From positions 1-55,394 of the forward strand of contig JACPIM010000024.1 in NCBI GenBank assembly GCA_016188045.1: 55,394 bases of DNA. Reading direction: 5' to 3'. The notes under the pieces are model-generated. The model had not been told where the DNA came from. It did no database searches and worked only from the letters and a program-made list of their open reading frames with translations. The DNA is from Candidatus Woesearchaeota archaeon. Lineage in GTDB: Archaea > Nanobdellota > Nanobdellia > SCGC-AAA011-G17 > JACPIM01. Positions 1 through 55,394 of the stretch are shown piece by piece; positions within the stretch are counted from its first letter, which is position 1; each line of letters opens with the position of its first letter. The translations under genes and the position numbers were made by a program.

Positions 1-92
1 CTATTTTTTCCTCTTTTTATTTCTTCGTTATATTGTTCCCATAAATGGGCTACGGGTTTTCCGCAGGAATAACATCTGATTGGAATTATCAT
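1..92 (-). CDS. rpoN: RNA polymerase subunit N (Rpo10), C-terminus cut by window edge
   Basis: Reading leftward from an ATG at 92-90, the protein begins MIIPIRCYSCGKPVAHLWEQ, the classic Rpo10 start with the CxxCGK zinc-binding knuckle. About 30 of the usual 60-70 residues are visible; the rest lies outside the window. Rpo10 is a small zinc-bound subunit that helps assemble archaeal RNA polymerase around Rpo3/Rpo11. A TATA-like TTTATAAACT on the minus strand near 111-120 suggests its own promoter with a leaderless or near-leaderless start. It follows uS9 in the usual archaeal order, although a degraded gene now separates the two. Confidence 0.93.
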   Translation of the reverse strand, partial: MIIPIRCYSCGKPVAHLWEQYNEEIKRGKN

Positions 93-131
93 ATTTTAAA
101 AGATAAATCACTAGTTTATAAAGATTACTTT

Positions 132-469
132 TCATTCTTTTTCTATTAACTTCTCTTTTTTATGCAAAGCCTCTTCCATTAAAAATTTTATAGACTGCAA
201 ATATTACAAAAGGTAAAACATCCTCTTTGTGTTTTACTTCCTTCTGCTTGTAATAAACCCAAAACCTCAAAAGTTTCTTTTGACTTTGAAATAAATCTTG
301 GCAAAGTTAACGAATGCTCTCTCCAAGAACCATTATAATGATTTGTGACATAAGAAAGATGGATAAATTCGTCATTAGAATTAGAATTTAAACTTGTTTC
401 TTGAGTTCCTTCATGATGAACTACTATTTTTGGAATAAAATCTTTTAAATCAATCAACTCTTTTTGCAT
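132..469 (-). pseudogene. Degraded LAGLIDADG-like homing-endonuclease-type gene
   Basis: The intact frame (469 to 188) gives 93 residues ending in LGLLQAEGSKTQRGCFTFCN then a stop. The LTLPR..., GLLQAEGSKT and FTF-N segments resemble standalone archaeal LAGLIDADG-type proteins, in which the F-NSDP motif is followed by a helix and about 100 more residues. Past the stop, another frame continues with IKFLMEEALHKKEKLIEKE to a stop at 132-134, as expected after that motif, so a frameshift near 195-200 is likely. The second LAGLIDADG half is missing. A TATA-like ATTTAAATA sits about 27 nt before the ATG. Assignment is from motif memory, not a search. It sits between uS9 and Rpo10 and breaks that operon. 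Confidence 0.5.
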
Positions 470-574
470 ATTATATTAATAAGTTGTTTGTATTTAAATA
501 GACTACGCGTGGTTGTCACGTAACACTTGCCTAGAATATATATTTTAGAGAATAATATTACTAAAAAGAGACGA

Positions 575-967
575 TTATCTGTAACTCTTTTGTCTTTTTG
601 CCCTTGCCTTAGAATCATTTGGTTTGTAAGCTTCCTTAAATCTAACATCTGGTACAAGAAGATGCCTGTCATAAGTTAAAAAAACTTTTTTTAGAGCTGG
701 CTGAAATTGCGATAATGCTCTCGCTATTGCTAATCTTGAGGCTTCTGCTTGAGACATCTGACCACCACCTTGAACTTTAACTGAAATATTAACTTTTTTA
801 GAAGTATTTTCTGCTAACATTAAAGGTTCCATTATTTTTGTTCTATACATATCAGTTGAATAATTATCTAATAAGATAGAGTTTACTCTTATTATTCCTG
901 AACCTTCTTTTAAGACTGCGCGGGCTATTGCAGTTTTCCTTTTTCCTGTTGTGTTTATTACTTTCAT
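575..967 (-). CDS. rps9: Ribosomal protein uS9
   Basis: A 130-residue protein starting MKVINTTGKRKTAIARAVLK, the characteristic uS9 N-terminus, and ending in the basic tail SKARAKRQKSYR that reaches the ribosomal P site. Length is normal for an archaeal uS9 (130-135). Its start overlaps the end of uL13 by four bases, so it is translationally coupled within the eL18-uL13-uS9 operon. It is part of the small-subunit head and contacts tRNA. Confidence 0.97.
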   Translation of the reverse strand: MKVINTTGKRKTAIARAVLKEGSGIIRVNSILLDNYSTDMYRTKIMEPLMLAENTSKKVNISVKVQGGGQMSQAEASRLAIARALSQFQPALKKVFLTYDRHLLVPDVRFKEAYKPNDSKARAKRQKSYR

Positions 968-1377
968 CTTTGTTTAATCATATTGCATAATTCTTTTAAT
1001 GTTATATACTTTAAAGTTTGTAATCTTGATATGTTCGCTGTTTCTATAGTCTCAATCTTATCATTTTTAAATCCTTCTGGCATTCCTTTATAACACTTTA
1101 TTCTTTTAAAAGCTGACCTTCCTTTTCCAAATTTATAAGGAAGCATTCCTCTGATTATTCTTTTTAACAATAAATGTGGGGTTTTAGGCATGAATGGACC
1201 ATGAAATGGTTCTCCTCTGTCTGCTTGCGCTTTATACTTTTTAAGGATAACTTCTTTAGGACCAGTTATAACCGCTAAATCTGAGTTTATTATTATAATC
1301 TCTTCTCCCAATATTGCCTTTTTAGCTACTTCAGAAGCCAATCTTCCTACAATTAAATTTTTTGCATCTATTATCAT
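964..1377 (-). CDS. rpl13: Ribosomal protein uL13
   Basis: A 137-residue protein beginning MIIDAKNLIVGRLASEVAKK with the conserved HGPF-P segment and GMLPYK/KGRSAFKRIKCYKGMP motif of archaeal/eukaryotic uL13. It binds 23S rRNA and is an early assembly protein of the large subunit. It starts one base after the eL18 stop and overlaps uS9 by four bases, so the three genes form a tight operon. No unusual features. Confidence 0.97.
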   Translation of the reverse strand: MIIDAKNLIVGRLASEVAKKAILGEEIIIINSDLAVITGPKEVILKKYKAQADRGEPFHGPFMPKTPHLLLKRIIRGMLPYKFGKGRSAFKRIKCYKGMPEGFKNDKIETIETANISRLQTLKYITLKELCNMIKQR

Positions 1378-1378
1378 T

Positions 1379-1741
1379 TTAACCTATTATTCTTAATTTT
1401 GATCCTTTTGGATTTATCTTTATTATTTCTTGTATTGTTAATGCTTTTCCTTTTTCATTTATTTTGTTTAATGCTTGTTCTGAGAATTGGAAAGCCGCAA
1501 CTGTTAATTTTTTATCTAAATCGCCCGATGCTAAAACTTTTCCAGGAACTATTATGGATTCATTATTCTTACAAACCCTATTTATTCTTTCTAAATTTAC
1601 AATTCTTCTTTGCCTTGTTGGTCTTTCTAATTCTTCTGCAATTCTTTTCCAGATGTTTACTTTTTGTTTATATGAAAGTATCCTTAATTCTTTTATTAAA
1701 CTCATTAATTCTGGATTTGTTGGACCTGTTTTCTTTGACAT
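1379..1741 (-). CDS. rpl18e: Ribosomal protein eL18
   Basis: A 120-residue protein, MSKKTGPTNPELMSLIKELR..., with the conserved VPGKVLASGDLDKKLTVAA motif of the eL18/uL15 superfamily. This is an archaeal-eukaryotic large-subunit protein. It is first in the eL18-uL13-uS9 operon. The minus-strand sequence CTTTATAAATAAAAATG puts a TATA box immediately upstream, so transcription of this block restarts here rather than reading through from Rpo3 as in many archaea. A palindromic element (1773-1800) lies just upstream of that promoter. Confidence 0.97.
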   Translation of the reverse strand: MSKKTGPTNPELMSLIKELRILSYKQKVNIWKRIAEELERPTRQRRIVNLERINRVCKNNESIIVPGKVLASGDLDKKLTVAAFQFSEQALNKINEKGKALTIQEIIKINPKGSKLRIIG

Positions 1742-1772
1742 TTTTATTTATAAAGTTGTATTTTAATATTAG

Positions 1773-1800
1773 ATAAGAACCAAGGTTCTTATAACTCCCT
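1773..1800. repeat. Palindromic interspersed element, copy A
   Basis: A perfect hairpin ATAAGAACC AA GGTTCTTAT (1773-1792) followed by AACTCCCT. It is one of a family found at 3264, 5190, 8077, 15440, 17091 and inside a tRNA intron at 52993. The shared plan is a stem opening ATAAG and closing CTTAT, followed by CAWCTTCCT or a close variant. Here it sits between the eL18 promoter and the next gene. Confidence 0.75.
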
Positions 1801-1861
1801 AAAACGCTAAAATAAGTAGAAATTAAATTAAATCTCTACTAATGCGCGTTAGCTCGCAGAG

Positions 1862-2065
1862 TTAAGAATTTCTTTCATATCTTCCTTTATAAAGATTACG
1901 GGAGCTAAAATTGGTGAAAGGTTCGTCTAAATTTGCTGTAAATCTTCTAAAAGAATCTGAATCTAAATATCTTTGAACATTATCTCTTTCTTCTTGTGTT
2001 CTTTGTTGTAAACTAGGAGATGTTCTAATGGCTTCAAAAATTGACCTTACTAAATAGCCTAGCAT
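1862..2065 (-). CDS. Small hypothetical protein (67 aa)
   Basis: An ATG-started frame of 67 residues, MLGYLVRSIFEAIRTSPSLQ..., charged and predicted helical, with a RNLYKGRYERNS tail and no membrane segment or Cys. I do not recognise a family. A TATA-like run TTTAAAAATTATAAAA lies upstream on the minus strand and the region is divergent with the gene at 2144, which supports expression. It belongs to the insertion that separates eL18 from Rpo3. Its short length means it could still be a chance frame. Confidence 0.45.
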   Translation of the reverse strand: MLGYLVRSIFEAIRTSPSLQQRTQEERDNVQRYLDSDSFRRFTANLDEPFTNFSSRNLYKGRYERNS

Positions 2066-2143
2066 ATTTAGTTTTACCTTTTTATAATTTTTAAAGTTTG
2101 CGGGGAAGTTTTATAAATTATTAATGTTCAACTATGATACAAA

Positions 2144-2506
2144 ATGATAAAATTAGAGGACGCTTTCAGTAATGAAGATGGAATTGAAATTACTAAAAGA
2201 GGAAATATTGCAACAATCTATTTTTGGGGGCAGACTCATTTATTTATACCAAAAAAAACTTATGAAATCCTTGGTAAAGAAAGATTTGAGGCTATAGTAA
2301 TTAAAGTGTTTGGAATAGAAAGACTAATCAAGTTTAGAGGAGATGTTCGAGAAGAATTTGGGTTATTGGAGGGCGGATTTGTTCCTGAATGGGATCTTTA
2401 TCAAATAGCAGTACCTTCACTTAGAGAACTCGAAAAGCTGGAAATTGATCCAGAAAAAAAAATCCCACAACTTGTTGCATTGATAAATAAATATCTTGGA
2501 GAATAA
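2144..2506 (+). CDS. Hypothetical cytosolic protein (120 aa)
   Basis: A 120-residue acidic, soluble-looking protein without signal peptide or Cys. The N-terminal half alternates beta-like stretches (IEITKRGNIATIYFWGQTHLFI) and the C-terminal half is helical (RELEKLEIDPEKKIPQLVALI). No family is recognised. A TATA-like TTTATAAATTATT about 30 nt before the ATG indicates its own near-leaderless promoter. It is divergent from the 67-residue gene and convergent with the tRNA-Leu at 2511. It is part of the block inserted into the ribosomal/RNA polymerase operon. Confidence 0.7.
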   Translation: MIKLEDAFSNEDGIEITKRGNIATIYFWGQTHLFIPKKTYEILGKERFEAIVIKVFGIERLIKFRGDVREEFGLLEGGFVPEWDLYQIAVPSLRELEKLEIDPEKKIPQLVALINKYLGE

Positions 2507-2510
2507 TTTA

Positions 2511-2615
2511 TGCGGGGAACAGGATTCGAACCTGCGTAGGCACTAAGCCACATGGTCCTTAGCTTGGCAGATTTTTAGAAATCTCATGCCCGTTTGACCA
2601 CTCCGGCATCCCCGC
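2511..2615 (-). tRNA. tRNA-Leu with a 21-nt intron at position 30/31; spliced anticodon reads AAG
   Basis: A class II tRNA: acceptor GCGGGGA pairs with TCCCCGC, discriminator A, T-arm GCAGG-TTCGAAT-CCTGT, and a long variable arm with a GGC/GCC stem, all typical of Leu. CCA is not encoded. The intron occupies 2564-2584. Exon GGCA pairs with intron TGCC (4 bp) flanked by 3-nt bulges TGA and AAG, a textbook bulge-helix-bulge. Splicing between positions 30 and 31 restores a perfect anticodon stem CATGG/CCATG and a 7-nt loop CTAAGGA, giving anticodon AAG. A34 is rarely encoded in archaeal tRNAs. A TATA-like element lies upstream on the minus strand. Confidence 0.85.
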
Positions 2616-2721
2616 CTAAAGTTGATTATTTTTTTAACTATAAAAAGATAGCGAATTAAAAGATAGAGAATTATTAAAATTAAAGAAAAGGTTTATATTT
2701 AATAAAACTACTTTCTTATTT

Positions 2722-3267
2722 ATGGTTAATTTTAAACAAATAGCAATTGTGGTTGCTATCTCTATTCTAAGTGCTTTTTTTATTGGTTTGTCTATTGATG
2801 CTTTTTATGCTGAACCGAAATATGATGATTTTTGCAATAGTTATGAATATCCTAGAGCTATTCCTGAAAAATATCCTGGCTATTTTCCTAATTGCACTTA
2901 TCAACAAACAAAAGAAGAAACTGAATGTTATAAACAAGGAGGTTTGGTAGAATTTGATTATGATCAAAATGGTTGCAGTAAATTTAAATCATGCAACTTA
3001 TGTAATAAAGAATTTGAAAAAGAAAGAGCGAAGTATAACAGAAATGTATTTTTTATTACTGCTCCTTTAGGAATAGCATTAATAATCTATGGTGTATTCT
3101 TTTCTGTTGAATTTATAGGCAGCGGATTTATGTTTGGTGGGGTATTTACTTTAGCTTACGGAACAATAAGATATTTTTCTGATATGAGCAAGATTATGAG
3201 AGTAATTACGATATTTATAGAATTAGTTATTGTTGTTTGGGTTGCTTTAAAAAAAGTTAAAAGATAA
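2722..3267 (+). CDS. Membrane protein with Cys-rich extracytoplasmic loop (181 aa)
   Basis: An N-terminal hydrophobic segment (residues 7-27) leads into an outside domain of about 75 residues with six cysteines (FCNSY, NCTYQ, ECYKQ, GCSKF, SCNLCN). Three further hydrophobic segments follow (about 108-128, 130-148 and 157-175) with a basic KKVKR end. The even spacing of Cys suggests disulfides outside the membrane. I know of no function. The stop codon TAA lies inside palindromic element B, so the element forms the 3' end of the gene. Confidence 0.72.
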   Translation: MVNFKQIAIVVAISILSAFFIGLSIDAFYAEPKYDDFCNSYEYPRAIPEKYPGYFPNCTYQQTKEETECYKQGGLVEFDYDQNGCSKFKSCNLCNKEFEKERAKYNRNVFFITAPLGIALIIYGVFFSVEFIGSGFMFGGVFTLAYGTIRYFSDMSKIMRVITIFIELVIVVWVALKKVKR

Positions 3268-3323
3268 GAAACTGCGTTTCTTATAATCTTCCTAAATAAT
3301 AACATAGGTTCTTATAAATTCCT
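3264..3323. repeat. Palindromic interspersed element, copy B, plus a half copy
   Basis: A hairpin ATAAGAAAC TGC GTTTCTTAT (3264-3284) is followed by AATCTTCCT. A half element, AGGTTCTTATAAATTCCT, follows at 3306-3323 and matches the right half of copy A. The first copy contains the stop codon of the upstream gene. Confidence 0.7.
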
Positions 3324-3511
3324 ATAAATAAGATTGATTCAAAATAAGGTGTGGTTTATCACTAAAATTCAGACTCTATAGAGGAAGACTAACATCAATT
3401 AATTTCAATTGCTACGTAGCAGATTTATGGATAGGACAAAAACAAAAAGCGAAACATTTATATAGTATTGTTACTACCTTAAAGTAAATAATACTATTGG
3501 AGGAAATCAAA

Positions 3512-3868
3512 ATGGAAATTTCAGATGCAGTCTCAACAGAAGAAATGCGAATAAAACTGCAAAATCTTAGGGAGCACATGCCAGGCGAACCACAATTTAC
3601 TTATGATTTTGGAGCTTATTTAGCCACAAGATTGAATTCACAACTTAATCCGATTGGATTTAATATGGCAGTTCAGCTTACTCTTTATGATTTACAGAAA
3701 GGTGTAAATGGATTTACTGGAAAACCAGTTCCGCATTCTCTTAGTGGAATGCCAGCATCATTTTATACAGTTATGGAAATGAATATCCCCAGATTTGCTA
3801 GAGCAGTATGCCCAAGTGATTTTGCTGATAAAGTAGACCAAGTTTATGCTGAAACACATAAAAAATAA
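3512..3868 (+). CDS. Hypothetical cytosolic protein (118 aa)
   Basis: I place the start at the ATG at 3512, not the TTG 15 nt earlier, because GGAGG lies eight bases before this ATG and the upstream codons overlap that ribosome binding site. The product (MEISDAVSTEEMRIKLQNLR...) is a soluble mixed-charge protein with one Cys near the C-terminus and no recognised domain. A TATA-like ATTTATATAGTA lies about 50 nt upstream. It faces the Rpo3 gene tail to tail. A strong Shine-Dalgarno sequence is uncommon in this window and suggests good translation. Confidence 0.7.
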   Translation: MEISDAVSTEEMRIKLQNLREHMPGEPQFTYDFGAYLATRLNSQLNPIGFNMAVQLTLYDLQKGVNGFTGKPVPHSLSGMPASFYTVMEMNIPRFARAVCPSDFADKVDQVYAETHKK

Positions 3869-3887
3869 TTTTTGTTTTTACTCTTTA

Positions 3888-4658
3888 TTATTTTATTTTT
3901 TTAATTTCAGATTCAAAAGAATCAAGTTTTTCTTCAAATATTTTAGTTGCCTCTTTAAAAATTTCTTTTGGTTTAAGTTGCCCCCAACTTTCTAATGTAA
4001 AATCAAATGAATCTTTTTCATGAGTCACTTCTATTACATCATTATTTATATTTTTACAGGCATCAATTAATTCTGGGGTGTTTATTAATTTTTGATCTAT
4101 TTTTCCAGATTTATCAAATATAACAGAAGGATATTTGTCTTTAAAATCAGAAATATCTTTCTTCTTAACATTGACTTTTTGAGTATAACCATAATATGCT
4201 AAACCTGGAATAAATTTAGAATGCTGTTTTCCTTTTCCTAAAATTGCTTTTGCTTCTAGTTCTATTTCTTGATCTTTTAATAGTTTAACTATCAACATTT
4301 TTGGATAAACTGGCTGAACTTTTGGATCTTGGGATTGCAAGTCAGAGGCATAAATATTAATAGGGCCTTTGATTTTTAAGTTTAAATTTAGAAATGCTCT
4401 TGGGTCTGATTCATTTTTTGCTTTTTCTGGAAGAACATAGGAATCCAAATCTGTCTTTAATGGAATTAAACCCAATCTTAAAGCCAGCATTTCATCGTAT
4501 AAAGCTGAAGAGTTTCTATGAATAGAAAGCTCATCTATTGCTAAAACAGTAACTTCTTCTGTTATCAATCTTCTCATAGTATTAACAAAAACGTGATTTG
4601 CTTCTGTTATACAAAAAGAAACGGTGTCTTTATCTTGGGAGAGAATTTTGATATCCAT
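3888..4658 (-). CDS. rpoD: RNA polymerase subunit D (Rpo3)
   Basis: A 256-residue homologue of eukaryotic RPB3 and bacterial alpha N-terminal domain. It starts MDIKILSQDKDTVSFCITEA and has the FVNTMRRLITEEVTVLAID dimerisation motif and LRLGLIPLKTDL segment. It pairs with Rpo11 to nucleate polymerase assembly. I do not see the four-Cys Fe-S motif that some archaeal Rpo3 proteins carry in the middle domain. A TATA-like ATTTATAAAG near 4680-4690 on the minus strand suggests its own promoter. It lies downstream of uS11, as in other archaea, but is separated from eL18 by an insertion of about 2 kb. Confidence 0.96.
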   Translation of the reverse strand: MDIKILSQDKDTVSFCITEANHVFVNTMRRLITEEVTVLAIDELSIHRNSSALYDEMLALRLGLIPLKTDLDSYVLPEKAKNESDPRAFLNLNLKIKGPINIYASDLQSQDPKVQPVYPKMLIVKLLKDQEIELEAKAILGKGKQHSKFIPGLAYYGYTQKVNVKKKDISDFKDKYPSVIFDKSGKIDQKLINTPELIDACKNINNDVIEVTHEKDSFDFTLESWGQLKPKEIFKEATKIFEEKLDSFESEIKKIK

Positions 4659-4770
4659 AAAATTTTTTATTGTAGATATATTTATAAAGTTTACTTTTTT
4701 ATTTTTGGGTGAAATGAGATATGATTTTAATAAAATTAGAGTTGATTGCGAGACAAAAAGAAAAAAATAA

Positions 4771-5172
4771 CTAAACTCTTCTTCCTCTCTTACCGCCTTT
4801 TTTACGGCACCTATCAGTAGGAATTCCAGTAACGTCTTCTATGTTGCCAATTGCTAATCCCATTCTTGATAATGCTCTTATCGCTGCTTGTGCTCCAGGA
4901 CCTGGTGCTGTTGCTCCATTATGGCCGCCTGGTGCCCTAATTTTAATATGTATGCCATTAATTCCTTTTTCCATTGCTGTTTCTGCCGCGATTTTTGAAG
5001 CATTTATTGCCGCTGTTGGAGATGATTCTAGCCTGTGGGCTTTGACTACCATACCACCAGAAGCTTTTCCCAATGTTTCTGAGCCAGTTGTATCAGTAAT
5101 ATGAATAATTGTATTATTGTAGCTAGCATAAATGTGTGCAATTCCCCATTTCATGTTTCTATTTTCAGGCAT
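4771..5172 (-). CDS. rps11: Ribosomal protein uS11
   Basis: A 133-residue protein ([20 protein letters not shown]...) with the conserved [20 protein letters not shown] segment and the universal C-terminus [18 protein letters not shown]. It belongs to the platform of the small subunit. It is the last gene of the uS13-uS4-uS11 operon, and a palindromic element lies in the 37-nt gap after uS4. Length and motifs are normal. Confidence 0.97.
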
Positions 5173-5189
5173 TTTCTTTTACTTCCTCA

Positions 5190-5219
5190 ATAAGAAACTG
5201 CGTTTCTTATCAACTTCCT
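5190..5219. repeat. Palindromic interspersed element, copy C
   Basis: A hairpin ATAAGAAAC TGC GTTTCTTAT (5190-5210), identical in its stem and loop to copy B, followed by CAACTTCCT. Read on the minus strand, its AGGAAGTTGA encodes the last residues and the TGA stop of uS4. It occupies the uS4-uS11 gap inside the operon. Confidence 0.78.
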
Positions 5220-5848
5220 ACTTCTCCTTTCTTTTCTATTTTTGCTTTTTTTTCTTCAACAGTTTCCTTCTTATGTTTTTCAGCTCTGTCAGTTTCTTTT
5301 TTTAATGGTCTAACCATTTTTGATTTTTCTTGTTTTACCACTTTTCTTTCAGGGTGTTCCGGGTCTTTAAAAGAAGAACTAGGAGAAAAATTTATTTTAG
5401 TTTCCTCTTCAGTTGTTAACATATAGGAAGGAATGTTTACTTTATGGTCTAAAACTGAAACGTGACCGTGAATAATAAACTGGCGGGCTTGTCTGGGTGT
5501 TCTTGCAATTCCCTGTCTAAAAACCTGCGTTTGTAATCTTCTGTCTAGTATGTCTTTTGTTTGCAGATTTAAAACATCTTCAATTCTTGATTCTTTTGAC
5601 AATAAATTAATCTTTTGTAATTTTTGAAGCAATTGCTTTTCTTCTTTTTTTGCCTGTGATGAAGTTGAAGCTATGAATGTCTTAGCTTGTTTTTTTATGC
5701 TTCTTAAAAAAGAAGCTGCTTTCCAAATTTCTTTTTTATTTTTTAGACCATATGTATCAACTAAAATTGCTTCTTCTTCCAATCTTGAAGCTTGCCATGG
5801 ATGTGATGGTGTTGAATATTTCTTCTTTAATTTTTTTGGATCTCCCAT
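5210..5848 (-). CDS. rps4: Ribosomal protein uS4 with extended charged tail
   Basis: A 212-residue uS4 starting MGDPKKLKKKYSTPSHPWQA, with the S4 RNA-binding domain around residues 105-150 (RLQTQVFRQGIARTPRQARQ then IIHGHVSV). The region after about residue 165 is a K/E-rich low-complexity tail (KKETDRAEKHKKETVEEKK...), longer than in most archaea. The final residues VGS and the TGA stop are supplied by palindromic element C. Its ATG overlaps the uS13 stop in TAATG, so the two are translationally coupled. It nucleates small-subunit assembly. Confidence 0.96.
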   Translation of the reverse strand: MGDPKKLKKKYSTPSHPWQASRLEEEAILVDTYGLKNKKEIWKAASFLRSIKKQAKTFIASTSSQAKKEEKQLLQKLQKINLLSKESRIEDVLNLQTKDILDRRLQTQVFRQGIARTPRQARQFIIHGHVSVLDHKVNIPSYMLTTEEETKINFSPSSSFKDPEHPERKVVKQEKSKMVRPLKKETDRAEKHKKETVEEKKAKIEKKGEVGS

Positions 5849-6348
5849 TATTTCTTACCTTCCTTTTTGTCTTCTTTTGAAGCGGCTGCTTTTTGTGCTG
5901 CTATCTTTTTCTTTTGAACTCCAACAGATCTTCCTTTTCTGAAATGAGACCTTGTTTTTTGACCTCTAACTGGCAAACCAAGAGCATGTCTAATTCCCCT
6001 GTAGGTTCTTATTCTTTTTAATTTCTTTATATCAAATTCTCTTGTAAGCTTTAGATCTGCTGCAATTAATTGAATATCTTGACCAGTATCTGGATCTCTT
6101 CTTCTGTTTAATAAATAAGAAGGAAGTTTATATTTTACTGGGTTTTTTATGATGTCTTCTATTTTTTTTACTTCTTCTTGTGATAATGAACCCACTTTTT
6201 TATATTTGTTAATATTCATAATATTGCATATTGCTGAAGATAAAGAGTAGCTAACACCTGAGACCTTTGTTAGGGCATCATAAACCTGTTTACCTCCAGG
6301 TATATCAGAGCTAATTATTCTTACTATTGGTCTTAATTCTTCTGTCAT
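5848..6348 (-). CDS. rps13: Ribosomal protein uS13
   Basis: A 166-residue archaeal uS13 (MTEELRPIVRIISSDIPGGK...) with the helix-two-turn-helix core, RTYRGIRHALGLPVRGQKTR and the basic GRSVGVQKKK tail that reaches the P-site tRNA. The last 20 residues are Lys/Ala-rich. It is first in the uS13-uS4-uS11 operon. A TAGGTG ribosome binding site precedes the ATG and a TTTTTAAATT TATA-like box lies about 60 nt upstream. Confidence 0.97.
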   Translation of the reverse strand: MTEELRPIVRIISSDIPGGKQVYDALTKVSGVSYSLSSAICNIMNINKYKKVGSLSQEEVKKIEDIIKNPVKYKLPSYLLNRRRDPDTGQDIQLIAADLKLTREFDIKKLKRIRTYRGIRHALGLPVRGQKTRSHFRKGRSVGVQKKKIAAQKAAASKEDKKEGKK

Positions 6349-6463
6349 ATAGACACCTACGGTTTCTATTACTTCCCTTTTAAAAACTTGATAATTTCAA
6401 TTTAAAAACTTTATGGAATGTGTTTTTAGCTAAATTTTTAGTTTTTACTAATTAAAATAGAAA

Positions 6464-7021
6464 TCAAATACCAAACAGTTTGTGTTTGTCTTCTCCTTTT
6501 ATATCTGCTAATATTTTCTTGATTATAAGATTCTTAGGGTCTGGCAGTAATTTTATTCTTGATTTTATGTCTTCAAAACTTTCAAATGGCTTGTCTTTTC
6601 TTGTCTCTATTATCTCCCACATGTGTTTCTTTCCAACTCCGGGAAGTAACTCTAGTTGGTGTCTTCTTGTATTTATCGGCTGAGCGCTATTAAAAAAATC
6701 AACAAATTTCTTTTCATTTTTCTCTACAATATCTTTAACACCGAATTGTAATTCGCCTTTTGCTGTTTCTGTTAATTTCTCTATTGGTATTTTGCCAATT
6801 ACGTGGTGTATTTTATCTCTTTTGCCTTCTCCTACGTAAACTTCTTCATAGGGTTGTAAGAAAATGCCTTTTTTAGGAACTAATTCAAGCAGAATAAAAT
6901 GTTCTTTTCCGAGAGCTTGAGCTATAGGTGTCTTCTGATGCATTGGTCTTGTGTCGAATGGATAACCATTCGGGAGGAAATCCAATACAATTGCGTACTC
7001 CTCTCTCGCTTCTGGTTTCAT
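6464..7021 (-). CDS. DUF655 helix-hairpin-helix nucleic-acid-binding protein
   Basis: A 185-residue protein of the archaeal DUF655 family: an N-terminal OB-like part (EEYAIVLDFLPNGYPFDTRP...) and a C-terminal helix-hairpin-helix motif LELLPGVGKKHMWEII (about residues 122-138). The gene order eL21-Rpo4-DUF655 is conserved across archaea. That context and the HhH motif suggest a role in RNA metabolism or transcription, though the biochemical function is unknown to me. It begins three bases after the Rpo4 stop, so it is in the same operon. Confidence 0.9.
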   Translation of the reverse strand: MKPEAREEYAIVLDFLPNGYPFDTRPMHQKTPIAQALGKEHFILLELVPKKGIFLQPYEEVYVGEGKRDKIHHVIGKIPIEKLTETAKGELQFGVKDIVEKNEKKFVDFFNSAQPINTRRHQLELLPGVGKKHMWEIIETRKDKPFESFEDIKSRIKLLPDPKNLIIKKILADIKGEDKHKLFGI

Positions 7022-7024
7022 ACG

Positions 7025-7354
7025 TCATTTTAAACATTCTAATACCTTTTTCAGATCTTCTTGTTTCAATGTTATGTTTTCTCCTGATATTATTGTTTTT
7101 AAACTATCCATATCTTTAGGGTGAATATCAATTAATTTGATTATATGCCTGGGTTTTAATCTTGCAACTTCTAATTTTTCTAATTTTGCTTGCAATTCCT
7201 TGATGTCTGTTTTTTTTGATATTTTATTAATATATTCTTTAGCTTTTGTAGCTTTGGCACTTAATACTTTATCCCTTTTTTCTATTTTTTCCAAAATTTC
7301 CCTAGTTTCAATTAGTGAAATTGGTTTTTCATTGATTATTGCTATTCCTGGCAT
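7025..7354 (-). CDS. rpoF: RNA polymerase subunit F (Rpo4)
   Basis: A 109-residue Rpo4 (MPGIAIINEKPISLIETREI...). The N-terminal strand joins the Rpo7 tip domain and the C-terminal helical HRDC-like domain contains the conserved IIKLIDIHPKDMDSLKTI motif. Together with Rpo7 it forms the polymerase stalk that helps open DNA and bind the transcript. It lies 52 nt after eL21 and just before DUF655, the standard archaeal order. Confidence 0.95.
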   Translation of the reverse strand: MPGIAIINEKPISLIETREILEKIEKRDKVLSAKATKAKEYINKISKKTDIKELQAKLEKLEVARLKPRHIIKLIDIHPKDMDSLKTIISGENITLKQEDLKKVLECLK

Positions 7355-7406
7355 TTTCTAGTAAAATTAATAAAAGAAGCTAGTATTTACCTATTTATTA
7401 ATATTT

Positions 7407-7700
7407 CTAACTCCTTTTGGTTAGATGTATGGGGTGTATAATAAGGAGCTTTTCTTTATTGTTATCTTTTATTAGGGTTTCGTAGCACATTCCTCTTTTT
7501 CCTTTTACAACCCCTATTTTTCCGTGATATCTTCTAAAGTACATTCCTTTATGTACAGAAGGATCTAATTTAAGCAAAACTCTATCTCCAATATTAAAAG
7601 TCTGAAGATACTTTTGAATACTTATTTTTCCCCGTTCCGAGCTCAGTTTTTGGAACTTGTAACGAGTTTTTCTTCTTTGTCCACCGGTCCTTTTTGTCAT
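7407..7700 (-). CDS. rpl21e: Ribosomal protein eL21
   Basis: A 97-residue eL21 (MTKRTGGQRRKTRYKFQKLS...) with the DRVLLKLDPSVHKGMYFRRY and HGKIGVVKGKRG motifs of its SH3-like fold. It is an archaeal/eukaryotic large-subunit protein. A GGTGG ribosome binding site precedes the ATG. It heads the eL21-Rpo4-DUF655 group and follows the small RaiA-like gene at 7747, which shares the direction. Confidence 0.96.
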   Translation of the reverse strand: MTKRTGGQRRKTRYKFQKLSSERGKISIQKYLQTFNIGDRVLLKLDPSVHKGMYFRRYHGKIGVVKGKRGMCYETLIKDNNKEKLLIIHPIHLTKRS

Positions 7701-7746
7701 ATAATGGTTCCACCTTTATTAACCGGGAGAAATTTTATTTATAAAG

Positions 7747-8019
7747 TTATTGTTTTAATATTTGCTCTAATGCTGCATTTAAAGCGAAGAATAAATTTTT
7801 ATCTTTTGCCTCTGATTGATATTTTTTATCTGCTTCCACTACTACGGTGATTTTATTTAAATCTTCTTTATCTAATGTAATTTCTATGCTTTTAAAATCC
7901 TTTAGAGTTTCAGAAATCTTTTTTGTATAATTACCGACTATTTTTTTAACCACAATCAATAAAGCGGGTTCTAAGTTCTCAAAATTGGCTAGTTTTATGT
8001 TGCCACCAAGTTCTATCAT
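7747..8019 (-). CDS. Small RaiA/HPF-like protein (90 aa)
   Basis: A 90-residue protein, MIELGGNIKLANFENLEPAL..., with a beta-alpha-beta-beta-beta-alpha pattern. The end (KITVVVEADKKYQSEAKDKN then LFFALNAALEQILKQ) resembles ribosome hibernation factors (RaiA/HPF), where a surface strand is followed by a long helix. That link is inferred from pattern, not a search. The setting just upstream of eL21 on the same strand fits a ribosome-linked role. AGGAG lies about 10 nt before the ATG and a TATA-like ATTTATAAC further upstream. Palindromic element D lies immediately beyond. Confidence 0.55.
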   Translation of the reverse strand: MIELGGNIKLANFENLEPALLIVVKKIVGNYTKKISETLKDFKSIEITLDKEDLNKITVVVEADKKYQSEAKDKNLFFALNAALEQILKQ

Positions 8020-8076
8020 TATTAAGCGCTCCTATGCGTTAATCTTTAAATATTGGGTTATAAATAGTTTTCGGTC

Positions 8077-8156
8077 ATAAGAAACTACGTTTCTTATCGT
8101 CTTCCTCAATAAGGATTACATCCTATCAATCTGATTAGGTTATTATCAACTCACCT
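8077..8156. repeat. Palindromic interspersed elements, cluster D (three copies, two decayed)
   Basis: D1 is a perfect hairpin ATAAGAAAC TAC GTTTCTTAT (8077-8097) with CGTCTTCCT. D2 is ATAAGGATTACATCCTATC (8109-8127), a GG-type stem missing one T. D3 is a decayed half, GGTTATTATCAACTCACCT, ending near 8156. They lie between two divergent promoters. Confidence 0.72.
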
Positions 8157-8224
8157 TTATTAAGGAAAATTTTATATATTATAGAAACGGCATAATATTA
8201 ATAATTAAAAGAGGGATATGCTTA

Positions 8225-10927
8225 ATGGGTTTAAAGGATAAAAAATGGTTATTTCTTGCTGTTATATTAATACTAATTAGTTTTGTTAGTGCTGATTACC
8301 CTTATCCCGATAGGGTCACTAGTCCTTATGATGGAACTGTTAACTATCCCATAGATAGTTTTGGTATACAGGCTTGCCTTAATGACAATATTATATTTAA
8401 ATTATCTGGAAGTAATAATGCGCATGCTGCCTTGTTTTCTGAAACTGGCCCTTCTTATAATAAAAATTCGTGTTTAACTTATGATTCTGGAAGAGAGTAT
8501 AAGCAGTTTAGGCAGACTGGATTGGAAGATAAAGATAATGTTGTGTTAAGATTATCTGGGAATAGTAATGCTCATGCTGAAAAAAATAATAAGACTACTA
8601 GGGGTTATATTAATGTTACATTTGGTGAACAGGTTTGTAGATATGTAGATTCTGATTTAAATGCACAGACAGATGAATGTATTGGTTTGGATGAGGTTTG
8701 TGTTGGAGCTATTTCTGGGGATACTAATGCACATGTTTCTGATTGTAGCAGTGCTGATACAAATGGATATGATAAAATATGTTGCCGGCCAAGATGCAGT
8801 ATAAGTATTTATCAAGTACCAGCAGATGGAAAGGAAATAAGATCTGTTTACTGGTCAAGAACTGGAAATCCTTTTGCCTCTAGTGCAAATTTGAATAATA
8901 TAGTTCAGCTTCAGGTTGAAGGTGATGGATATTGTGATGATAAAGAATTAAATTTTGGTGTTTATTTTTATAATGCAAATGATGATGATGAACTAGTTAC
9001 TTTAGGAAATGGAGAATTCGGTGCTAGCGATATATTTTCACAGACTAATACTGATGGAAATTTAGTTAGTTGCACTAATGGTGTTTGTAAGATGAGATTT
9101 GATAGTGATAATATAATATCTTTAAGCTTAAATTTAATAAGCGGTAAGTTTTCAAAGGACAAACAATATTATTTTGGTTTTTTAATTAACGGAGCAAATT
9201 ATTATTCCAATTTATTAACAGTAAGGGAAACTATAACCACTGGTTGCGGGAATAATATTATTGAAAGCAGTGAAAATGAAGTTTGCGAACCAGAAATAAC
9301 CCAAGGAAGACCAAGTTGTAATGAGCTTGGTTTTGATGGTGGTTTAGATGGAGAGAATACTGTAGTTGGATGCACTAATCAATGTAGATTTGATACAACA
9401 AGGTGTAGTTGCGATGATGCAAATCCTAATTGTGAACCAGATGGAAGTTGCAATGACGATCCTGATATGTTAAATCCTGGTGAGGAATGCGATGATGAGA
9501 GCATAGGAATTGGTGGGATAAGTTGTAATACAATAAATTCATTATGGACTGGTCAATTGAGCTGTAATTCCCAATGTAAATTTGACACAAGCTTATGTGG
9601 TGGCTATTGTGGTAATGGAATAAGAGAAGATGTTAGTTATAATATTGATGGAACTCCAAGAGAACCTGAATTATGTGATGGTAATGATGTACCAATTACA
9701 TGTAGTAATCTGGGTTATAGTGGTGGTGTAATTGGTTGTTCTGGAAGTTGTACTTTTGATACGACACAATGTGTTTGTGATCCTAGTACAACTACTTGTA
9801 GGCCTTGTGATAATCCTTCTGGTTGCGGTATATGTGGTGATAATGTATTAGACTTTAGTATTAATGAACAATGCGATGGTGGCATTCCAAGTGGTTTAGA
9901 TTGTAAATCAATAAGCACTTCGTGGGAAGGAGAACTAAGTTGTGGGACAGATGAATGGGCCTGTTTGATTAACATTGATAATTGTGTTGGGACTTGTTTA
10001 AATGGTAGACTAGATGATAATGAAGTTTGTGATCCTACTGCCCTTTCGACTCCCAGTAATCCTAATCCTAGAATAAACGAGTGTAGTCAACTGGGATTTA
10101 AAGAGGGTAAATACATTACTTGCACTAATGAATGTGAATTGGATACAACCAGATGTTCTTGTCCTGATGATGATCCTGATTGTAAGGATACTGATGGGGT
10201 GTGTGATGGGACTACTTTAGATCCTGGGGAAGAGTGTGATGATGATAGCTTAGAAAATAATAATTTAGACAAATGTAGTGATATTGTTCCTTCATGGAAA
10301 GGAGATTTGGGTTGCAATTTGGATACTTGTAGGATTGATTTTAGTGAATGTGAGGCTGTTGAAACAAGAGAATGCAAGAAATGCGATGATTGCAATACTT
10401 TCTTTGGAAACTGCGGACAAGAACAGTGTGTGAATTTTTGTGGATTAGATGAAGGTGGTTGTTATATGGACCTTGCGTTCCGTGATGAGTGTACCTCTTG
10501 TAATGAAATTACTGAATGCGGTGATTATGACACTGAAGAAGATTGTAATGCACATAGAGAAGAAGGATTGCCTGGTGGAAGATGTATTGGTTATGCTTTA
10601 ACTAGTTCTGGACAAGTGGCAGATTGTAAATGGGAGAATAATAAATGTGAAGAAAACAAAGCGTGTGTTTGGAATTGTCCTGATTTAAATACTGCTTATG
10701 GTGAATGTCAAAGTGATGACTTTAGATATCCTAAGTCTGGAGCAACCCCTAGATGTACTTCTAACAGTCTTGATTGTGGTGTGAATGGAGTTATTTATTT
10801 ACCAGAAAAAATTAAATGTGGAAAGTATTCTGAAGAAAAAGCATTCCCTGTATTTGATAACTTTAATATTTTATTAAGTATTTTATTATTAATTGGGTAT
10901 TATTTTATAAGAGCAAGAAAAAGATAA
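8225..10927 (+). CDS. Large Cys-rich surface protein with C-terminal anchor (900 aa)
   Basis: A signal peptide (residues 1-23, hydrophobic LFLAVILILISFVSA) starts a long extracellular protein. Three NAHA motifs (SGSNNAHAAL, SGNSNAHAEK, SGDTNAHVSD) mark related N-terminal repeats near residues 60-175. From about residue 340, repeats of the type CGN-I...E.CD...C..LG...G...C...C.FDT..C recur (starts near 340, 461, 536, 590), like eukaryotic and bacterial Cys-rich extracellular modules. A membrane segment at about 876-893 and a basic RARKR end anchor it. A TATA box near 8170 and GAGGG before the ATG support the start. Probably adhesion or cell contact; the ligand is unknown. Confidence 0.85.
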   Translation: MGLKDKKWLFLAVILILISFVSADYPYPDRVTSPYDGTVNYPIDSFGIQACLNDNIIFKLSGSNNAHAALFSETGPSYNKNSCLTYDSGREYKQFRQTGLEDKDNVVLRLSGNSNAHAEKNNKTTRGYINVTFGEQVCRYVDSDLNAQTDECIGLDEVCVGAISGDTNAHVSDCSSADTNGYDKICCRPRCSISIYQVPADGKEIRSVYWSRTGNPFASSANLNNIVQLQVEGDGYCDDKELNFGVYFYNANDDDELVTLGNGEFGASDIFSQTNTDGNLVSCTNGVCKMRFDSDNIISLSLNLISGKFSKDKQYYFGFLINGANYYSNLLTVRETITTGCGNNIIESSENEVCEPEITQGRPSCNELGFDGGLDGENTVVGCTNQCRFDTTRCSCDDANPNCEPDGSCNDDPDMLNPGEECDDESIGIGGISCNTINSLWTGQLSCNSQCKFDTSLCGGYCGNGIREDVSYNIDGTPREPELCDGNDVPITCSNLGYSGGVIGCSGSCTFDTTQCVCDPSTTTCRPCDNPSGCGICGDNVLDFSINEQCDGGIPSGLDCKSISTSWEGELSCGTDEWACLINIDNCVGTCLNGRLDDNEVCDPTALSTPSNPNPRINECSQLGFKEGKYITCTNECELDTTRCSCPDDDPDCKDTDGVCDGTTLDPGEECDDDSLENNNLDKCSDIVPSWKGDLGCNLDTCRIDFSECEAVETRECKKCDDCNTFFGNCGQEQCVNFCGLDEGGCYMDLAFRDECTSCNEITECGDYDTEEDCNAHREEGLPGGRCIGYALTSSGQVADCKWENNKCEENKACVWNCPDLNTAYGECQSDDFRYPKSGATPRCTSNSLDCGVNGVIYLPEKIKCGKYSEEKAFPVFDNFNILLSILLLIGYYFIRARKR

Positions 10928-10965
10928 ATTGTTTTGCACGATGTCGGCATAAAGGCTTTCCTTGA

Positions 10966-11379
10966 CTAAAACTTGTCCCACCCTTTAGTAATTTTTACTT
11001 TTGATTGGCATTTTTTATGTGTCCAAATGCCTTTCCATTCATGATAACCTTTGTTTCTTTTAGCTGGTTTAGTAAAACTTACTATTGTACTTTTATTACC
11101 TAATCTATCCAGCATATTTTTGCAAACATTACATTTTGTATACCTATATTTCTTGAATCTTTTCTGAGACAATAGCCTTAAAACTGCTACCTTTTCTCTT
11201 TTTAAACTATCTATGCATGAAAAATTATGCTTCAAAACCGGTTTGTACTTCTTCTTTAACAAATCTTTGTATATATACTTATCACAATCTATATCATTAC
11301 ATTTACCTTCCAATCCCAATTGAATTTCTTCTAATTTCTCTGTTAGTAAATAATATTCATCTCTAATTTCTCGTTTCAT
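10966..11379 (-). CDS. Small zinc-binding-like protein (137 aa)
   Basis: A 137-residue basic protein with a helical N-terminus and a C-terminal CNVC (about residues 98-101) and HKKC (about 121-124) pair, a CxxC...HxxC arrangement typical of a single zinc site. A second Cys pair, CNDIDC, lies near residue 27. No family is recognised. The basic charge and zinc motif suggest nucleic-acid binding. It converges on the 900-residue surface protein and lies just downstream of Elp3 on the same strand, with its own AT-rich promoter region (11380-11450). Confidence 0.6.
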   Translation of the reverse strand: MKREIRDEYYLLTEKLEEIQLGLEGKCNDIDCDKYIYKDLLKKKYKPVLKHNFSCIDSLKREKVAVLRLLSQKRFKKYRYTKCNVCKNMLDRLGNKSTIVSFTKPAKRNKGYHEWKGIWTHKKCQSKVKITKGWDKF

Positions 11380-11453
11380 CTTTTAATATTTAATTATTCT
11401 CTGCTTATATACTCTTCTGAAGTTTAATAAAAAATAAATAAATTATAATACTT

Positions 11454-13133
11454 TTAATTTAAAATCTTAGACATATATGGACCTTCTTTTTTATATCCTA
11501 ATTTTTCTTTATAATATGGTTTTACTCCTATGCCTGAAAGAATTAAGATTTTATTTTTATTATTTTCAATAGCAATTTCTTCTGATTTTTTAATTAATTT
11601 TTGACCAAAACCCCTGTGTTGGGCGTGACCTTTTTTTCCTAATCCTGTAGAAGAAGAATAAACATGCAATTCCCTTATTAATGCTGTTTTATCTGTAATT
11701 TCCGGCCTTAAAAATTGGGATGGGAATCTTAACCTGCAAAAACCAATTATTTTATCATTGGATTCATAAGAAATAAAGAATTCTTTTCCATTTGAAGCTT
11801 CATATCCTAGAACTTTTAATTTTGGTTTTACTATTTCTTCATTTTTTATTTCCCTGCACCTAATGCAGTTGCATTTTATGTTTTTCTCCTTGCATTTTTT
11901 TTCAACTATCTGCCTTAAATTAGTTTTATCTGGGCCGGCTGCTGTAACAAACGTTGGAATATCTCTTTGAACACGCATAATACGAACATAGTCAGGAATA
12001 AATTTTTTTGATTCTGAAATTATTTCTGCTGCTTCTTCTGTCGTTATTGGCTTGTATTTGTTTTTTTTATATAATTCATATAGTTTTGTACCGGGCATGA
12101 CTAAACATGGATAAATCTTCATCATGTCTGGCCTAAAATCTGGATTTGAGAACAAGGTTTTTAATCCTTCCAAATCATTTTTTCTGTCTGAATTAAGCCC
12201 TAACATATAATGGAAATTTAATTTAAATCCTAGGTCTTTTAATATTCTAATCGAGTCTATTGAATCTTTAACTAAATGACCGCGTTCTGTGAAAATCAAG
12301 TCTTCATCGTAAACGCTTTGTATGCCCAGCTCTATTTTAGTTCCGCCATATGAAAGAATCTCGTTTCCTTCTTTTAATTTTCCTAAATCTGGACGTGTTT
12401 CTATTGTTAATCCTACACAGCGGATTTTTGAATTTTCATTTCTTAATTGTTCTTTTTCTAATGTAGAAGAAGATTTTATTTTTAGTAATTTTTCATGTAT
12501 TCTTTGTATTCTTGCTTTGTCATCTATATCAAATGTAGGAAGTTCAAAAAACTTTTTGAATTTTTTATACTGAAATTCATTATTTTTGAAGAACAGATTT
12601 GAGAAATCATTTAATGCCTTGTAAACATAGGTTATAAATTCTTCTTTATATATTTTAGAATAAAAAGGAAAAGTTCCGCCCATTATTATAATATCTACTT
12701 TGTCGAAGTTTTGATTTAATAAGACGTAATGCTCTAATCTGTTAAAAATCTGCAAATAAGGATCATATTTATTTCTTGCGGCCCTTCTTGAAGCGGGCTC
12801 GTTTCCAGTATATGATTTTGGAACTGTGCCAAAAAAAGAGTTTACACCACCAGGGCAATAAACACATTTTGCTTGGGGTGGACAATTTGAAGGCATTGCG
12901 AATAGTGCAATTGGAGCTACTCCTGAAATTGTCCTTACTGGTTTTGTCTTTAATATTTTTGAGAATTTCTTTCTTTGTTTTTCAGATGCTTCTAAGAACA
13001 AATGAATTAGTCTTGGCTCCCGCTTTAATTTATATTTGTGAGAAATTTCGGCCTTTAATCTATCCAAATCTTTTTGGTTGTTTATATTTCTTTTTTCAAC
13101 TTCTTCTAGTATTTCTTGGATTGCTTCTTGCAT
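11454..13133 (-). CDS. elp3: Elp3, tRNA uridine-34 carboxymethyl/acetyl-transferase
   Basis: A 559-residue fusion of a radical-SAM domain and a C-terminal GNAT domain. The [4Fe-4S] cysteines are in NCPPQAKCVYCPGG (C84, C90, C93). ETRPDLG, ELGIQSVYDEDL and HYMLGLNSD are typical Elp3 core motifs. CNCIRCREI (about 414-422) is the conserved zinc-binding cysteine set. The acetyl-CoA loop QHRGFGQKL lies near residue 515. It adds a carboxymethyl precursor to the wobble uridine of tRNAs, relevant to the many U34 tRNAs expected here. It is divergent from SppA, with overlapping TATA-like sequences in the 53-nt gap. Confidence 0.96.
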   Translation of the reverse strand: MQEAIQEILEEVEKRNINNQKDLDRLKAEISHKYKLKREPRLIHLFLEASEKQRKKFSKILKTKPVRTISGVAPIALFAMPSNCPPQAKCVYCPGGVNSFFGTVPKSYTGNEPASRRAARNKYDPYLQIFNRLEHYVLLNQNFDKVDIIIMGGTFPFYSKIYKEEFITYVYKALNDFSNLFFKNNEFQYKKFKKFFELPTFDIDDKARIQRIHEKLLKIKSSSTLEKEQLRNENSKIRCVGLTIETRPDLGKLKEGNEILSYGGTKIELGIQSVYDEDLIFTERGHLVKDSIDSIRILKDLGFKLNFHYMLGLNSDRKNDLEGLKTLFSNPDFRPDMMKIYPCLVMPGTKLYELYKKNKYKPITTEEAAEIISESKKFIPDYVRIMRVQRDIPTFVTAAGPDKTNLRQIVEKKCKEKNIKCNCIRCREIKNEEIVKPKLKVLGYEASNGKEFFISYESNDKIIGFCRLRFPSQFLRPEITDKTALIRELHVYSSSTGLGKKGHAQHRGFGQKLIKKSEEIAIENNKNKILILSGIGVKPYYKEKLGYKKEGPYMSKILN

Positions 13134-13186
13134 ATTTTTAAATGGAAAGACAAAGTTTAAATATCCTTTGTTCTTTTCTAGTTTAA

Positions 13187-14092
13187 ATGGGAAAAAAGAG
13201 AAAAAGAATTTTTTTAATAGTCCCTATAATAATTGTAATAATATTTAGTTTAATGATAGTTGGATTAAGCAAAGTTGCTAAAGTCGATATGAAAGACAAA
13301 ATTGCAGTTATTCCAATAATAGGTGCAATAAGCTCTGGCAATGGTGAAGGCGGTTTACTTGAAGGCAATACGGTTAGTTCTAGTACAATTGTTGGATTTA
13401 TTGAACAGGCAAACAATGATAAATCTGTTAAGGGTATCATATTAAACATAAATTCTCCAGGTGGTGGTGTTGTAGCCAGCAAAGAAGTGGCTGATGCTGT
13501 TAAAAAAGTTAACAAGCCAGTAGTTGCTTTGATAAGAGACATTGGAGCATCCGGTGCTTACTGGATTGCGAGTGCTTCTGATTACATAATTGCTGATCCT
13601 TTGAGTGTAACGGGAAGTGTTGGTGTTATTGGGAGTTACTTGGAGTTTTCTGATTTAATGAGCAAATATGGTGTCAAATACCAGAGGATTACTAGTGGGG
13701 AATATAAAGATCTTGGCAGTCCATATAGTAATCTAACAGATTTACAAAGGGAAATGCTATTAAGTAAATTAGGCAAGATACATAAATATTTTATTGACGA
13801 TGTCAATAAAAACAGGAAAAAAGATTTAACTAAATATGCTAATGGATTATTTTATTTGGGAACAGAAGCTAAAGAATATGGGTTAATTGACGGATTGGGA
13901 GGAAAAGAAGAAGCCATTAATGTTACTTTAAGATTAGCTAATATTTCTAAATATGAACTGGTTGTTTACAGAAAAGAAACATCGATATTTGACATATTAA
14001 GCAAAATTTCTTCTAATTTTGGTTTTTCTGTTGGTCAAGGCATTGGAAACAGTTTTGATGCTAAAGGCGATAGTGGGATTAGATTAGAGTAA
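13187..14092 (+). CDS. sppA: Signal peptide peptidase SppA (family S49)
   Basis: A 301-residue membrane-anchored S49 peptidase. Residues 9-28 form the membrane anchor. The oxyanion region is NINSPGGGVVASKE (88-100), the nucleophile is Ser122 in GASGAYW, and the general base is Lys174 in SGEYKDLGSPY. This is the short single-domain archaeal/Bacillus form. It degrades leftover signal peptides in the membrane, fitting the large number of exported proteins encoded nearby. A TATA-like AAGTTTAAATAT about 25 nt upstream implies a leaderless start. Confidence 0.95.
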   Translation: MGKKRKRIFLIVPIIIVIIFSLMIVGLSKVAKVDMKDKIAVIPIIGAISSGNGEGGLLEGNTVSSSTIVGFIEQANNDKSVKGIILNINSPGGGVVASKEVADAVKKVNKPVVALIRDIGASGAYWIASASDYIIADPLSVTGSVGVIGSYLEFSDLMSKYGVKYQRITSGEYKDLGSPYSNLTDLQREMLLSKLGKIHKYFIDDVNKNRKKDLTKYANGLFYLGTEAKEYGLIDGLGGKEEAINVTLRLANISKYELVVYRKETSIFDILSKISSNFGFSVGQGIGNSFDAKGDSGIRLE

Positions 14093-14124
14093 GGTTTTTA
14101 AACATTATTTTCTATTATATTGGT

Positions 14125-14392
14125 GTAGGCTAGGTTGGGAGGTTAGCCGTCTCCTGTTACTGAAAACCGGCTTTATGTCAGAATTGAATGCCTAAGTGAG
14201 GGACAGATTTTAACTATAAGTCTTAATCTGGACGTTGAGATCTTGTCCTAATTGATTGATAATCTTGTGAACCGAGTCAGGCCAGGAATGGAGCAGCTCT
14301 TAGCATTATTATTAATGCTTTTAGGGTAGCGAGATCGAGGAAGGATTAAGGTAGCTTATATTTGATTTTTGTTTCGATCTTGGGTTGCCTAC
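14125..14392 (+). ncRNA. SRP RNA (7S RNA)
   Basis: The segment contains the SRP helix 8 signature GTGAACCGAGTCAGGCCAGG then AATGGAGCAGCTC (about 14267-14299), with the asymmetric loop that binds SRP54. The 5' GTAGGC (14125) pairs with the 3' GCCTAC (14387-14392), closing the molecule as in archaeal 7S RNA, and an Alu-domain-like GGTTGGGAGGTTAGCCG lies near the 5' end. Length of about 268 nt is slightly short for an archaeal 7S RNA. It targets signal-peptide proteins to the membrane. Its 3' end overlaps the stop of the converging Nudix gene by a few bases. Confidence 0.9.
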
Positions 14393-14811
14393 ATTTTATT
14401 TTTTAAAACTTCTTCAAAAACCACATTTAGATTTTCAATTAGTTTGTGGTTTTTATATTCATTTGGATTAATCCATAAAAAATGATCATGATCTTCGCTA
14501 AGTTTGATACTGTTTGAATTAGATACGCATTCAAAGTATACTCCAACTATGTGCCATTGTTCATTGTTTACGATTGGACGCCACTCGTTAACAAAAAAGG
14601 GTTTTCCAATTTTAACATTAAGTCCTGTTTCTTCTTTTATTTCTCTGAGTAAACTTTCTTTAAAATTTTGTCCTGGTTTTATTCTTCCACCAACAACATC
14701 ATATTTTCCATGATTTGAACCATCCTTGTATTTATCAGATTCCCTTAAGAGTAAAATTTTTCCATTAAAATAAATAAATGCCTTTGTGGCTACAAATAAT
14801 TTAGTCTCCAT
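14389..14811 (-). CDS. Nudix hydrolase
   Basis: I place the start at the ATG at 14811 (METKLFVATK...), giving 140 residues. The upstream TTG would lie too near the TATA-like ATTTATATT. The Nudix box at residues 42-64 reads GRIKPGQ-NFKESLL-REIKEETGL. It matches Gx5Ex7REUxEExGU except that the first Glu is Gln, while the catalytic REUxEE core is intact. Nudix enzymes hydrolyse nucleoside diphosphates linked to another group; HYD/WRP-type motifs that would name the substrate are not evident. It converges on SRP RNA. Confidence 0.88.
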   Translation of the reverse strand: METKLFVATKAFIYFNGKILLLRESDKYKDGSNHGKYDVVGGRIKPGQNFKESLLREIKEETGLNVKIGKPFFVNEWRPIVNNEQWHIVGVYFECVSNSNSIKLSEDHDHFLWINPNEYKNHKLIENLNVVFEEVLKNKM

Positions 14812-14846
14812 TATAAAAAAGAATTTTTTATTCAATATAAATCTTT

Positions 14847-15311
14847 TTATCTAACTTGCTTTATAACTTCGTCTAGATCATTTATGACCAAAGAATACAT
14901 TCTTTTTATTATTACTTGATAGAATCCTTCTTTTAATTCCCCGTGGCAATAGTCTAAAACATTTTCAATATCATCAAAGGTTCTTGTGGTAAGTGTTTTT
15001 GGAATTTCACACATCATTGATTTTCCTTCTAAGAATGCCTTAATGTCCTGGTTTGAACCTGGAGCCACATTTGTTAATGTAATTTTTATCTGGCAAGTAT
15101 TTGAAAACATTGATGAATAGATATTATATTCATAGAAATTATTATCTTTTATTCTTGTAAACTTAACTGGCTTACATTTTGCTAAAGCATCATTAAAACA
15201 AACCGAATCATCACATGTTCCCTTAAATAAGCCAATATAATAAAAATCAAGAAATATTAATGCCAAGATTATTAAAGTAGCAATTATCTTTCCTAAAGAG
15301 ATTTTCTCCAT
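14847..15311 (-). CDS. Membrane-anchored hypothetical protein (154 aa or longer)
   Basis: From the ATG at 15311 the protein has one membrane segment (residues 9-27) then an outside domain of about 125 residues with Cys pairs (GTCDDSVCF, AKCKP, NTCQIK, MMCEI, DYCHG). No family is recognised. The frame stays open upstream for 39 codons, to a TGA at 15429-15431, through a basic stretch (APIIADKITIREPIVKKPKG). A GGGGTG lies 6 nt before an in-frame ATT at 15420-15422, so a non-AUG start adding about 37 cytosolic residues is possible. The palindromic cluster E lies just beyond. Confidence 0.65.
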   Translation of the reverse strand: MEKISLGKIIATLIILALIFLDFYYIGLFKGTCDDSVCFNDALAKCKPVKFTRIKDNNFYEYNIYSSMFSNTCQIKITLTNVAPGSNQDIKAFLEGKSMMCEIPKTLTTRTFDDIENVLDYCHGELKEGFYQVIIKRMYSLVINDLDEVIKQVR

Positions 15312-15439
15312 ATTTAGGAAGAATCTTTTATACCCTTTTGGTTTTTTTACAATTGGTTCTCTGATAGTAATTTTATCTGCTATTATTGGTGCTTTTCTAT
15401 CGAAACTATTTTTTTTAAGAATTTTATTTCACCCCTTTT

Positions 15440-15520
15440 ATAAGAACCAAGGTTCTTATCAACTCCCTTTATATTAGATTCTTATCATCTTCCTTTATAA
15501 GGATTTCATCCTTATCAACC
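15440..15520. repeat. Palindromic interspersed elements, cluster E (two full copies and one half)
   Basis: E1 is ATAAGAACC AA GGTTCTTAT (15440-15459) with CAACTCCCT, identical in its stem to copy A. E2 is a right half, ATTCTTATCATCTTCCT, ending at 15494. E3 is ATAAGGAT TTC ATCCTTAT (15497-15515) with CAACC, a GG-type stem. E1 and E3 show paired changes on both stem sides. Confidence 0.78.
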
Positions 15521-15563
15521 TAAAATAAATATATAGAGAAATATAAAGGTTTTGTTTTCATAA

Positions 15564-15848
15564 TTATAGGATCCTTCCTAAAGTATATCCTGCAGCATAT
15601 CCCAGCGTCATAGATAGTGCTATTTTAAAAGTGGATCTTCCAATTTCTTTATAATTGTTGTGTGGCTCTAAACTACTTGTTAACAAAATTGGCGGAATAG
15701 TCAATATAGGAATAACACTTGGATCTAGAGGAATATCCCTTGCTTCCCTAAAACCAATATATGCTGCAATACCAACATTTAAAATGTTTAATACTCTTGA
15801 AACTTTAGAAGCCTGTTCTTTTGTAATAAACTCAAGATTTTTCTTCAT
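15564..15848 (-). CDS. Small membrane protein (94 aa)
   Basis: A 94-residue protein with a charged N-terminus and two to three hydrophobic segments (about 21-34, 45-58 and 74-90, ending GYAAGYTLGRIL with a small-residue GxxxG-like face). No known family. It begins nine bases downstream of the DnaG stop on the same strand, so it may be co-transcribed with the primase gene, but nothing links the functions. Confidence 0.55.
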   Translation of the reverse strand: MKKNLEFITKEQASKVSRVLNILNVGIAAYIGFREARDIPLDPSVIPILTIPPILLTSSLEPHNNYKEIGRSTFKIALSMTLGYAAGYTLGRIL

Positions 15849-15857
15849 GCATTTACC

Positions 15858-17078
15858 CTAAATTAAATCCCTATTTGTTATTAATTCTACTCTAGCACCG
15901 TTTTGATCTGTTTTTGAGTCCATCGCTATCAAATATTTAATGTTTGCTTTTTCTGCGACTTCCACTAAATTGCTGTCAATTTCTCCATCGAATATAACAG
16001 CATACACTGAATTTAAGCTTCTTATGCTGCTGATCAATTCTGTTGTTGGAACTTTACCCAATATATTCATACTTTGATCTAATAAGTAGGCGCCTCTAGT
16101 TCCAATTAGATCATCTAACATTTTTTTGAATTCTTCTCTCTGTTGAACATTTAATGTAGATCTCCTTTGGAAATTTGGCCTTCTTTGCAATATGGGACGT
16201 GGTCTTTGTTGGATGTAATTTCTCTTTTCTATGCCGTTAGTTTTTCCTTCTAAATCCAATTTCACCTGTTCTATTGCAACTTTACCACGCAATGCTTTGT
16301 GAATTTCTTTCTTTGTCAATTCTTCAACTTCTTTTCCTTCTGGTGCTTTTACAACATAATCAATTTCTGCAACATTTAGAAGTTCTTTGACTATCAAATC
16401 TCCACCACGATCACCATCAACAAATATTGTAAGAGTTTTTTTCTTGCTTAACTCTATAATTGTTTGTGGTATTGATGTACCATTCATTCCTATAACATTT
16501 TTAATTCCCTGCCTAAGAACATTCAAAACATCCGCTCTTCCTTCAACAACAATAACTTCTTCTGAGTCATCTATGTTTGGTCCACAAGGCAATCTGTCTA
16601 CTCCGTATTCTGCTATATCCATCATTCTTACTGATTGAGAAACTTCTTCTGTTATCTCTGTTGAGTCCGGCAATACAGAATCTGTTAATGTCTTTAGAAG
16701 TTCTTTTGCTCTTGCAATAACAAAATTTCTTTTTGAAACACGAACATCTTCTATTTTTTCAACTTTAACATTAGCATTACAAGGACCTATTCTTTGTATT
16801 GTTTCTAAGGCAGCACCTATAATTGCTGTTTCTGTCTTATCTAAAGATGAAGGAATTATTATAACTCCCTCTGTTTTTCCTGTTCTTGTGTCTAATTTAA
16901 CATCAATTCTTCCTATTCTACCTGATCTTTGAAGCTCTCTTAATTCTAAGTCTGCTCCCAATAATCCTTCTGTTTGGCCAAAAATAGCTCCTATGACATC
17001 AGGACGATCTACTACACCTTCAATTTGAATTTGAGTGTGAATGATATATTTAGATGATACTGGGCTTATCTTTCCCAT
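15858..17078 (-). CDS. dnaG: Archaeal DnaG-like primase / exosome subunit
   Basis: I set the start at the ATG at 17078 (MGKISPVSSKYIIHTQIQIE, 406 residues). GGGGGGAG lies five bases upstream, and the longer frame would translate palindromic element F. The TOPRIM core is EEVIVVEGRADVLNVLRQG (about 173-191, catalytic Glu in EGR) and FVDGDRGGD (about 219-227, DxD). Archaeal DnaG makes short RNA primers in vitro and binds the RNA exosome through Csl4. A linker of Q/R-rich sequence (about residues 285-310) joins the C-terminal domain. It is the usual size for archaea. Confidence 0.95.
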   Translation of the reverse strand: MGKISPVSSKYIIHTQIQIEGVVDRPDVIGAIFGQTEGLLGADLELRELQRSGRIGRIDVKLDTRTGKTEGVIIIPSSLDKTETAIIGAALETIQRIGPCNANVKVEKIEDVRVSKRNFVIARAKELLKTLTDSVLPDSTEITEEVSQSVRMMDIAEYGVDRLPCGPNIDDSEEVIVVEGRADVLNVLRQGIKNVIGMNGTSIPQTIIELSKKKTLTIFVDGDRGGDLIVKELLNVAEIDYVVKAPEGKEVEELTKKEIHKALRGKVAIEQVKLDLEGKTNGIEKRNYIQQRPRPILQRRPNFQRRSTLNVQQREEFKKMLDDLIGTRGAYLLDQSMNILGKVPTTELISSIRSLNSVYAVIFDGEIDSNLVEVAEKANIKYLIAMDSKTDQNGARVELITNRDLI

Positions 17079-17090
17079 TTTACTCCCCCC

Positions 17091-17165
17091 ATAAGAAACT
17101 ACGTTTCCCAAATCGTTAGCACGATTGGGCCCCAAAGCGAAGCTTTTAGGGCTTATCATCTTCCT
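17091..17165. repeat. Palindromic element F, interrupted by two extra hairpins
   Basis: The left half ATAAGAAACTACGTTTC (17091-17107) and right half CTTATCATCTTCCT (17152-17165) flank two more hairpins. One is CCCAAATCGT-TAGC-ACGATTGGG (17107-17129). The other is CCC-AAAGC-GAA-GCTTTTAGGG (about 17131-17151). The whole lies between the DnaG start and its upstream region and could form a compound structure in the DnaG leader. Confidence 0.65.
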
Positions 17166-17296
17166 AAATAATCGTAGTTCCTATTTCTTTGATATCTTTC
17201 AGAACAAGATCTAATAAAACTTAATTTTCATAATTTTAAAAATGATCATGATAAATGAATAATCCTGTTCCTTGTGATATATTAATAATAAATATA

Positions 17297-17370
17297 GGCT
17301 GCGACACTAACTCCCAAGCTCATTGCTTGATAGTTTATCGTAAGCTCCATTGAGTATTCTCGTGGCAGCC
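17297..17370 (+). ncRNA. Candidate structured small RNA in the 17166-17593 gap
   Basis: Within a 430-nt gene-free stretch, GGCTGC (17297-17302) pairs with GCAGCC (17365-17370) to close a 74-nt unit richer in G+C than its surroundings. Inside, several short complementary runs occur (CTCATTG with CATTGAG, AAGCTC with GAGTATT-type partners). A TATA-like TTAATAATAAATATA lies directly upstream, consistent with its own promoter. It does not fold as a tRNA and I do not see C/D boxes. The rest of the gap (17166-17290 and 17371-17580) shows no gene; a TATA for the AbrB gene lies near 17565-17590. Confidence 0.35.
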
Positions 17371-17593
17371 AAGTTTTAATGATAGTTTACTATTTATATA
17401 ATTTACTATGTGCTTTTTAATCTTGCCTTACTTGGCATACGTACCGTTTTGACAGTTGTTCCTGACTTATTAATGAATAGAAGCAAGAATAATTCTACGG
17501 ATTCAAGAGAATAAATTGATTGATCTGTTATTAGTTCCTTTCTTTAATAAAAATATAGGAAGGTTTTTATATTAGTTATACATTATATATTAT

Positions 17594-17866
17594 ATGGAAA
17601 TCGTAATTAAACCCAAAAAATGGGGAAATTCCCTTGGATTAATAATACCCAATGAAATAATAAGAAAACAAGGAATAACTAGTGAAACTAATATAGTTGT
17701 TAATATAAGAAAAGCAAATAGGGTAAAGGATATTTTTGGAATTTTAAAGGATTGGAAGATAGATACTCAAAAAGCAAGGAATGAATTCAGGAAATTTGAG
17801 CTAGAAGCTGAAAGAAGGAAGTTTAGCAACTTTATAAACTCTAAAGAAAAAAAACGGGGTGTTTAA
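17594..17866 (+). CDS. vapB: AbrB/SpoVT-type antitoxin of a VapBC pair
   Basis: A 90-residue protein whose first half is a swapped-hairpin AbrB domain (IVIKPKKWGNSLGLIIPNEI IRKQ split across residues 3-27, the KWGNS-G-IIP signature). The C-terminal half is a charged helix (residues 55-88) expected to wrap around the toxin. It binds its own promoter and neutralises the PIN toxin encoded next, which it overlaps by eight bases. The start ATG follows a TATA-like stretch within about 30 nt. Confidence 0.85.
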   Translation: MEIVIKPKKWGNSLGLIIPNEIIRKQGITSETNIVVNIRKANRVKDIFGILKDWKIDTQKARNEFRKFELEAERRKFSNFINSKEKKRGV

Positions 17867-18227
17867 GATTTATTTTTTAGATAGTTATGCTATTATTGAG
17901 ATAGTAAAAAATAATGAGAAATATGAAAAATTTAAATATACTACCAATTTTACTGGGATAATGAATCTTTTGGAAGTTCACTATAATATAAATAAAGATT
18001 TTGGTATAATTGTAGCTGATTCTGTAATAGAAAAATTAAAGGAAGTTGTTGTGGATATTAATATTAATGATATAAAAGAAGCATCAAAATTTAGATTTAA
18101 AAACATTAAGAAAAAATTTAGTTTTATTGATTGTTTGGGCTACATTATGGCTAAAAATAGAAAATATTTTTTTGTGACTGGTGATAAAGAATTTGAAGTA
18201 ATGGATAATGTTGAATTTGTTAAATAA
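17859..18227 (+). CDS. vapC: PIN-domain ribonuclease toxin VapC
   Basis: A 122-residue PIN domain started by GTG at 17859, overlapping the antitoxin. Acidic residues expected for Mg binding are Asp8 (YFLDSYAIIE), Glu near 39 (MNLLEVHY), Asp in FSFIDCLGYIMA and Asp in VTGDKEF. VapC toxins cut tRNA or rRNA. The central region is short and Lys-rich. It is the second gene of a two-gene operon; expression depends on the antitoxin. Confidence 0.86.
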   Translation: MFKIYFLDSYAIIEIVKNNEKYEKFKYTTNFTGIMNLLEVHYNINKDFGIIVADSVIEKLKEVVVDININDIKEASKFRFKNIKKKFSFIDCLGYIMAKNRKYFFVTGDKEFEVMDNVEFVK

Positions 18228-18262
18228 AAAGGTATATAAAAGAAAAAAATATTATTTATGAG

Positions 18263-18586
18263 ATGGAAGAAATTAAAATGGGTAGAAGAAAACATATAGA
18301 CTATTTAAAGGAATTCAAGAAAAAATTATCAGAGAAAATGCCAATAGACAAAATGATCTTGTTTGGTTCAAGAGCAACAGGCAAGCCGCATAGATGGAGC
18401 GATTTTGATTTGATAATTGTAAGTAGAAAATTAGATTTTTTTAGAATAGGCGCAGGAATGTATGATTACTGGAAGATAGACTATCCTGTAGATTTTTTAT
18501 GTTACACTCCTGAGGAATTTAAAAAACTAAGCAAGCAGATAACGATAGTAAAAGAAGCTGTTGAAAATGGTATTGAGATACAGTAA
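18263..18586 (+). CDS. mntA: MNT-type nucleotidyltransferase (first copy)
   Basis: A 107-residue minimal nucleotidyltransferase with the GSRATGKPHRWSDFDLIIV motif (GSx10DxD, residues about 32-50). In MNT/HEPN modules this enzyme AMPylates the partner HEPN RNase and so neutralises it. The HEPN gene follows after 18 nt and a second MNT gene overlaps that. The last 13 codons and following bases are almost identical to the end of the second MNT gene (41 identical nucleotides). It has its own TATA-like box upstream (AAAAAAATATTATTTATG). Confidence 0.88.
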   Translation: MEEIKMGRRKHIDYLKEFKKKLSEKMPIDKMILFGSRATGKPHRWSDFDLIIVSRKLDFFRIGAGMYDYWKIDYPVDFLCYTPEEFKKLSKQITIVKEAVENGIEIQ

Positions 18587-18591
18587 AGTTT
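18551..18591 (+). repeat. 41-bp direct repeat at the 3' end of the first MNT gene
   Basis: Forty-one bases from AAAGAAGCTG to TAAAGTTT are identical to 19228-19268. They include the end of the gene, the TAA stop and several bases after it. Flanking sequence differs more. Confidence 0.9.
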
Positions 18592-18604
18592 TGAATTATT
18601 AAGA

Positions 18605-18979
18605 ATGAAAAAAATAATAAATAATTGGTTTATGCAAGCTGAAATAGATCTTGTTAGTGCTAAGTACAATTTTAAAGGAAAGATACTTGATGTTGCTGCT
18701 TTATTATGCCAACAATCTGTTGAGAAAGGACTTAAAGCATTATATCTAAAAGATAAAGGGGAGTTATGGAAAACACATGATTTAGTTAAACTTGCAATAC
18801 TTGTTAAAGCACCAGAGGATATTATAAAAGCTGTTAATGATCTTAATCCGATTTATTTTGAGGATAGGTATCCTGATTTTTCTGATATAATTCCTGCTAA
18901 GAACTTTTCTGATAAAGAAGTAGATGAATTTATTAAAAAAGCTGAGAAGGCAATAAGATGGATAAAGACAAAATTATAA
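18605..18979 (+). CDS. hepT: HEPN-domain toxin-like RNase
   Basis: A 124-residue four-helix HEPN protein. Typical signatures are WFMQAEIDLVSAKYNF near the N-terminus, LCQQSVEKGLKALYL (residues 34-48) and ELWKTHDLVKLA (53-64), followed by YPDFSD. The classic RNase motif is Rx4-6H; here the His of KTHDL is present but the Arg is not obvious, so activity is uncertain. It sits between two MNT genes, overlapping the second by 22 nt, which is an MNT-HEPN-MNT arrangement. Confidence 0.85.
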   Translation: MKKIINNWFMQAEIDLVSAKYNFKGKILDVAALLCQQSVEKGLKALYLKDKGELWKTHDLVKLAILVKAPEDIIKAVNDLNPIYFEDRYPDFSDIIPAKNFSDKEVDEFIKKAEKAIRWIKTKL

Positions 18980-19263
18980 AAGAATTAAAAAAATTCAAAA
19001 AGAAGAATAAAATAGATAAAATGATTTTTTTTGGCAGCAGAACAAATAACAAATATACAAAATATAGCGATATAGACTTAATAGTTATATCTTCTAAATT
19101 TAAGAAAATTAAATCATTTAAAAGAGCTCCTGTTTTAAGGCTTAAATGGGAATTAGATTATCCTGTTGATCTACTTTGCTATACTCCTGAAGAGTTTGAA
19201 AAGAAAAAGAAAGAGCCAACAATAGTGAAAGAAGCTGTTGAAAATGGTATTGAGATACAGTAA
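18958..19263 (+). CDS. mntA: MNT-type nucleotidyltransferase (second copy)
   Basis: A 101-residue paralogue of the first MNT protein, with GSRTNNKYTKYSDIDLIVIS giving the GS and DxD catalytic residues. It starts inside the end of the HEPN gene. The two MNT proteins have clearly diverged in their first three quarters, yet their last 13 codons match at the nucleotide level. This implies partial gene conversion or a repeat-mediated event. Confidence 0.87.
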   Translation: MDKDKIIKELKKFKKKNKIDKMIFFGSRTNNKYTKYSDIDLIVISSKFKKIKSFKRAPVLRLKWELDYPVDLLCYTPEEFEKKKKEPTIVKEAVENGIEIQ

Positions 19264-19268
19264 AGTTT
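19228..19268 (+). repeat. 41-bp direct repeat at the 3' end of the second MNT gene
   Basis: Second copy of the repeat at 18551-18591, 677 bp away in the same orientation, again covering the gene end and stop. Confidence 0.9.
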
Positions 19269-19304
19269 AAATATTATCTAAAATTAAGATATTCTAATTA
19301 AAAG

Positions 19305-22300
19305 ATGGTGAAATTTACTAATTTTCAAAATAAAATAAGTTTAGTCTTAATTATAATTATCTTGCTATCTAGCTTTGGTTTTGCGCAGGGAATTCCAAGA
19401 AATCCAGGACATCCTGTTAGTCAACTTGATTGTGGAACAGGAACAACTAGTGATCCTTATAAAGCGTGTGATTCAAATAATAATGGAATACTTGATACTA
19501 CTGAAAACGCGGTTGTTACTTATGCTTTAAATTTAACTCCTTCTGGGACGGGTCCTGATGTTGCTTTAAAAACTAAATTTGTTGATAGTTCTAGATTAAG
19601 TGTTCCTACTGATGTTTCTAATAATTATTTGGTTGCTTTTAGCGGTACTGGCGGAGCTGCACAACATATTAAAGTTGGTTATTCTAATGTTGCTGGTAGC
19701 TTGGATCCTGCCGCCGCTGTTGATGTTATGTTTAAAAGTGTTTATGATAGAATTAATTCTGGGGATGGTATTGTTGATACTGCTGAGATGCTTTTGAATG
19801 AAAGTGGTGGTTTTGGTATTGTAAGATTAGTTCCTAGTATAACTACTTTTAATGGTTTAAGTGATTTTTATGTTACCCAGAAAATTGTTGAACCTCCTAT
19901 TACTCCTACTGGGAATCCTGTTGTTACATTAAAAAAATTAAGAGCGGGATATGCTGATGAAGCTTTGAAATCTTCTGGAAGCTTTACTGTTACTGGACCT
20001 TATTTAATATTTAATGTTCCTGATACTGGAAGTAAATATGCCACAAGACTTATTTCCATTGTTGGAGATAGGAATAATATTGCATTGGCTCCTGGTGCTG
20101 CTTGGGATGACACTCAGGGTTCTGTTAATGGTAGAGGTAATAGAGAATGTGTTGATCCTAGTAATCTTAATACTTGTGCTGAACAATTGATAGGAGCCAG
20201 ATTAGTTATTAATCCTGAAGGGCATTTTGATAAAGGAGTACAAATTGGGTGGCCAGATAGATCTCTAAGTTCCAATAATCAGAATGCTTGGATAGATCAT
20301 ACTAATAAAGCAGGTGATCTATATGTTGCTGGAAATTTAGAAGTTGATGGAAGCACTTATTTAGGTGATGCTGTAACTGATACTTTAACTGTTACTGGAA
20401 GTTTTAGTCAAACTGGAAATGTTAATATTGGTGGCTCTTTAAAAATTGGTGATGGACCTATTAAAAAAGTTGATTTTTCTAGTAATACTGGAGAACAAGA
20501 TATTTTTGTAACTAATGATATTGAAACTGGTAATAATTTATGGGTTGGTACAAAGGCAATAACAGGTACACCAGATCTTTCTGCGATAAATAAAAAAATA
20601 GTAGTTTATAATATTGAACCAACTTATAGTACTACTTTGGGAATGGCAAATAGTGGTATTGAATTAATTAATGCTAACTCAATTAGTGGTGGAGCTGCTG
20701 GTGAAGATAGTCAAGTTGATATTGGTTTTTCTAATGGTCTTACTCCTTTAGGCAGATATGCTGCTATAACTGGAGTTGTAACTGGAACTGGACCAGTTGG
20801 CTCATTAATATTTTCAACAAGAGGTGCTAATAGTAATGATCTTACTGAAAGAATGAGAATTATTAGCGATGGTAAAATTGGGATTGGTGATTTTTCTAGT
20901 AGTGCTCCAAGTGCTAATTTAGATGTTCAGGGAGATACAAAAATTAGTAAAAATTTAGATGTTGGAACTGATGCGTTTATTAATGGTAAATTATGTATTG
21001 GTGCTCTTACTAGTGGTCAACCTGCGGATAGTAATTGTAAAACTTCATGGGATTCTGTTGGAAACATTAGAGGTAGTGGAAATCAAGGTTCGCTTGCTAT
21101 GTTTGAGTCTATAGATAGTATCATTAGTTCTAGCATAACACAAACTGGAACTGGAGCTACTAATGATCCTTATGTTATAAATATTGTAGGAAATCTTGGA
21201 GTTACTGGGACTATTCTAAGTGGAAATTTACCTTTAGCAAAAGTTGGGGTCCCTGTTCCTGATGTTACAGATGATACTAATTATGTTGTTAATGCAGACG
21301 GATCTAAAAAATTAAGAGCTGGATATGCCGATATTAGTAGTGAAGCAATTGAAAGTTTTTTAATTAGTAAGAAAAGCGATGCTAATTCTCCATCCCCCGA
21401 ACTTAAGTTTAAGGTTAATGAAGTTAGTAGTGGAGGTAGTCAATTGGTAGATAATAGTGCAATTTATGCAGAAAATATTATTTTAGTTACACAACCACCA
21501 AGCGGTAGACTTATCATAAATAATGGCGGGGGTTTTCCTGGCGGTGTGCAAATTGTTGGTAATCTAGATGTAACTGGAAACTTAATTGGTGGTGGTTCTG
21601 GGGTTGGTGGTGGATGGACTGTTGATACAATTACATCTCCTCCAAAAACAACTACTAACCTAAATGTTGGAATTGGAACTAATAATCCCAGTACTGGGGC
21701 GACCTTAACTCTTGGTAATGATGCTGATTCAAGTTCGGAACCACTTAATTTTCATATTGGCGGAGCGCAAGTAATTGCTGATAATGCTTATTATACTGGT
21801 ACTAGTAGTGGGTGGAAATATAATAAAAATTCATTTGCTTCCTATATCGCTTTTGCTGATGGTATTGAAATTGCTACTGCTCCTAGTGGAACAGCAGATG
21901 CTACAGTAACGTGGAATAAAGCAGTGAAAATTGATAGTTCTGGCAATATTTTGGTTGGGACCCCGCTTTTAGGATCAGTAGATCCTAACTATAAATTACA
22001 GGTTTTTGGTGATACTTCTTTAGGTGATGTAAATGCTGGTTCTGGTGTACAAAATGTAGTTAAGATAAATAGTATAATTCAATTTAGGTCAACTACCATG
22101 AATAATCCATGTACTCCTGGTCAAGTTTATTATAATACCAATAATGGCTTACAGGTTTGTGATGGTGCTGGTTGGCAGGATATTGCAACTGGAAGTGGGT
22201 TTATTGATGGTAGCGGAAATCCAACCCCCAACACTATTGCTATGTTTACTCCTGATGGAAATACTATTGGTAATTCAAATATAAAACAGGACGCTACTAC

Positions 22301-24401
22301 AGGTAATATAGGTATAGGAGTAACGGGAACACCAGGTGCGAAATTGGATGTTGGTGGGAATATAAAAATGTCTGGTTTTCAATTAACAACCGGCGCCAGT
22401 GTTGGAAAGGTTTTAACTTCAATGGATAATTCAGGGGTTGGAACTTGGCAAAGTATTAGTAGTTCTGAATCTGATACTTTACAAAGCGTAACTGGCAGAG
22501 GAGCTACAACTACTAGATCTATAACTGTTGGTTCTTCTGATATAGTTAATGGACTTAGTTATGGCCTAGCATTAAACAAATATTTTACTTTGTGGGGCTC
22601 TGATGAAAATGAGGCCTATATATCCCATAATGTTTATTACAATGCTGGCTGGAAATATAGAGAAGGTACTATTGGTGCTGGAGCCACTTTAATAAATGTT
22701 GGTGGTGGGATATTTAATGTTAGAACTGCGGGAGATGGGTTACAGAATCAACTTGTAACTTGGAATCAGGGAATTTATCAAGGCGAAAATGGTAATGTTG
22801 GGATTGGAACTAGTGCTCCTGGTGGATTTAGGTTAAATGTAGAAGGTCCTGTTTACTCTTCTGATTTTATTAGGGCCGCGAATGGTGTGTGGGTTGGCGG
22901 TGCGACTGCAAAAAGGGTAATTGATGATCTTGGAAATTGGGTAGGCAATCCTATTAGTACTAGTGGTGTGACACAGATCAAGAATGGTGGTGGTCTTAGT
23001 GTAAATCCTGCAAGTGGTACTGGTGATGTAACTTTGGCTATTAAACCAGAAGGGTTTTTAGAAATTAATACGGCTACTAGTGCTGTTCGATTGAAATCTT
23101 GTCCAGATACTAAGATTTTGAAGTATACAACCGCTAATGGTTGGGTATGCGCAGATGATGCTGGTGGTGCTACCTATACAGCAGGCGATGGTATTAATAT
23201 TGCTTCTAATGTAATTTCTGTTAGCGGTACAGGTAATGTTTTTAATAATTGGGATAAAAATGTTGCTGATGATTTGGATGCTCCTGCAGCTGGCTGTGGT
23301 GTTAATCAAGTGTTAACTTATAGCGCAATTGGCGGTTTAATATGTACTACTGATAATACTGGAACTAGTTATTGGACTCAAAGCGTAAGTAATATTTATT
23401 ATGATAGCGGTAATGTTGGAATTGGAACTAGTAATCCGAATGATGGTAAACTTATATTAAATGCTCTTACTGGCCCAGTTGTCCTGAAATTGAGATATGG
23501 TGACGAGGAAAAGGGAGCAATATTTTATTCTGATGCAGCAACAGAAACTAATAGATTTCATATAAGGGCTGGTAAATCTGGTAGTGGTATTGGAAAACTT
23601 GCTTTGGATACCGGTGGAAGTAATACTCCGCGGTTATTAATAGATGAAGCTGGAAATGTTGGAATTGGAACAGCTACTCCTATAGCTAAATTGGAAGTTA
23701 CAACAACTAGTGGAAATTCTGTTATTAAAATAAATTCTAATAATGCCATATCTGCTATAGACTTTTATAATGGAGATTCGAATAATGAATGGGGTATTGG
23801 TAAGGATGTTCAAAATAATTTTTACATTGATGAGTTTGGTGTTGGTAATCGTTTATTGATAAAACCTGGTGGGAATGTTGTTATAGGTGGTGCACCCAGT
23901 ACTGGCTATAAACTAGAAGTATCTGGCGCTGTTAAAGCAACCGATTTTGTAGCAAATGGCTTTATTCAGGCAGCCAACTTTAGAGGAGAGGGTTCTGAAT
24001 TAACTAATGTTAAAGCTAGTAATTTAGGTAATCCTCTTGCTAGAACAGAAATCTTAACTTTTGATGGTGTTGGTGGAATAGGCAACCACTTTATTAGGAC
24101 CGGGATTGATGATCCAAGTACCACCAGTGTGGAAGAAAATATTGCTTTGGGCTTCAAGAAAGATAGTAGTGATGTAACTGTTATCGGAAATTTGAAAGTA
24201 AATGGTGATATTCCTGTTCCTACTCCCGGAACTTTATGTGGATGGTCTTCAAAGATTAAACAAAGTGGTGAAAGTGCTATTCTTTGCAATACTATTGATC
24301 CACTATCTAATTGTCCCACTGGTTACACAAGAAAGGCTCTTTTTTCAGATACCGCTGGAAGTGCGGCATCAACAGTATGGACCTGTATCAAATTACCATA
24401 A
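19305..24401 (+). CDS. Giant secreted fibre-like surface protein (1698 aa)
   Basis: A signal peptide (residues 1-27, VLIIIILLSSFGFA) begins a protein made of Gly/Thr/Asn-rich beta repeats. Motifs of the form GIGTxxPxxKLEV recur: near residues 524, 788, 1002, 1165, 1371 and 1452, with a variant at about 1525. Between them are stretches like GNLGVTGTI, SGSFTVTG and GGWTVD. This motif is common in phage tail fibres and trimeric adhesins (often ending in a peptidase S74 chaperone). No S74 domain is seen here; the C-terminus is a short Cys-containing domain (CGWSSK, CNTIDPLSNCPTGY, WTCIKLP). No C-terminal anchor is visible. Likely adhesion; partner unknown. Confidence 0.85.
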   Translation: MVKFTNFQNKISLVLIIIILLSSFGFAQGIPRNPGHPVSQLDCGTGTTSDPYKACDSNNNGILDTTENAVVTYALNLTPSGTGPDVALKTKFVDSSRLSVPTDVSNNYLVAFSGTGGAAQHIKVGYSNVAGSLDPAAAVDVMFKSVYDRINSGDGIVDTAEMLLNESGGFGIVRLVPSITTFNGLSDFYVTQKIVEPPITPTGNPVVTLKKLRAGYADEALKSSGSFTVTGPYLIFNVPDTGSKYATRLISIVGDRNNIALAPGAAWDDTQGSVNGRGNRECVDPSNLNTCAEQLIGARLVINPEGHFDKGVQIGWPDRSLSSNNQNAWIDHTNKAGDLYVAGNLEVDGSTYLGDAVTDTLTVTGSFSQTGNVNIGGSLKIGDGPIKKVDFSSNTGEQDIFVTNDIETGNNLWVGTKAITGTPDLSAINKKIVVYNIEPTYSTTLGMANSGIELINANSISGGAAGEDSQVDIGFSNGLTPLGRYAAITGVVTGTGPVGSLIFSTRGANSNDLTERMRIISDGKIGIGDFSSSAPSANLDVQGDTKISKNLDVGTDAFINGKLCIGALTSGQPADSNCKTSWDSVGNIRGSGNQGSLAMFESIDSIISSSITQTGTGATNDPYVINIVGNLGVTGTILSGNLPLAKVGVPVPDVTDDTNYVVNADGSKKLRAGYADISSEAIESFLISKKSDANSPSPELKFKVNEVSSGGSQLVDNSAIYAENIILVTQPPSGRLIINNGGGFPGGVQIVGNLDVTGNLIGGGSGVGGGWTVDTITSPPKTTTNLNVGIGTNNPSTGATLTLGNDADSSSEPLNFHIGGAQVIADNAYYTGTSSGWKYNKNSFASYIAFADGIEIATAPSGTADATVTWNKAVKIDSSGNILVGTPLLGSVDPNYKLQVFGDTSLGDVNAGSGVQNVVKINSIIQFRSTTMNNPCTPGQVYYNTNNGLQVCDGAGWQDIATGSGFIDGSGNPTPNTIAMFTPDGNTIGNSNIKQDATTGNIGIGVTGTPGAKLDVGGNIKMSGFQLTTGASVGKVLTSMDNSGVGTWQSISSSESDTLQSVTGRGATTTRSITVGSSDIVNGLSYGLALNKYFTLWGSDENEAYISHNVYYNAGWKYREGTIGAGATLINVGGGIFNVRTAGDGLQNQLVTWNQGIYQGENGNVGIGTSAPGGFRLNVEGPVYSSDFIRAANGVWVGGATAKRVIDDLGNWVGNPISTSGVTQIKNGGGLSVNPASGTGDVTLAIKPEGFLEINTATSAVRLKSCPDTKILKYTTANGWVCADDAGGATYTAGDGINIASNVISVSGTGNVFNNWDKNVADDLDAPAAGCGVNQVLTYSAIGGLICTTDNTGTSYWTQSVSNIYYDSGNVGIGTSNPNDGKLILNALTGPVVLKLRYGDEEKGAIFYSDAATETNRFHIRAGKSGSGIGKLALDTGGSNTPRLLIDEAGNVGIGTATPIAKLEVTTTSGNSVIKINSNNAISAIDFYNGDSNNEWGIGKDVQNNFYIDEFGVGNRLLIKPGGNVVIGGAPSTGYKLEVSGAVKATDFVANGFIQAANFRGEGSELTNVKASNLGNPLARTEILTFDGVGGIGNHFIRTGIDDPSTTSVEENIALGFKKDSSDVTVIGNLKVNGDIPVPTPGTLCGWSSKIKQSGESAILCNTIDPLSNCPTGYTRKALFSDTAGSAASTVWTCIKLP

Positions 24402-24435
24402 ACAACTATTAAAAGAAATCAAAAAATAATACTGT

Positions 24436-24476
24436 AAACCTATATGGGCTCAAGAAGCCTTGGCTTCATCTAATAA
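24436..24476 (-). repeat. Relic 3' tail repeat R1 (LLDEAKA-type coding remnant)
   Basis: Read on the minus strand, the sequence encodes LLDEAKA then, after a one-base slip, FLSPYRF. This is the same tail that ends the intact gene at 27186. Here it overlaps and follows the stop of the AbiEii-like gene and is not translated as part of it. Confidence 0.65.
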
Positions 24477-25068
24477 GTTTTAATACTTTTTCTTTATTTA
24501 ATTTAAATTCTCTTGGATTCTTATAAAAATGTTTATATTCTTTAAAAGTTTTTATCAGTTTTATCAAATCTTTCAAGAAATATTCTATATTGTTCTTTCT
24601 TAATACTTCTTGATATCTCTCAAGGTTCAGGTCACAAAAAAACAACAAGCTTAAGATATCTATCTTATCTTTAAATCCTTTTTCGCTTTCCCCACGATCC
24701 AATAAAGCACCCTGTTTAAGAATGATAAGCTCTTCTAAACTTATAACCTCAAAGGATTCTATTGACTTAGTTGAAATCTTATCCAATGGGATGGTTAATG
24801 TTGAATAGTGAGGAACATAGATATCAATCTCTATTCCATCTATCACTATTTCATATTTTTTGAGATTTTCATTCTTTTTTAGATTATGGCTTAATTTAAT
24901 TTTTTCAAGCTCTTTAAAATCAATTATTATATCTATATCTTTTGATTTCAATGCTTTTGTATACAAATATGCAGCCCAGCCACCTATTAAAATAAACTTT
25001 AATTCCTTTTTTATCTTCTGTAAAACTTCAAAACTTTTTTCAGTTATTAAATCATTCCAATATTCCAT
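24466..25068 (-). CDS. AbiEii-like nucleotidyltransferase toxin
   Basis: A 200-residue nucleotidyltransferase-fold protein with ILIGGWAAYLYTKALKSKDI then DIIIDF (about residues 30-50), the GG...KDIDI signature of AbiEii/AbiGii toxins. VIDGIEIDIYVPH supplies the next acidic strand and SLEELIILKQGALLDRGESE the conserved helix with KDKIDIL. These enzymes inactivate tRNA by adding nucleotides. It overlaps the upstream AbiEi-like gene by 17 nt, giving the standard bicistronic order antitoxin then toxin. A relic tail repeat follows its stop. Confidence 0.8.
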   Translation of the reverse strand: MEYWNDLITEKSFEVLQKIKKELKFILIGGWAAYLYTKALKSKDIDIIIDFKELEKIKLSHNLKKNENLKKYEIVIDGIEIDIYVPHYSTLTIPLDKISTKSIESFEVISLEELIILKQGALLDRGESEKGFKDKIDILSLLFFCDLNLERYQEVLRKNNIEYFLKDLIKLIKTFKEYKHFYKNPREFKLNKEKVLKLIR

Positions 25069-25624
25069 TTACTTTTACCTCTAATGCTTTTAAAAAATCT
25101 TTTGCATACCATTCTTTTAGATTCCATAAATCAACAAACAACATTGCTGGATTTAACCTTAATTTACTTGGTGCCTTTAGCAAAAATAAGTTATATGGCT
25201 GTTTTTTTTCTGGAAATCTTTTTCTTATCTCATTTAAGTCATTAGTATAGACATAAATTTCAGAGTAATCTGCTGGGGCATCTTTGAAGTAAAACTTATA
25301 ACCAGAATAAGCTGTAAAAATAACATCTTCGGGCATATTTTTTTCTGCTTCAATTATGTTTTCTACCCTTGTTTTATAAATTACATCTTTTTCTAGATTT
25401 CTTATGCTGGCCCAATATAACAATATCTTTTTTTTGTTGACTAAGGTGAAACTTCTTGATGATACATTTATAGCATTCATTCTCCTTAATGGTTTTAAAG
25501 CATTATTTACTGTGCTTAAAGATATACTTAAGTTTTTAGATAGCTCAAGCTGTGTAAACCTAGTTTTTCTCTCTTTGAACAATGAACAAAAAATCTCATT
25601 ATAGACTAATTCTGATTTTTTCAT
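25052..25624 (-). CDS. AbiEi-like winged-helix antitoxin
   Basis: A 190-residue protein with an N-terminal winged helix (RFTQLELSKNLSISLSTVNN then ALKPLRRMNAI, residues about 21-51). The C-terminal domain (VIFTAYSGYKFYFKDAPADY...) has the pattern of AbiEi-type antitoxins. It is expected to bind its own promoter and oppose the toxin encoded downstream, whose start it overlaps. A TATA-like AAATATATAAATG-type run near 25640-25660 lies upstream. Confidence 0.75.
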   Translation of the reverse strand: MKKSELVYNEIFCSLFKERKTRFTQLELSKNLSISLSTVNNALKPLRRMNAINVSSRSFTLVNKKKILLYWASIRNLEKDVIYKTRVENIIEAEKNMPEDVIFTAYSGYKFYFKDAPADYSEIYVYTNDLNEIRKRFPEKKQPYNLFLLKAPSKLRLNPAMLFVDLWNLKEWYAKDFLKALEVKVNGILE

Positions 25625-25680
25625 GTTTCTTATTTTAGATTACTAAATATATAAATGTTTCGATATTTTTAGAAACCTTT

Positions 25681-25724
25681 AAAACCTAGGATAAGTTCAA
25701 GAAAGCTTTAGTTTCATCCAATAT
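25681..25724 (-). repeat. Relic 3' tail repeat R2
   Basis: On the minus strand it encodes ILDETKAFLNL followed by a slipped PRF-stop (TCCTAGGTTTTAA). It lies immediately after the stop of the wHTH gene at 25724, in a different frame. AAAACCTAGG at its end also occurs at 26052-26061 and 26433-26442. Confidence 0.65.
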
Positions 25725-26041
25725 TATACTGCAATAATTTTTTCCTTATTTTTTTCTAAGTTAGCAATATTTATAGAATCATATAAATCTATTAATCTTT
25801 TAGCTATTGGGTTTTCTATATTTATTTTGTATAGTTTTGCCCTGCCAACATCCCTAGTTTTTACTACTATTTTATTTTTTATTAATTTTGGAAAAATGGT
25901 ATGTAAAGTGCCCCAACTTACCCCAGAATTTTCAGCTAAATCAGTTAGAGTATAGTCAAAATGTCTGCCCTCTATTAAATATTGTAAAATCTTCATTGTT
26001 GGGCTTTCACCAACTACTTCCAAAAAAAGTGATTCTTCCAT
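25724..26041 (-). CDS. Winged-helix transcription regulator (105 aa)
   Basis: A 105-residue ArsR/MarR-like winged helix: MKILQYLIEGRHFDYTLTDL, then AENSGVSWGTLHTIFPKLIK as recognition helix, then a wing VVKTRDVGRAKLYKIN. No metal-binding Cys. The C-terminus is helical and polar (IDLYDSINIANLEKNK). This archaeal type often controls a neighbouring toxin or regulates itself. Its ATG follows an AAAACCTAGG remnant by about 10 nt. It is flanked by relic tails on both sides. Confidence 0.82.
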   Translation of the reverse strand: MEESLFLEVVGESPTMKILQYLIEGRHFDYTLTDLAENSGVSWGTLHTIFPKLIKNKIVVKTRDVGRAKLYKINIENPIAKRLIDLYDSINIANLEKNKEKIIAV

Positions 26042-26150
26042 TTTTATCTTGAAAACCTAGGATTTGCTAATATTTAAATCTTTTCATTTTATATATTAAC
26101 ATATAATGATATGAGGTTAGTTTTATATATAAATCGTTATTAATAATCCT

Positions 26151-26429
26151 ATGGACAAAGAGGTTATTATTGTAATATGGCATATACTTTCCAAGCTTAA
26201 TAGAATGGGAAAGATAGGCGGAGCCCATACTGAAATTATTAATTTGCAGAAAGGGTTACCAATGCATTTTAGATCAAGTAAACAAGGCAAGAAAATAATA
26301 CAAAAAGCCATAAAAGAAATGATAGATAGAGAATATTTACTACAAAAACCTTCTACCGGAGAGATTCATGTTTCATTAAATCCAAGAAAATTAAATGAAA
26401 TAAAAGAGTTTATTGAAAAATATAAATAA
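26151..26429 (+). CDS. Small winged-helix-like protein (92 aa)
   Basis: A 92-residue basic protein. The segment LQKGLPMHFRSSKQGKKIIQ then KAIKEMIDREYLLQKPSTGE, ending with IHVSLNPRKL as a beta wing, suggests a small winged helix. A TATA-like TTATATATAAATCG lies about 25 nt before the ATG. It is divergent from the 105-residue regulator and convergent with the small gene at 26460. The family is not recognised beyond the fold guess. Confidence 0.6.
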   Translation: MDKEVIIVIWHILSKLNRMGKIGGAHTEIINLQKGLPMHFRSSKQGKKIIQKAIKEMIDREYLLQKPSTGEIHVSLNPRKLNEIKEFIEKYK

Positions 26430-26433
26430 CATT

Positions 26434-26460
26434 AAAACCTAGGGCAAATTCAAGAAAGCT
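26434..26460 (-). repeat. Relic 3' tail repeat R3
   Basis: On the minus strand it reads AFLNLP then TAG (GCTTTCTTGAATTTGCCCTAGG), in frame just after the TAA of the small gene at 26460. The tail matches the intact FLNL-RF end at 27186 with a one-base insertion. Confidence 0.6.
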
Positions 26461-26615
26461 TATTTAATCTGAGAATTAATTATAGTATTCTGCTGTTCGC
26501 TCCATTCTTTATCGGTGTGAGTTTTCATGTAATTCACCCAAAATTTAATGAAGTTTAATCTTTCTTCTTTATTGGTTCTTCCTGGCTTTAAAAACTCTCT
26601 TTTTTCTTTTAACAT
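26460..26615 (-). CDS. Small hypothetical protein (51 aa)
   Basis: An ATG at 26615 opens a 51-residue basic frame: MLKEKREFLKPGRTNKEERL, then NFIKFWVNYMKTHTDKEWSE, then QQNTIINSQIK and a stop at 26460-26462. It starts one base after the stop of the broken nucleotidyltransferase gene on the same strand, as a third-position operon gene would. The composition looks coding. A conserved partner in NTase cassettes is possible, but I do not recognise it. Confidence 0.55.
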   Translation of the reverse strand: MLKEKREFLKPGRTNKEERLNFIKFWVNYMKTHTDKEWSEQQNTIINSQIK

Positions 26616-26616
26616 T

Positions 26617-27184
26617 TTATATTATAGATTCTTTTAGTTTATTAATTTTATTGTAATCCAGTTTTTCCCTAAAAAGATCTTCTATATGCACCGCATCTTC
26701 AATGTCCTTGTCGGATTTAAGATAGTATTTTTTAAAAGCTATTTGCCTCTCTAGGGATGAAATTTTTAATTTTCTTTGATGTAATATAACTGTAACAAAA
26801 TCATCAAAGGCATCTTCATCTATCCTGTTTTTTGGGAATTTAACCTCAAAATTTGGTATTGTTTTATCTTTTTTTGCGAATCTTACTGCTAAATTATCTT
26901 TTAAATAACTGAATATTTCTTCAGCTTCTTCAGCATTTAAACACCAAAACCCGTTTTTTTTTGATTTCTTTGTATAGTTTTGAAAATTTTTCAAATGAGA
27001 TCTTTTCTATGAATATATCAATATCCTCTGTGGTTCTTGTTCTTCCTAATAAAATAGATACATAACCTGAGATTATAACATAGTCTACGTGTTTTTTTAG
27101 TATTTTAATAAAATTTAATACTAACTTATCTAAGTTGCTTAGTGTTTTATGGTAAAGTAAGTTTAAATAGATTTTTGTTTTAAT
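26617..27184 (-). pseudogene. Nucleotidyltransferase gene broken by a frameshift in an A9 run
   Basis: Two frames join into one protein. The first (from about 27184) gives IKTKIYLNLLYHKTLSNLDK, then VDYVIISGYVSILLGRTRTT, then EDIDIFIEKI, a nucleotidyltransferase N-terminus with SGYVS and EDIDI as catalytic motifs. After KLYKEIK it runs into AAAAAAAAA and is then out of frame. The second frame (26994-26617) continues as NGFWCLNAEEAEEIFSYLKD. Removing one A makes a continuous product of about 185 residues. There is no ATG; an ATT at 27184 sits where one would be expected. Either real decay, an assembly error, or slippage during expression. Confidence 0.78.
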
Positions 27185-27185
27185 T

Positions 27186-27230
27186 TTAAAATCTATGCAA
27201 ATTCAAGAAAGCCTTGGCTTCATCCAACAA
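27186..27230 (-). repeat. Intact source-like copy R4 of the 3' tail repeat
   Basis: The minus-strand sequence encoding LLDEAKAFLNLHRF and stop. On the plus strand it contains GAAAGCCTTGGCTTC, an imperfect palindrome shared with R1. This is the only copy of the tail that is in frame with its gene. Confidence 0.65.
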
Positions 27231-27689
27231 TTTGTATGTTTCTTCATATAATTCGCCTTCATAGCCTTCAATCCTAGAACGAATTATATATTTATCATAA
27301 ACATCTCTAAAGAACTTCATAAAGGCACTTTGCTCAAACTTAGCATTCCAATCTTTTAATAAGTAAGCTTTAGTACGAATTTCAATTTCACCACGATTTG
27401 TTTTGTATTTAATTCCATCTTTCTCTATTTCAATACTTTCTAGGCCTAGAATAAACAAGTTAATCTCCATTACAAACTTAAAATAGTCATCGATCTTTTT
27501 TTCAGCATACCACTTTATTTCCAAGTGTTTTTTTCCTTCTCCCATATCTTCATCACGGTATTCCTGCTCTTGGAAATCATAGCCATAGTTCTCAAACCAA
27601 CGAATAAGCAGTTTGTACAACTCCTCCAAACTAAAAATAGATCTGTCTTTTACTTTAACATGCGGGACTATAATATCTTTTTGAGGCAT
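27186..27689 (-). CDS. Unknown archaeal family protein (167 aa), copy 1
   Basis: A 167-residue acidic protein: MPQKDIIVPHVKVKDRSIFS, a YKLLIRWFENYGYDFQEQEY helix, then KKIDDYFKFVMEINLFILGL, a conserved beta core. Its end is YEETYKLLDEAKAFLNLHRF. It is a paralogue of the next gene (same WFxxxxYxF, KxDDYFKF and Yxxxxxx-DExK layout). No enzymatic motif is seen. The last 14 codons are the intact version of the tail that recurs as relics at 24436, 25681 and 26434. Its own TATA-like region lies at 27700-27730. Confidence 0.75.
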   Translation of the reverse strand: MPQKDIIVPHVKVKDRSIFSLEELYKLLIRWFENYGYDFQEQEYRDEDMGEGKKHLEIKWYAEKKIDDYFKFVMEINLFILGLESIEIEKDGIKYKTNRGEIEIRTKAYLLKDWNAKFEQSAFMKFFRDVYDKYIIRSRIEGYEGELYEETYKLLDEAKAFLNLHRF

Positions 27690-27750
27690 AATTAAAAGAA
27701 AATATACGAATATATAAACATTTTTATATCACTTATGTATAGAGAATTAT

Positions 27751-28248
27751 TTATCTTAACAAAGAACTAGTTATTTTTTTACACTCATCAATAAGACCAT
27801 TAGTTTCTACCCAGACTTTTCCCTTCATCTTGTCTATTTTTTCATTAACTATATACATTTCATAGATTTTTCTTAGAAACTCGCCAAATTTAGGGCCAAA
27901 TCTTCTTCTAAATTTGTCCATATAATCTTTTTCCAGCCAACCCTTAAATCTTAAATTAAGCTCTGCTTTTTCTCCGCGCCATCTAAATAATAAAATTTCA
28001 ACCTCTATGTTAAACTTGAAATAATCATCTACTTTGCGGAAAGCATTCCAAATTATTTTTTGTTCTTTGCCTGCTGTTGTGTCTTTATTTGTGATGTTTG
28101 TTTCGTTAAATATGTATTTGTTCTCAAAAAACCACGGGATAACTTCCTTATGAAATCTTTTTGGATCTAAAATGCCTTTTTTTCTGATTTCTGAACCGTA
28201 TGTGCTTGGAAGACCGACTACATACTCTGTTTTTCCTGGACCTGCCAT
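27751..28248 (-). CDS. Unknown archaeal family protein (165 aa), copy 2
   Basis: A 165-residue paralogue of the preceding gene: WFFENKYIFNETN, then AFRKVDDYFKFNIEVEILLF, then ELNLRFKGWLEKDYMDKFRR, ending NGLIDECKKITSSLLR. The shared core is a DDYFKF strand within a five-stranded sheet by pattern. Function unknown. The ATG is preceded by a TATA-like ATACTTATAATTC (minus-strand reading of 28258-28275), about 15-30 nt upstream. Confidence 0.75.
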   Translation of the reverse strand: MAGPGKTEYVVGLPSTYGSEIRKKGILDPKRFHKEVIPWFFENKYIFNETNITNKDTTAGKEQKIIWNAFRKVDDYFKFNIEVEILLFRWRGEKAELNLRFKGWLEKDYMDKFRRRFGPKFGEFLRKIYEMYIVNEKIDKMKGKVWVETNGLIDECKKITSSLLR

Positions 28249-28281
28249 TTAAAAGAACAAGAATTATAAGTATATAAAGTT

Positions 28282-28710
28282 TTATTTTTTTCTTTTACTT
28301 AAAAATACTTTTTTTATAAAAGAAACATATTTTGGCTCAGTTCTAATAATATCTTTAATAGTTAATATCCCAACTAAAGCATTATTTTTAATTACGGGAA
28401 GTCTTCTAACGTCTTCGCGGTTTATTAATGAAATAGCTTTCTCTAAATCAACATCTGGTGATATTGTTATCATTCCGGTTGTCATAATATCCTTTACTTT
28501 TAACTTTTTGATGTCCAGTTCTTTTGCTACTGCATCTTCCACTATATCCTTTTCTGTTACAATGCCTAATAATTTAGAATCTTTAACAACAAGAATACCA
28601 CCAACATTGTTAATCAGCATTTTTCTTGCACAAGACGGCAATGTTTCGTTTGGACCAATAAATACCGGATTTCTGGTCATTGCCTGAGAAACCTTAATTC
28701 CTGTTTTCAT
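28282..28710 (-). CDS. Tandem CBS-domain protein
   Basis: A 142-residue protein made of two CBS domains: residues about 8-65 (MTRNPVFIGPNETLPSCARK, VKDSKLLGIVTEKDIV) and about 72-130 (IMTTGMITISPDVDLEKAIS, IKNNALVGILTIKDII). The pair forms a Bateman module that binds adenine nucleotides. No effector domain is fused, so it likely acts on another protein. The region upstream (28711-28805) carries divergent TATA-like sequences shared with LeuRS. Confidence 0.92.
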   Translation of the reverse strand: MKTGIKVSQAMTRNPVFIGPNETLPSCARKMLINNVGGILVVKDSKLLGIVTEKDIVEDAVAKELDIKKLKVKDIMTTGMITISPDVDLEKAISLINREDVRRLPVIKNNALVGILTIKDIIRTEPKYVSFIKKVFLSKRKK

Positions 28711-28805
28711 TTTTTCCCCTTATAATTTTTTAAGATTTGATGATTTATAAAGGTTGCTTTTGAGATTTTTAAAACCTAAAATTTAAATACTTTCATTTAG
28801 GAAAT

Positions 28806-31253
28806 ATGTGTATGGTTGATTTTAAATCTATTGAAAAGAAATGGCAGAATAAATGGGAAAAAGAAAAAGCATTTCATGTAAAAGAAGGTAAGAAGAATAA
28901 GACTTTTGTTTTAGAAATGTTTCCGTACCCAAGTTCTAGCGGGCTTCATATGGGACATGCATTTAATTATACTATTGGTGATATTTATGCTAGATATAAA
29001 AGAATGAACGGGTATAATGTATTATATCCCATGGGATATGATGCTTTAGGTTTACCTGCTGAAAATGCAGCTATAAAAGCACAAAGTCATCCTAGGAAAT
29101 TTACAGAAGAAGCTATTAAGAATTTCATAAAACAACAAAAAGGATTGGGATTGAGCTATGACTGGAGCAGGATGATTAAGACTTGTGATCCTGAATATTA
29201 TAAATGGAATCAGTATTTCTTTTTGAAATTTTTTGAAAATGGATTGGTTTATAGGAAAAAAGCGCCTGTTAACTTTTGTAGTAAATGTAATACTGTTTTG
29301 GCCAATGAACAAGTTCATTCTGGAAAATGCTGGAGACATAAAGATACTGATGTTGAGGTTAAGCATTTAGAGCAATGGTTTATTAAAACTACTAAATATG
29401 CTGATGAGTTGTTGAAAGACATTGATAATTTGCAATGGCCTGAAAGAATTAAGATAATGCAGAGAAATTGGATTGGAAAAAGCCATGGAATTGAAATTAA
29501 TTTTAAAATAAATAATAAAGAGTGGCCAATCTTTACAACCCGCCCAGACACTATTTTTGGTGTTACTTTCATGGTTGTTTCTGCACAGCATCCTAGGTTA
29601 ATGGAGCTAGTTACCAAAGAGCAAAAAAAAGAAGTTGAAGAATTCTTAAAAAAAATAAAATCAACTAGCGAGAAGAATTTAGAAGAATTAGAGAAAGAAG
29701 GAGCTTTTACAGGAAGCTATGCTATAAATCCATTAACAAATGAAAAAATCCCGGTTTATGCTGGAAATTTTGTAGTTGCTGATTATGGAAGTGGAATGGT
29801 AATGGCTGTTCCTGCGCATGACCAGAGAGATTTTGAATTTGCTAAAAAATATAATATTCCTATAAAAGTTGTGATTAACCCTGATAGTTACCGCTTAAAT
29901 GCTGAAAAAATGAATAGAGCTTATGTTGAAGAAGGGGTTTTAGTTAATTCTAAAGAGTTTAATGGTGTTAGAAGCAATAATGCAATAGATATGATTTCTG
30001 ATCACATAGAAAAGAAAAAACTTGGAAAAAGAGTAGTTCAATATAAATTGAGAGATTGGTTAATTTCAAGACAGAGATACTGGGGAACTCCTATACCTAT
30101 GATTTATTGTGATAAATGTGGAATTGTTCCTGAAAAGAAATTACCTGTATTACTTCCTGAAAAAGTTAAATTTGGAGTTGGAAATCCTTTAGAGACTAGT
30201 AAAGAATTTTTAGAAACCAAATGCCCTAGGTGCAAAGGAAAAGCTAGAAGAGAAACAGATACTATGGACACTTTTTTTGATTCTTCCTGGTATTTCTTGA
30301 GATTTTGTGATCCTAAGAATAATAAAGAGCCTTTTAACAAAGATAAAATAAGATATTGGATGCCTGTAGACCAATATATCGGTGGTGCTGAGCATGCTTG
30401 CATGCACTTAATTTACGCAAGATTTTTTACTAAAGCATTAAGGGATTTGGGTTTTGTTAAACTTAACGAACCATTTACTAAATTATTTAATCAGGGGATG
30501 CTGCATGGAAATGATGGTCTTGTTATGAGCAAATCAAGGGGCAATGTTGTGCTGCCTGAAGAAGTTTCTAAGAAATATGGCATTGACACTGCTAGATTGT
30601 TTTTAGTTTCTTTGGCTTCGCCTGACAAGGATATTATATGGAGTGATAATGGAATAGAAGGAAGTTTGAGATTTATTAATAAGATATTTGAATATTTTGA
30701 TAAAGTTAATGTTAAGAAATCCAATAAAAGAAGCGAGAGCAAATTAAATAAAACTATTAAAGAAGTTACTAATGATGTTGAAAATTTGAGATATAATCTT
30801 GCTGTTATTAAGATAAGGGAATTATTTGATAATCTACAAAATGAAGAAAGCAAAGAGGTCTTAGAGAAATTTCTAAAATTATTCTCTCCTTTTTGCCCAC
30901 ATATCGCTGAAGAATTATGGAGTAAATTAGGGAATAAAAAATTAATAAGTTTAGAAAAATGGCCTAATGCTGATGAAAGCAAGATTGATGAAAAACTAGA
31001 AGAGCAAGATAGATTAATCAAGAAATTAAATGATGATATAAATAATGTAGTTAAGATAATAACTAACAAAGGCAAGGAAGTTAAGAAGGTGTTTGTTTAT
31101 GTCTTACCTAAAGAAATAGAGATTTATGATATTAAATTAATTAAACTAGATTTAGAGGTTAAGCTATTTTCTGTTTCTGACAAAAACAAATATGATCCTG
31201 AAAATAAAGCTTCTAAATCTAAACCAGGAAAACCGGCTATTTATTTAGAATAA
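28806..31253 (+). CDS. leuS: Leucyl-tRNA synthetase, bacterial type
   Basis: An 815-residue class Ia synthetase. MFPYPSSSGLHMGHAFNYTI carries HMGH (48-51) and the KMSKS equivalent is MSKS at 574-577. The CP1 editing domain contains TTRPDTIFGVTFMVV and VPAHDQRDFEFA. The WYFLRFCDP and MPVDQYIGGAEHA motifs and overall length are those of bacterial LeuRS; archaeal/eukaryotic enzymes are longer and start differently. The C-terminal LSD-like region is shortened. It charges the tRNA-Leu set, including the unusual AAG tRNA at 2511. A TATA-like AATTTAAATAC lies about 20-30 nt before the start. Confidence 0.97.
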   Translation: MCMVDFKSIEKKWQNKWEKEKAFHVKEGKKNKTFVLEMFPYPSSSGLHMGHAFNYTIGDIYARYKRMNGYNVLYPMGYDALGLPAENAAIKAQSHPRKFTEEAIKNFIKQQKGLGLSYDWSRMIKTCDPEYYKWNQYFFLKFFENGLVYRKKAPVNFCSKCNTVLANEQVHSGKCWRHKDTDVEVKHLEQWFIKTTKYADELLKDIDNLQWPERIKIMQRNWIGKSHGIEINFKINNKEWPIFTTRPDTIFGVTFMVVSAQHPRLMELVTKEQKKEVEEFLKKIKSTSEKNLEELEKEGAFTGSYAINPLTNEKIPVYAGNFVVADYGSGMVMAVPAHDQRDFEFAKKYNIPIKVVINPDSYRLNAEKMNRAYVEEGVLVNSKEFNGVRSNNAIDMISDHIEKKKLGKRVVQYKLRDWLISRQRYWGTPIPMIYCDKCGIVPEKKLPVLLPEKVKFGVGNPLETSKEFLETKCPRCKGKARRETDTMDTFFDSSWYFLRFCDPKNNKEPFNKDKIRYWMPVDQYIGGAEHACMHLIYARFFTKALRDLGFVKLNEPFTKLFNQGMLHGNDGLVMSKSRGNVVLPEEVSKKYGIDTARLFLVSLASPDKDIIWSDNGIEGSLRFINKIFEYFDKVNVKKSNKRSESKLNKTIKEVTNDVENLRYNLAVIKIRELFDNLQNEESKEVLEKFLKLFSPFCPHIAEELWSKLGNKKLISLEKWPNADESKIDEKLEEQDRLIKKLNDDINNVVKIITNKGKEVKKVFVYVLPKEIEIYDIKLIKLDLEVKLFSVSDKNKYDPENKASKSKPGKPAIYLE

Positions 31254-31738
31254 TCAAAAATCCATTCTAAATTTCTAAAATTCTCTACGCCGTCACCGTA
31301 AACTCCTCTCATCAAAACCGTTGCAGACCCAGCCCTCTTTGCACTACTTAAGTCAATGTAATGATTATCCCCAAAAATAATCAAATGTTTAGGATCAACT
31401 CCAATCTCTTCAGATATCTTTCGAACATCTTTTCTTTTGAAAGGCTGGCAACAAAAATAAGCATCAAAAAAATCTGGCTTAAACCTGTGTTTTTGTAATG
31501 CTAGACAAACTGTGTCAGGATGCATATCGCTTGCAATTGCTATCAACTTTCCTTCTTCTTTCCTCCTTTTTAAAAAAGGTTTCACATCTCGTCTTAAATT
31601 CCCCTCAGAATCTGTAACTGTTCCATTCCAGTCGACAACCGCGGCTTCAATTGGATAATTATCTTGACTGATTCTAACATAGGGGAGTGTAAAAATTACT
31701 CTTCCGTCTATTCCTACATTATAACCTGTTCTTTTCAT
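31241..31738 (-). CDS. HAD-superfamily phosphatase
   Basis: A 165-residue HAD hydrolase: motif I AVVDWNGTVTD (Asp nucleophile at about 35, with N in place of the second Asp, as in many phosphoglycolate-phosphatase-like proteins), motif II LIAIASDMH, motif IV IIFGDNHYIDLSSAKRAG. The substrate cannot be assigned. It overlaps the LeuRS end by 13 nt tail to tail. A minus-strand TATA-like ATTTATTT lies upstream of the ATG. Confidence 0.88.
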   Translation of the reverse strand: MKRTGYNVGIDGRVIFTLPYVRISQDNYPIEAAVVDWNGTVTDSEGNLRRDVKPFLKRRKEEGKLIAIASDMHPDTVCLALQKHRFKPDFFDAYFCCQPFKRKDVRKISEEIGVDPKHLIIFGDNHYIDLSSAKRAGSATVLMRGVYGDGVENFRNLEWIFDYSK

Positions 31739-31867
31739 TTTGATTTCTAGTGAAAATAAATAAATTAGGATTAATAAATGTTTCTATAGGACACTTCTTA
31801 ATAGTAGTAAATACAGAAAGGTTTATAAATAATTAATTTAAACTCTTTTAATTATTAAGGAGGAAAA

Positions 31868-32077
31868 ATGATAGAACCTTTAATTTGTGTTTATACTGAC
31901 AAAGGTGTTAGAATTTCAGCTAGTAGAGAATATTTGGTTGGACAAAGATTAGGTTTAAGAGGATTATATCCTGATGAAGTAAGGAATATGGTAGAAGAAA
32001 GGGATGGTAGATTAACAAGATGCCAAAAAGAAGACATCATGACTGGTGTGAGAGATAATTGTGTTGGAAGATGTTAA
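31868..32077 (+). CDS. Small hypothetical protein (69 aa)
   Basis: A 69-residue protein, MIEPLICVYTDKGVRISASR..., with three Cys, two of them in the C-terminal NCVGRC. AAGGAGGAAAA, the strongest ribosome binding site in the window, ends just before the ATG, and AAAGGTTTATAAATAATTAA gives a clear TATA box about 50 nt upstream. Both imply strong expression. No family recognised. It lies just upstream of the thermosome gene. Confidence 0.68.
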   Translation: MIEPLICVYTDKGVRISASREYLVGQRLGLRGLYPDEVRNMVEERDGRLTRCQKEDIMTGVRDNCVGRC

Positions 32078-32112
32078 GCGATAATTTTAAATATAAGTTA
32101 TTATTAATAAAA

Positions 32113-32163
32113 ATGCTTAAAAAAGTAAAGGAAATTGATGTTTTAAATTCTGGGGGGATTTGA
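32113..32163 (+). CDS. Possible 16-codon leader peptide before the thermosome gene
   Basis: An ATG at 32113 opens MLKKVKEIDVLNSGGI and ends with TGA immediately before the thermosome ATG (TGAATG). A TATA-like AAATATAAGTTATTATT lies about 25 nt upstream, so this ATG would be at or near the transcript start. The thermosome site GGGGGG is within its last codons. It may couple translation or be only leader sequence. Confidence 0.28.
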   Translation: MLKKVKEIDVLNSGGI

Positions 32164-33783
32164 ATGGGAGAAGCACAACCTATATTTATACTGCCTGAAG
32201 GCACAACTCGAAATACTGGAAGGGATGCTCAAAGAAATAATATAATGGCGGCTAAATTAGTTGCTGAAACTGTGAGAACTACACTAGGGCCTAAAGGGAT
32301 GGATAAGATGATTGTTGATTCTTTAGGTGATGTTACGGTTACAAATGATGGGGTTACTATATTAGAAGAAATGCAGATTGAACATCCTGCAGCTAAGATG
32401 ATTGTTGAAATTGCAAAGACACAGGAAGATGAAGTTGGTGATGGGACTACTACTGCGGTTATAATTGCCGGGGAATTATTAAAAAATGCTGAAACTTTAT
32501 TGGATAAAGATGTGCATCCGACTGTTATTGCTAGAGGATATAGATTAGCTGCTGAAAAAAGCATTGATATATTAAATAACATTGCTGAAGACGTTAATGA
32601 GAATGATACTGAAATTTTAAAAAAACTAGCTATGACTGCCATGACCGGAAAAGGGGCTGAGGCTAATAAAGAATTATTAGCTGACTTGGTTGTTAAAGGA
32701 GTAAAACAAGTTTTAGATGAAAATAAAGGCATTGCAGTAGATAGTATAAAAGTCGAGAAAAAAGTTGGAAATAGCGTAAGTGATTCTGAATTAATACAAG
32801 GAATATTATTAGACAAAGAAAGAGTTCATCCTGGAATGCCAAAAAAAGTAAAAGAAGCTAAAATTTTACTAATCGATGCTGCCTTGGAGATTAAAAATCC
32901 TGAAACAGACACAAAAATACAAATAACAAGCCCTAAACAAATGCAAGATTTTGTTGAGCAGGAAGAAAAAATATTGAAAGGGATGGCTGATAAGGTAATA
33001 GCTACCGGAGCTAATGTTGTTGTCTGCCAAAAAGGCATAGATGATTTAGTTCAGTATTTCCTATCTAAAAAAGGAATATATGCTGTTAGAAGAGTGAGCA
33101 AAAGTGATATGGAAAGAGTTGCTAAAGCAACCGGGGCTAAAGTCGTGAGTAAAATAAATGAAGTAAGCAAAGAAGATTTAGGAAGAGCAGGTGTTGTTGA
33201 GGAGCACAAAGTTGGAGATGAAGACATGACTTATATTAAGGATTGTGATGAAGCTAAAGCAGTTACATTATTAATTAGAGGTGGAAGTGAACATGTTATT
33301 GATGAAATTGAAAGAGCTGTAACTGATGCTGTTGGCGATATAAGAGCTGCTTTAAAAAACGGAAAAGTTGTTGCTGGCGCCGGAGCTCCTGAAATTGAGG
33401 TTTCAAGAGGATTAAGAGAATATGCAAATACTTTATCAGGAAGAGAACAATTGGCGGTATTGGCTTTTGCTGAAGCTGTTGAAATTGTTCCCAGAACTTT
33501 AGCTGAAAATGCTGGTTTAGATCCTATTGATATGTTGACTGAAATGAAAGTTGAGCATGATAAGGGAAATAAGTGGCATGGAATTGATGTTTTTGAAGGA
33601 AAAGTTATTGATGTATGGAATAACAGCGTTGTAGAGCCTTTGAAGATTAAAACACAGGCAATACAAAGCGCTTCAGAAGTTACTGAATTAATATTAAGAA
33701 TAGATGATGTAATTGCAGGATCTGGAAAGAGAAATAATATGCCAAGTATGCCGCCAGGTATGGGTGGGATGCCTGAATATTAG
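32164..33783 (+). CDS. thsA: Thermosome (group II chaperonin) subunit
   Basis: A 539-residue group II chaperonin. [14 protein letters not shown] and [11 protein letters not shown] (about 89-99) bind ATP. The apical lid region is followed by [20 protein letters not shown] and the hinge [16 protein letters not shown]. The C-terminus [10 protein letters not shown] has the short Gly/Met tail that points into the folding chamber. It folds cytosolic proteins with an ATP-driven built-in lid. GGGGGG lies about 8 nt before the ATG. Confidence 0.97.
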
Positions 33784-33828
33784 AAAAGAATCCCAATTTT
33801 TACTAAATAAAATATTAAAGGAGAAAAA

Positions 33829-34035
33829 ATGCAAGAAGTAAGAAAAACAGAAAATGTTTTATTGGCTATTATGGCTACAGTTGCTATAGGTACTGGTCTA
33901 ATATATAATATAACTAGCGAACCTAAGGTAGAAAATCCAAGTGGAATATCTCAATCAGCATATGTAACACAAACGGCTACTCCTTATTTGACATCTCAAC
34001 CAGTTGTCGTTAAGGCAGAATCAGAAAGAAAATAA
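33829..34035 (+). CDS. Small single-pass membrane protein (68 aa)
   Basis: A 68-residue protein with one hydrophobic segment (residues 10-27, VLLAIMATVAIGTGLIYN) and a Thr/Ser/Pro-rich tail, predicted outside. AAAGGAGAAAAA lies before the ATG. It is 45 nt after the thermosome stop with no clear promoter between, so possibly co-transcribed. No family recognised. Confidence 0.6.
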   Translation: MQEVRKTENVLLAIMATVAIGTGLIYNITSEPKVENPSGISQSAYVTQTATPYLTSQPVVVKAESERK

Positions 34036-34049
34036 TATTATAATCACCT

Positions 34050-34154
34050 CTTTTCCCCACCTGGAGTAACTAAGCTCAGTGCTTTTTGAGTTTGGGTTTG
34101 GTTCTCTAGGTAGGGTTTAATGTTAGCCCTTTTTAGAAAAAGGCGTTAAGATCC
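34050..34154 (-). ncRNA. Candidate structured RNA between 34036 and 34184
   Basis: A G+C-richer island with nested complementary runs. CCCACCT (34056-34062) pairs with AGGTAGG (34108-34114). Inside, AACT and AAGC (34068-34075) pair with GCTT and AGTT (34081-34092). A separate hairpin CCTTTTT/AAAAAGG spans 34128-34143. On the minus strand a TATA-like ATTTATAATT near 34162-34171 would start a transcript near 34140-34154. No coding frame covers it. I cannot name the family; the strand is inferred from the promoter. Confidence 0.4.
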
Positions 34155-34184
34155 AAAATAATAATTATAAATACTTTTTTAATT

Positions 34185-34529
34185 TCAATCAATAGAAAGG
34201 CTAACTTTAATTGCCCTATTAACTTTATTCATTGTATAAATATTGAGTGAACTTATTCTTTTTATTATTCTTGATTTATCTATAGTTTTTATTTGATTTA
34301 ATAGAATAGTTGAATCCAGATTTAATTTTGAATCTTCTTTTTTTATTAACACATTTGTAGGGTATTCTTTTTTAAATGATTTTGAAGTTATGGGAGCAAC
34401 AATTGTTGTTGGAGAATATTTATTAAAAATATCATTTTGTATAATTAATGACGGTCTAATTCCTCCCTGTTCGCTTCCCTTAACAGGCTCAAAATCTACA
34501 AGAACAATTTCTCCTCTTTTAATCTCCAT
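34185..34529 (-). CDS. mazF: MazF/PemK-type endoribonuclease toxin
   Basis: I place the start at the ATG at 34529 (MEIKRGEIVLVDFEPVKGSE), one base after the antitoxin stop; the longer frame only reads back through the antitoxin end. The 114-residue product has the PemK signatures RGEIVLVDFEP, GIRPSLIIQND and TTIVAPITSK, and the ending strand STILLNQIKTIDKSRIIK. MazF toxins cut mRNA at short sites. It is the second gene of a two-gene operon. Confidence 0.88.
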   Translation of the reverse strand: MEIKRGEIVLVDFEPVKGSEQGGIRPSLIIQNDIFNKYSPTTIVAPITSKSFKKEYPTNVLIKKEDSKLNLDSTILLNQIKTIDKSRIIKRISSLNIYTMNKVNRAIKVSLSID

Positions 34530-34530
34530 T

Positions 34531-34770
34531 TTAGTTCTCTTTCCATTCCCAATCAAAATCTTCTTCAATTGCCTCAAATTCTTTAGTAATTTTTAGACTT
34601 TCTTCGGCAGTTTCTTTAGCTCCTTCTATCATTAATTCAATATTTTTTCTTTTTTGTTCATCTATTTGATTAATCATCTTAACAATTACATCTTCATAAG
34701 TTTCTTTATCTGTCTTTAATCTATCCAACTCTTTTTTAGCATTTTCAGTTATTTGAATTGTTGTTACCAT
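34531..34770 (-). CDS. Antitoxin of the MazF-type pair
   Basis: A 79-residue protein starting MVTTIQITENAKKELDRLKT, the VapB/RHH-like archaeal antitoxin N-terminus, followed by DKETYEDVIVKMI and a long acidic helix ending EAIEEDFDWEWKEN. It should bind DNA through its N-terminus and block the toxin through its acidic tail. The minus-strand TATA-like ATTTAAATACTATAG lies directly upstream of the ATG, giving a leaderless operon start and room for autorepression. Confidence 0.8.
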   Translation of the reverse strand: MVTTIQITENAKKELDRLKTDKETYEDVIVKMINQIDEQKRKNIELMIEGAKETAEESLKITKEFEAIEEDFDWEWKEN

Positions 34771-34876
34771 ATGACTATAGATGAACTATAGTATTTAAAT
34801 GCTTTGTTTATATTGTTATTTCTTAATAGTAGTGATAAATGGAAAGGTTTATAAATTGTGAAAATGGGTAAATTTT

Positions 34877-35281
34877 ATGGAAAGGCCAAAAGATAATTTA
34901 GAACAGAAAGCATTAGATGATATAGAACGAAAGATCTTCGAAGCATATTTAGATGGACTTAAAAATATGTACGAAACGGCAGAACCAGGTTTAAGAGGAG
35001 GGGTAAGACATTTATTAGACGATCTCATTCTTTATCCTAATAACACAATTATTCGATATGGGAAGGCTCCAGTTTTTGATGGCAGTAGAGCCCGCGAAAT
35101 TAGACAAACAGTAGGTATAACTACTACTAGACTTGGAGAAAAATTAAAGTTCAGTCAGGGTACGGTGAGTAGATATGAGAACCGTGGCATAGCAGGTGAT
35201 GATAAGAACTCCCTTAGTGCAATTGAGAGGAGATATCTTTTATGGTTAAAAGAGCAAGGCTATAATCCATTTAATATTTGA
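34877..35281 (+). CDS. Xre-family HTH transcription regulator (134 aa)
   Basis: A 134-residue protein. Residues about 72-105 form a Cro/C1-type helix-turn-helix (REIRQTVGITTTRLGEKLKF then SQGTVSRYENRGIAGDDK). The N-terminal 65 residues are helical and specific to this protein. It leads a run of genes on the plus strand; the next gene overlaps or abuts its stop. A TATA-like AAAGGTTTATAAATTG lies about 25-35 nt before the ATG. Confidence 0.82.
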   Translation: MERPKDNLEQKALDDIERKIFEAYLDGLKNMYETAEPGLRGGVRHLLDDLILYPNNTIIRYGKAPVFDGSRAREIRQTVGITTTRLGEKLKFSQGTVSRYENRGIAGDDKNSLSAIERRYLLWLKEQGYNPFNI

Positions 35282-35307
35282 TCATTTATTTTTTTAAAAA
35301 TCATAAA

Positions 35308-36267
35308 ATGTCAAACAACTTAAGTTCATTTAAAAGAATGTTAATTGTAGCAGGAGCTACTGCGGCATTAATTGGTGGGGCATATTTTTATGGTAGATTA
35401 AGTAATAGTGATAACAAACAATATGATATAAATGATTACATGACTGCTGTTGCTCAAATTGAAAGCAATGGAAATCCAATAGCGAAAAGATATGAACCAA
35501 AAATAAATGATGTTAGTTATGGAGAACACCAAATTTTAACTAGAACTGCATTATACCTAGAAAAAAAACATCCTGGATTGCCTAGAATAAGTGATTATGG
35601 TGATTTAGAAAGCAAGATAAGAAAGGTAAATGTAGAAGAAGCTGAAAAAGATTTAATTGAACTTTATTCAAAAAAAGTCAGTTTTAATGGTAATATTAAA
35701 GAAGTAAATGTAGATGGTGAAATTGATGTAGCTTCCAGAGAGTTAATTAAAAGAATTCAGAGAAAACATGGATTAGATGTAACTGGAAAGCTTGATAGAA
35801 ACACCTTGATTGCAATAAAAAAAGACAGGCATGTAGAAGATAGACTTTTAGATCCTGAAATTAACAACGCTTATGCTGAATTTTTATTTAAAAGAGAATT
35901 TGATTTTTATGGCGGCAATAAAGATTTAGCTGTTGCCGCTTATAATTCTGGGCATTTTACTCCATTAACTGCAAGAACGCAGGAACAATTAAATGATCTA
36001 TATGGTACTGGTTTAGTTCCTGATGGTATTGTTGGAAATGAAACTTCTAGTATTCTTAAGAGATTTCAAAAAGAGTTTAGATTAAATGAAACTGGAAGAT
36101 TAACTGAAAATGGAAATTTAGATGCGAGAACTTATGGAAAAATACAAGAGGAGTGGAGAAAAAAGTTTCCCAATAGCCCAAATCCAAAAGGAATAGTTCC
36201 AGAAATTAGAATTACTAAAAGACATGTTAAAAGATTTAATGCTGCATTAAGAAAAGGACTTTTTTAA
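35308..36267 (+). CDS. Peptidoglycan lytic transglycosylase with two peptidoglycan-binding modules
   Basis: From the ATG at 35308 (319 residues) there is a membrane segment or uncleaved signal (about 11-28), then an SLT-type transglycosylase: catalytic Glu52 in AVAQIESNGNP, SYGEHQIL (70-77) and the helix LAVAAYNSGH (207-216). Two PGBD1-like modules are seen: GLDVTGKLDRNTLIAIKK (about 155-172), set inside the transglycosylase, and LVPDGIVGNETSSILKRFQK (about 236-255). Archaea lack peptidoglycan, so the target is likely a bacterial wall. An earlier TTG start at 35278 overlaps the regulator stop. Confidence 0.82.
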   Translation: MSNNLSSFKRMLIVAGATAALIGGAYFYGRLSNSDNKQYDINDYMTAVAQIESNGNPIAKRYEPKINDVSYGEHQILTRTALYLEKKHPGLPRISDYGDLESKIRKVNVEEAEKDLIELYSKKVSFNGNIKEVNVDGEIDVASRELIKRIQRKHGLDVTGKLDRNTLIAIKKDRHVEDRLLDPEINNAYAEFLFKREFDFYGGNKDLAVAAYNSGHFTPLTARTQEQLNDLYGTGLVPDGIVGNETSSILKRFQKEFRLNETGRLTENGNLDARTYGKIQEEWRKKFPNSPNPKGIVPEIRITKRHVKRFNAALRKGLF

Positions 36268-36268
36268 A

Positions 36269-37123
36269 ATGAATGATTTAGAGAATATACCGGTTTCTGA
36301 ATTAAATCTTGGTGTTAGAGGAATAAGAAGATTAAATGAACTTGGTGTTACAAATATAGGTGATTTATTATTTTATGATGTTGAAGATATATTGGGTGAT
36401 AATTTTGGCAGGGGTTCTTTAGAAGAATTAAAAAGAGAATTATCTGAATATGACGTTGAATTAAAAACAAGAAGACAGAGAGAACATGAAAGAATTTGTG
36501 ATGCAATTGTTAAAGCAAAAGAAAAGGGAGTTGATTCCCAGACTTTAATGGCTAAGATACTTGGACAAGATATATATAAGTTAAGACATCATGCTGAAAA
36601 AGCAGATATTGAACTACCTAAGGGAAAAAGAGGAGTTAAACCAAAAGTAATTCCGGAGAGAGATAGAGATATTACTGAGGGATTAAGTTTTAGTGAGTAT
36701 GCTGAAATGTGGAACATGTCAAGGCAAGGTGCCACTAGTTATATTAAACATCCTAGTAGATATGAAATTTGGCAAAATGCAAGAGTTGAGAGATTGGAAA
36801 GAGCAAGAGAATGGAAAGCTCTGGAAAAAGAAGAAGCTGTAAAAAGAGAAGAAGGAAAACAAAGATTTCTTTTTGCTGCTTATGATAGAGCAAAAGAAAT
36901 TGGTGCTTGGGCTTATCAAAGGGCGGTAGAGTATTGCATCTTAACTAATGGTATGACAAGTATTCCATTTAATAATCTTTTAACATTATTTGAAAATTAT
37001 CAAGATATGTATGAAGGTATTGAAGAGTTAAATTATTTAAAATTAGCAAAAAAATCAAGTATTAAACGTGAAACTGTTAAAAAAGTAATTAAAACAGTTG
37101 AACCTTGGCTAGAGACTGATTAA
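36269..37123 (+). CDS. RpoA-CTD-like HhH protein with helical DNA-binding-like regions (284 aa)
   Basis: Residues 5-60 (IPVSELNLGVRGIRRLNELG, VTNIGDLLFYDVEDILG, GRGSLEELKRELSEY) closely follow the C-terminal domain of bacterial RNA polymerase alpha, a helix-hairpin-helix fold that binds DNA and activators. The rest holds two or three HTH-like stretches (LMAKILGQDIYKLRHHAEKA; SFSEYAEMWNMSRQGATSYI) and a C-terminal segment KLAKKSSIKRETVKKVI. No signal or membrane segment. It begins one base after the transglycosylase stop. Likely a transcription regulator or a mobile-element protein; function unknown. Confidence 0.65.
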   Translation: MNDLENIPVSELNLGVRGIRRLNELGVTNIGDLLFYDVEDILGDNFGRGSLEELKRELSEYDVELKTRRQREHERICDAIVKAKEKGVDSQTLMAKILGQDIYKLRHHAEKADIELPKGKRGVKPKVIPERDRDITEGLSFSEYAEMWNMSRQGATSYIKHPSRYEIWQNARVERLERAREWKALEKEEAVKREEGKQRFLFAAYDRAKEIGAWAYQRAVEYCILTNGMTSIPFNNLLTLFENYQDMYEGIEELNYLKLAKKSSIKRETVKKVIKTVEPWLETD

Positions 37124-37196
37124 TTCTGATAAAAATAGTAATAAAAACCTTTTTATAGTAGTTTTAATATAATATTTTTGTGTAAGGGGTGAAAAT

Positions 37197-37520
37197 TTGA
37201 CATCTTCAAGAGTCACAAAACAAGATATAATTACCGAATTAGTAAAACATAATGTAGAATTATTGAAGAAAAATGCAGATTTGGTAACTTCTGTGAATAA
37301 TTTGATAAAAAAAGTTGATGAATTAGTAGAAATTTTCAAAAAAGCTGCACAAAATATTGAAAAAGGAGAAGTTAGAGAGCCTTTAGCGAGAAAATTGACT
37401 GATTTATTAGAGCAAAACAAGAGAATTGCAAGAGGATTGTTATTATTGGAGAAATTTGTAAGGGATAAAGAAACTTTTTCTGGTATTAAGAAAAAAGAGG
37501 CAGAAGGCGGATTATTTTAG
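37197..37520 (+). CDS. Coiled-coil protein preceding the secretion-ATPase-like gene (107 aa)
   Basis: A TTG at 37197 follows GGGGTG by six bases. The 107-residue product is nearly all helical with heptad-like Leu/Ile/Val (IITELVKHNVELLKKNADLV, VNNLIKKVDELVEIFKKAAQ). It ends two bases before the next gene, so the two are probably made together. In DPANN genomes such proteins accompany type IV pilus/archaellum motor genes, but that association is from memory. Confidence 0.68.
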   Translation: MTSSRVTKQDIITELVKHNVELLKKNADLVTSVNNLIKKVDELVEIFKKAAQNIEKGEVREPLARKLTDLLEQNKRIARGLLLLEKFVRDKETFSGIKKKEAEGGLF

Positions 37521-38522
37521 ATGAAAGAGCCTGAATTTTTATTTAATGAAGAATGGCTCAAGTTAGAAAAAGACTTAAAAGAAGTTTTAGATGAGATTAA
37601 AGACCCTGAAGTTGAGAGACAGAAATATATTTTAGAGACTTTTGTCAGGGGGGCGGCTTATACTTTTGTTGATAAAAATAAAATTTTACTAAAAAATAGG
37701 TTTTTTCCTGCACCTATGAAAGAGATTTCTGAAAAAGAAGAAATTCCATCTGAGCTTGGCGGAGAAGAAGTAAAACAACCAAAGTATTATAATGAGATGA
37801 TGAACATTCAAACTGGAGTTGATGTTTATCCTATACCTGTTCCTAGCACTAAGGGAAATATACAACCAGCTTTACAATTTAAAGAATTTCCCATTTATAC
37901 AAAAAAACTAGTTCAAAAAGAAGATAGAAAAAGAAAAAAACCTTCTCCATTGAAAAAACCAGAGATTGTACCCTTGATTAAAACAACTAAGGATTTAATA
38001 ACTGATAATATAACTGGAAAAGTTTTAGCTACTGTTGAAATTTCTGACAAGTATTTGGTTAATGAACCTGGATTAGACAGCAACGATATAGATGTTCTGA
38101 TGAAGATTAAGAAAAAAAATATAAAAAACATGGAGAAAGGATGGAAGTTAATACAAAAATATGGAAAGAAAGCCGGAATAAAAGAAGGACATGATACTTT
38201 AATAAAATATTATTTGGTAAATGATGTTTTTGGTTTAGGAAGAATAGAGCCTTTGTTGCATGATGATAAAATAAAGAGCGTTAGTTGTGGTGGCGAAGGG
38301 AAGAAAATAGAAGTAGAAGTTGATGGAAAAATACTTGGATCCAACATTATGTATTTAAGTAAAGAAGAATTATTTAATTTTGTTTATGGTTTAGCTGAGA
38401 AGATTGGGGTAAAATTGAATAATAAAAATAAAATAGTAAACGGTATTTTAAGAGGATTTGAGTTTACATTGAATATTGGGGATGATTTGCAAACTCCCTC
38501 TTTTAAAGTAGTAAGAAAATGA
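37521..38522 (+). CDS. N-terminal domain of a type II/IV secretion ATPase, motor domain missing
   Basis: A 333-residue protein. From about residue 225, YYLVNDVFGLGRIEPLLHDD then KIKSVSCGGEGKKIEVEVDG matches the N-terminal domain of FlaI/GspE/VirB11 ATPases. NLNNKNKIVNGILRGFEFTL and TPSFKVVRK match the segment just before the Walker A domain. The frame stops there. No P-loop, Walker B or His boxes follow and the next gene is unrelated. The first 150 residues are charged and disordered-looking. It could be a regulatory partner, a scaffold for another ATPase, or a truncated gene. Confidence 0.72.
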   Translation: MKEPEFLFNEEWLKLEKDLKEVLDEIKDPEVERQKYILETFVRGAAYTFVDKNKILLKNRFFPAPMKEISEKEEIPSELGGEEVKQPKYYNEMMNIQTGVDVYPIPVPSTKGNIQPALQFKEFPIYTKKLVQKEDRKRKKPSPLKKPEIVPLIKTTKDLITDNITGKVLATVEISDKYLVNEPGLDSNDIDVLMKIKKKNIKNMEKGWKLIQKYGKKAGIKEGHDTLIKYYLVNDVFGLGRIEPLLHDDKIKSVSCGGEGKKIEVEVDGKILGSNIMYLSKEELFNFVYGLAEKIGVKLNNKNKIVNGILRGFEFTLNIGDDLQTPSFKVVRK

Positions 38523-38812
38523 AAAAAACAGTCTTATTGTTAGTACTAATTTTTTTAATCTTAGGATTTATAAGTAATATACCCTCCACAGAAGAGAATA
38601 TGTGTACCAAAATGGATTTAGAATGTCAAAAAACCGGGGAATATACTGTTAATGAGTGTACTTCATCTAAATCCATATTTGGATTTTGGATTATTAATAT
38701 AGCAAAACAATGCCCTGGCAAAGAATTAGTAACTTGTCAGGACAATACACAAATTAGCTCAAGAATTGAGATTGATAGGGATAAATGTAAATATTCATTA
38801 ACATTTATATGA
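38519..38812 (+). CDS. Small exported Cys-rich protein (97 aa)
   Basis: A signal peptide (residues 1-21, VLLLVLIFLILGFIS) followed by a 75-residue domain with six Cys (MCTKMDLECQ, NECTSS, QCPGK, TCQDN, KCKYS). It overlaps the ATPase-like gene by four bases and the Kazal gene by four, so all belong to one operon. No family recognised. Disulfides outside the cell are likely. Confidence 0.68.
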   Translation: MKKTVLLLVLIFLILGFISNIPSTEENMCTKMDLECQKTGEYTVNECTSSKSIFGFWIINIAKQCPGKELVTCQDNTQISSRIEIDRDKCKYSLTFI

Positions 38813-39075
38813 TAAAAATGGAAATAATAAGAAAGTCTAGAATAATGTTCTTAGTTTTATTATTAATAAATATTACTTTAATTGGTGGATGTGTTAAAGT
38901 TGAAAAGACCGTAACTGAAGAAGAACAGTTTATTAATTGTGAAATAAATAAAGATACACAAAGAGCATTTTGCATTCAAGTTTATGATCCTGTTTGTGGA
39001 GAAGATGGAAAAACTTACAGTAATAGTTGTGTCGCTTGTCAGAGTATAACCAAGTATAAAAAAGGAGAATGTTAG
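38809..39075 (+). CDS. Kazal-type serine protease inhibitor lipoprotein
   Basis: An 88-residue protein. Residues 1-26 look like a lipoprotein signal (LVLLLINITLIGGC with a Cys at the lipobox position). The C-terminal 34 residues, CIQVYDPVCGEDGKTYSNSC then VACQSITKYKKGEC, form a Kazal domain with the hallmark PVCGxDGxTYxNxC. Kazal domains bind serine proteases through a loop before this motif. It overlaps the preceding gene by ATGA. In a surface-attached archaeon it may protect exported proteins or act against partner-cell proteases; that role is inferred. Confidence 0.8.
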   Translation: MIKMEIIRKSRIMFLVLLLINITLIGGCVKVEKTVTEEEQFINCEINKDTQRAFCIQVYDPVCGEDGKTYSNSCVACQSITKYKKGEC

Positions 39076-39101
39076 AACCTTTCTTAGAAAGAAACGTTCA
39101 T
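39074..39101. repeat. Imperfect hairpin element shared with tRNA-Glu intron 2
   Basis: AGAACCTTTCTTAG-AAAGAAACGTTCATGAAA folds as a hairpin. The same core, GAACCTTTCTT ... AAAGAAACGTTC, occurs at 53291-53318 in the T-loop intron of tRNA-Glu, and a related hairpin lies in its first intron. The element follows the Kazal gene stop. Confidence 0.65.
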
Positions 39102-39157
39102 GAAATAAAAAACTTAAAACGAAAAAGTTTATATAAGAAAAAAGAGTGTGATATTAT

Positions 39158-39655
39158 ATGGAAAATAAGGTGACACTAGTTTTAGTTGTTCTTTTATCTT
39201 TTGTATTATTTTTTAGCTTGGCAGAGACCTTAACTGGAAATATTGTGCTAAATCAAATAGGATCAACGGCCCAACATAGAAGCGATTTAGAAAAAACAAA
39301 GCTGCTTGTAAGTCCTAAAAGCGTTAGTGCTGGTGGAATGATTAATGTTGAAATATATCCTGCTAAAGAAGGAGTTTTTACAGGTATAGCTGTTTATGGT
39401 GCTAGCGGAGCAAGAAAATATGGCGGATTATGCGACAATCAAGCAAGTGCTGATTTTTGTTCTAATACCTATCAATGTATAGATAAAGATCAAGCAAGAT
39501 GCACACCAGGACCTAAATGTTATGGTGCCAAGAGAGTTAATATCAGAACGAGCCAAAATTGGAGTCCTGGAATTTATACAGTAAAAGTATGTAACGGACC
39601 AAGTGATTGTCAGAAATGTAAGAATCCTTCAACTGCTAGTTTTATTATAGAATAA
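39158..39655 (+). CDS. Exported protein with Cys-rich beta domain (165 aa)
   Basis: A signal peptide (residues 5-22, LVLVVLLSFVLFFSLAE) followed by an extracellular domain with an LVSPKSVSAGGMINVEIYPA strand typical of Ig-like surface folds, then Cys in GLCDNQASADFC, YQCIDKDQARCTPGPKCYG and VCNGPSDCQKCK. Its own promoter is likely: AAAAGTTTATATAAG (about 39123-39137) precedes the ATG by about 20 nt. No catalytic motif. Probably a surface structural or binding protein. Confidence 0.7.
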   Translation: MENKVTLVLVVLLSFVLFFSLAETLTGNIVLNQIGSTAQHRSDLEKTKLLVSPKSVSAGGMINVEIYPAKEGVFTGIAVYGASGARKYGGLCDNQASADFCSNTYQCIDKDQARCTPGPKCYGAKRVNIRTSQNWSPGIYTVKVCNGPSDCQKCKNPSTASFIIE

Positions 39656-39669
39656 ATTTAAAGAATAAT

Positions 39670-39900
39670 TTAGTGACAATATTCTCTTTTATAAAGATCT
39701 GCTCTATGTTTATCTATAAGACTAAGTCTTAAAGCTTCATCTATTGCAAACTCAGTTAATATACAATATTGATCAAATACAGTTCTGTCTCTAGATTCTT
39801 TTACTATATCTCTACTTTTTGATCTTATAGCTTGCTGTAAACTGATTCCCGCTGGCAGTTGTATCTTTGCTCCTAATTCTAACAATAATTGCATTAACAT
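39670..39900 (-). CDS. Small hypothetical protein (76 aa)
   Basis: A 76-residue helical protein, MLMQLLLELGAKIQLPAGIS..., with LQQAIRSKSRDIVKESRDRT and two Cys (DQYCILTEF, KREYCH). No membrane segment or known domain. It converges on the exported protein at 39158. The AT-rich upstream region (39901-39950, ATAAATTAGG) could hold a promoter. Modest certainty that it is real. Confidence 0.5.
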   Translation of the reverse strand: MLMQLLLELGAKIQLPAGISLQQAIRSKSRDIVKESRDRTVFDQYCILTEFAIDEALRLSLIDKHRADLYKREYCH

Positions 39901-39958
39901 ATTTAATTAACGTATTTCCTAATTTATAAATCTTTCTATTTTTATTACCTATTAGTAG

Positions 39959-40927
39959 TTAATATTTCCAGTTTACGTTTATTGAATCTGTTCTTTCATA
40001 GGGATGAATATCTGGGTTTTTAGTCCTATTTCCTGCTAAATATTCTAGAATTCCCTGGTAGCCTATCATAACAGAATTGTCACCTGAGTATTTTAATGGT
40101 ACTGAGTAAAATTTAGCATTTCTTTCTTTGCACATTATAGATAACATTTCTGATAATCTTTTATTGGCTGCTACTCCACCTATAATTACTGCTTCTGTTT
40201 TTCCTGTATGCGCTAAAGCTCTTTCTGTTACTTCTGTTAACATTGAAAATAAAGTTTCTTGGATTGAAAAACACAGGTCTTCTTTTTTTGTTCTTTTTTT
40301 AAATTTTGAAATTGCTGAAGTAACTATTCCTGATAGCTCTATATCCATGCCCTTAACCACATATGGAAGTTCAATATATTTTCCTGTTTTTGCTAATTCT
40401 TCAATTTTTGGTCCTGCTGGGAATCCCAAACCTATTTCACGACCAAATTTATCTAAGGCATTTCCTAAAGCAATAGAGAGGGCTTCGCCAAGTAGTCTAA
40501 ATCTTCCACCCTCTAATGCTATTATTTGAGTATTCGCACCTGAAACAAAAATATAAATTGGGTCTTTAACTTCAGTAAATAAATGTGCAGATGAAAGGTG
40601 CGAACAACAATGATTAACACCAATTAATGGAATTTTTAAGTCTTCTGAGTATTCTTTTGCTGCTTTTAAACCAACTTTTAAACTAGGAGATAAACCTGGA
40701 CCACGAGAATAAGCCAATAAATCAAACTTCTCTATTTTTGATTCTTCAATTGCCTTTTTTATTATTTGATGATATAATTTTTCGTGATGTTGCGCTGCTT
40801 CTGATGGGATAATACCATGAGTATTACTTTGATACATATCACGCACATCTGATAAAATTTTGCCTTTTGAAGAAATTACAGAACAGGCAAATGTGTGTGC
40901 TGTTGATTCTATTGCTAAGCATAACAT
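39959..40927 (-). CDS. kae1: Kae1, tRNA N6-threonylcarbamoyladenosine synthesis
   Basis: A 322-residue Kae1/TsaD-family ATPase: MLCLAIESTAHTFACSVISS, the metal-binding pair H106 and H110 in GVNHCCSHLSSAHL, SGANTQI, and GGVAANKRL near the C-terminus. It transfers threonylcarbamoyl to A37 of ANN-decoding tRNAs, which includes the tRNA-Ile(UAU) at 52958, in the KEOPS complex. Bud32 is not fused here, unlike in several archaea. Divergent from the twin beta-helix gene, with TATA-like boxes for both in the 35-nt gap. Confidence 0.96.
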   Translation of the reverse strand: MLCLAIESTAHTFACSVISSKGKILSDVRDMYQSNTHGIIPSEAAQHHEKLYHQIIKKAIEESKIEKFDLLAYSRGPGLSPSLKVGLKAAKEYSEDLKIPLIGVNHCCSHLSSAHLFTEVKDPIYIFVSGANTQIIALEGGRFRLLGEALSIALGNALDKFGREIGLGFPAGPKIEELAKTGKYIELPYVVKGMDIELSGIVTSAISKFKKRTKKEDLCFSIQETLFSMLTEVTERALAHTGKTEAVIIGGVAANKRLSEMLSIMCKERNAKFYSVPLKYSGDNSVMIGYQGILEYLAGNRTKNPDIHPYERTDSINVNWKY

Positions 40928-40962
40928 AATATTTTATAAATAGACCCAATATTTAAATTTTT

Positions 40963-43900
40963 ATGTATATATCTATAAAAAAATTAATAAATACTAATGG
41001 TGTTAGATTATTTATGCAAAAAGGGGTATTTTTAATAATTCTATTAATACTAAGTATAATCTCTATTCAATTAGCCTATAGTACTGATAATTTATCAGTA
41101 AGAGAAGCAATAAAAAATCCATTTAGTTTTATATTAGGTTTAATTAATATAAACAGTATTTCGGGAAATACTATTAATGAAATAACTGGAAATGTTCCTT
41201 TTGATCCTACAATAACTATCTTTGTTGATAATAGTTTAAGTGTAGATTGTATTGGACAATATAATCCAGATAATGCTATAGGAAATAGGTGTGATGGTTC
41301 TGATGTTTTTGATGCTTATGATACTTTACAAGAAGCTGCCGATATTGTTAATCCCGGAGATACTGTGATGGTGAGAGGAGGAACTTATACCAGACCCAAT
41401 GGTGGCTCTAGTACAAGAGTATTACAGATTAAGAGAAGCGGAGATGTAAATGACAGAATAGTTTTTTCAAATTATAATAATGAGCAAGTAATAATTGATG
41501 GTGAAAATGCAAATTATTATTCAGTTCAAGTTGGAACAGCAAGTAATCCTGGGAATTATGTGACTATAAACGGATTTATTGTAAAAAATGCTGCAAATGC
41601 AATGATTTATGTTCAAAATAGCCTTGGTGTTATTATTTCAAATAACACAGCTTATAATGATGATTTAGTATTCAATGAAGTTACTGGGAATGTAGACGGT
41701 GGTGTTGGCATTGTTTTTGCTGGCAATGTGATAGATTCAGTAATTGAATATAATCATGTTTTTAATACTGAATATGGAATAAGAATTGTGAATAGCCAAA
41801 ACCCAATTGTAAGATGGAATAATGTTCACCATTCCCATATAGAATGCGACCAAACAAATCCTGATTGCGCACTTGTACAAAATCACGCACAATGTATATC
41901 TGTAGCAGATGGAGTATTAGGAGGAGTTATAGAAGATAACCTTGTTCATCATTGCGATGATGCTGGAATTGTAGGAAGGCATAGTACAAACGGAAGAATA
42001 TTTAGAAATAATATTGCTTATTTAATAGATTATACAGATAATGGAGGAAATGGCTATTGTTTAAGGAGTTTTGGTGAAAATATAGCTTCAACAGCTCCAG
42101 ATGTAATGTATAACAATATAGTTTTTGGATGCCAGACTGGAATAGAGATTAATGTATATCAGCCTGAAATGGGAGTAGTTGCGTTTAATAACATCGCTTA
42201 TAGAAACAAAGAAAAAGGAATTACTGTAGGAGACCCTTATCTTTATTCATTAATATTTGATAATGCGGCTTTTGATAATAATCAAGCAGGTGGAACTAGA
42301 AAAGACATTCATTATAGTGTTAATGCAGATGATACAAAAATAGATTATAATTATTATGGAACTATACAAGATGCTGTTGGAAATAGCCATAGCATTACAA
42401 CAGCTCAATATTTGCCAACTAATCAATTTAATGATTTAAGCTTGCTTGCATTTAATCCTGGAGAAACACCTTCTGTTTTATTGCCATTAGATGACGGGCT
42501 TGGAATTTATTATACAGACACAAAAGGTGCAATAAATTATGCTAAAAGCATTATGCAACAAACTTTTAATTCTAAGCAAGGAAGTGCTTTGATTGACAGT
42601 GGAACAGTACTTAGTAATTTACATTGCCAGACTGCTGATGAGCAAGGAAATTGCAGGACTTGGTATGGTGAAAAACCAGATATTGGGGCTTTTGAGTTTA
42701 ATCCTACGAAATACATTTATGTTGATAATCAGTTAAATAGTGATTGCTTAAATGTGAATGGCAAACATTATGTTCCTACCTTAGCAAGAGGAACCGGGTG
42801 TGTTGATGGATCAATAGGATTAGAAGCCTATGATACATTACAGGAAGCTGCGAATGTTGTTATTCCAGGAGACGAAGTTTTAGTTAGAGGAGGAACTTAT
42901 AATGATAATTTCCAGATATTAAGAAGTGGAACAGCAACAGATAGAATTACTTTTAAGAATTATCCAAATGAAGAGCCAATATTAGACGAGCAAGCCACTA
43001 GGGGACATTGCATACTAATTGGGGACTATACTGGAACAGGAAGTTATGTAACTATTGATGGATTTACATGCAAAAATATAGCACAAACGGGCGTTGCTGT
43101 AGGTATTTCAGTTCGTGGCAGTAATAATGTTATTATCCGTAATTCACATTTGTATCAAGATGACTATCCTGGTTATCCTGGCAGGATTACTGCTACCGAT
43201 AGTACAGATTACAGTATAATACAAACATATTCGATGATTGGGATTAGCATCCAAGGAACAGCAACAGATAATATTGTGGAAAATAATGATTTACATAATA
43301 TGCTTACTGGGGTAAGGCTTAGATTTGCTGACCCATATGGTGCTCCTATAAGACCGATAGTGAGGTATAATCATATACATCATATGAATTTTGATTGTAA
43401 AGGCAATGTTAATTGTGATAATCTGTATTCAAATAATGCTCAAGGAATAGCTGTATCAAATCTTGCTCATGATTCTATAATTGAATATAATGTTATACAC
43501 CACATAGATGATGCTGGAACACAGAGCGATAGAACAAGAGGTAATACTTGGAGATATAATATTGCTTACTTTAATGACCCTTATGATACTCCTGGTGGGG
43601 GCGGACCTGGAATTAAACAGCACGATAACTGGGTTGATGATGCCAGTAATCCCCCTGTTAGTGATAAGGTTTATGGGAATATAGTATTTGGGAATTTTCA
43701 AGGATTACAAACAAATTCAAAAAATGTTGCTAGTGCTGTCCCAATATATAATGTAAATAATTTAGTATATGGAAGCAAACAAAGAGGAATCACTGTAACT
43801 GCATTTTCTACTGCCTTGCCTGAAAAAAATAGTTTTATAGAAAATAATGCTATTTTCAGCAGTGGCTTGCTTGTTGGTTCTTTAGATATAGCTTATCCTG

Positions 43901-45303
43901 GTTCAGATAATTTACATTCAAATTATAATTTTGTTTCAGACTTGCTTGCTAATCCTTCTTCTTATCAATCAGCTAATCCGCAGAATAATTTGCAGAGCAT
44001 TACAGGAGATATAAATCAGATGTTTACTAATCCTGATTTATTAAGCTTTACTTATGAACCAATAACAAATATTCCAACTACTCCGACAGCACTTTTACCA
44101 CTAAACAATCCAGATGCGTTCGCAAATGGAAGAGATGCTTACGATTATGCCTTACAACAAGTTAAAGATGCATTTTCCCTAAAACAAGGAAGTGTATTAA
44201 TTGACGCTGGAGTTTTTATTCCTGAAATTCATTGTCCTAATCCAGGACCAGATTCTTCTGGATGCAGGGAATGGTATGGCTTAGCTCCTGATATAGGAGC
44301 TTTTGAATATATAGAACAATGTACAAATGGAGAAACCAGATTATGTAATTTACAACAAGGAGTCTGTTCTGGCTCTATTGAAGTATGCACTAGTAACCTA
44401 TGGCCTGGATGCTCATCTAATAATTATGGAATTAATTATGAAATAACAGAATCAAGCTGTTCTGATTCATTGGATAATGATTGTGATGGATTAACTGATT
44501 TATTAGATAATGGTTGTTTAACTACCACTACTACTGTATTTACCACTACAACTACTGTATTAACATCTAGCACAACTGCTATTACTTCAACTACAACTGC
44601 TTTAACAACAACTACAACAGCATTAACTACAAGCACCACTTCATTTACATCTACAACTACGCAATTAACCACCTCAACAAGCACAAGCTCTACCACTAGC
44701 TCTACAACTTTACCAATAACAACCACAACTACAAGTAGTTCAACTAGCTCTACAACGATAGCTATTCTTCCGCAATGCAATGATGGTTATGATAATGATA
44801 ACGATGGTTTAATAGACTATCCTGCTGATCCTGGGTGTGATTCTTTTAATGATAATGATGAAACAAAGTTTATATCTGAAACTACAACCACTGGAAGTTC
44901 TGGTGGTGGAAGTGGTGGAGGAAGAAGATTAACAGTAGAAGCTTGTACTGAAGATTGGGTATGTTTTAATTGGTTGAACTGTGTAAATGGAATAGAGCAA
45001 AGAGATTGTATAGATTATAATAATTGTGGAACTTATTTATTAAAACCTGTAACTGAAAGAAGCTGTGTTCCTGAGGAAAAAACTAGATTAAAACCTCCTG
45101 TAAGAGAGGAAGAGAGAAGAATAGATGAGATAAAACCAGCACAAGTTGAACAAGAAAGGAAAATAGCTACTACTAGCGTCATAATTAGTGAATTAAATAA
45201 AAATAAACAGTTATTGATTCTATCTGTGAGCATAACAATAATTTTATCTTATTTGGTGTATTCCATTGTTATGCATAGAAGATGGAATAGATTTAAAAGA
45301 TAA
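40963..45303 (+). CDS. Giant twin beta-helix surface protein with Thr-rich stalk and membrane anchor (1446 aa)
   Basis: A leaderless-looking ATG lies 27 nt after TTTATAAAT. A signal-like segment at residues about 20-40 follows. Two similar right-handed beta-helix domains follow: one begins IFVDNSLSVDC (about 85) and the other IYVDNQLNSDC (about 585), each with YDTLQEAAxxVxPGDxVxVRGGTY, the pectate-lyase-like opening, then many NNI/NN-V turns and a WYGxxPDIGAFEF/Y end. After Cys-rich sequence comes a Thr/Ser stalk (about 1188-1262), a CNDGYDNDNDGLIDYPADPGC motif and a membrane segment (about 1420-1438). Probably binds or cuts polysaccharide; no catalytic residues assigned. Confidence 0.86.
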   Translation: MYISIKKLINTNGVRLFMQKGVFLIILLILSIISIQLAYSTDNLSVREAIKNPFSFILGLININSISGNTINEITGNVPFDPTITIFVDNSLSVDCIGQYNPDNAIGNRCDGSDVFDAYDTLQEAADIVNPGDTVMVRGGTYTRPNGGSSTRVLQIKRSGDVNDRIVFSNYNNEQVIIDGENANYYSVQVGTASNPGNYVTINGFIVKNAANAMIYVQNSLGVIISNNTAYNDDLVFNEVTGNVDGGVGIVFAGNVIDSVIEYNHVFNTEYGIRIVNSQNPIVRWNNVHHSHIECDQTNPDCALVQNHAQCISVADGVLGGVIEDNLVHHCDDAGIVGRHSTNGRIFRNNIAYLIDYTDNGGNGYCLRSFGENIASTAPDVMYNNIVFGCQTGIEINVYQPEMGVVAFNNIAYRNKEKGITVGDPYLYSLIFDNAAFDNNQAGGTRKDIHYSVNADDTKIDYNYYGTIQDAVGNSHSITTAQYLPTNQFNDLSLLAFNPGETPSVLLPLDDGLGIYYTDTKGAINYAKSIMQQTFNSKQGSALIDSGTVLSNLHCQTADEQGNCRTWYGEKPDIGAFEFNPTKYIYVDNQLNSDCLNVNGKHYVPTLARGTGCVDGSIGLEAYDTLQEAANVVIPGDEVLVRGGTYNDNFQILRSGTATDRITFKNYPNEEPILDEQATRGHCILIGDYTGTGSYVTIDGFTCKNIAQTGVAVGISVRGSNNVIIRNSHLYQDDYPGYPGRITATDSTDYSIIQTYSMIGISIQGTATDNIVENNDLHNMLTGVRLRFADPYGAPIRPIVRYNHIHHMNFDCKGNVNCDNLYSNNAQGIAVSNLAHDSIIEYNVIHHIDDAGTQSDRTRGNTWRYNIAYFNDPYDTPGGGGPGIKQHDNWVDDASNPPVSDKVYGNIVFGNFQGLQTNSKNVASAVPIYNVNNLVYGSKQRGITVTAFSTALPEKNSFIENNAIFSSGLLVGSLDIAYPGSDNLHSNYNFVSDLLANPSSYQSANPQNNLQSITGDINQMFTNPDLLSFTYEPITNIPTTPTALLPLNNPDAFANGRDAYDYALQQVKDAFSLKQGSVLIDAGVFIPEIHCPNPGPDSSGCREWYGLAPDIGAFEYIEQCTNGETRLCNLQQGVCSGSIEVCTSNLWPGCSSNNYGINYEITESSCSDSLDNDCDGLTDLLDNGCLTTTTTVFTTTTTVLTSSTTAITSTTTALTTTTTALTTSTTSFTSTTTQLTTSTSTSSTTSSTTLPITTTTTSSSTSSTTIAILPQCNDGYDNDNDGLIDYPADPGCDSFNDNDETKFISETTTTGSSGGGSGGGRRLTVEACTEDWVCFNWLNCVNGIEQRDCIDYNNCGTYLLKPVTERSCVPEEKTRLKPPVREEERRIDEIKPAQVEQERKIATTSVIISELNKNKQLLILSVSITIILSYLVYSIVMHRRWNRFKR

Positions 45304-45310
45304 GAACCTA

Positions 45311-45772
45311 TTATTTCATTGTTCTTTTAAACATTTTAATGTATGTAGAATCGTGTTCTTTTTTTTCTTTTTGTTGTAGAACAAAATCTAATCTTGCTGT
45401 TTTGAACCAATTTATTATTTTCATATGCTGAACTGCGTTTTTGTTTGTTGTCATATTCTTTGCCCTAAGACACAAATCTGTTATAAAACTAATTATTTTT
45501 TCCTCTACCTTATCTTCGTCCTCTATTTTAATTGGAGAATACATCTCTAAAGCTTCTAATGGATCTGATGGTGGTCTATCATGAAGAATTCTATCTTTTG
45601 ATTTTGTTGCTAAAAAGATATGATTTACTATTGTTAATGGATGTCTTAATTGAAACTCTTTATTAACATAATCTTCTTTGTTTTCTCTAATAAAACTAAT
45701 TTTTAGCTTTGCTGAAATAGTTTTTGGATCAAAACTTTCAACTGTTATGTTTTTAAAAGCAATTTTACTCAT
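45311..45772 (-). CDS. Hypothetical protein coupled to the primase-like gene (153 aa)
   Basis: A 153-residue soluble protein starting MSKIAFKNITVESFDPKTIS. It has a mixed alpha/beta pattern, then a helical C-terminus (KIINWFKTARLDFVLQQKEK). It overlaps the upstream primase-like gene by ATGA, so both should be made in fixed ratio. I see no Fe-S cysteines of PriL, so it is not an obvious large primase subunit. It may be a partner or accessory factor of the primase. Confidence 0.68.
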   Translation of the reverse strand: MSKIAFKNITVESFDPKTISAKLKISFIRENKEDYVNKEFQLRHPLTIVNHIFLATKSKDRILHDRPPSDPLEALEMYSPIKIEDEDKVEEKIISFITDLCLRAKNMTTNKNAVQHMKIINWFKTARLDFVLQQKEKKEHDSTYIKMFKRTMK

Positions 45773-46620
45773 GGTATTTTTTTAGATAAATAATCTAGAT
45801 TTTTTAAAACTTTCTCTTTATTGTATGATCTTAGTTTATTGATTAGGTTTTTATCATATAGTTCATCTATTGATAAGGGCATTGAAATTCCTGATATTTT
45901 ATTGTATTTTTTTATGTAAAGTGAGAAAGGGCAACGAGAGATTTTACCTGATGGCGTTAAAGATGGGTCTATATTAATAAATCCTTCTTTTTTTTCGTGA
46001 CCTGCTATTACTTTAATTGTTTTTAATTCTTCGTTTATTTGTGTTACCCATTTGTTTGTAAATGAGTCTTTACTATCATTTAGTTCTGAATGGATATATT
46101 TTACATAATATGAATGTGGGATTTTTTTATTTAAAAACAAATATATATGAAATGAGTTTCCAGTCCACATGGGAAAAATTTTATATTTTAAGTTAAATGC
46201 TTTGTCTTTCTTTATTGTCTCTATTAGTTTTATTGCTACTAGCTGTGCTTTTTCAGCTGGGATAATTTTTCTATCAACATCAAAACAAATCCTGTCTATG
46301 GGCTTGTTTGGGTGCTCTTGATTAACTGCATAGTGGAGTTCTATTAATTTTCTTGGAACAAAATATTCCCAAATCTTTATTTGGGTTTTATTTAACTTAG
46401 ATCTAACATCTTTTAAATGAGAATTGCCTTGTCTTAACTCTAAGAATTTTTTATTAATGTTTTTTATTAATTCATTTATGTACAATGGTGGTTCGTGTGA
46501 GCCCCTTTTTATGAATTCTATGTCTTTTAAGTAAGTTTTAGTTGCTATTTCCCTATTTTTTAGAAATTTTTTTAGTTTAGGAAATACTTCTGAATAATAA
46601 AATATTACGTCTTCTGACAT
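45769..46620 (-). CDS. Archaeo-eukaryotic primase-superfamily protein
   Basis: I place the start at the ATG at 46620 (MSEDVIFYYSEVFPKLKKFL), giving 283 residues; the longer frame reads through the promoter. The three AEP motifs are present: ICFDVDRK (D114, D116), TGNSFHIYLF (S156, H158) and INIDPSL (D218). The GNSFHIYLFLN and TPSGKISRCPFSLYIKK segments resemble the LigD/PriS-type catalytic core. It should make RNA or DNA primers, or fill in ends. The archaeal primase PriS normally has PriL; the partner here is an unknown small protein. TATA-like TTTATATAGTA lies upstream on the minus strand. Confidence 0.82.
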   Translation of the reverse strand: MSEDVIFYYSEVFPKLKKFLKNREIATKTYLKDIEFIKRGSHEPPLYINELIKNINKKFLELRQGNSHLKDVRSKLNKTQIKIWEYFVPRKLIELHYAVNQEHPNKPIDRICFDVDRKIIPAEKAQLVAIKLIETIKKDKAFNLKYKIFPMWTGNSFHIYLFLNKKIPHSYYVKYIHSELNDSKDSFTNKWVTQINEELKTIKVIAGHEKKEGFINIDPSLTPSGKISRCPFSLYIKKYNKISGISMPLSIDELYDKNLINKLRSYNKEKVLKNLDYLSKKIP

Positions 46621-46663
46621 GTTTATAAAAATGTTTATATAGTATTTAATCTTTTTTATTTGA

Positions 46664-46807
46664 ATGGAAGAGGTAAGAATCTGCGTTATTTGCGGAAAAA
46701 ATCTTGGAAGGCAGGTATGCATAAATTGCGGAGCTTTAGTCTGTGATTATTGCTTTAGCAGAAAAAGAGGATTGTGCTTAAATTGCATTAAAGGCAAGAT
46801 TATTTGA
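46664..46807 (+). CDS. Zinc-finger microprotein (47 aa)
   Basis: An ATG at 46664 opens a 47-residue protein with four Cys pairs: CVICGK, CINCGA, CDYC and CLNC, enough for two zinc sites (treble-clef or HIT-like arrangement). TTTATATAGTATTTAAT places a TATA about 25-35 nt upstream, giving a leaderless start; it is divergent from the primase gene. Too short for standard ORF calling. Likely nucleic-acid or protein binding; no function known. Confidence 0.72.
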   Translation: MEEVRICVICGKNLGRQVCINCGALVCDYCFSRKRGLCLNCIKGKII

Positions 46808-46837
46808 GTTTGAAATATATTTTTTAATTCTTTCTTT

Positions 46838-47221
46838 TTAATAAGTCTCAATTTTTATATCTTTTATTCTATTAAAATGTTCAACATTTCTCGTTAATAT
46901 GCTTTCATTGTGTGCTTTTGCTATTCCAGCAATCATGCTATCCTCTGAATCTATAGTTTCTCCATCTTTAACAAGAGTGCCACTAATTTTACCGGCTTCT
47001 TCAGCACTTTTTCTATCTAAATTTAATATTAATTGCGAATCTAATATCTCTAATACTTTTCTTTTCTCTTGTTCTGGCTTGTTACTTTTGGTTATTCCAC
47101 TCCATAATTCAAAAATTGTTGGAGTAGTTACTAACTTTCTTTCTTTTAGTTCTTTAATCTTATTAATGGCCTTTATATCTGCCTTCATTAAATCAATAAG
47201 AACTGTTGTATCGAGAATCAT
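46838..47221 (-). CDS. vapC: PIN-domain toxin VapC
   Basis: A 127-residue PIN nuclease: MILDTTVLIDLMK (Asp4), TPTIFELWSGI (Glu about 38), IDSEDSMIAGIA (Asp about 94) and ILTRNVEHFNRI. Typical length. It overlaps the antitoxin stop by four bases. A Mg-dependent RNase that would slow translation when unpaired. Confidence 0.93.
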   Translation of the reverse strand: MILDTTVLIDLMKADIKAINKIKELKERKLVTTPTIFELWSGITKSNKPEQEKRKVLEILDSQLILNLDRKSAEEAGKISGTLVKDGETIDSEDSMIAGIAKAHNESILTRNVEHFNRIKDIKIETY

Positions 47222-47451
47222 CTTAAAGACAGGTTCATCCTCTCTAATCTTTTTCTTGATCTTATTCTCAGATTTTTTATATGCTCTTCCAATTCTTTCG
47301 CTTCTTCTTCAGTTAAAACGCCAGCTAGCTCTAAAATGGAATGTTTGGGAAAGCTTTTAACTATAATTTCACTAAAGCTTTCATTTTTTTCTTTGGCGCT
47401 AGCTAATCTATCATATGCCTCTTCTGTTATAGAAATTGTTTTTGTTGCCAT
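47218..47451 (-). CDS. vapB: VapB-type antitoxin
   Basis: A 77-residue protein starting MATKTISITEEAYDRLASAK, then SFSEIIVKSFPKHSILELAG, the ribbon-helix-helix VapB signature (DUF217 type), followed by a charged C-terminal helix. First gene of the VapBC pair. TATA-like ATTAAATACACATAC lies just upstream on the minus strand, consistent with self-controlled transcription. Confidence 0.9.
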   Translation of the reverse strand: MATKTISITEEAYDRLASAKEKNESFSEIIVKSFPKHSILELAGVLTEEEAKELEEHIKNLRIRSRKRLERMNLSLR

Positions 47452-47492
47452 TATCTGTGTATGTATGTGTATTTAATATATAAACCTTCCGT

Positions 47493-48692
47493 TTATTTTT
47501 TAATTATAATTTCTATTATATCCTTATTTTTTAGTTTATACTCTTTTCCTAAAACGCGTTTTGTTCTAACATCTATTGCTCTAATAAATTTTTTTCCTAT
47601 TTCTGAGTGAAGTTTATAGGCAAAATCTAAGGCTGTTGAATTTTCTGGCATTAAAAAACAATCTGGCAAAACTCTTCCTTCTGAATCTTCTAATTTATTT
47701 ACTCCGCCTGGAAAAACAGCAATGTACTTTAATAATTTAAAAACTGCAAGATCTAATATTTCTTGTATTCCTGTTGAATTAAATTCTTTTAAAATTTTTT
47801 CCCTAATGAAATTCAATGCTTTTTTTTGCTGGTCTGTTAATTTGTTATCATTTATTATATTAAACTTATTTTCACCTGGAATGTACTTTATTAAGTTGTG
47901 TTTTGCTGCCTCTCTTAATGCTAATTCTGATTCTGCTGAGCATGGAATTATTATATAGTCTGAAAACTCCTGTTTTAACTTATCTAAATTGTATTTTGAA
48001 CCTTCAATGTCAATCTTATTTGCAGCGATTATAATTGGTTTTGTTTTCTTTCTTAATTCTGATGATAAGTTTAGTAAATCTTCTTCTGACCATTGCAATG
48101 GATGGTGAACTAATTTGAGATTTTTAATTGCTTCTTCTATAATATCTTCTGTAACTTTTAATCCTGAAAGTTGTTTTGCCAGTGCTTTTTTTATGTTTTG
48201 GTTTTCTTGGCTTACCAATGATCTTGAAAAACTAGTCCATCCTTTTTTTAAAATACTTAAAAACCAATAATCTAATTCTTTTTCTAAAAATTTAATATCA
48301 TTTGCCGGATTATAGGATAATGGCTTTACTGGACTTCCTGTTTCATTTGTTGATCCTGAAACATCTACTATGTGGATAAGTAAATCTGCCTGATTTAAAT
48401 CATTTAAAAAAGCAAGTCCGAGACCTTTTCCTTCATGGGCTCCTGGAACTAAACCTGCAACATCTAATATTTGAACTGGAACAAACCTATACTTTTCTAA
48501 GACAAAACCGTCTCTTGGATTTGAAAGTTTATTAAATTCCTGAGCTACGTCATCTGTTTTTACGTAACCTACTCCTGTATTTGGCTTAATTGTAACAAAT
48601 GGTCTATTACCTATTTCAACTTCTGCCAAAGTTAAGGCTTTAAAAAAAGTTGATTTTCCTGAATTAGGCTTTCCTACTACACCGATTAACAT
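47493..48692 (-). CDS. ychF: YchF/Obg-family GTPase or ATPase with TGS domain
   Basis: A 399-residue P-loop protein: G1 GKPNSGKST (residues 7-15), G2 TIKPNTG, G3 DVAGLVPGAHEGKGLG, G4 NKID at about 229-232, G5 IPCSAES. The C-terminal TGS domain ends KEYKLKNKDIIEII. Archaeal homologues are ribosome-linked factors. The bases after the G4 motif (NKID) favour GTP. It has its own TATA-like box (minus-strand ACTATTTAAAATACAT). Confidence 0.93.
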   Translation of the reverse strand: MLIGVVGKPNSGKSTFFKALTLAEVEIGNRPFVTIKPNTGVGYVKTDDVAQEFNKLSNPRDGFVLEKYRFVPVQILDVAGLVPGAHEGKGLGLAFLNDLNQADLLIHIVDVSGSTNETGSPVKPLSYNPANDIKFLEKELDYWFLSILKKGWTSFSRSLVSQENQNIKKALAKQLSGLKVTEDIIEEAIKNLKLVHHPLQWSEEDLLNLSSELRKKTKPIIIAANKIDIEGSKYNLDKLKQEFSDYIIIPCSAESELALREAAKHNLIKYIPGENKFNIINDNKLTDQQKKALNFIREKILKEFNSTGIQEILDLAVFKLLKYIAVFPGGVNKLEDSEGRVLPDCFLMPENSTALDFAYKLHSEIGKKFIRAIDVRTKRVLGKEYKLKNKDIIEIIIKK

Positions 48693-48834
48693 CTTTTTAG
48701 TTTTATTTATGTATTTTAAATAGTTTTTGGCAACCGAATGCTTTTTATATTATAAAATATGTTACATTTTTAATTAAACAAGAGGTATTTTATGTATAAA
48801 TTTCCTATTTATAAAAATAAAAGGGTGATGCTTG

Positions 48835-51093
48835 ATGAATAAAAAGTTGATTCTAATTGGTTTATTTATTATTTCTGTTTTTGCATATGCTAATTTTGCT
48901 TTAGCTGTTTGTGGTGATGGGGTTATTGATACTGGTGAAGAATGCGATGGAATTAATTTGGGAAATCCTGCATCTACCTGTGTTAGTCAAGGTTATGCTT
49001 TAGGTATATTAGGTTGTTATCCTTCTACTGATACTCAATTTGGGTGTAAATTTGATGTTACTGGCTGTGTTGGTGCTTCTTCTAATTTTGTAAGTGTGCA
49101 AGAGGGCAATTTAAATGCTGAAAATTTAACTGTTAACAATTATGTTAAAATAGGAAATATTAATCCGGAGATTCCTATCTTACTCTCTGCAGGCGATACT
49201 TTAACAAGAATACAAAGTCAGAAAAATACAGTTTTAAGTATTGAAGGTGGTGAGTCTTCTGGAATACTGTTAGGTGGAAAGGGTGGTGTTGTAAGTTTTT
49301 TAAGCGATACTGGAGATTTTGGATGGACTTTTGGTGTTGTACCTGGTCTAGTTGGAAACAATAATTTGGTTATAATAGATAAATTGAGTTCTATTCCCCT
49401 AGTGATAGAAGAAGATACAGGCAATGTTGGAGTTGGGACAACTACGCCACAAGGAAAATTAGATGTTGGTGATGTAGCTAATCCAACAGCAGGCGTTTGC
49501 CCAGTAGGATATGTTCATAATGATATAGATCAAGATACGATTATAGATAATGGAGAATGTTGGAGAGGAATATTTATAAAAAATGGAAAAATTAACCTTA
49601 CTGGAGATTTAGAAATTGGTGGAACAATAAATGGTGCTAGCGGTCTTGGAGGAGTTTGGACTAAATCTGGAACTACTGATAATATTTATTATAACAATGG
49701 TAAAGTAGGAATAGGAACAAATATTCCTGATAAAAAATTAACAGTTTTTGGTGATGCTTATATTGGTCCTTCTGACGAAGATACTTATCCTGCAACAGCT
49801 GAATGGGTTAGTTTGTCTGCAGGTGATATTGATACTTGTCCACCATATTCTGCACAGACTAGCACTCCTGGAAATACGGCAAATGCATATACTTGCTTGA
49901 CTGCTGATTCTTTTACATGTACAGATATTAAGGATAATAATAAAAAAGGAACTGTTACCTGCAGAGCAAGAAATGGTTTGGATATAGCTCCTGATGGCAC
50001 TATTACTGTTGGGGGAATTCCCTTTGGCGCAGGTGGTGGTGTTTGGCAACAAGCAACAACTTCTGGAAATATTTACTATAATGGCAAAGTTGGAATTGGA
50101 ACAAATAACCCATTAGAAAAATTAGATGTAAATGGTAATGTTAGAGTTAGTGGAAGTGGACAAGCTACTAGCATACAAATAGGATTTGATGTTCCAGTTA
50201 TTGAAACTACTGTTTCAACTGGTGGTTCTTGGAGCGTAGCTGGTACTGTATGCCATGTAGTCACGGCAAAATATTCAAGTAGTGAATCATCAGCATCAAA
50301 CGAGAAATGTAATACTGTAACTACCAACAGTAAGATTACAATCACTTGGTCTGATATAGAACATGCTATAGGTTATAATATTTATAGAAGAAATGGAAAT
50401 CAATTTTTTAAAATAGGCAACATTGCTGAAAACCTAAATTCATTTGATGATACAGGAACAGGTTTAGGTGAATTAATTGGTGCACCAATTATATCCCCTC
50501 CCGGTGGTTTAGCAACTGCTGGTGGACTTGTTGTTGGAGGAGATCTTGAAGTTAAAGGAAATCTTATTGGAACGTTGGTTAGCGCAGGCGTAAATGGCGG
50601 TTCTATTTCAGTAACTACAACTAATGATGCACAAGATAAGGTTTCTGTTTTAACAATGTTTAATAGAGATGTTAATGGAGATGGAGCTTTAGATCCTGTT
50701 GTTGGAACAACACCCGGAGATCAAGGTTGGACTATTAATGCCTATGGTCCATTATACTCTCTTGCTTCGGCAAGAAATGATCTTATATTTTACAAATATG
50801 ATGGTAACCAGGCAAGTCCATGGGTACAAACATTAACTCTTGATTCAAGCGGTATGGTTGGGATTGGAACTGTTTCACCAAGCTCAAAACTACAGATAGG
50901 ATCCCCTACCGATATTAATTATGATTATTTACAAATTGATTCTGGCACTACCGGGCCTACAGCAACTGATTGTGATAGTGATAATGAAGCAGGAAGAATG
51001 TATGTTGTAAGAGATGTTGGCGGAGATCCTAATGTTGATATACTAAGAGTATGTAGTGGAGCGAGTGGTTGGAAATCAGCAACACTTTTATAA
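48835..51093 (+). CDS. Secreted fibre-like surface protein with GIGT repeats (752 aa)
   Basis: The ATG at 48835 follows GGGTGA by about seven bases, so I prefer it to the TTG at 48832. A signal peptide (residues 1-24) leads to a Cys module CGDGVIDTGEECDG then CVSQGY, the same type as in the 900-residue protein. GxGTxxPxxKLxV motifs occur near residues 198, 291, 419 and 677. An FnIII-like domain spans about 444-545 (TITWSDIEHAIGYNIYRRNG). No C-terminal membrane anchor. It is related in build to the 1698-residue protein. Confidence 0.85.
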   Translation: MNKKLILIGLFIISVFAYANFALAVCGDGVIDTGEECDGINLGNPASTCVSQGYALGILGCYPSTDTQFGCKFDVTGCVGASSNFVSVQEGNLNAENLTVNNYVKIGNINPEIPILLSAGDTLTRIQSQKNTVLSIEGGESSGILLGGKGGVVSFLSDTGDFGWTFGVVPGLVGNNNLVIIDKLSSIPLVIEEDTGNVGVGTTTPQGKLDVGDVANPTAGVCPVGYVHNDIDQDTIIDNGECWRGIFIKNGKINLTGDLEIGGTINGASGLGGVWTKSGTTDNIYYNNGKVGIGTNIPDKKLTVFGDAYIGPSDEDTYPATAEWVSLSAGDIDTCPPYSAQTSTPGNTANAYTCLTADSFTCTDIKDNNKKGTVTCRARNGLDIAPDGTITVGGIPFGAGGGVWQQATTSGNIYYNGKVGIGTNNPLEKLDVNGNVRVSGSGQATSIQIGFDVPVIETTVSTGGSWSVAGTVCHVVTAKYSSSESSASNEKCNTVTTNSKITITWSDIEHAIGYNIYRRNGNQFFKIGNIAENLNSFDDTGTGLGELIGAPIISPPGGLATAGGLVVGGDLEVKGNLIGTLVSAGVNGGSISVTTTNDAQDKVSVLTMFNRDVNGDGALDPVVGTTPGDQGWTINAYGPLYSLASARNDLIFYKYDGNQASPWVQTLTLDSSGMVGIGTVSPSSKLQIGSPTDINYDYLQIDSGTTGPTATDCDSDNEAGRMYVVRDVGGDPNVDILRVCSGASGWKSATLL

Positions 51094-51137
51094 ATTTTAT
51101 TTTTTACAATGATAACTAAATTTAAAGAGGTGTAAGT

Positions 51138-52922
51138 TTGAATAATAAAAAAATTTTTATTTTTTTTGTATCATTTAATATATTTATTATTTTGAACTTT
51201 GCAGAAGCACAAACTTGTACTAGTGATTCTTTTGCTAAAATCAATGTTTGGAATAATAGCGAAATTAATATTGACAACTCTGCTTATGCTGTTAAAAATT
51301 CAAATAGTGATTTTGTTGCTCTATTTAAAAATAATGGTTATTTATACTTAAAGGGGGTATGTGTAAATAATCCTGTTTGTAATCCTCCATCTAATTCTTT
51401 TTTGATTAAAAATTCAATAGGTGAAGTTGTATCATACATAGATTCTAGTGGAAATTTATGTATTGAAAGTGGGGATTGTTCTAGCATATCAGCAAGCTGT
51501 AATCCTACAACTGGGGCTTTTTTAGTAAAGAATCCTGCTGGAACGGTTGTAAGTTATATAGATTCTGCCGGTGACTTATGTCTAACTGGAAGTTTAAACT
51601 CTGAAAGAAGTATTGGAAAACAATATTTATTAAATCTTTTACAACAAGCCACCCATAACAGTAAAATAGTGAAGTTTGAATCTCTTGTTAATGATAATTC
51701 AATAATTATTTCTGTTGATGGAACTATGTCTAATTCGTTGGCTAAAGGAGCAATGCAATTAATTGGTGGTTTAAATATTAGAAATTTTGAAGCTAGTTGT
51801 GTTACTGTAACAACAACTACAACTTCTACTACTACAACTTCCTCTAGTCTTGGTATTGGTGAGACTACAACATCGTCAACCACCACATCAACTACTGCTA
51901 GTAGTGGCGGACCAGGTCCTGGTGATGGAGGCACTACATCAAACACAAAAACTTGGTCTAGAGTTAGGGCTAATGAATTAAAAGAATATTTCCCATCAGT
52001 AGTCAAGGTGACAAGAATTTCATTTAAATTAAATGAAGAAACAAGAGATGTAAGATTAAAAGTCAAAAAACTATCTCCTTCTAGTGCTATGACAAAACCA
52101 GATGGAGAAGTTTACCAGTATTTTGAAATTGATTTTAATGTTGAAAGAAGCAAATTTGCCATGTCTAAAATAGAATTTGAAGTTGAAAAAGAATGGATTA
52201 ACAGAAAGGGATTAACCAAAAATAATATCAAACTTATGAAATATAGCGGAGGAAGTTGGATTAGTTTAGCAACAAATATCTTTAGTGAAACTAATACTAG
52301 GATAAATTATGAAGTTCCTGATGCAAAAGGATTTTCAGATTTTGCTATTGTTGGGAAAGCTAGCACGAGTGCAACAACCATACCAATAATTAATGGGTGT
52401 GGTAATGGAATAATAGATTCTAATGAAGATTGCAGTAATTGCCCTAGTGATGTTAGATGCAGGAGTGATGAATACTGTAATTATGGCGTTTGCACTAAGA
52501 GACAAGCCCCACCGCCTCCAGAAAACACTTGTGGGAACGGAGTTAGAAATGTTGGGGAAGACTGTAGAAGTTGCCCCAGTGATGTTAGATGCGGTAGTGG
52601 AGAATATTGTAGTGCTGGTATCTGTGTTGAAGAAGAGGAACTAGAAACTAGATTTAATATAATGGATTATATATGGATCTTGGTAATTGGAATATTGATA
52701 CTTGTTGGCTTAATTGTTGCGGCAGTAATATATATAAGAGCAAGCAAAAAAACAAGCGAATATAAATTAAAAAATACTGATAACAAAAAGAGCGATAGAT
52801 TAAAATCTATGATTGAGGAACAGGTAGCACAAGGGTATACAAAAGAACAAATAAGAATTAGTGCTTTGAGGGCGGGCTGGCCTAAGGACATAATTGAAGA
52901 AGTTTTAAGAAATGTTAAATAA
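51138..52922 (+). CDS. Membrane-anchored surface protein with PGF-pre-PGF-like domain (594 aa)
   Basis: Started by TTG at 51138 after GAGGTG. A signal peptide (1-25) is followed by a repeated motif SYIDSSGNLC / SYIDSAGDLC, then a Thr/Ser stalk (about 225-260). The domain at about 285-400 (LKVKKLSPSSAM, KIEFEVEKEWINRKG, KGFSDFAIVG) matches the PGF-pre-PGF pattern of archaeal surface proteins. Two Cys modules, CGNGIIDSNEDCSNCPSDVR and CGNGVRNVGEDCRSCPSDVR, precede a membrane segment (about 515-537) and a cytosolic helical domain AQGYTKEQIRISALRAGWPK of UBA/CUE-like pattern. It lies 44 nt after the preceding surface protein; probably one operon. Confidence 0.85.
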   Translation: MNNKKIFIFFVSFNIFIILNFAEAQTCTSDSFAKINVWNNSEINIDNSAYAVKNSNSDFVALFKNNGYLYLKGVCVNNPVCNPPSNSFLIKNSIGEVVSYIDSSGNLCIESGDCSSISASCNPTTGAFLVKNPAGTVVSYIDSAGDLCLTGSLNSERSIGKQYLLNLLQQATHNSKIVKFESLVNDNSIIISVDGTMSNSLAKGAMQLIGGLNIRNFEASCVTVTTTTTSTTTTSSSLGIGETTTSSTTTSTTASSGGPGPGDGGTTSNTKTWSRVRANELKEYFPSVVKVTRISFKLNEETRDVRLKVKKLSPSSAMTKPDGEVYQYFEIDFNVERSKFAMSKIEFEVEKEWINRKGLTKNNIKLMKYSGGSWISLATNIFSETNTRINYEVPDAKGFSDFAIVGKASTSATTIPIINGCGNGIIDSNEDCSNCPSDVRCRSDEYCNYGVCTKRQAPPPPENTCGNGVRNVGEDCRSCPSDVRCGSGEYCSAGICVEEEELETRFNIMDYIWILVIGILILVGLIVAAVIYIRASKKTSEYKLKNTDNKKSDRLKSMIEEQVAQGYTKEQIRISALRAGWPKDIIEEVLRNVK

Positions 52923-52957
52923 AAAGGTTTAAATATATTCTAAAAGGATTTTCTTAT

Positions 52958-53132
52958 TGAGCGGGTAGCTCAGCTTGGTTAGAGCACTGTTAATAAGGGT
53001 AAACCCTTATCAACCCAAATTAGTGCAAGTCTTATATGGCCATCTTTGGTACAAGAATAAAAGCCAAGGATGCACTAAGCGAGCCAGAGGTCGAGAGAGT
53101 GTAAACCTCGAATTCAAATCTCCCCCCGCTCA
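52958..53132 (+). tRNA. tRNA-Ile (anticodon UAU) with three introns
   Basis: Exons are 52958-52989, 53029-53036, 53082-53097 and 53113-53132; CCA follows in the DNA at 53133-53135. Intron 1 (52990-53028, position 29/30): exon GCAC pairs with intron GTGC. Intron 2 (53037-53081, 37/38): exon CTTA pairs with intron TAAG. Intron 3 (53098-53112, 53/54): exon CGAG pairs with intron CTCG. Removing all three gives acceptor GAGCGGG/CCCGCTC, D-arm GCTC/GAGC, anticodon arm CTGGT-CTTATAA-GCCAG and T-arm GAGAG-TTCAAAT-CTCCC (one A-C mismatch). Anticodon UAU reads AUA; most archaea use CAU with agmatidine. TATA-like TTTAAATATATT lies upstream. Confidence 0.85.
52993..53016 (+). repeat. Palindromic interspersed element inside tRNA-Ile intron 1
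   Basis: ATAAGGGT AA ACCCTTAT followed by CAACCC matches the GG-type intergenic element E3 (ATAAGGAT TTC ATCCTTAT CAACC) in layout, with paired stem changes. It occupies most of the 39-nt intron. Confidence 0.7.
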
Positions 53133-53178
53133 CCATAATAATAAGTTTTATAAAAGCAAGATTCTAAATTTTTAATAG

Positions 53179-53359
53179 GCTCCCGTGGTCTAGCCCGGTC
53201 AATGACACGGCCCTTTCGAAGAGCTTTCTTTTAGAAAAAGAAACTTCGGAAAGAAAAATCTAAAGAGAGGCCGTAATCCCGAGTTCAAAAGAACCTTTCT
53301 TTTTAAAAAGAAACGTTCGCGAAAGAAAAAGAAAGTTCATGAAAGTCTCGGCGGGAGCA
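53179..53359 (+). tRNA. tRNA-Glu (anticodon UUC) with two introns
   Basis: Exons 53179-53218, 53268-53289 and 53346-53359. Intron 1 (53219-53267, 49 nt, canonical 37/38): exon CTTT pairs with intron AAAG. Intron 2 (53290-53345, 56 nt, T-loop 59/60): exon TTCA pairs with intron TGAA. Splicing gives acceptor GCTCCCG/CGGGAGC, anticodon arm CGGCC-CTTTCGA-GGCCG and T-arm CCGAG-TTCAAAT-CTCGG, a complete 76-nt tRNA-Glu; CCA is not encoded. Both introns carry long A/T-rich imperfect hairpins, and intron 2 shares its core with an intergenic repeat at 39074. Confidence 0.88.
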
Positions 53360-53427
53360 ATTTTTTCTTAATAACAAATTTTTTGATAATAATGTTTATA
53401 AATAAATTTTTAATTTTTAATTAACTT

Positions 53428-54738
53428 ATGAAAAAAAAGAGTGATGATCCTAGAGATAAAATTAAAGGAAGCTTAAGAAATTCTATGAAAGATGGTGTTG
53501 CCGCTTCTATTATGACTGGTGCAGGTGATACTTATATTAATCCATATGCTATTTCTTTAAATGCTAACAATAGTCAGATAAGCCTATTAAGTTCCTTTCC
53601 AAATCTAATCTCTTCTTTATTTCAAATTAAAGCACCTAAACTAATGGGTAAATTTCATAAAAGAAATCATATGGTTAACTTGTTTGTTTTTCTTCATTCT
53701 ATAATGTGGATACCAATAATATTAACTCCATTTTTATTTCCCAAAGAGTTAGCTGTTTGGTTTTTGATTTTATTTTTTACTTTGAGTGTTACACTTAATG
53801 GATTATCTGGTCCTGCTTGGGCAAGCATGATGACTGATTTAGTTGAGGAAAAGAGTAGAGCTAAGTTTTTTGGTTATAGAAATAAAGTAACTGGTTTTGT
53901 TAATTTAATAGCAACTTTAGTTGCTGGTTACTTGTTGAATTTATTTTCAGATTATTCTAAAATAGCTTATGGTTTTGTTTTTATATTTTCTTTTTCCTTA
54001 ATATCCAGATTGGTTTCTTGGCATTATTTAAGCAAGATGTATGAACCAAACTATAAAAATAATAAAATTAATTTTAAATTTAAAGATTTCTTAAATAAGA
54101 TTAATTCCCCATTTGGGAAATTTGTTTTATTTTATTTTTTGATTACTTTGGGGGCTAATATTGCTGGGCCTTTTTTCTCTCCCTATATGCTAAGAGATTT
54201 AAATTTTAGTTATTTAACTTATACAATATTAATTGTTTTTGCTGTTTTAGGAAATATAATAGGAATGAGTTTTTGGGGAAAACATATTGATGAATATGGA
54301 AGCGTAAAAGTACTGAAAGCCAATGGAATTTTCATTGCAATATTGCCTTGGTTGTGGTTATTTTCACAATCACCTTACTATTTAATATTTGTACAGTTAC
54401 TGGGTGGATTTTCTTGGGCCGGGTTTGGATTGTCTGGATTTAATTATATTTTTTCAGCAACTTTAGACAAAAAAGCATATTATGTTGCATATTTTAATGC
54501 TTTTACCGGTGTTGGCGCTTTTATTGGTGCAAGTATTGGTGGTTTTTTAACTACTTACTTCTTTAGTAATTTATTAATTTTATTTTTTATCTCTGGTTTA
54601 TTTAGAATTGCAAGTTGCTTTTTTATGTTTAACAAATTAAAAGAAATTAATGTTTACAAAGATATAGGAAGTGTTGATCTATTTTTAGAAATAACTGGGA
54701 TTGGAAATGTATTTGAAATGGTTGGGTTAAAAAGATAG
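53428..54738 (+). CDS. Major facilitator superfamily transporter
   Basis: A 436-residue protein with about 12 hydrophobic segments. An N-terminal cytosolic stretch with the SLRNSMKDGVAASIMTGAGD start is followed by paired halves. Between segments 2 and 3 the motif is atypical (ALNANNSQISLLSSFPNLIS). A cytosolic loop lies near 195-230 (MYEPNYKNNKINFKFK). Typical MFS motif A (GxLaDrxGrr) is present as a variant in the second half, GKHIDEYGSVKVLKANGIFI. The substrate cannot be assigned. Own promoter: TTTATAAATAAATTTTTAAT just upstream of the ATG. Confidence 0.85.
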   Translation: MKKKSDDPRDKIKGSLRNSMKDGVAASIMTGAGDTYINPYAISLNANNSQISLLSSFPNLISSLFQIKAPKLMGKFHKRNHMVNLFVFLHSIMWIPIILTPFLFPKELAVWFLILFFTLSVTLNGLSGPAWASMMTDLVEEKSRAKFFGYRNKVTGFVNLIATLVAGYLLNLFSDYSKIAYGFVFIFSFSLISRLVSWHYLSKMYEPNYKNNKINFKFKDFLNKINSPFGKFVLFYFLITLGANIAGPFFSPYMLRDLNFSYLTYTILIVFAVLGNIIGMSFWGKHIDEYGSVKVLKANGIFIAILPWLWLFSQSPYYLIFVQLLGGFSWAGFGLSGFNYIFSATLDKKAYYVAYFNAFTGVGAFIGASIGGFLTTYFFSNLLILFFISGLFRIASCFFMFNKLKEINVYKDIGSVDLFLEITGIGNVFEMVGLKR

Positions 54739-54828
54739 TTAGATATATTCATTTACTGGAATTAAATTTTTTATTTTAATAAAAAATTTAGTTAGATTTA
54801 TAAATAGGTAATTGACTTAATAAAATAT

Positions 54829-54933
54829 ATGAAAAGAAGTTCCAGAAGATGGAAAAAAAGAAGACAGATGAGATGGAAGTGGCAAAGAAAAAGAATTAGA
54901 AGAGAAAAAAGAAAAAGAAAGAATAAAATTTAA
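54829..54933 (+). CDS. rpl41e: Ribosomal protein eL41
   Basis: A 34-residue, almost wholly basic peptide: MKRSSRRWKKRRQ then MRWKWQRKRIRREKRKRKNK. It matches the Lys/Arg/Trp composition and pattern of eL41 (M..KW.KKR.RRL.RKRRK), a helix linking the two ribosomal subunits. Starting at the inner ATG would give the classic short form; the TATA box TTTATAAATAGG about 30 nt before the first ATG supports the longer form. It is often missed in annotation. It lies upstream of 16S rRNA. Confidence 0.82.
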   Translation: MKRSSRRWKKRRQMRWKWQRKRIRREKRKRKNKI

Positions 54934-54938
54934 AACCG

Positions 54939-54953
54939 ATAAATATATAAATG
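54939..54953 (+). promoter_or_regulatory. Probable promoter of the rRNA transcript
   Basis: GATAAATATATAAATGG contains a strong TATA core just after eL41 and about 220 nt before the 16S start. The transcript would begin near 54972 and include the two leader hairpins. Confidence 0.4.
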
Positions 54954-54988
54954 GGATTTTAAAATTAAAACAAGTTGTGATTAAAATG

Positions 54989-55087
54989 GTAAGAGAATAA
55001 AATTTTGTGATTAACTCTTACATTTCTATGTTTTATGTTCATAAATCATTGAAATTTATCTGACCTGTGATGATAAATTTTTTATGA
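54989..55087 (+). other. 16S rRNA leader with two hairpins and a direct repeat
   Basis: GTAAGAG (54989-54995) pairs with CTCTTAC (55015-55021). A longer hairpin spans 55038-55087: TTCATAAAT and AAATTTATC pair with GATAAATTT and TTTATGAA. TTGTGATTAA occurs twice (near 54975 and 55005) beside the first hairpin. These could be pre-rRNA processing structures or a separate small RNA. No coding frame is seen in 54934-55170. Confidence 0.45.
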
Positions 55088-55170
55088 ATACTTGCTTAAA
55101 AGTAAGTATGAGTTGGAGCAAAGCTTAGTAAGGTGAGATTTATTTTTATTTAAAAGAAAGTCTTGCTATA

Positions 55171-55394
55171 AATCCCGTTGATCCTGCGGGAGATTGCTGC
55201 TATTCGAATTCGACTTAGGCATGCAAGTCAAAGGGCTCTTCGGAGCACTGGCGTAAGGCTCAGTAACACGTCGATAATCTGCCTTATGGTCTGGGATAAC
55301 CTTGGGAAACTGAGGCTAAACCCGGATAGAGGATTACAACTGGAATGTGTTTTCCTTGAAAAGTAATGCCATAAGATGAGTCGGCGGCTGATTA
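55171..55394 (+). rRNA. rrs: 16S ribosomal RNA, 5' part
   Basis: The start CCCGTTGATCCTGCGGGAG is the universal 5' end of archaeal 16S rRNA, with the central pseudoknot region GATCCTGC. GACTTAGGCATGCAAGTC (helix 4-5 region) and GGCGTAAGGCTCAGTAACACG follow, then GATGAGTCGGCGGCTGATTA at the window edge. The gene continues beyond the window. The first base is uncertain by a few nucleotides. Confidence 0.95.

Follow-up and report, generated by a model that had tools for sequence, protein, structure and literature searches.

The first intron of the tRNA-Ile(UAU) gene of this Woesearchaeota archaeon carries a copy of a dispersed hairpin repeat. Our preferred reading, to which we give a probability of about 0.77, is that the repeat joined a short bulge-helix-bulge (BHB) intron that already existed at position 29/30, or replaced its loop. 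Six relatives have a palindrome-free intron at the same position, which argues that the Ile intron is older than its palindrome, or at least independent of it. Positions given without a contig name refer to the window, which is the whole 55,394-nt stretch of DNA analyzed. C2, C9, C14 and C15 denote contigs of the archaeon's own genome, G0xx the genomes of relatives, and L0xx or L2xx the stretches around matches.

Results

The tRNA-Ile(UAU) gene lies at 52959..53135 on the plus strand, encodes its CCA end and is interrupted by three introns on the same strand. In a blind enumeration of BHB motifs, intron 1 (52990..53028, 39 nt, position 29/30) was the top-ranked candidate at 22/24; intron 2 (53037..53081, 45 nt, position 37/38, score 13) and intron 3 (53098..53112, 15 nt, position 53/54 in the T arm, score 12) were also listed. 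The motif of intron 1 has a central helix GCAC/GTGC, an outer helix AGA/TCT and an inner helix TAAT/ATTA. Its two 3-nt bulges (TG|T and AA|G), separated by the 4-bp helix, sit at the exon–intron junctions, as in archaeal BHB motifs generally. ARAGORN called tRNA-Ile(TAT) once 52990-53028, 53037-53081 and 53098-53112 had all been removed; it made no call on the raw sequence or after either two-intron removal tried. Leaving intron 1 in place gave no call, and removal of all three introns restored the tRNA, whose mature form would measure 78 nt. The enumeration and ARAGORN were used instead of default tRNA scans. By default ARAGORN found no tRNA in the window, and an Rfam scan missed the Ile gene and the neighboring Glu gene because of their non-canonical introns. 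An ARAGORN match on L028 was rejected as a spurious tRNA, and the Ile call rests on the intron-removed sequence and the parsing of orthologs.

The genome encodes one splicing endonuclease gene, for a protein of 217 aa, and the tRNA-Ile introns are presumably spliced in the cell. In the predicted fold of the intron 1 region, the palindrome with a GUU/AAC pairing is favored at the expense of the exact inner helix of the BHB. Intron 3 was seen only in the archaeon's own genome among those compared. The usual archaeal decoder of AUA is a CAU tRNA; this archaeon and 11 relatives of its order instead read AUA with a tRNA-Ile whose anticodon is UAU.

Intron 1 contains ATAAGGGT-AA-ACCCTTAT-CAACCC at 52993-53016, as the original prediction stated. 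The palindrome itself, ATAAGGGTAAACCCTTAT (52993..53010, plus strand), is perfect and of the delta type of the repeat. With the tail CAACCCA it forms a 25-nt core (52993..53017, plus strand). Elsewhere in the 1.02-Mb genome there are three exact copies of the 18-mer (C2:37218, C9:183155 and C14:53153), and at two of them, C9:183148-183172 and C14:53146-53170, the identity extends over 25 of 25 nt (ATAAGGGTAAACCCTTATCAACCCA). The predicted match in layout and tail to an intergenic copy, presumably the one then called E3, was also found: it is a gamma copy, ATAAGGATTTCATCCTTATCAACC, at 15497..15520 on the plus strand.

Automatic parsing covered the tRNA-Ile(UAU) orthologs of 11 relatives, none closer than another genus. 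Six of these (G001 from the same family; G011, G022, G043, G044 and G057 from the same order) have a palindrome-free intron of 18–23 nt at 29/30, which in G001 reads TAACTTCATCAGAAGTTGTGCAA. The other five (G002, G051, G058, G052 and G023) have no intron there. Every tRNA-Ile with a 29/30 intron was found again by ARAGORN after splicing in silico, with BHB scores of 20–22 across the seven genomes including the archaeon's own, the only one of the seven to hold the palindrome. The original prediction had held that a mobile palindrome seeded intron 1, and the ortholog comparison it proposed does not bear this out. Such an insertion into an intronless tRNA gene, in which the ATAAG foot would pair with another CTTA(T) by the splice site, seems to us improbable.

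The architecture of the intron is in keeping with the later arrival of the repeat. The central and outer helices of the BHB lie outside the repeat, and the inner helix overlaps only its first two bases. Without the 25-nt core, intron 1 would measure 14 nt, which is below the length of the relatives' introns. Either replacement of the loop or clean insertion into a shorter intron would account for this equally well. A parallel exists at intron 2. Every one of the 11 relatives parsed has an intron at this site, with an unrelated hairpin in G002 (GGAAACTTTTAAAAAAAGTTTCATCAAAA) and a short loop in G001. The copy of intron 2 in the window is free of palindromes of the ATAAG/CTTAT family. Since the GTGC of intron 1 is dictated by exon pairing, the old intron may instead have been lost and a palindrome-bearing one regained at the same site. 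We nevertheless infer that the event ran from an existing intron to one carrying the repeat.

Genome-wide, the family comprises about 40 hairpins of the form ATAAG-variable arms-CTTAT with a CAAC tail. The pattern ATAAGN{6,14}CTTAT matched 72 times in the archaeon's own genome, against 29 for a reversed-pattern control; requiring an inner A...T gave 27 matches against 2. Each unit is a stem-loop of ~18–21 nt followed by CAAC and a subtype sequence, ~25–30 nt overall. The subtypes are alpha (ATAAGAAACTRCGTTTCTTAT-CAACTTCCT), beta (ATAAGAACCAAGGTTCTTAT-CAACTCCYT), gamma (ATAAGGATTKCATCCTTAT-CAACCTGC) and delta (ATAAGGGTAAACCCTTAT-CAACCCA). The feet ATAAG and CTTAT are invariant across subtypes, the tail varies with subtype, and the inner stem varies in a compensated manner (AAAC/GTTT, AACC/GGTT, GGAT/ATCC, GGGT/ACCC). 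Fixed feet, paired stem changes and subtype tails would be the pattern expected of a structurally constrained hairpin. Some delta copies apparently sit inside hairpins of the beta type or are joined to them (L054, L059, L061, L075 and L076 from Pacearchaeota JACPGZ; L025 and L040 from the archaeon's own genome).

Outside tRNA-Ile, the window also contains two further intergenic copies of the beta subtype, ATAAGAACCAAGGTTCTTATCAAC at 15440..15463 on the plus strand and ATAAGAACCAAGGTTCTTAT at 1773..1792 (strand not assigned), and three alpha copies on the plus strand. The alpha copies overlap the stop of ORF 2722-3267 (ATAAGAAACTGCGTTTCTTAT, 3264..3284), lie between two minus-strand ORFs (5190..5210, with tail CAACTTCCT) and lie between divergent ORFs (ATAAGAAACTACGTTTCTTAT, 8077..8097).

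A census of copies with at least 8 paired positions yielded 43 rows (41 unique sites) in the archaeon's own genome. At least 8 of the 43 rows fall in tRNA introns where about 1 was expected (P ~1e-4 to 1e-7), taking our own estimate of ~1.5–3 kb of tRNA introns in ~80–120 kb of non-coding DNA. Forward copies are in tRNA-Ile(UAU) at 29/30, the T loop of Lys(UUU), the D and T loops of Arg(CCU), the D loop of Arg(UCU) and the D loop of Glu(CUC); reversed copies are in Lys(CUU) and a tRNA-Leu. The Glu(CUC), Leu and Lys(CUU) assignments (3 of the 8) were partly read by hand from the sequence and have no clean ARAGORN call. Degenerate copies are present in Ser(UGA) and a tRNA-Gly. The search of other tRNA introns suggested with the original prediction thus recovered the element, and the link it proposed stands in part: the palindrome family is common to intergenic DNA and tRNA introns and enriched in the latter, whereas its seeding of the Ile intron was not supported.

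The remaining copies are mainly intergenic, with some in other genes. A beta copy lies within the RNase P RNA gene (L003:1501-1520 in L003:1178-1588; C14:83455-83474) and a second half-copy, GTTCTTATCAACTCC, comes after it. PEP synthase has a degenerate delta copy translated in frame (NKGKPLSTQ; L029:1501-1518; C14:23013-23030), located in the linker that connects its PPDK_N and PEP-utilizers domains. Six or more copies of the alpha or beta subtype are antisense and mostly 13–17 nt upstream of predicted start codons (L013, L014, L035, L044, L046, L048), beside the Shine-Dalgarno region. Three own-genome copies adjoin tRNA 5' ends. Direct contact with the 5' or 3' end of a tRNA gene was seen for L022, L047 and L048 in this genome and for L071, L079 and L053 in other DPANN genomes.

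A tight gamma/delta pattern returned 30 stretches among 84,980 species, with Woesearchaeota, Pacearchaeota and other Nanoarchaeia accounting for 25, and had no match in viral contigs. Within the same order it was found in only 5 of 61 genomes, the archaeon's own included. Among these species, the tight variants are almost confined to DPANN archaea, where they recur in tRNA introns: several of the stretches (L051, L052, L057, L064 and L077) lie within T-loop or D-loop introns. L071 and L079 had been taken for intron copies from ARAGORN output and were rejected; the repeat adjoins the tRNA 5' end there. L062, from a Pacearchaeote, has a copy just upstream of an Rfam RNase P RNA match. A different hairpin family turns up repeatedly in the tRNA introns of G001 and G002, the sister genera (e.g., L203, L207, L210, L218, L219); its form is roughly AAACTTTT..AAAAGTTT or AAGCTTTT..AAAAGCTT, followed by the tail AnCAAAA.

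The points in favor of intron creation by the repeat come from other tRNAs. The D loop of Arg(UCU) and the T loop of Arg(CCU) each have an intron with the repeat at a place where G001 is uninterrupted. Glu(CUC), on C15, contains a beta copy within a 45-nt intron of its D loop. Its paralogue in the window, tRNA-Glu(UUC) (53179..53359, plus strand; introns at 53219-53267, position 37/38, and 53290-53345, T loop), has an uninterrupted D loop, CCCGGTC|AATGAC, and represents the empty site. In several D- and T-loop introns, as read from the sequence, ATAAG can be paired with a second CTTA(T) just before a 4-mer complementary to the exon. The foot and this second motif could form the inner helix of a new BHB, which would be a route to creation at these sites. 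However, in G001 the intron in the Arg(CCU) D loop is 14 nt long and lacks the repeat, the D-loop intron of Glu(CUC) in G001 holds a different hairpin, and the 25-nt core does not contain the exon-complementary 4-mer that a BHB requires. The Arg and Glu cases could reflect either intron birth with the repeat or the spread of ready-made introns between tRNA genes. That the DPANN repeat creates new introns at D- and T-loop sites, though not at Ile 29/30, is a tentative idea that we rate at rather long odds.

We think it very unlikely that the hairpin functions as a signal for processing or regulation, with the same enzyme cutting intron ends and intergenic hairpins. The antisense copies near start codons and those adjoining tRNA ends would suit such a role, but the repeat also occurs in tRNA introns, RNase P RNA and coding sequence, and it is missing from orthologous tRNA-Ile introns. 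Moreover, the best BHB enclosing the hairpin in copies outside tRNA introns had a mean score of 14.7, equivalent to the 14.5 of shuffled flanks, whereas copies in tRNA introns averaged 17.3 against 14.3. The splicing frame is present only in the tRNA copies and is supplied from outside the 25-nt core, and the shared processing enzyme that had been predicted is left unsupported. Chance in an AT-rich genome can be dismissed: short perfect hairpins do arise randomly, as the 29 control matches for the loose pattern illustrate, but the 25-nt identity at two other places (~2e-9 expected from composition) and the clustering of the family's 24-nt forms in DPANN across 85k species refute it, and the match passes the test against genome composition set by the original prediction.

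Discussion

We propose that a copy of a putative non-autonomous mobile hairpin element entered, or replaced, the loop of an existing BHB intron in this lineage. The splice-site part of the intron would have stayed outside the repeat, so that the splicing endonuclease would still excise the repeat-bearing intron and the insertion would be harmless.

The number of copies, their scatter over many sites and the lack of the repeat in orthologs suggest that it is mobile, and it resembles a non-autonomous element. In the archaeon's own 92.6%-complete genome, we found no reverse transcriptase and no match to the Y1 transposase family PF01797, even at E<=1. Mobilization by an IS200/IS605 system was rejected because this genome has no Y1 and because the flanks of a Y1 element in G002 have no ATAAG-type hairpin; that element has a different hairpin. 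Classical MITEs have terminal inverted repeats with a target site duplication; the whole unit here is one palindrome plus tail, and no consistent flanking duplication was visible by eye. No polymorphism of the repeat was found either. The D-loop gamma introns of Arg(UCU) and Arg(CCU) are nearly identical, and the T-loop introns of Ser(UGA) and G002 Leu(UAA) have a long stretch in common, ATAAGGATTGCATCCTT(A/G)TCAACCTGCAAACTT(A/G)TT. Ile intron 1 shares only the 25-nt core with other copies. That the copies have the hairpin plus tail in common, and not whole introns, speaks against an origin of the Ile copy by reverse splicing.

Several known systems are similar in part. Rickettsia palindromic elements (RPE) are found in intergenic DNA, as in-frame parts of protein genes and in RNA genes including RNase P RNA (PMC2229807). 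Compared by setting and length rather than by sequence homology, our repeat is likewise intergenic, in frame in PEP synthase and within RNase P RNA, and neither has a known mobilizing enzyme. However, RPE are bacterial and 105–146 bp long, whereas the archaeal repeat has a core of ~25–30 nt and occurs in spliced tRNA introns. REP elements are 20–40 bp hairpins with an unpaired GTAG or CGTC tag at one end, intergenic and sometimes in ORFs (PMC3733652). Our repeat is also a hairpin with an unpaired end tag (CAAC, or GTTG on the other strand), but this tag is neither GTAG nor CGTC, and no counterpart of the IS200-like Y1 transposase associated with GTAG REPs was found in the 92.6%-complete genome. 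In sponge mitochondria, several families of short perfect hairpins invade non-coding DNA and occasionally an rRNA gene (PMC2800124); the passages of that paper covered here make no mention of tRNA introns. In Thermoproteales, similar introns are described at different sites of different tRNAs, gained after lineage divergence (Fujishima et al. 2010, as described in PMC4090602). Whole introns were compared in that account, whereas here the common unit is a hairpin core that is also found outside tRNAs, without intron ends. A search of the open-access literature turned up no account of dispersed palindromes in the tRNA introns of archaea.

The origin and spread of archaeal tRNA introns is an open question, for which our literature search gave only the transposition of whole introns in Thermoproteales. 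In the present case tRNA introns can be tied to one particular, traceable repeat, and relatives have this intron in a form that lacks the repeat. If the repeat does create introns at D- and T-loop sites, it would be an archaeal counterpart of eukaryotic introners there, and the Arg and Glu sites are named places at which to test intron birth with the repeat in closer genomes. The Ile(UAU) case shows that dispersed repeats can enlarge tRNA introns, and spliced introns are likely shelters for small selfish hairpins.
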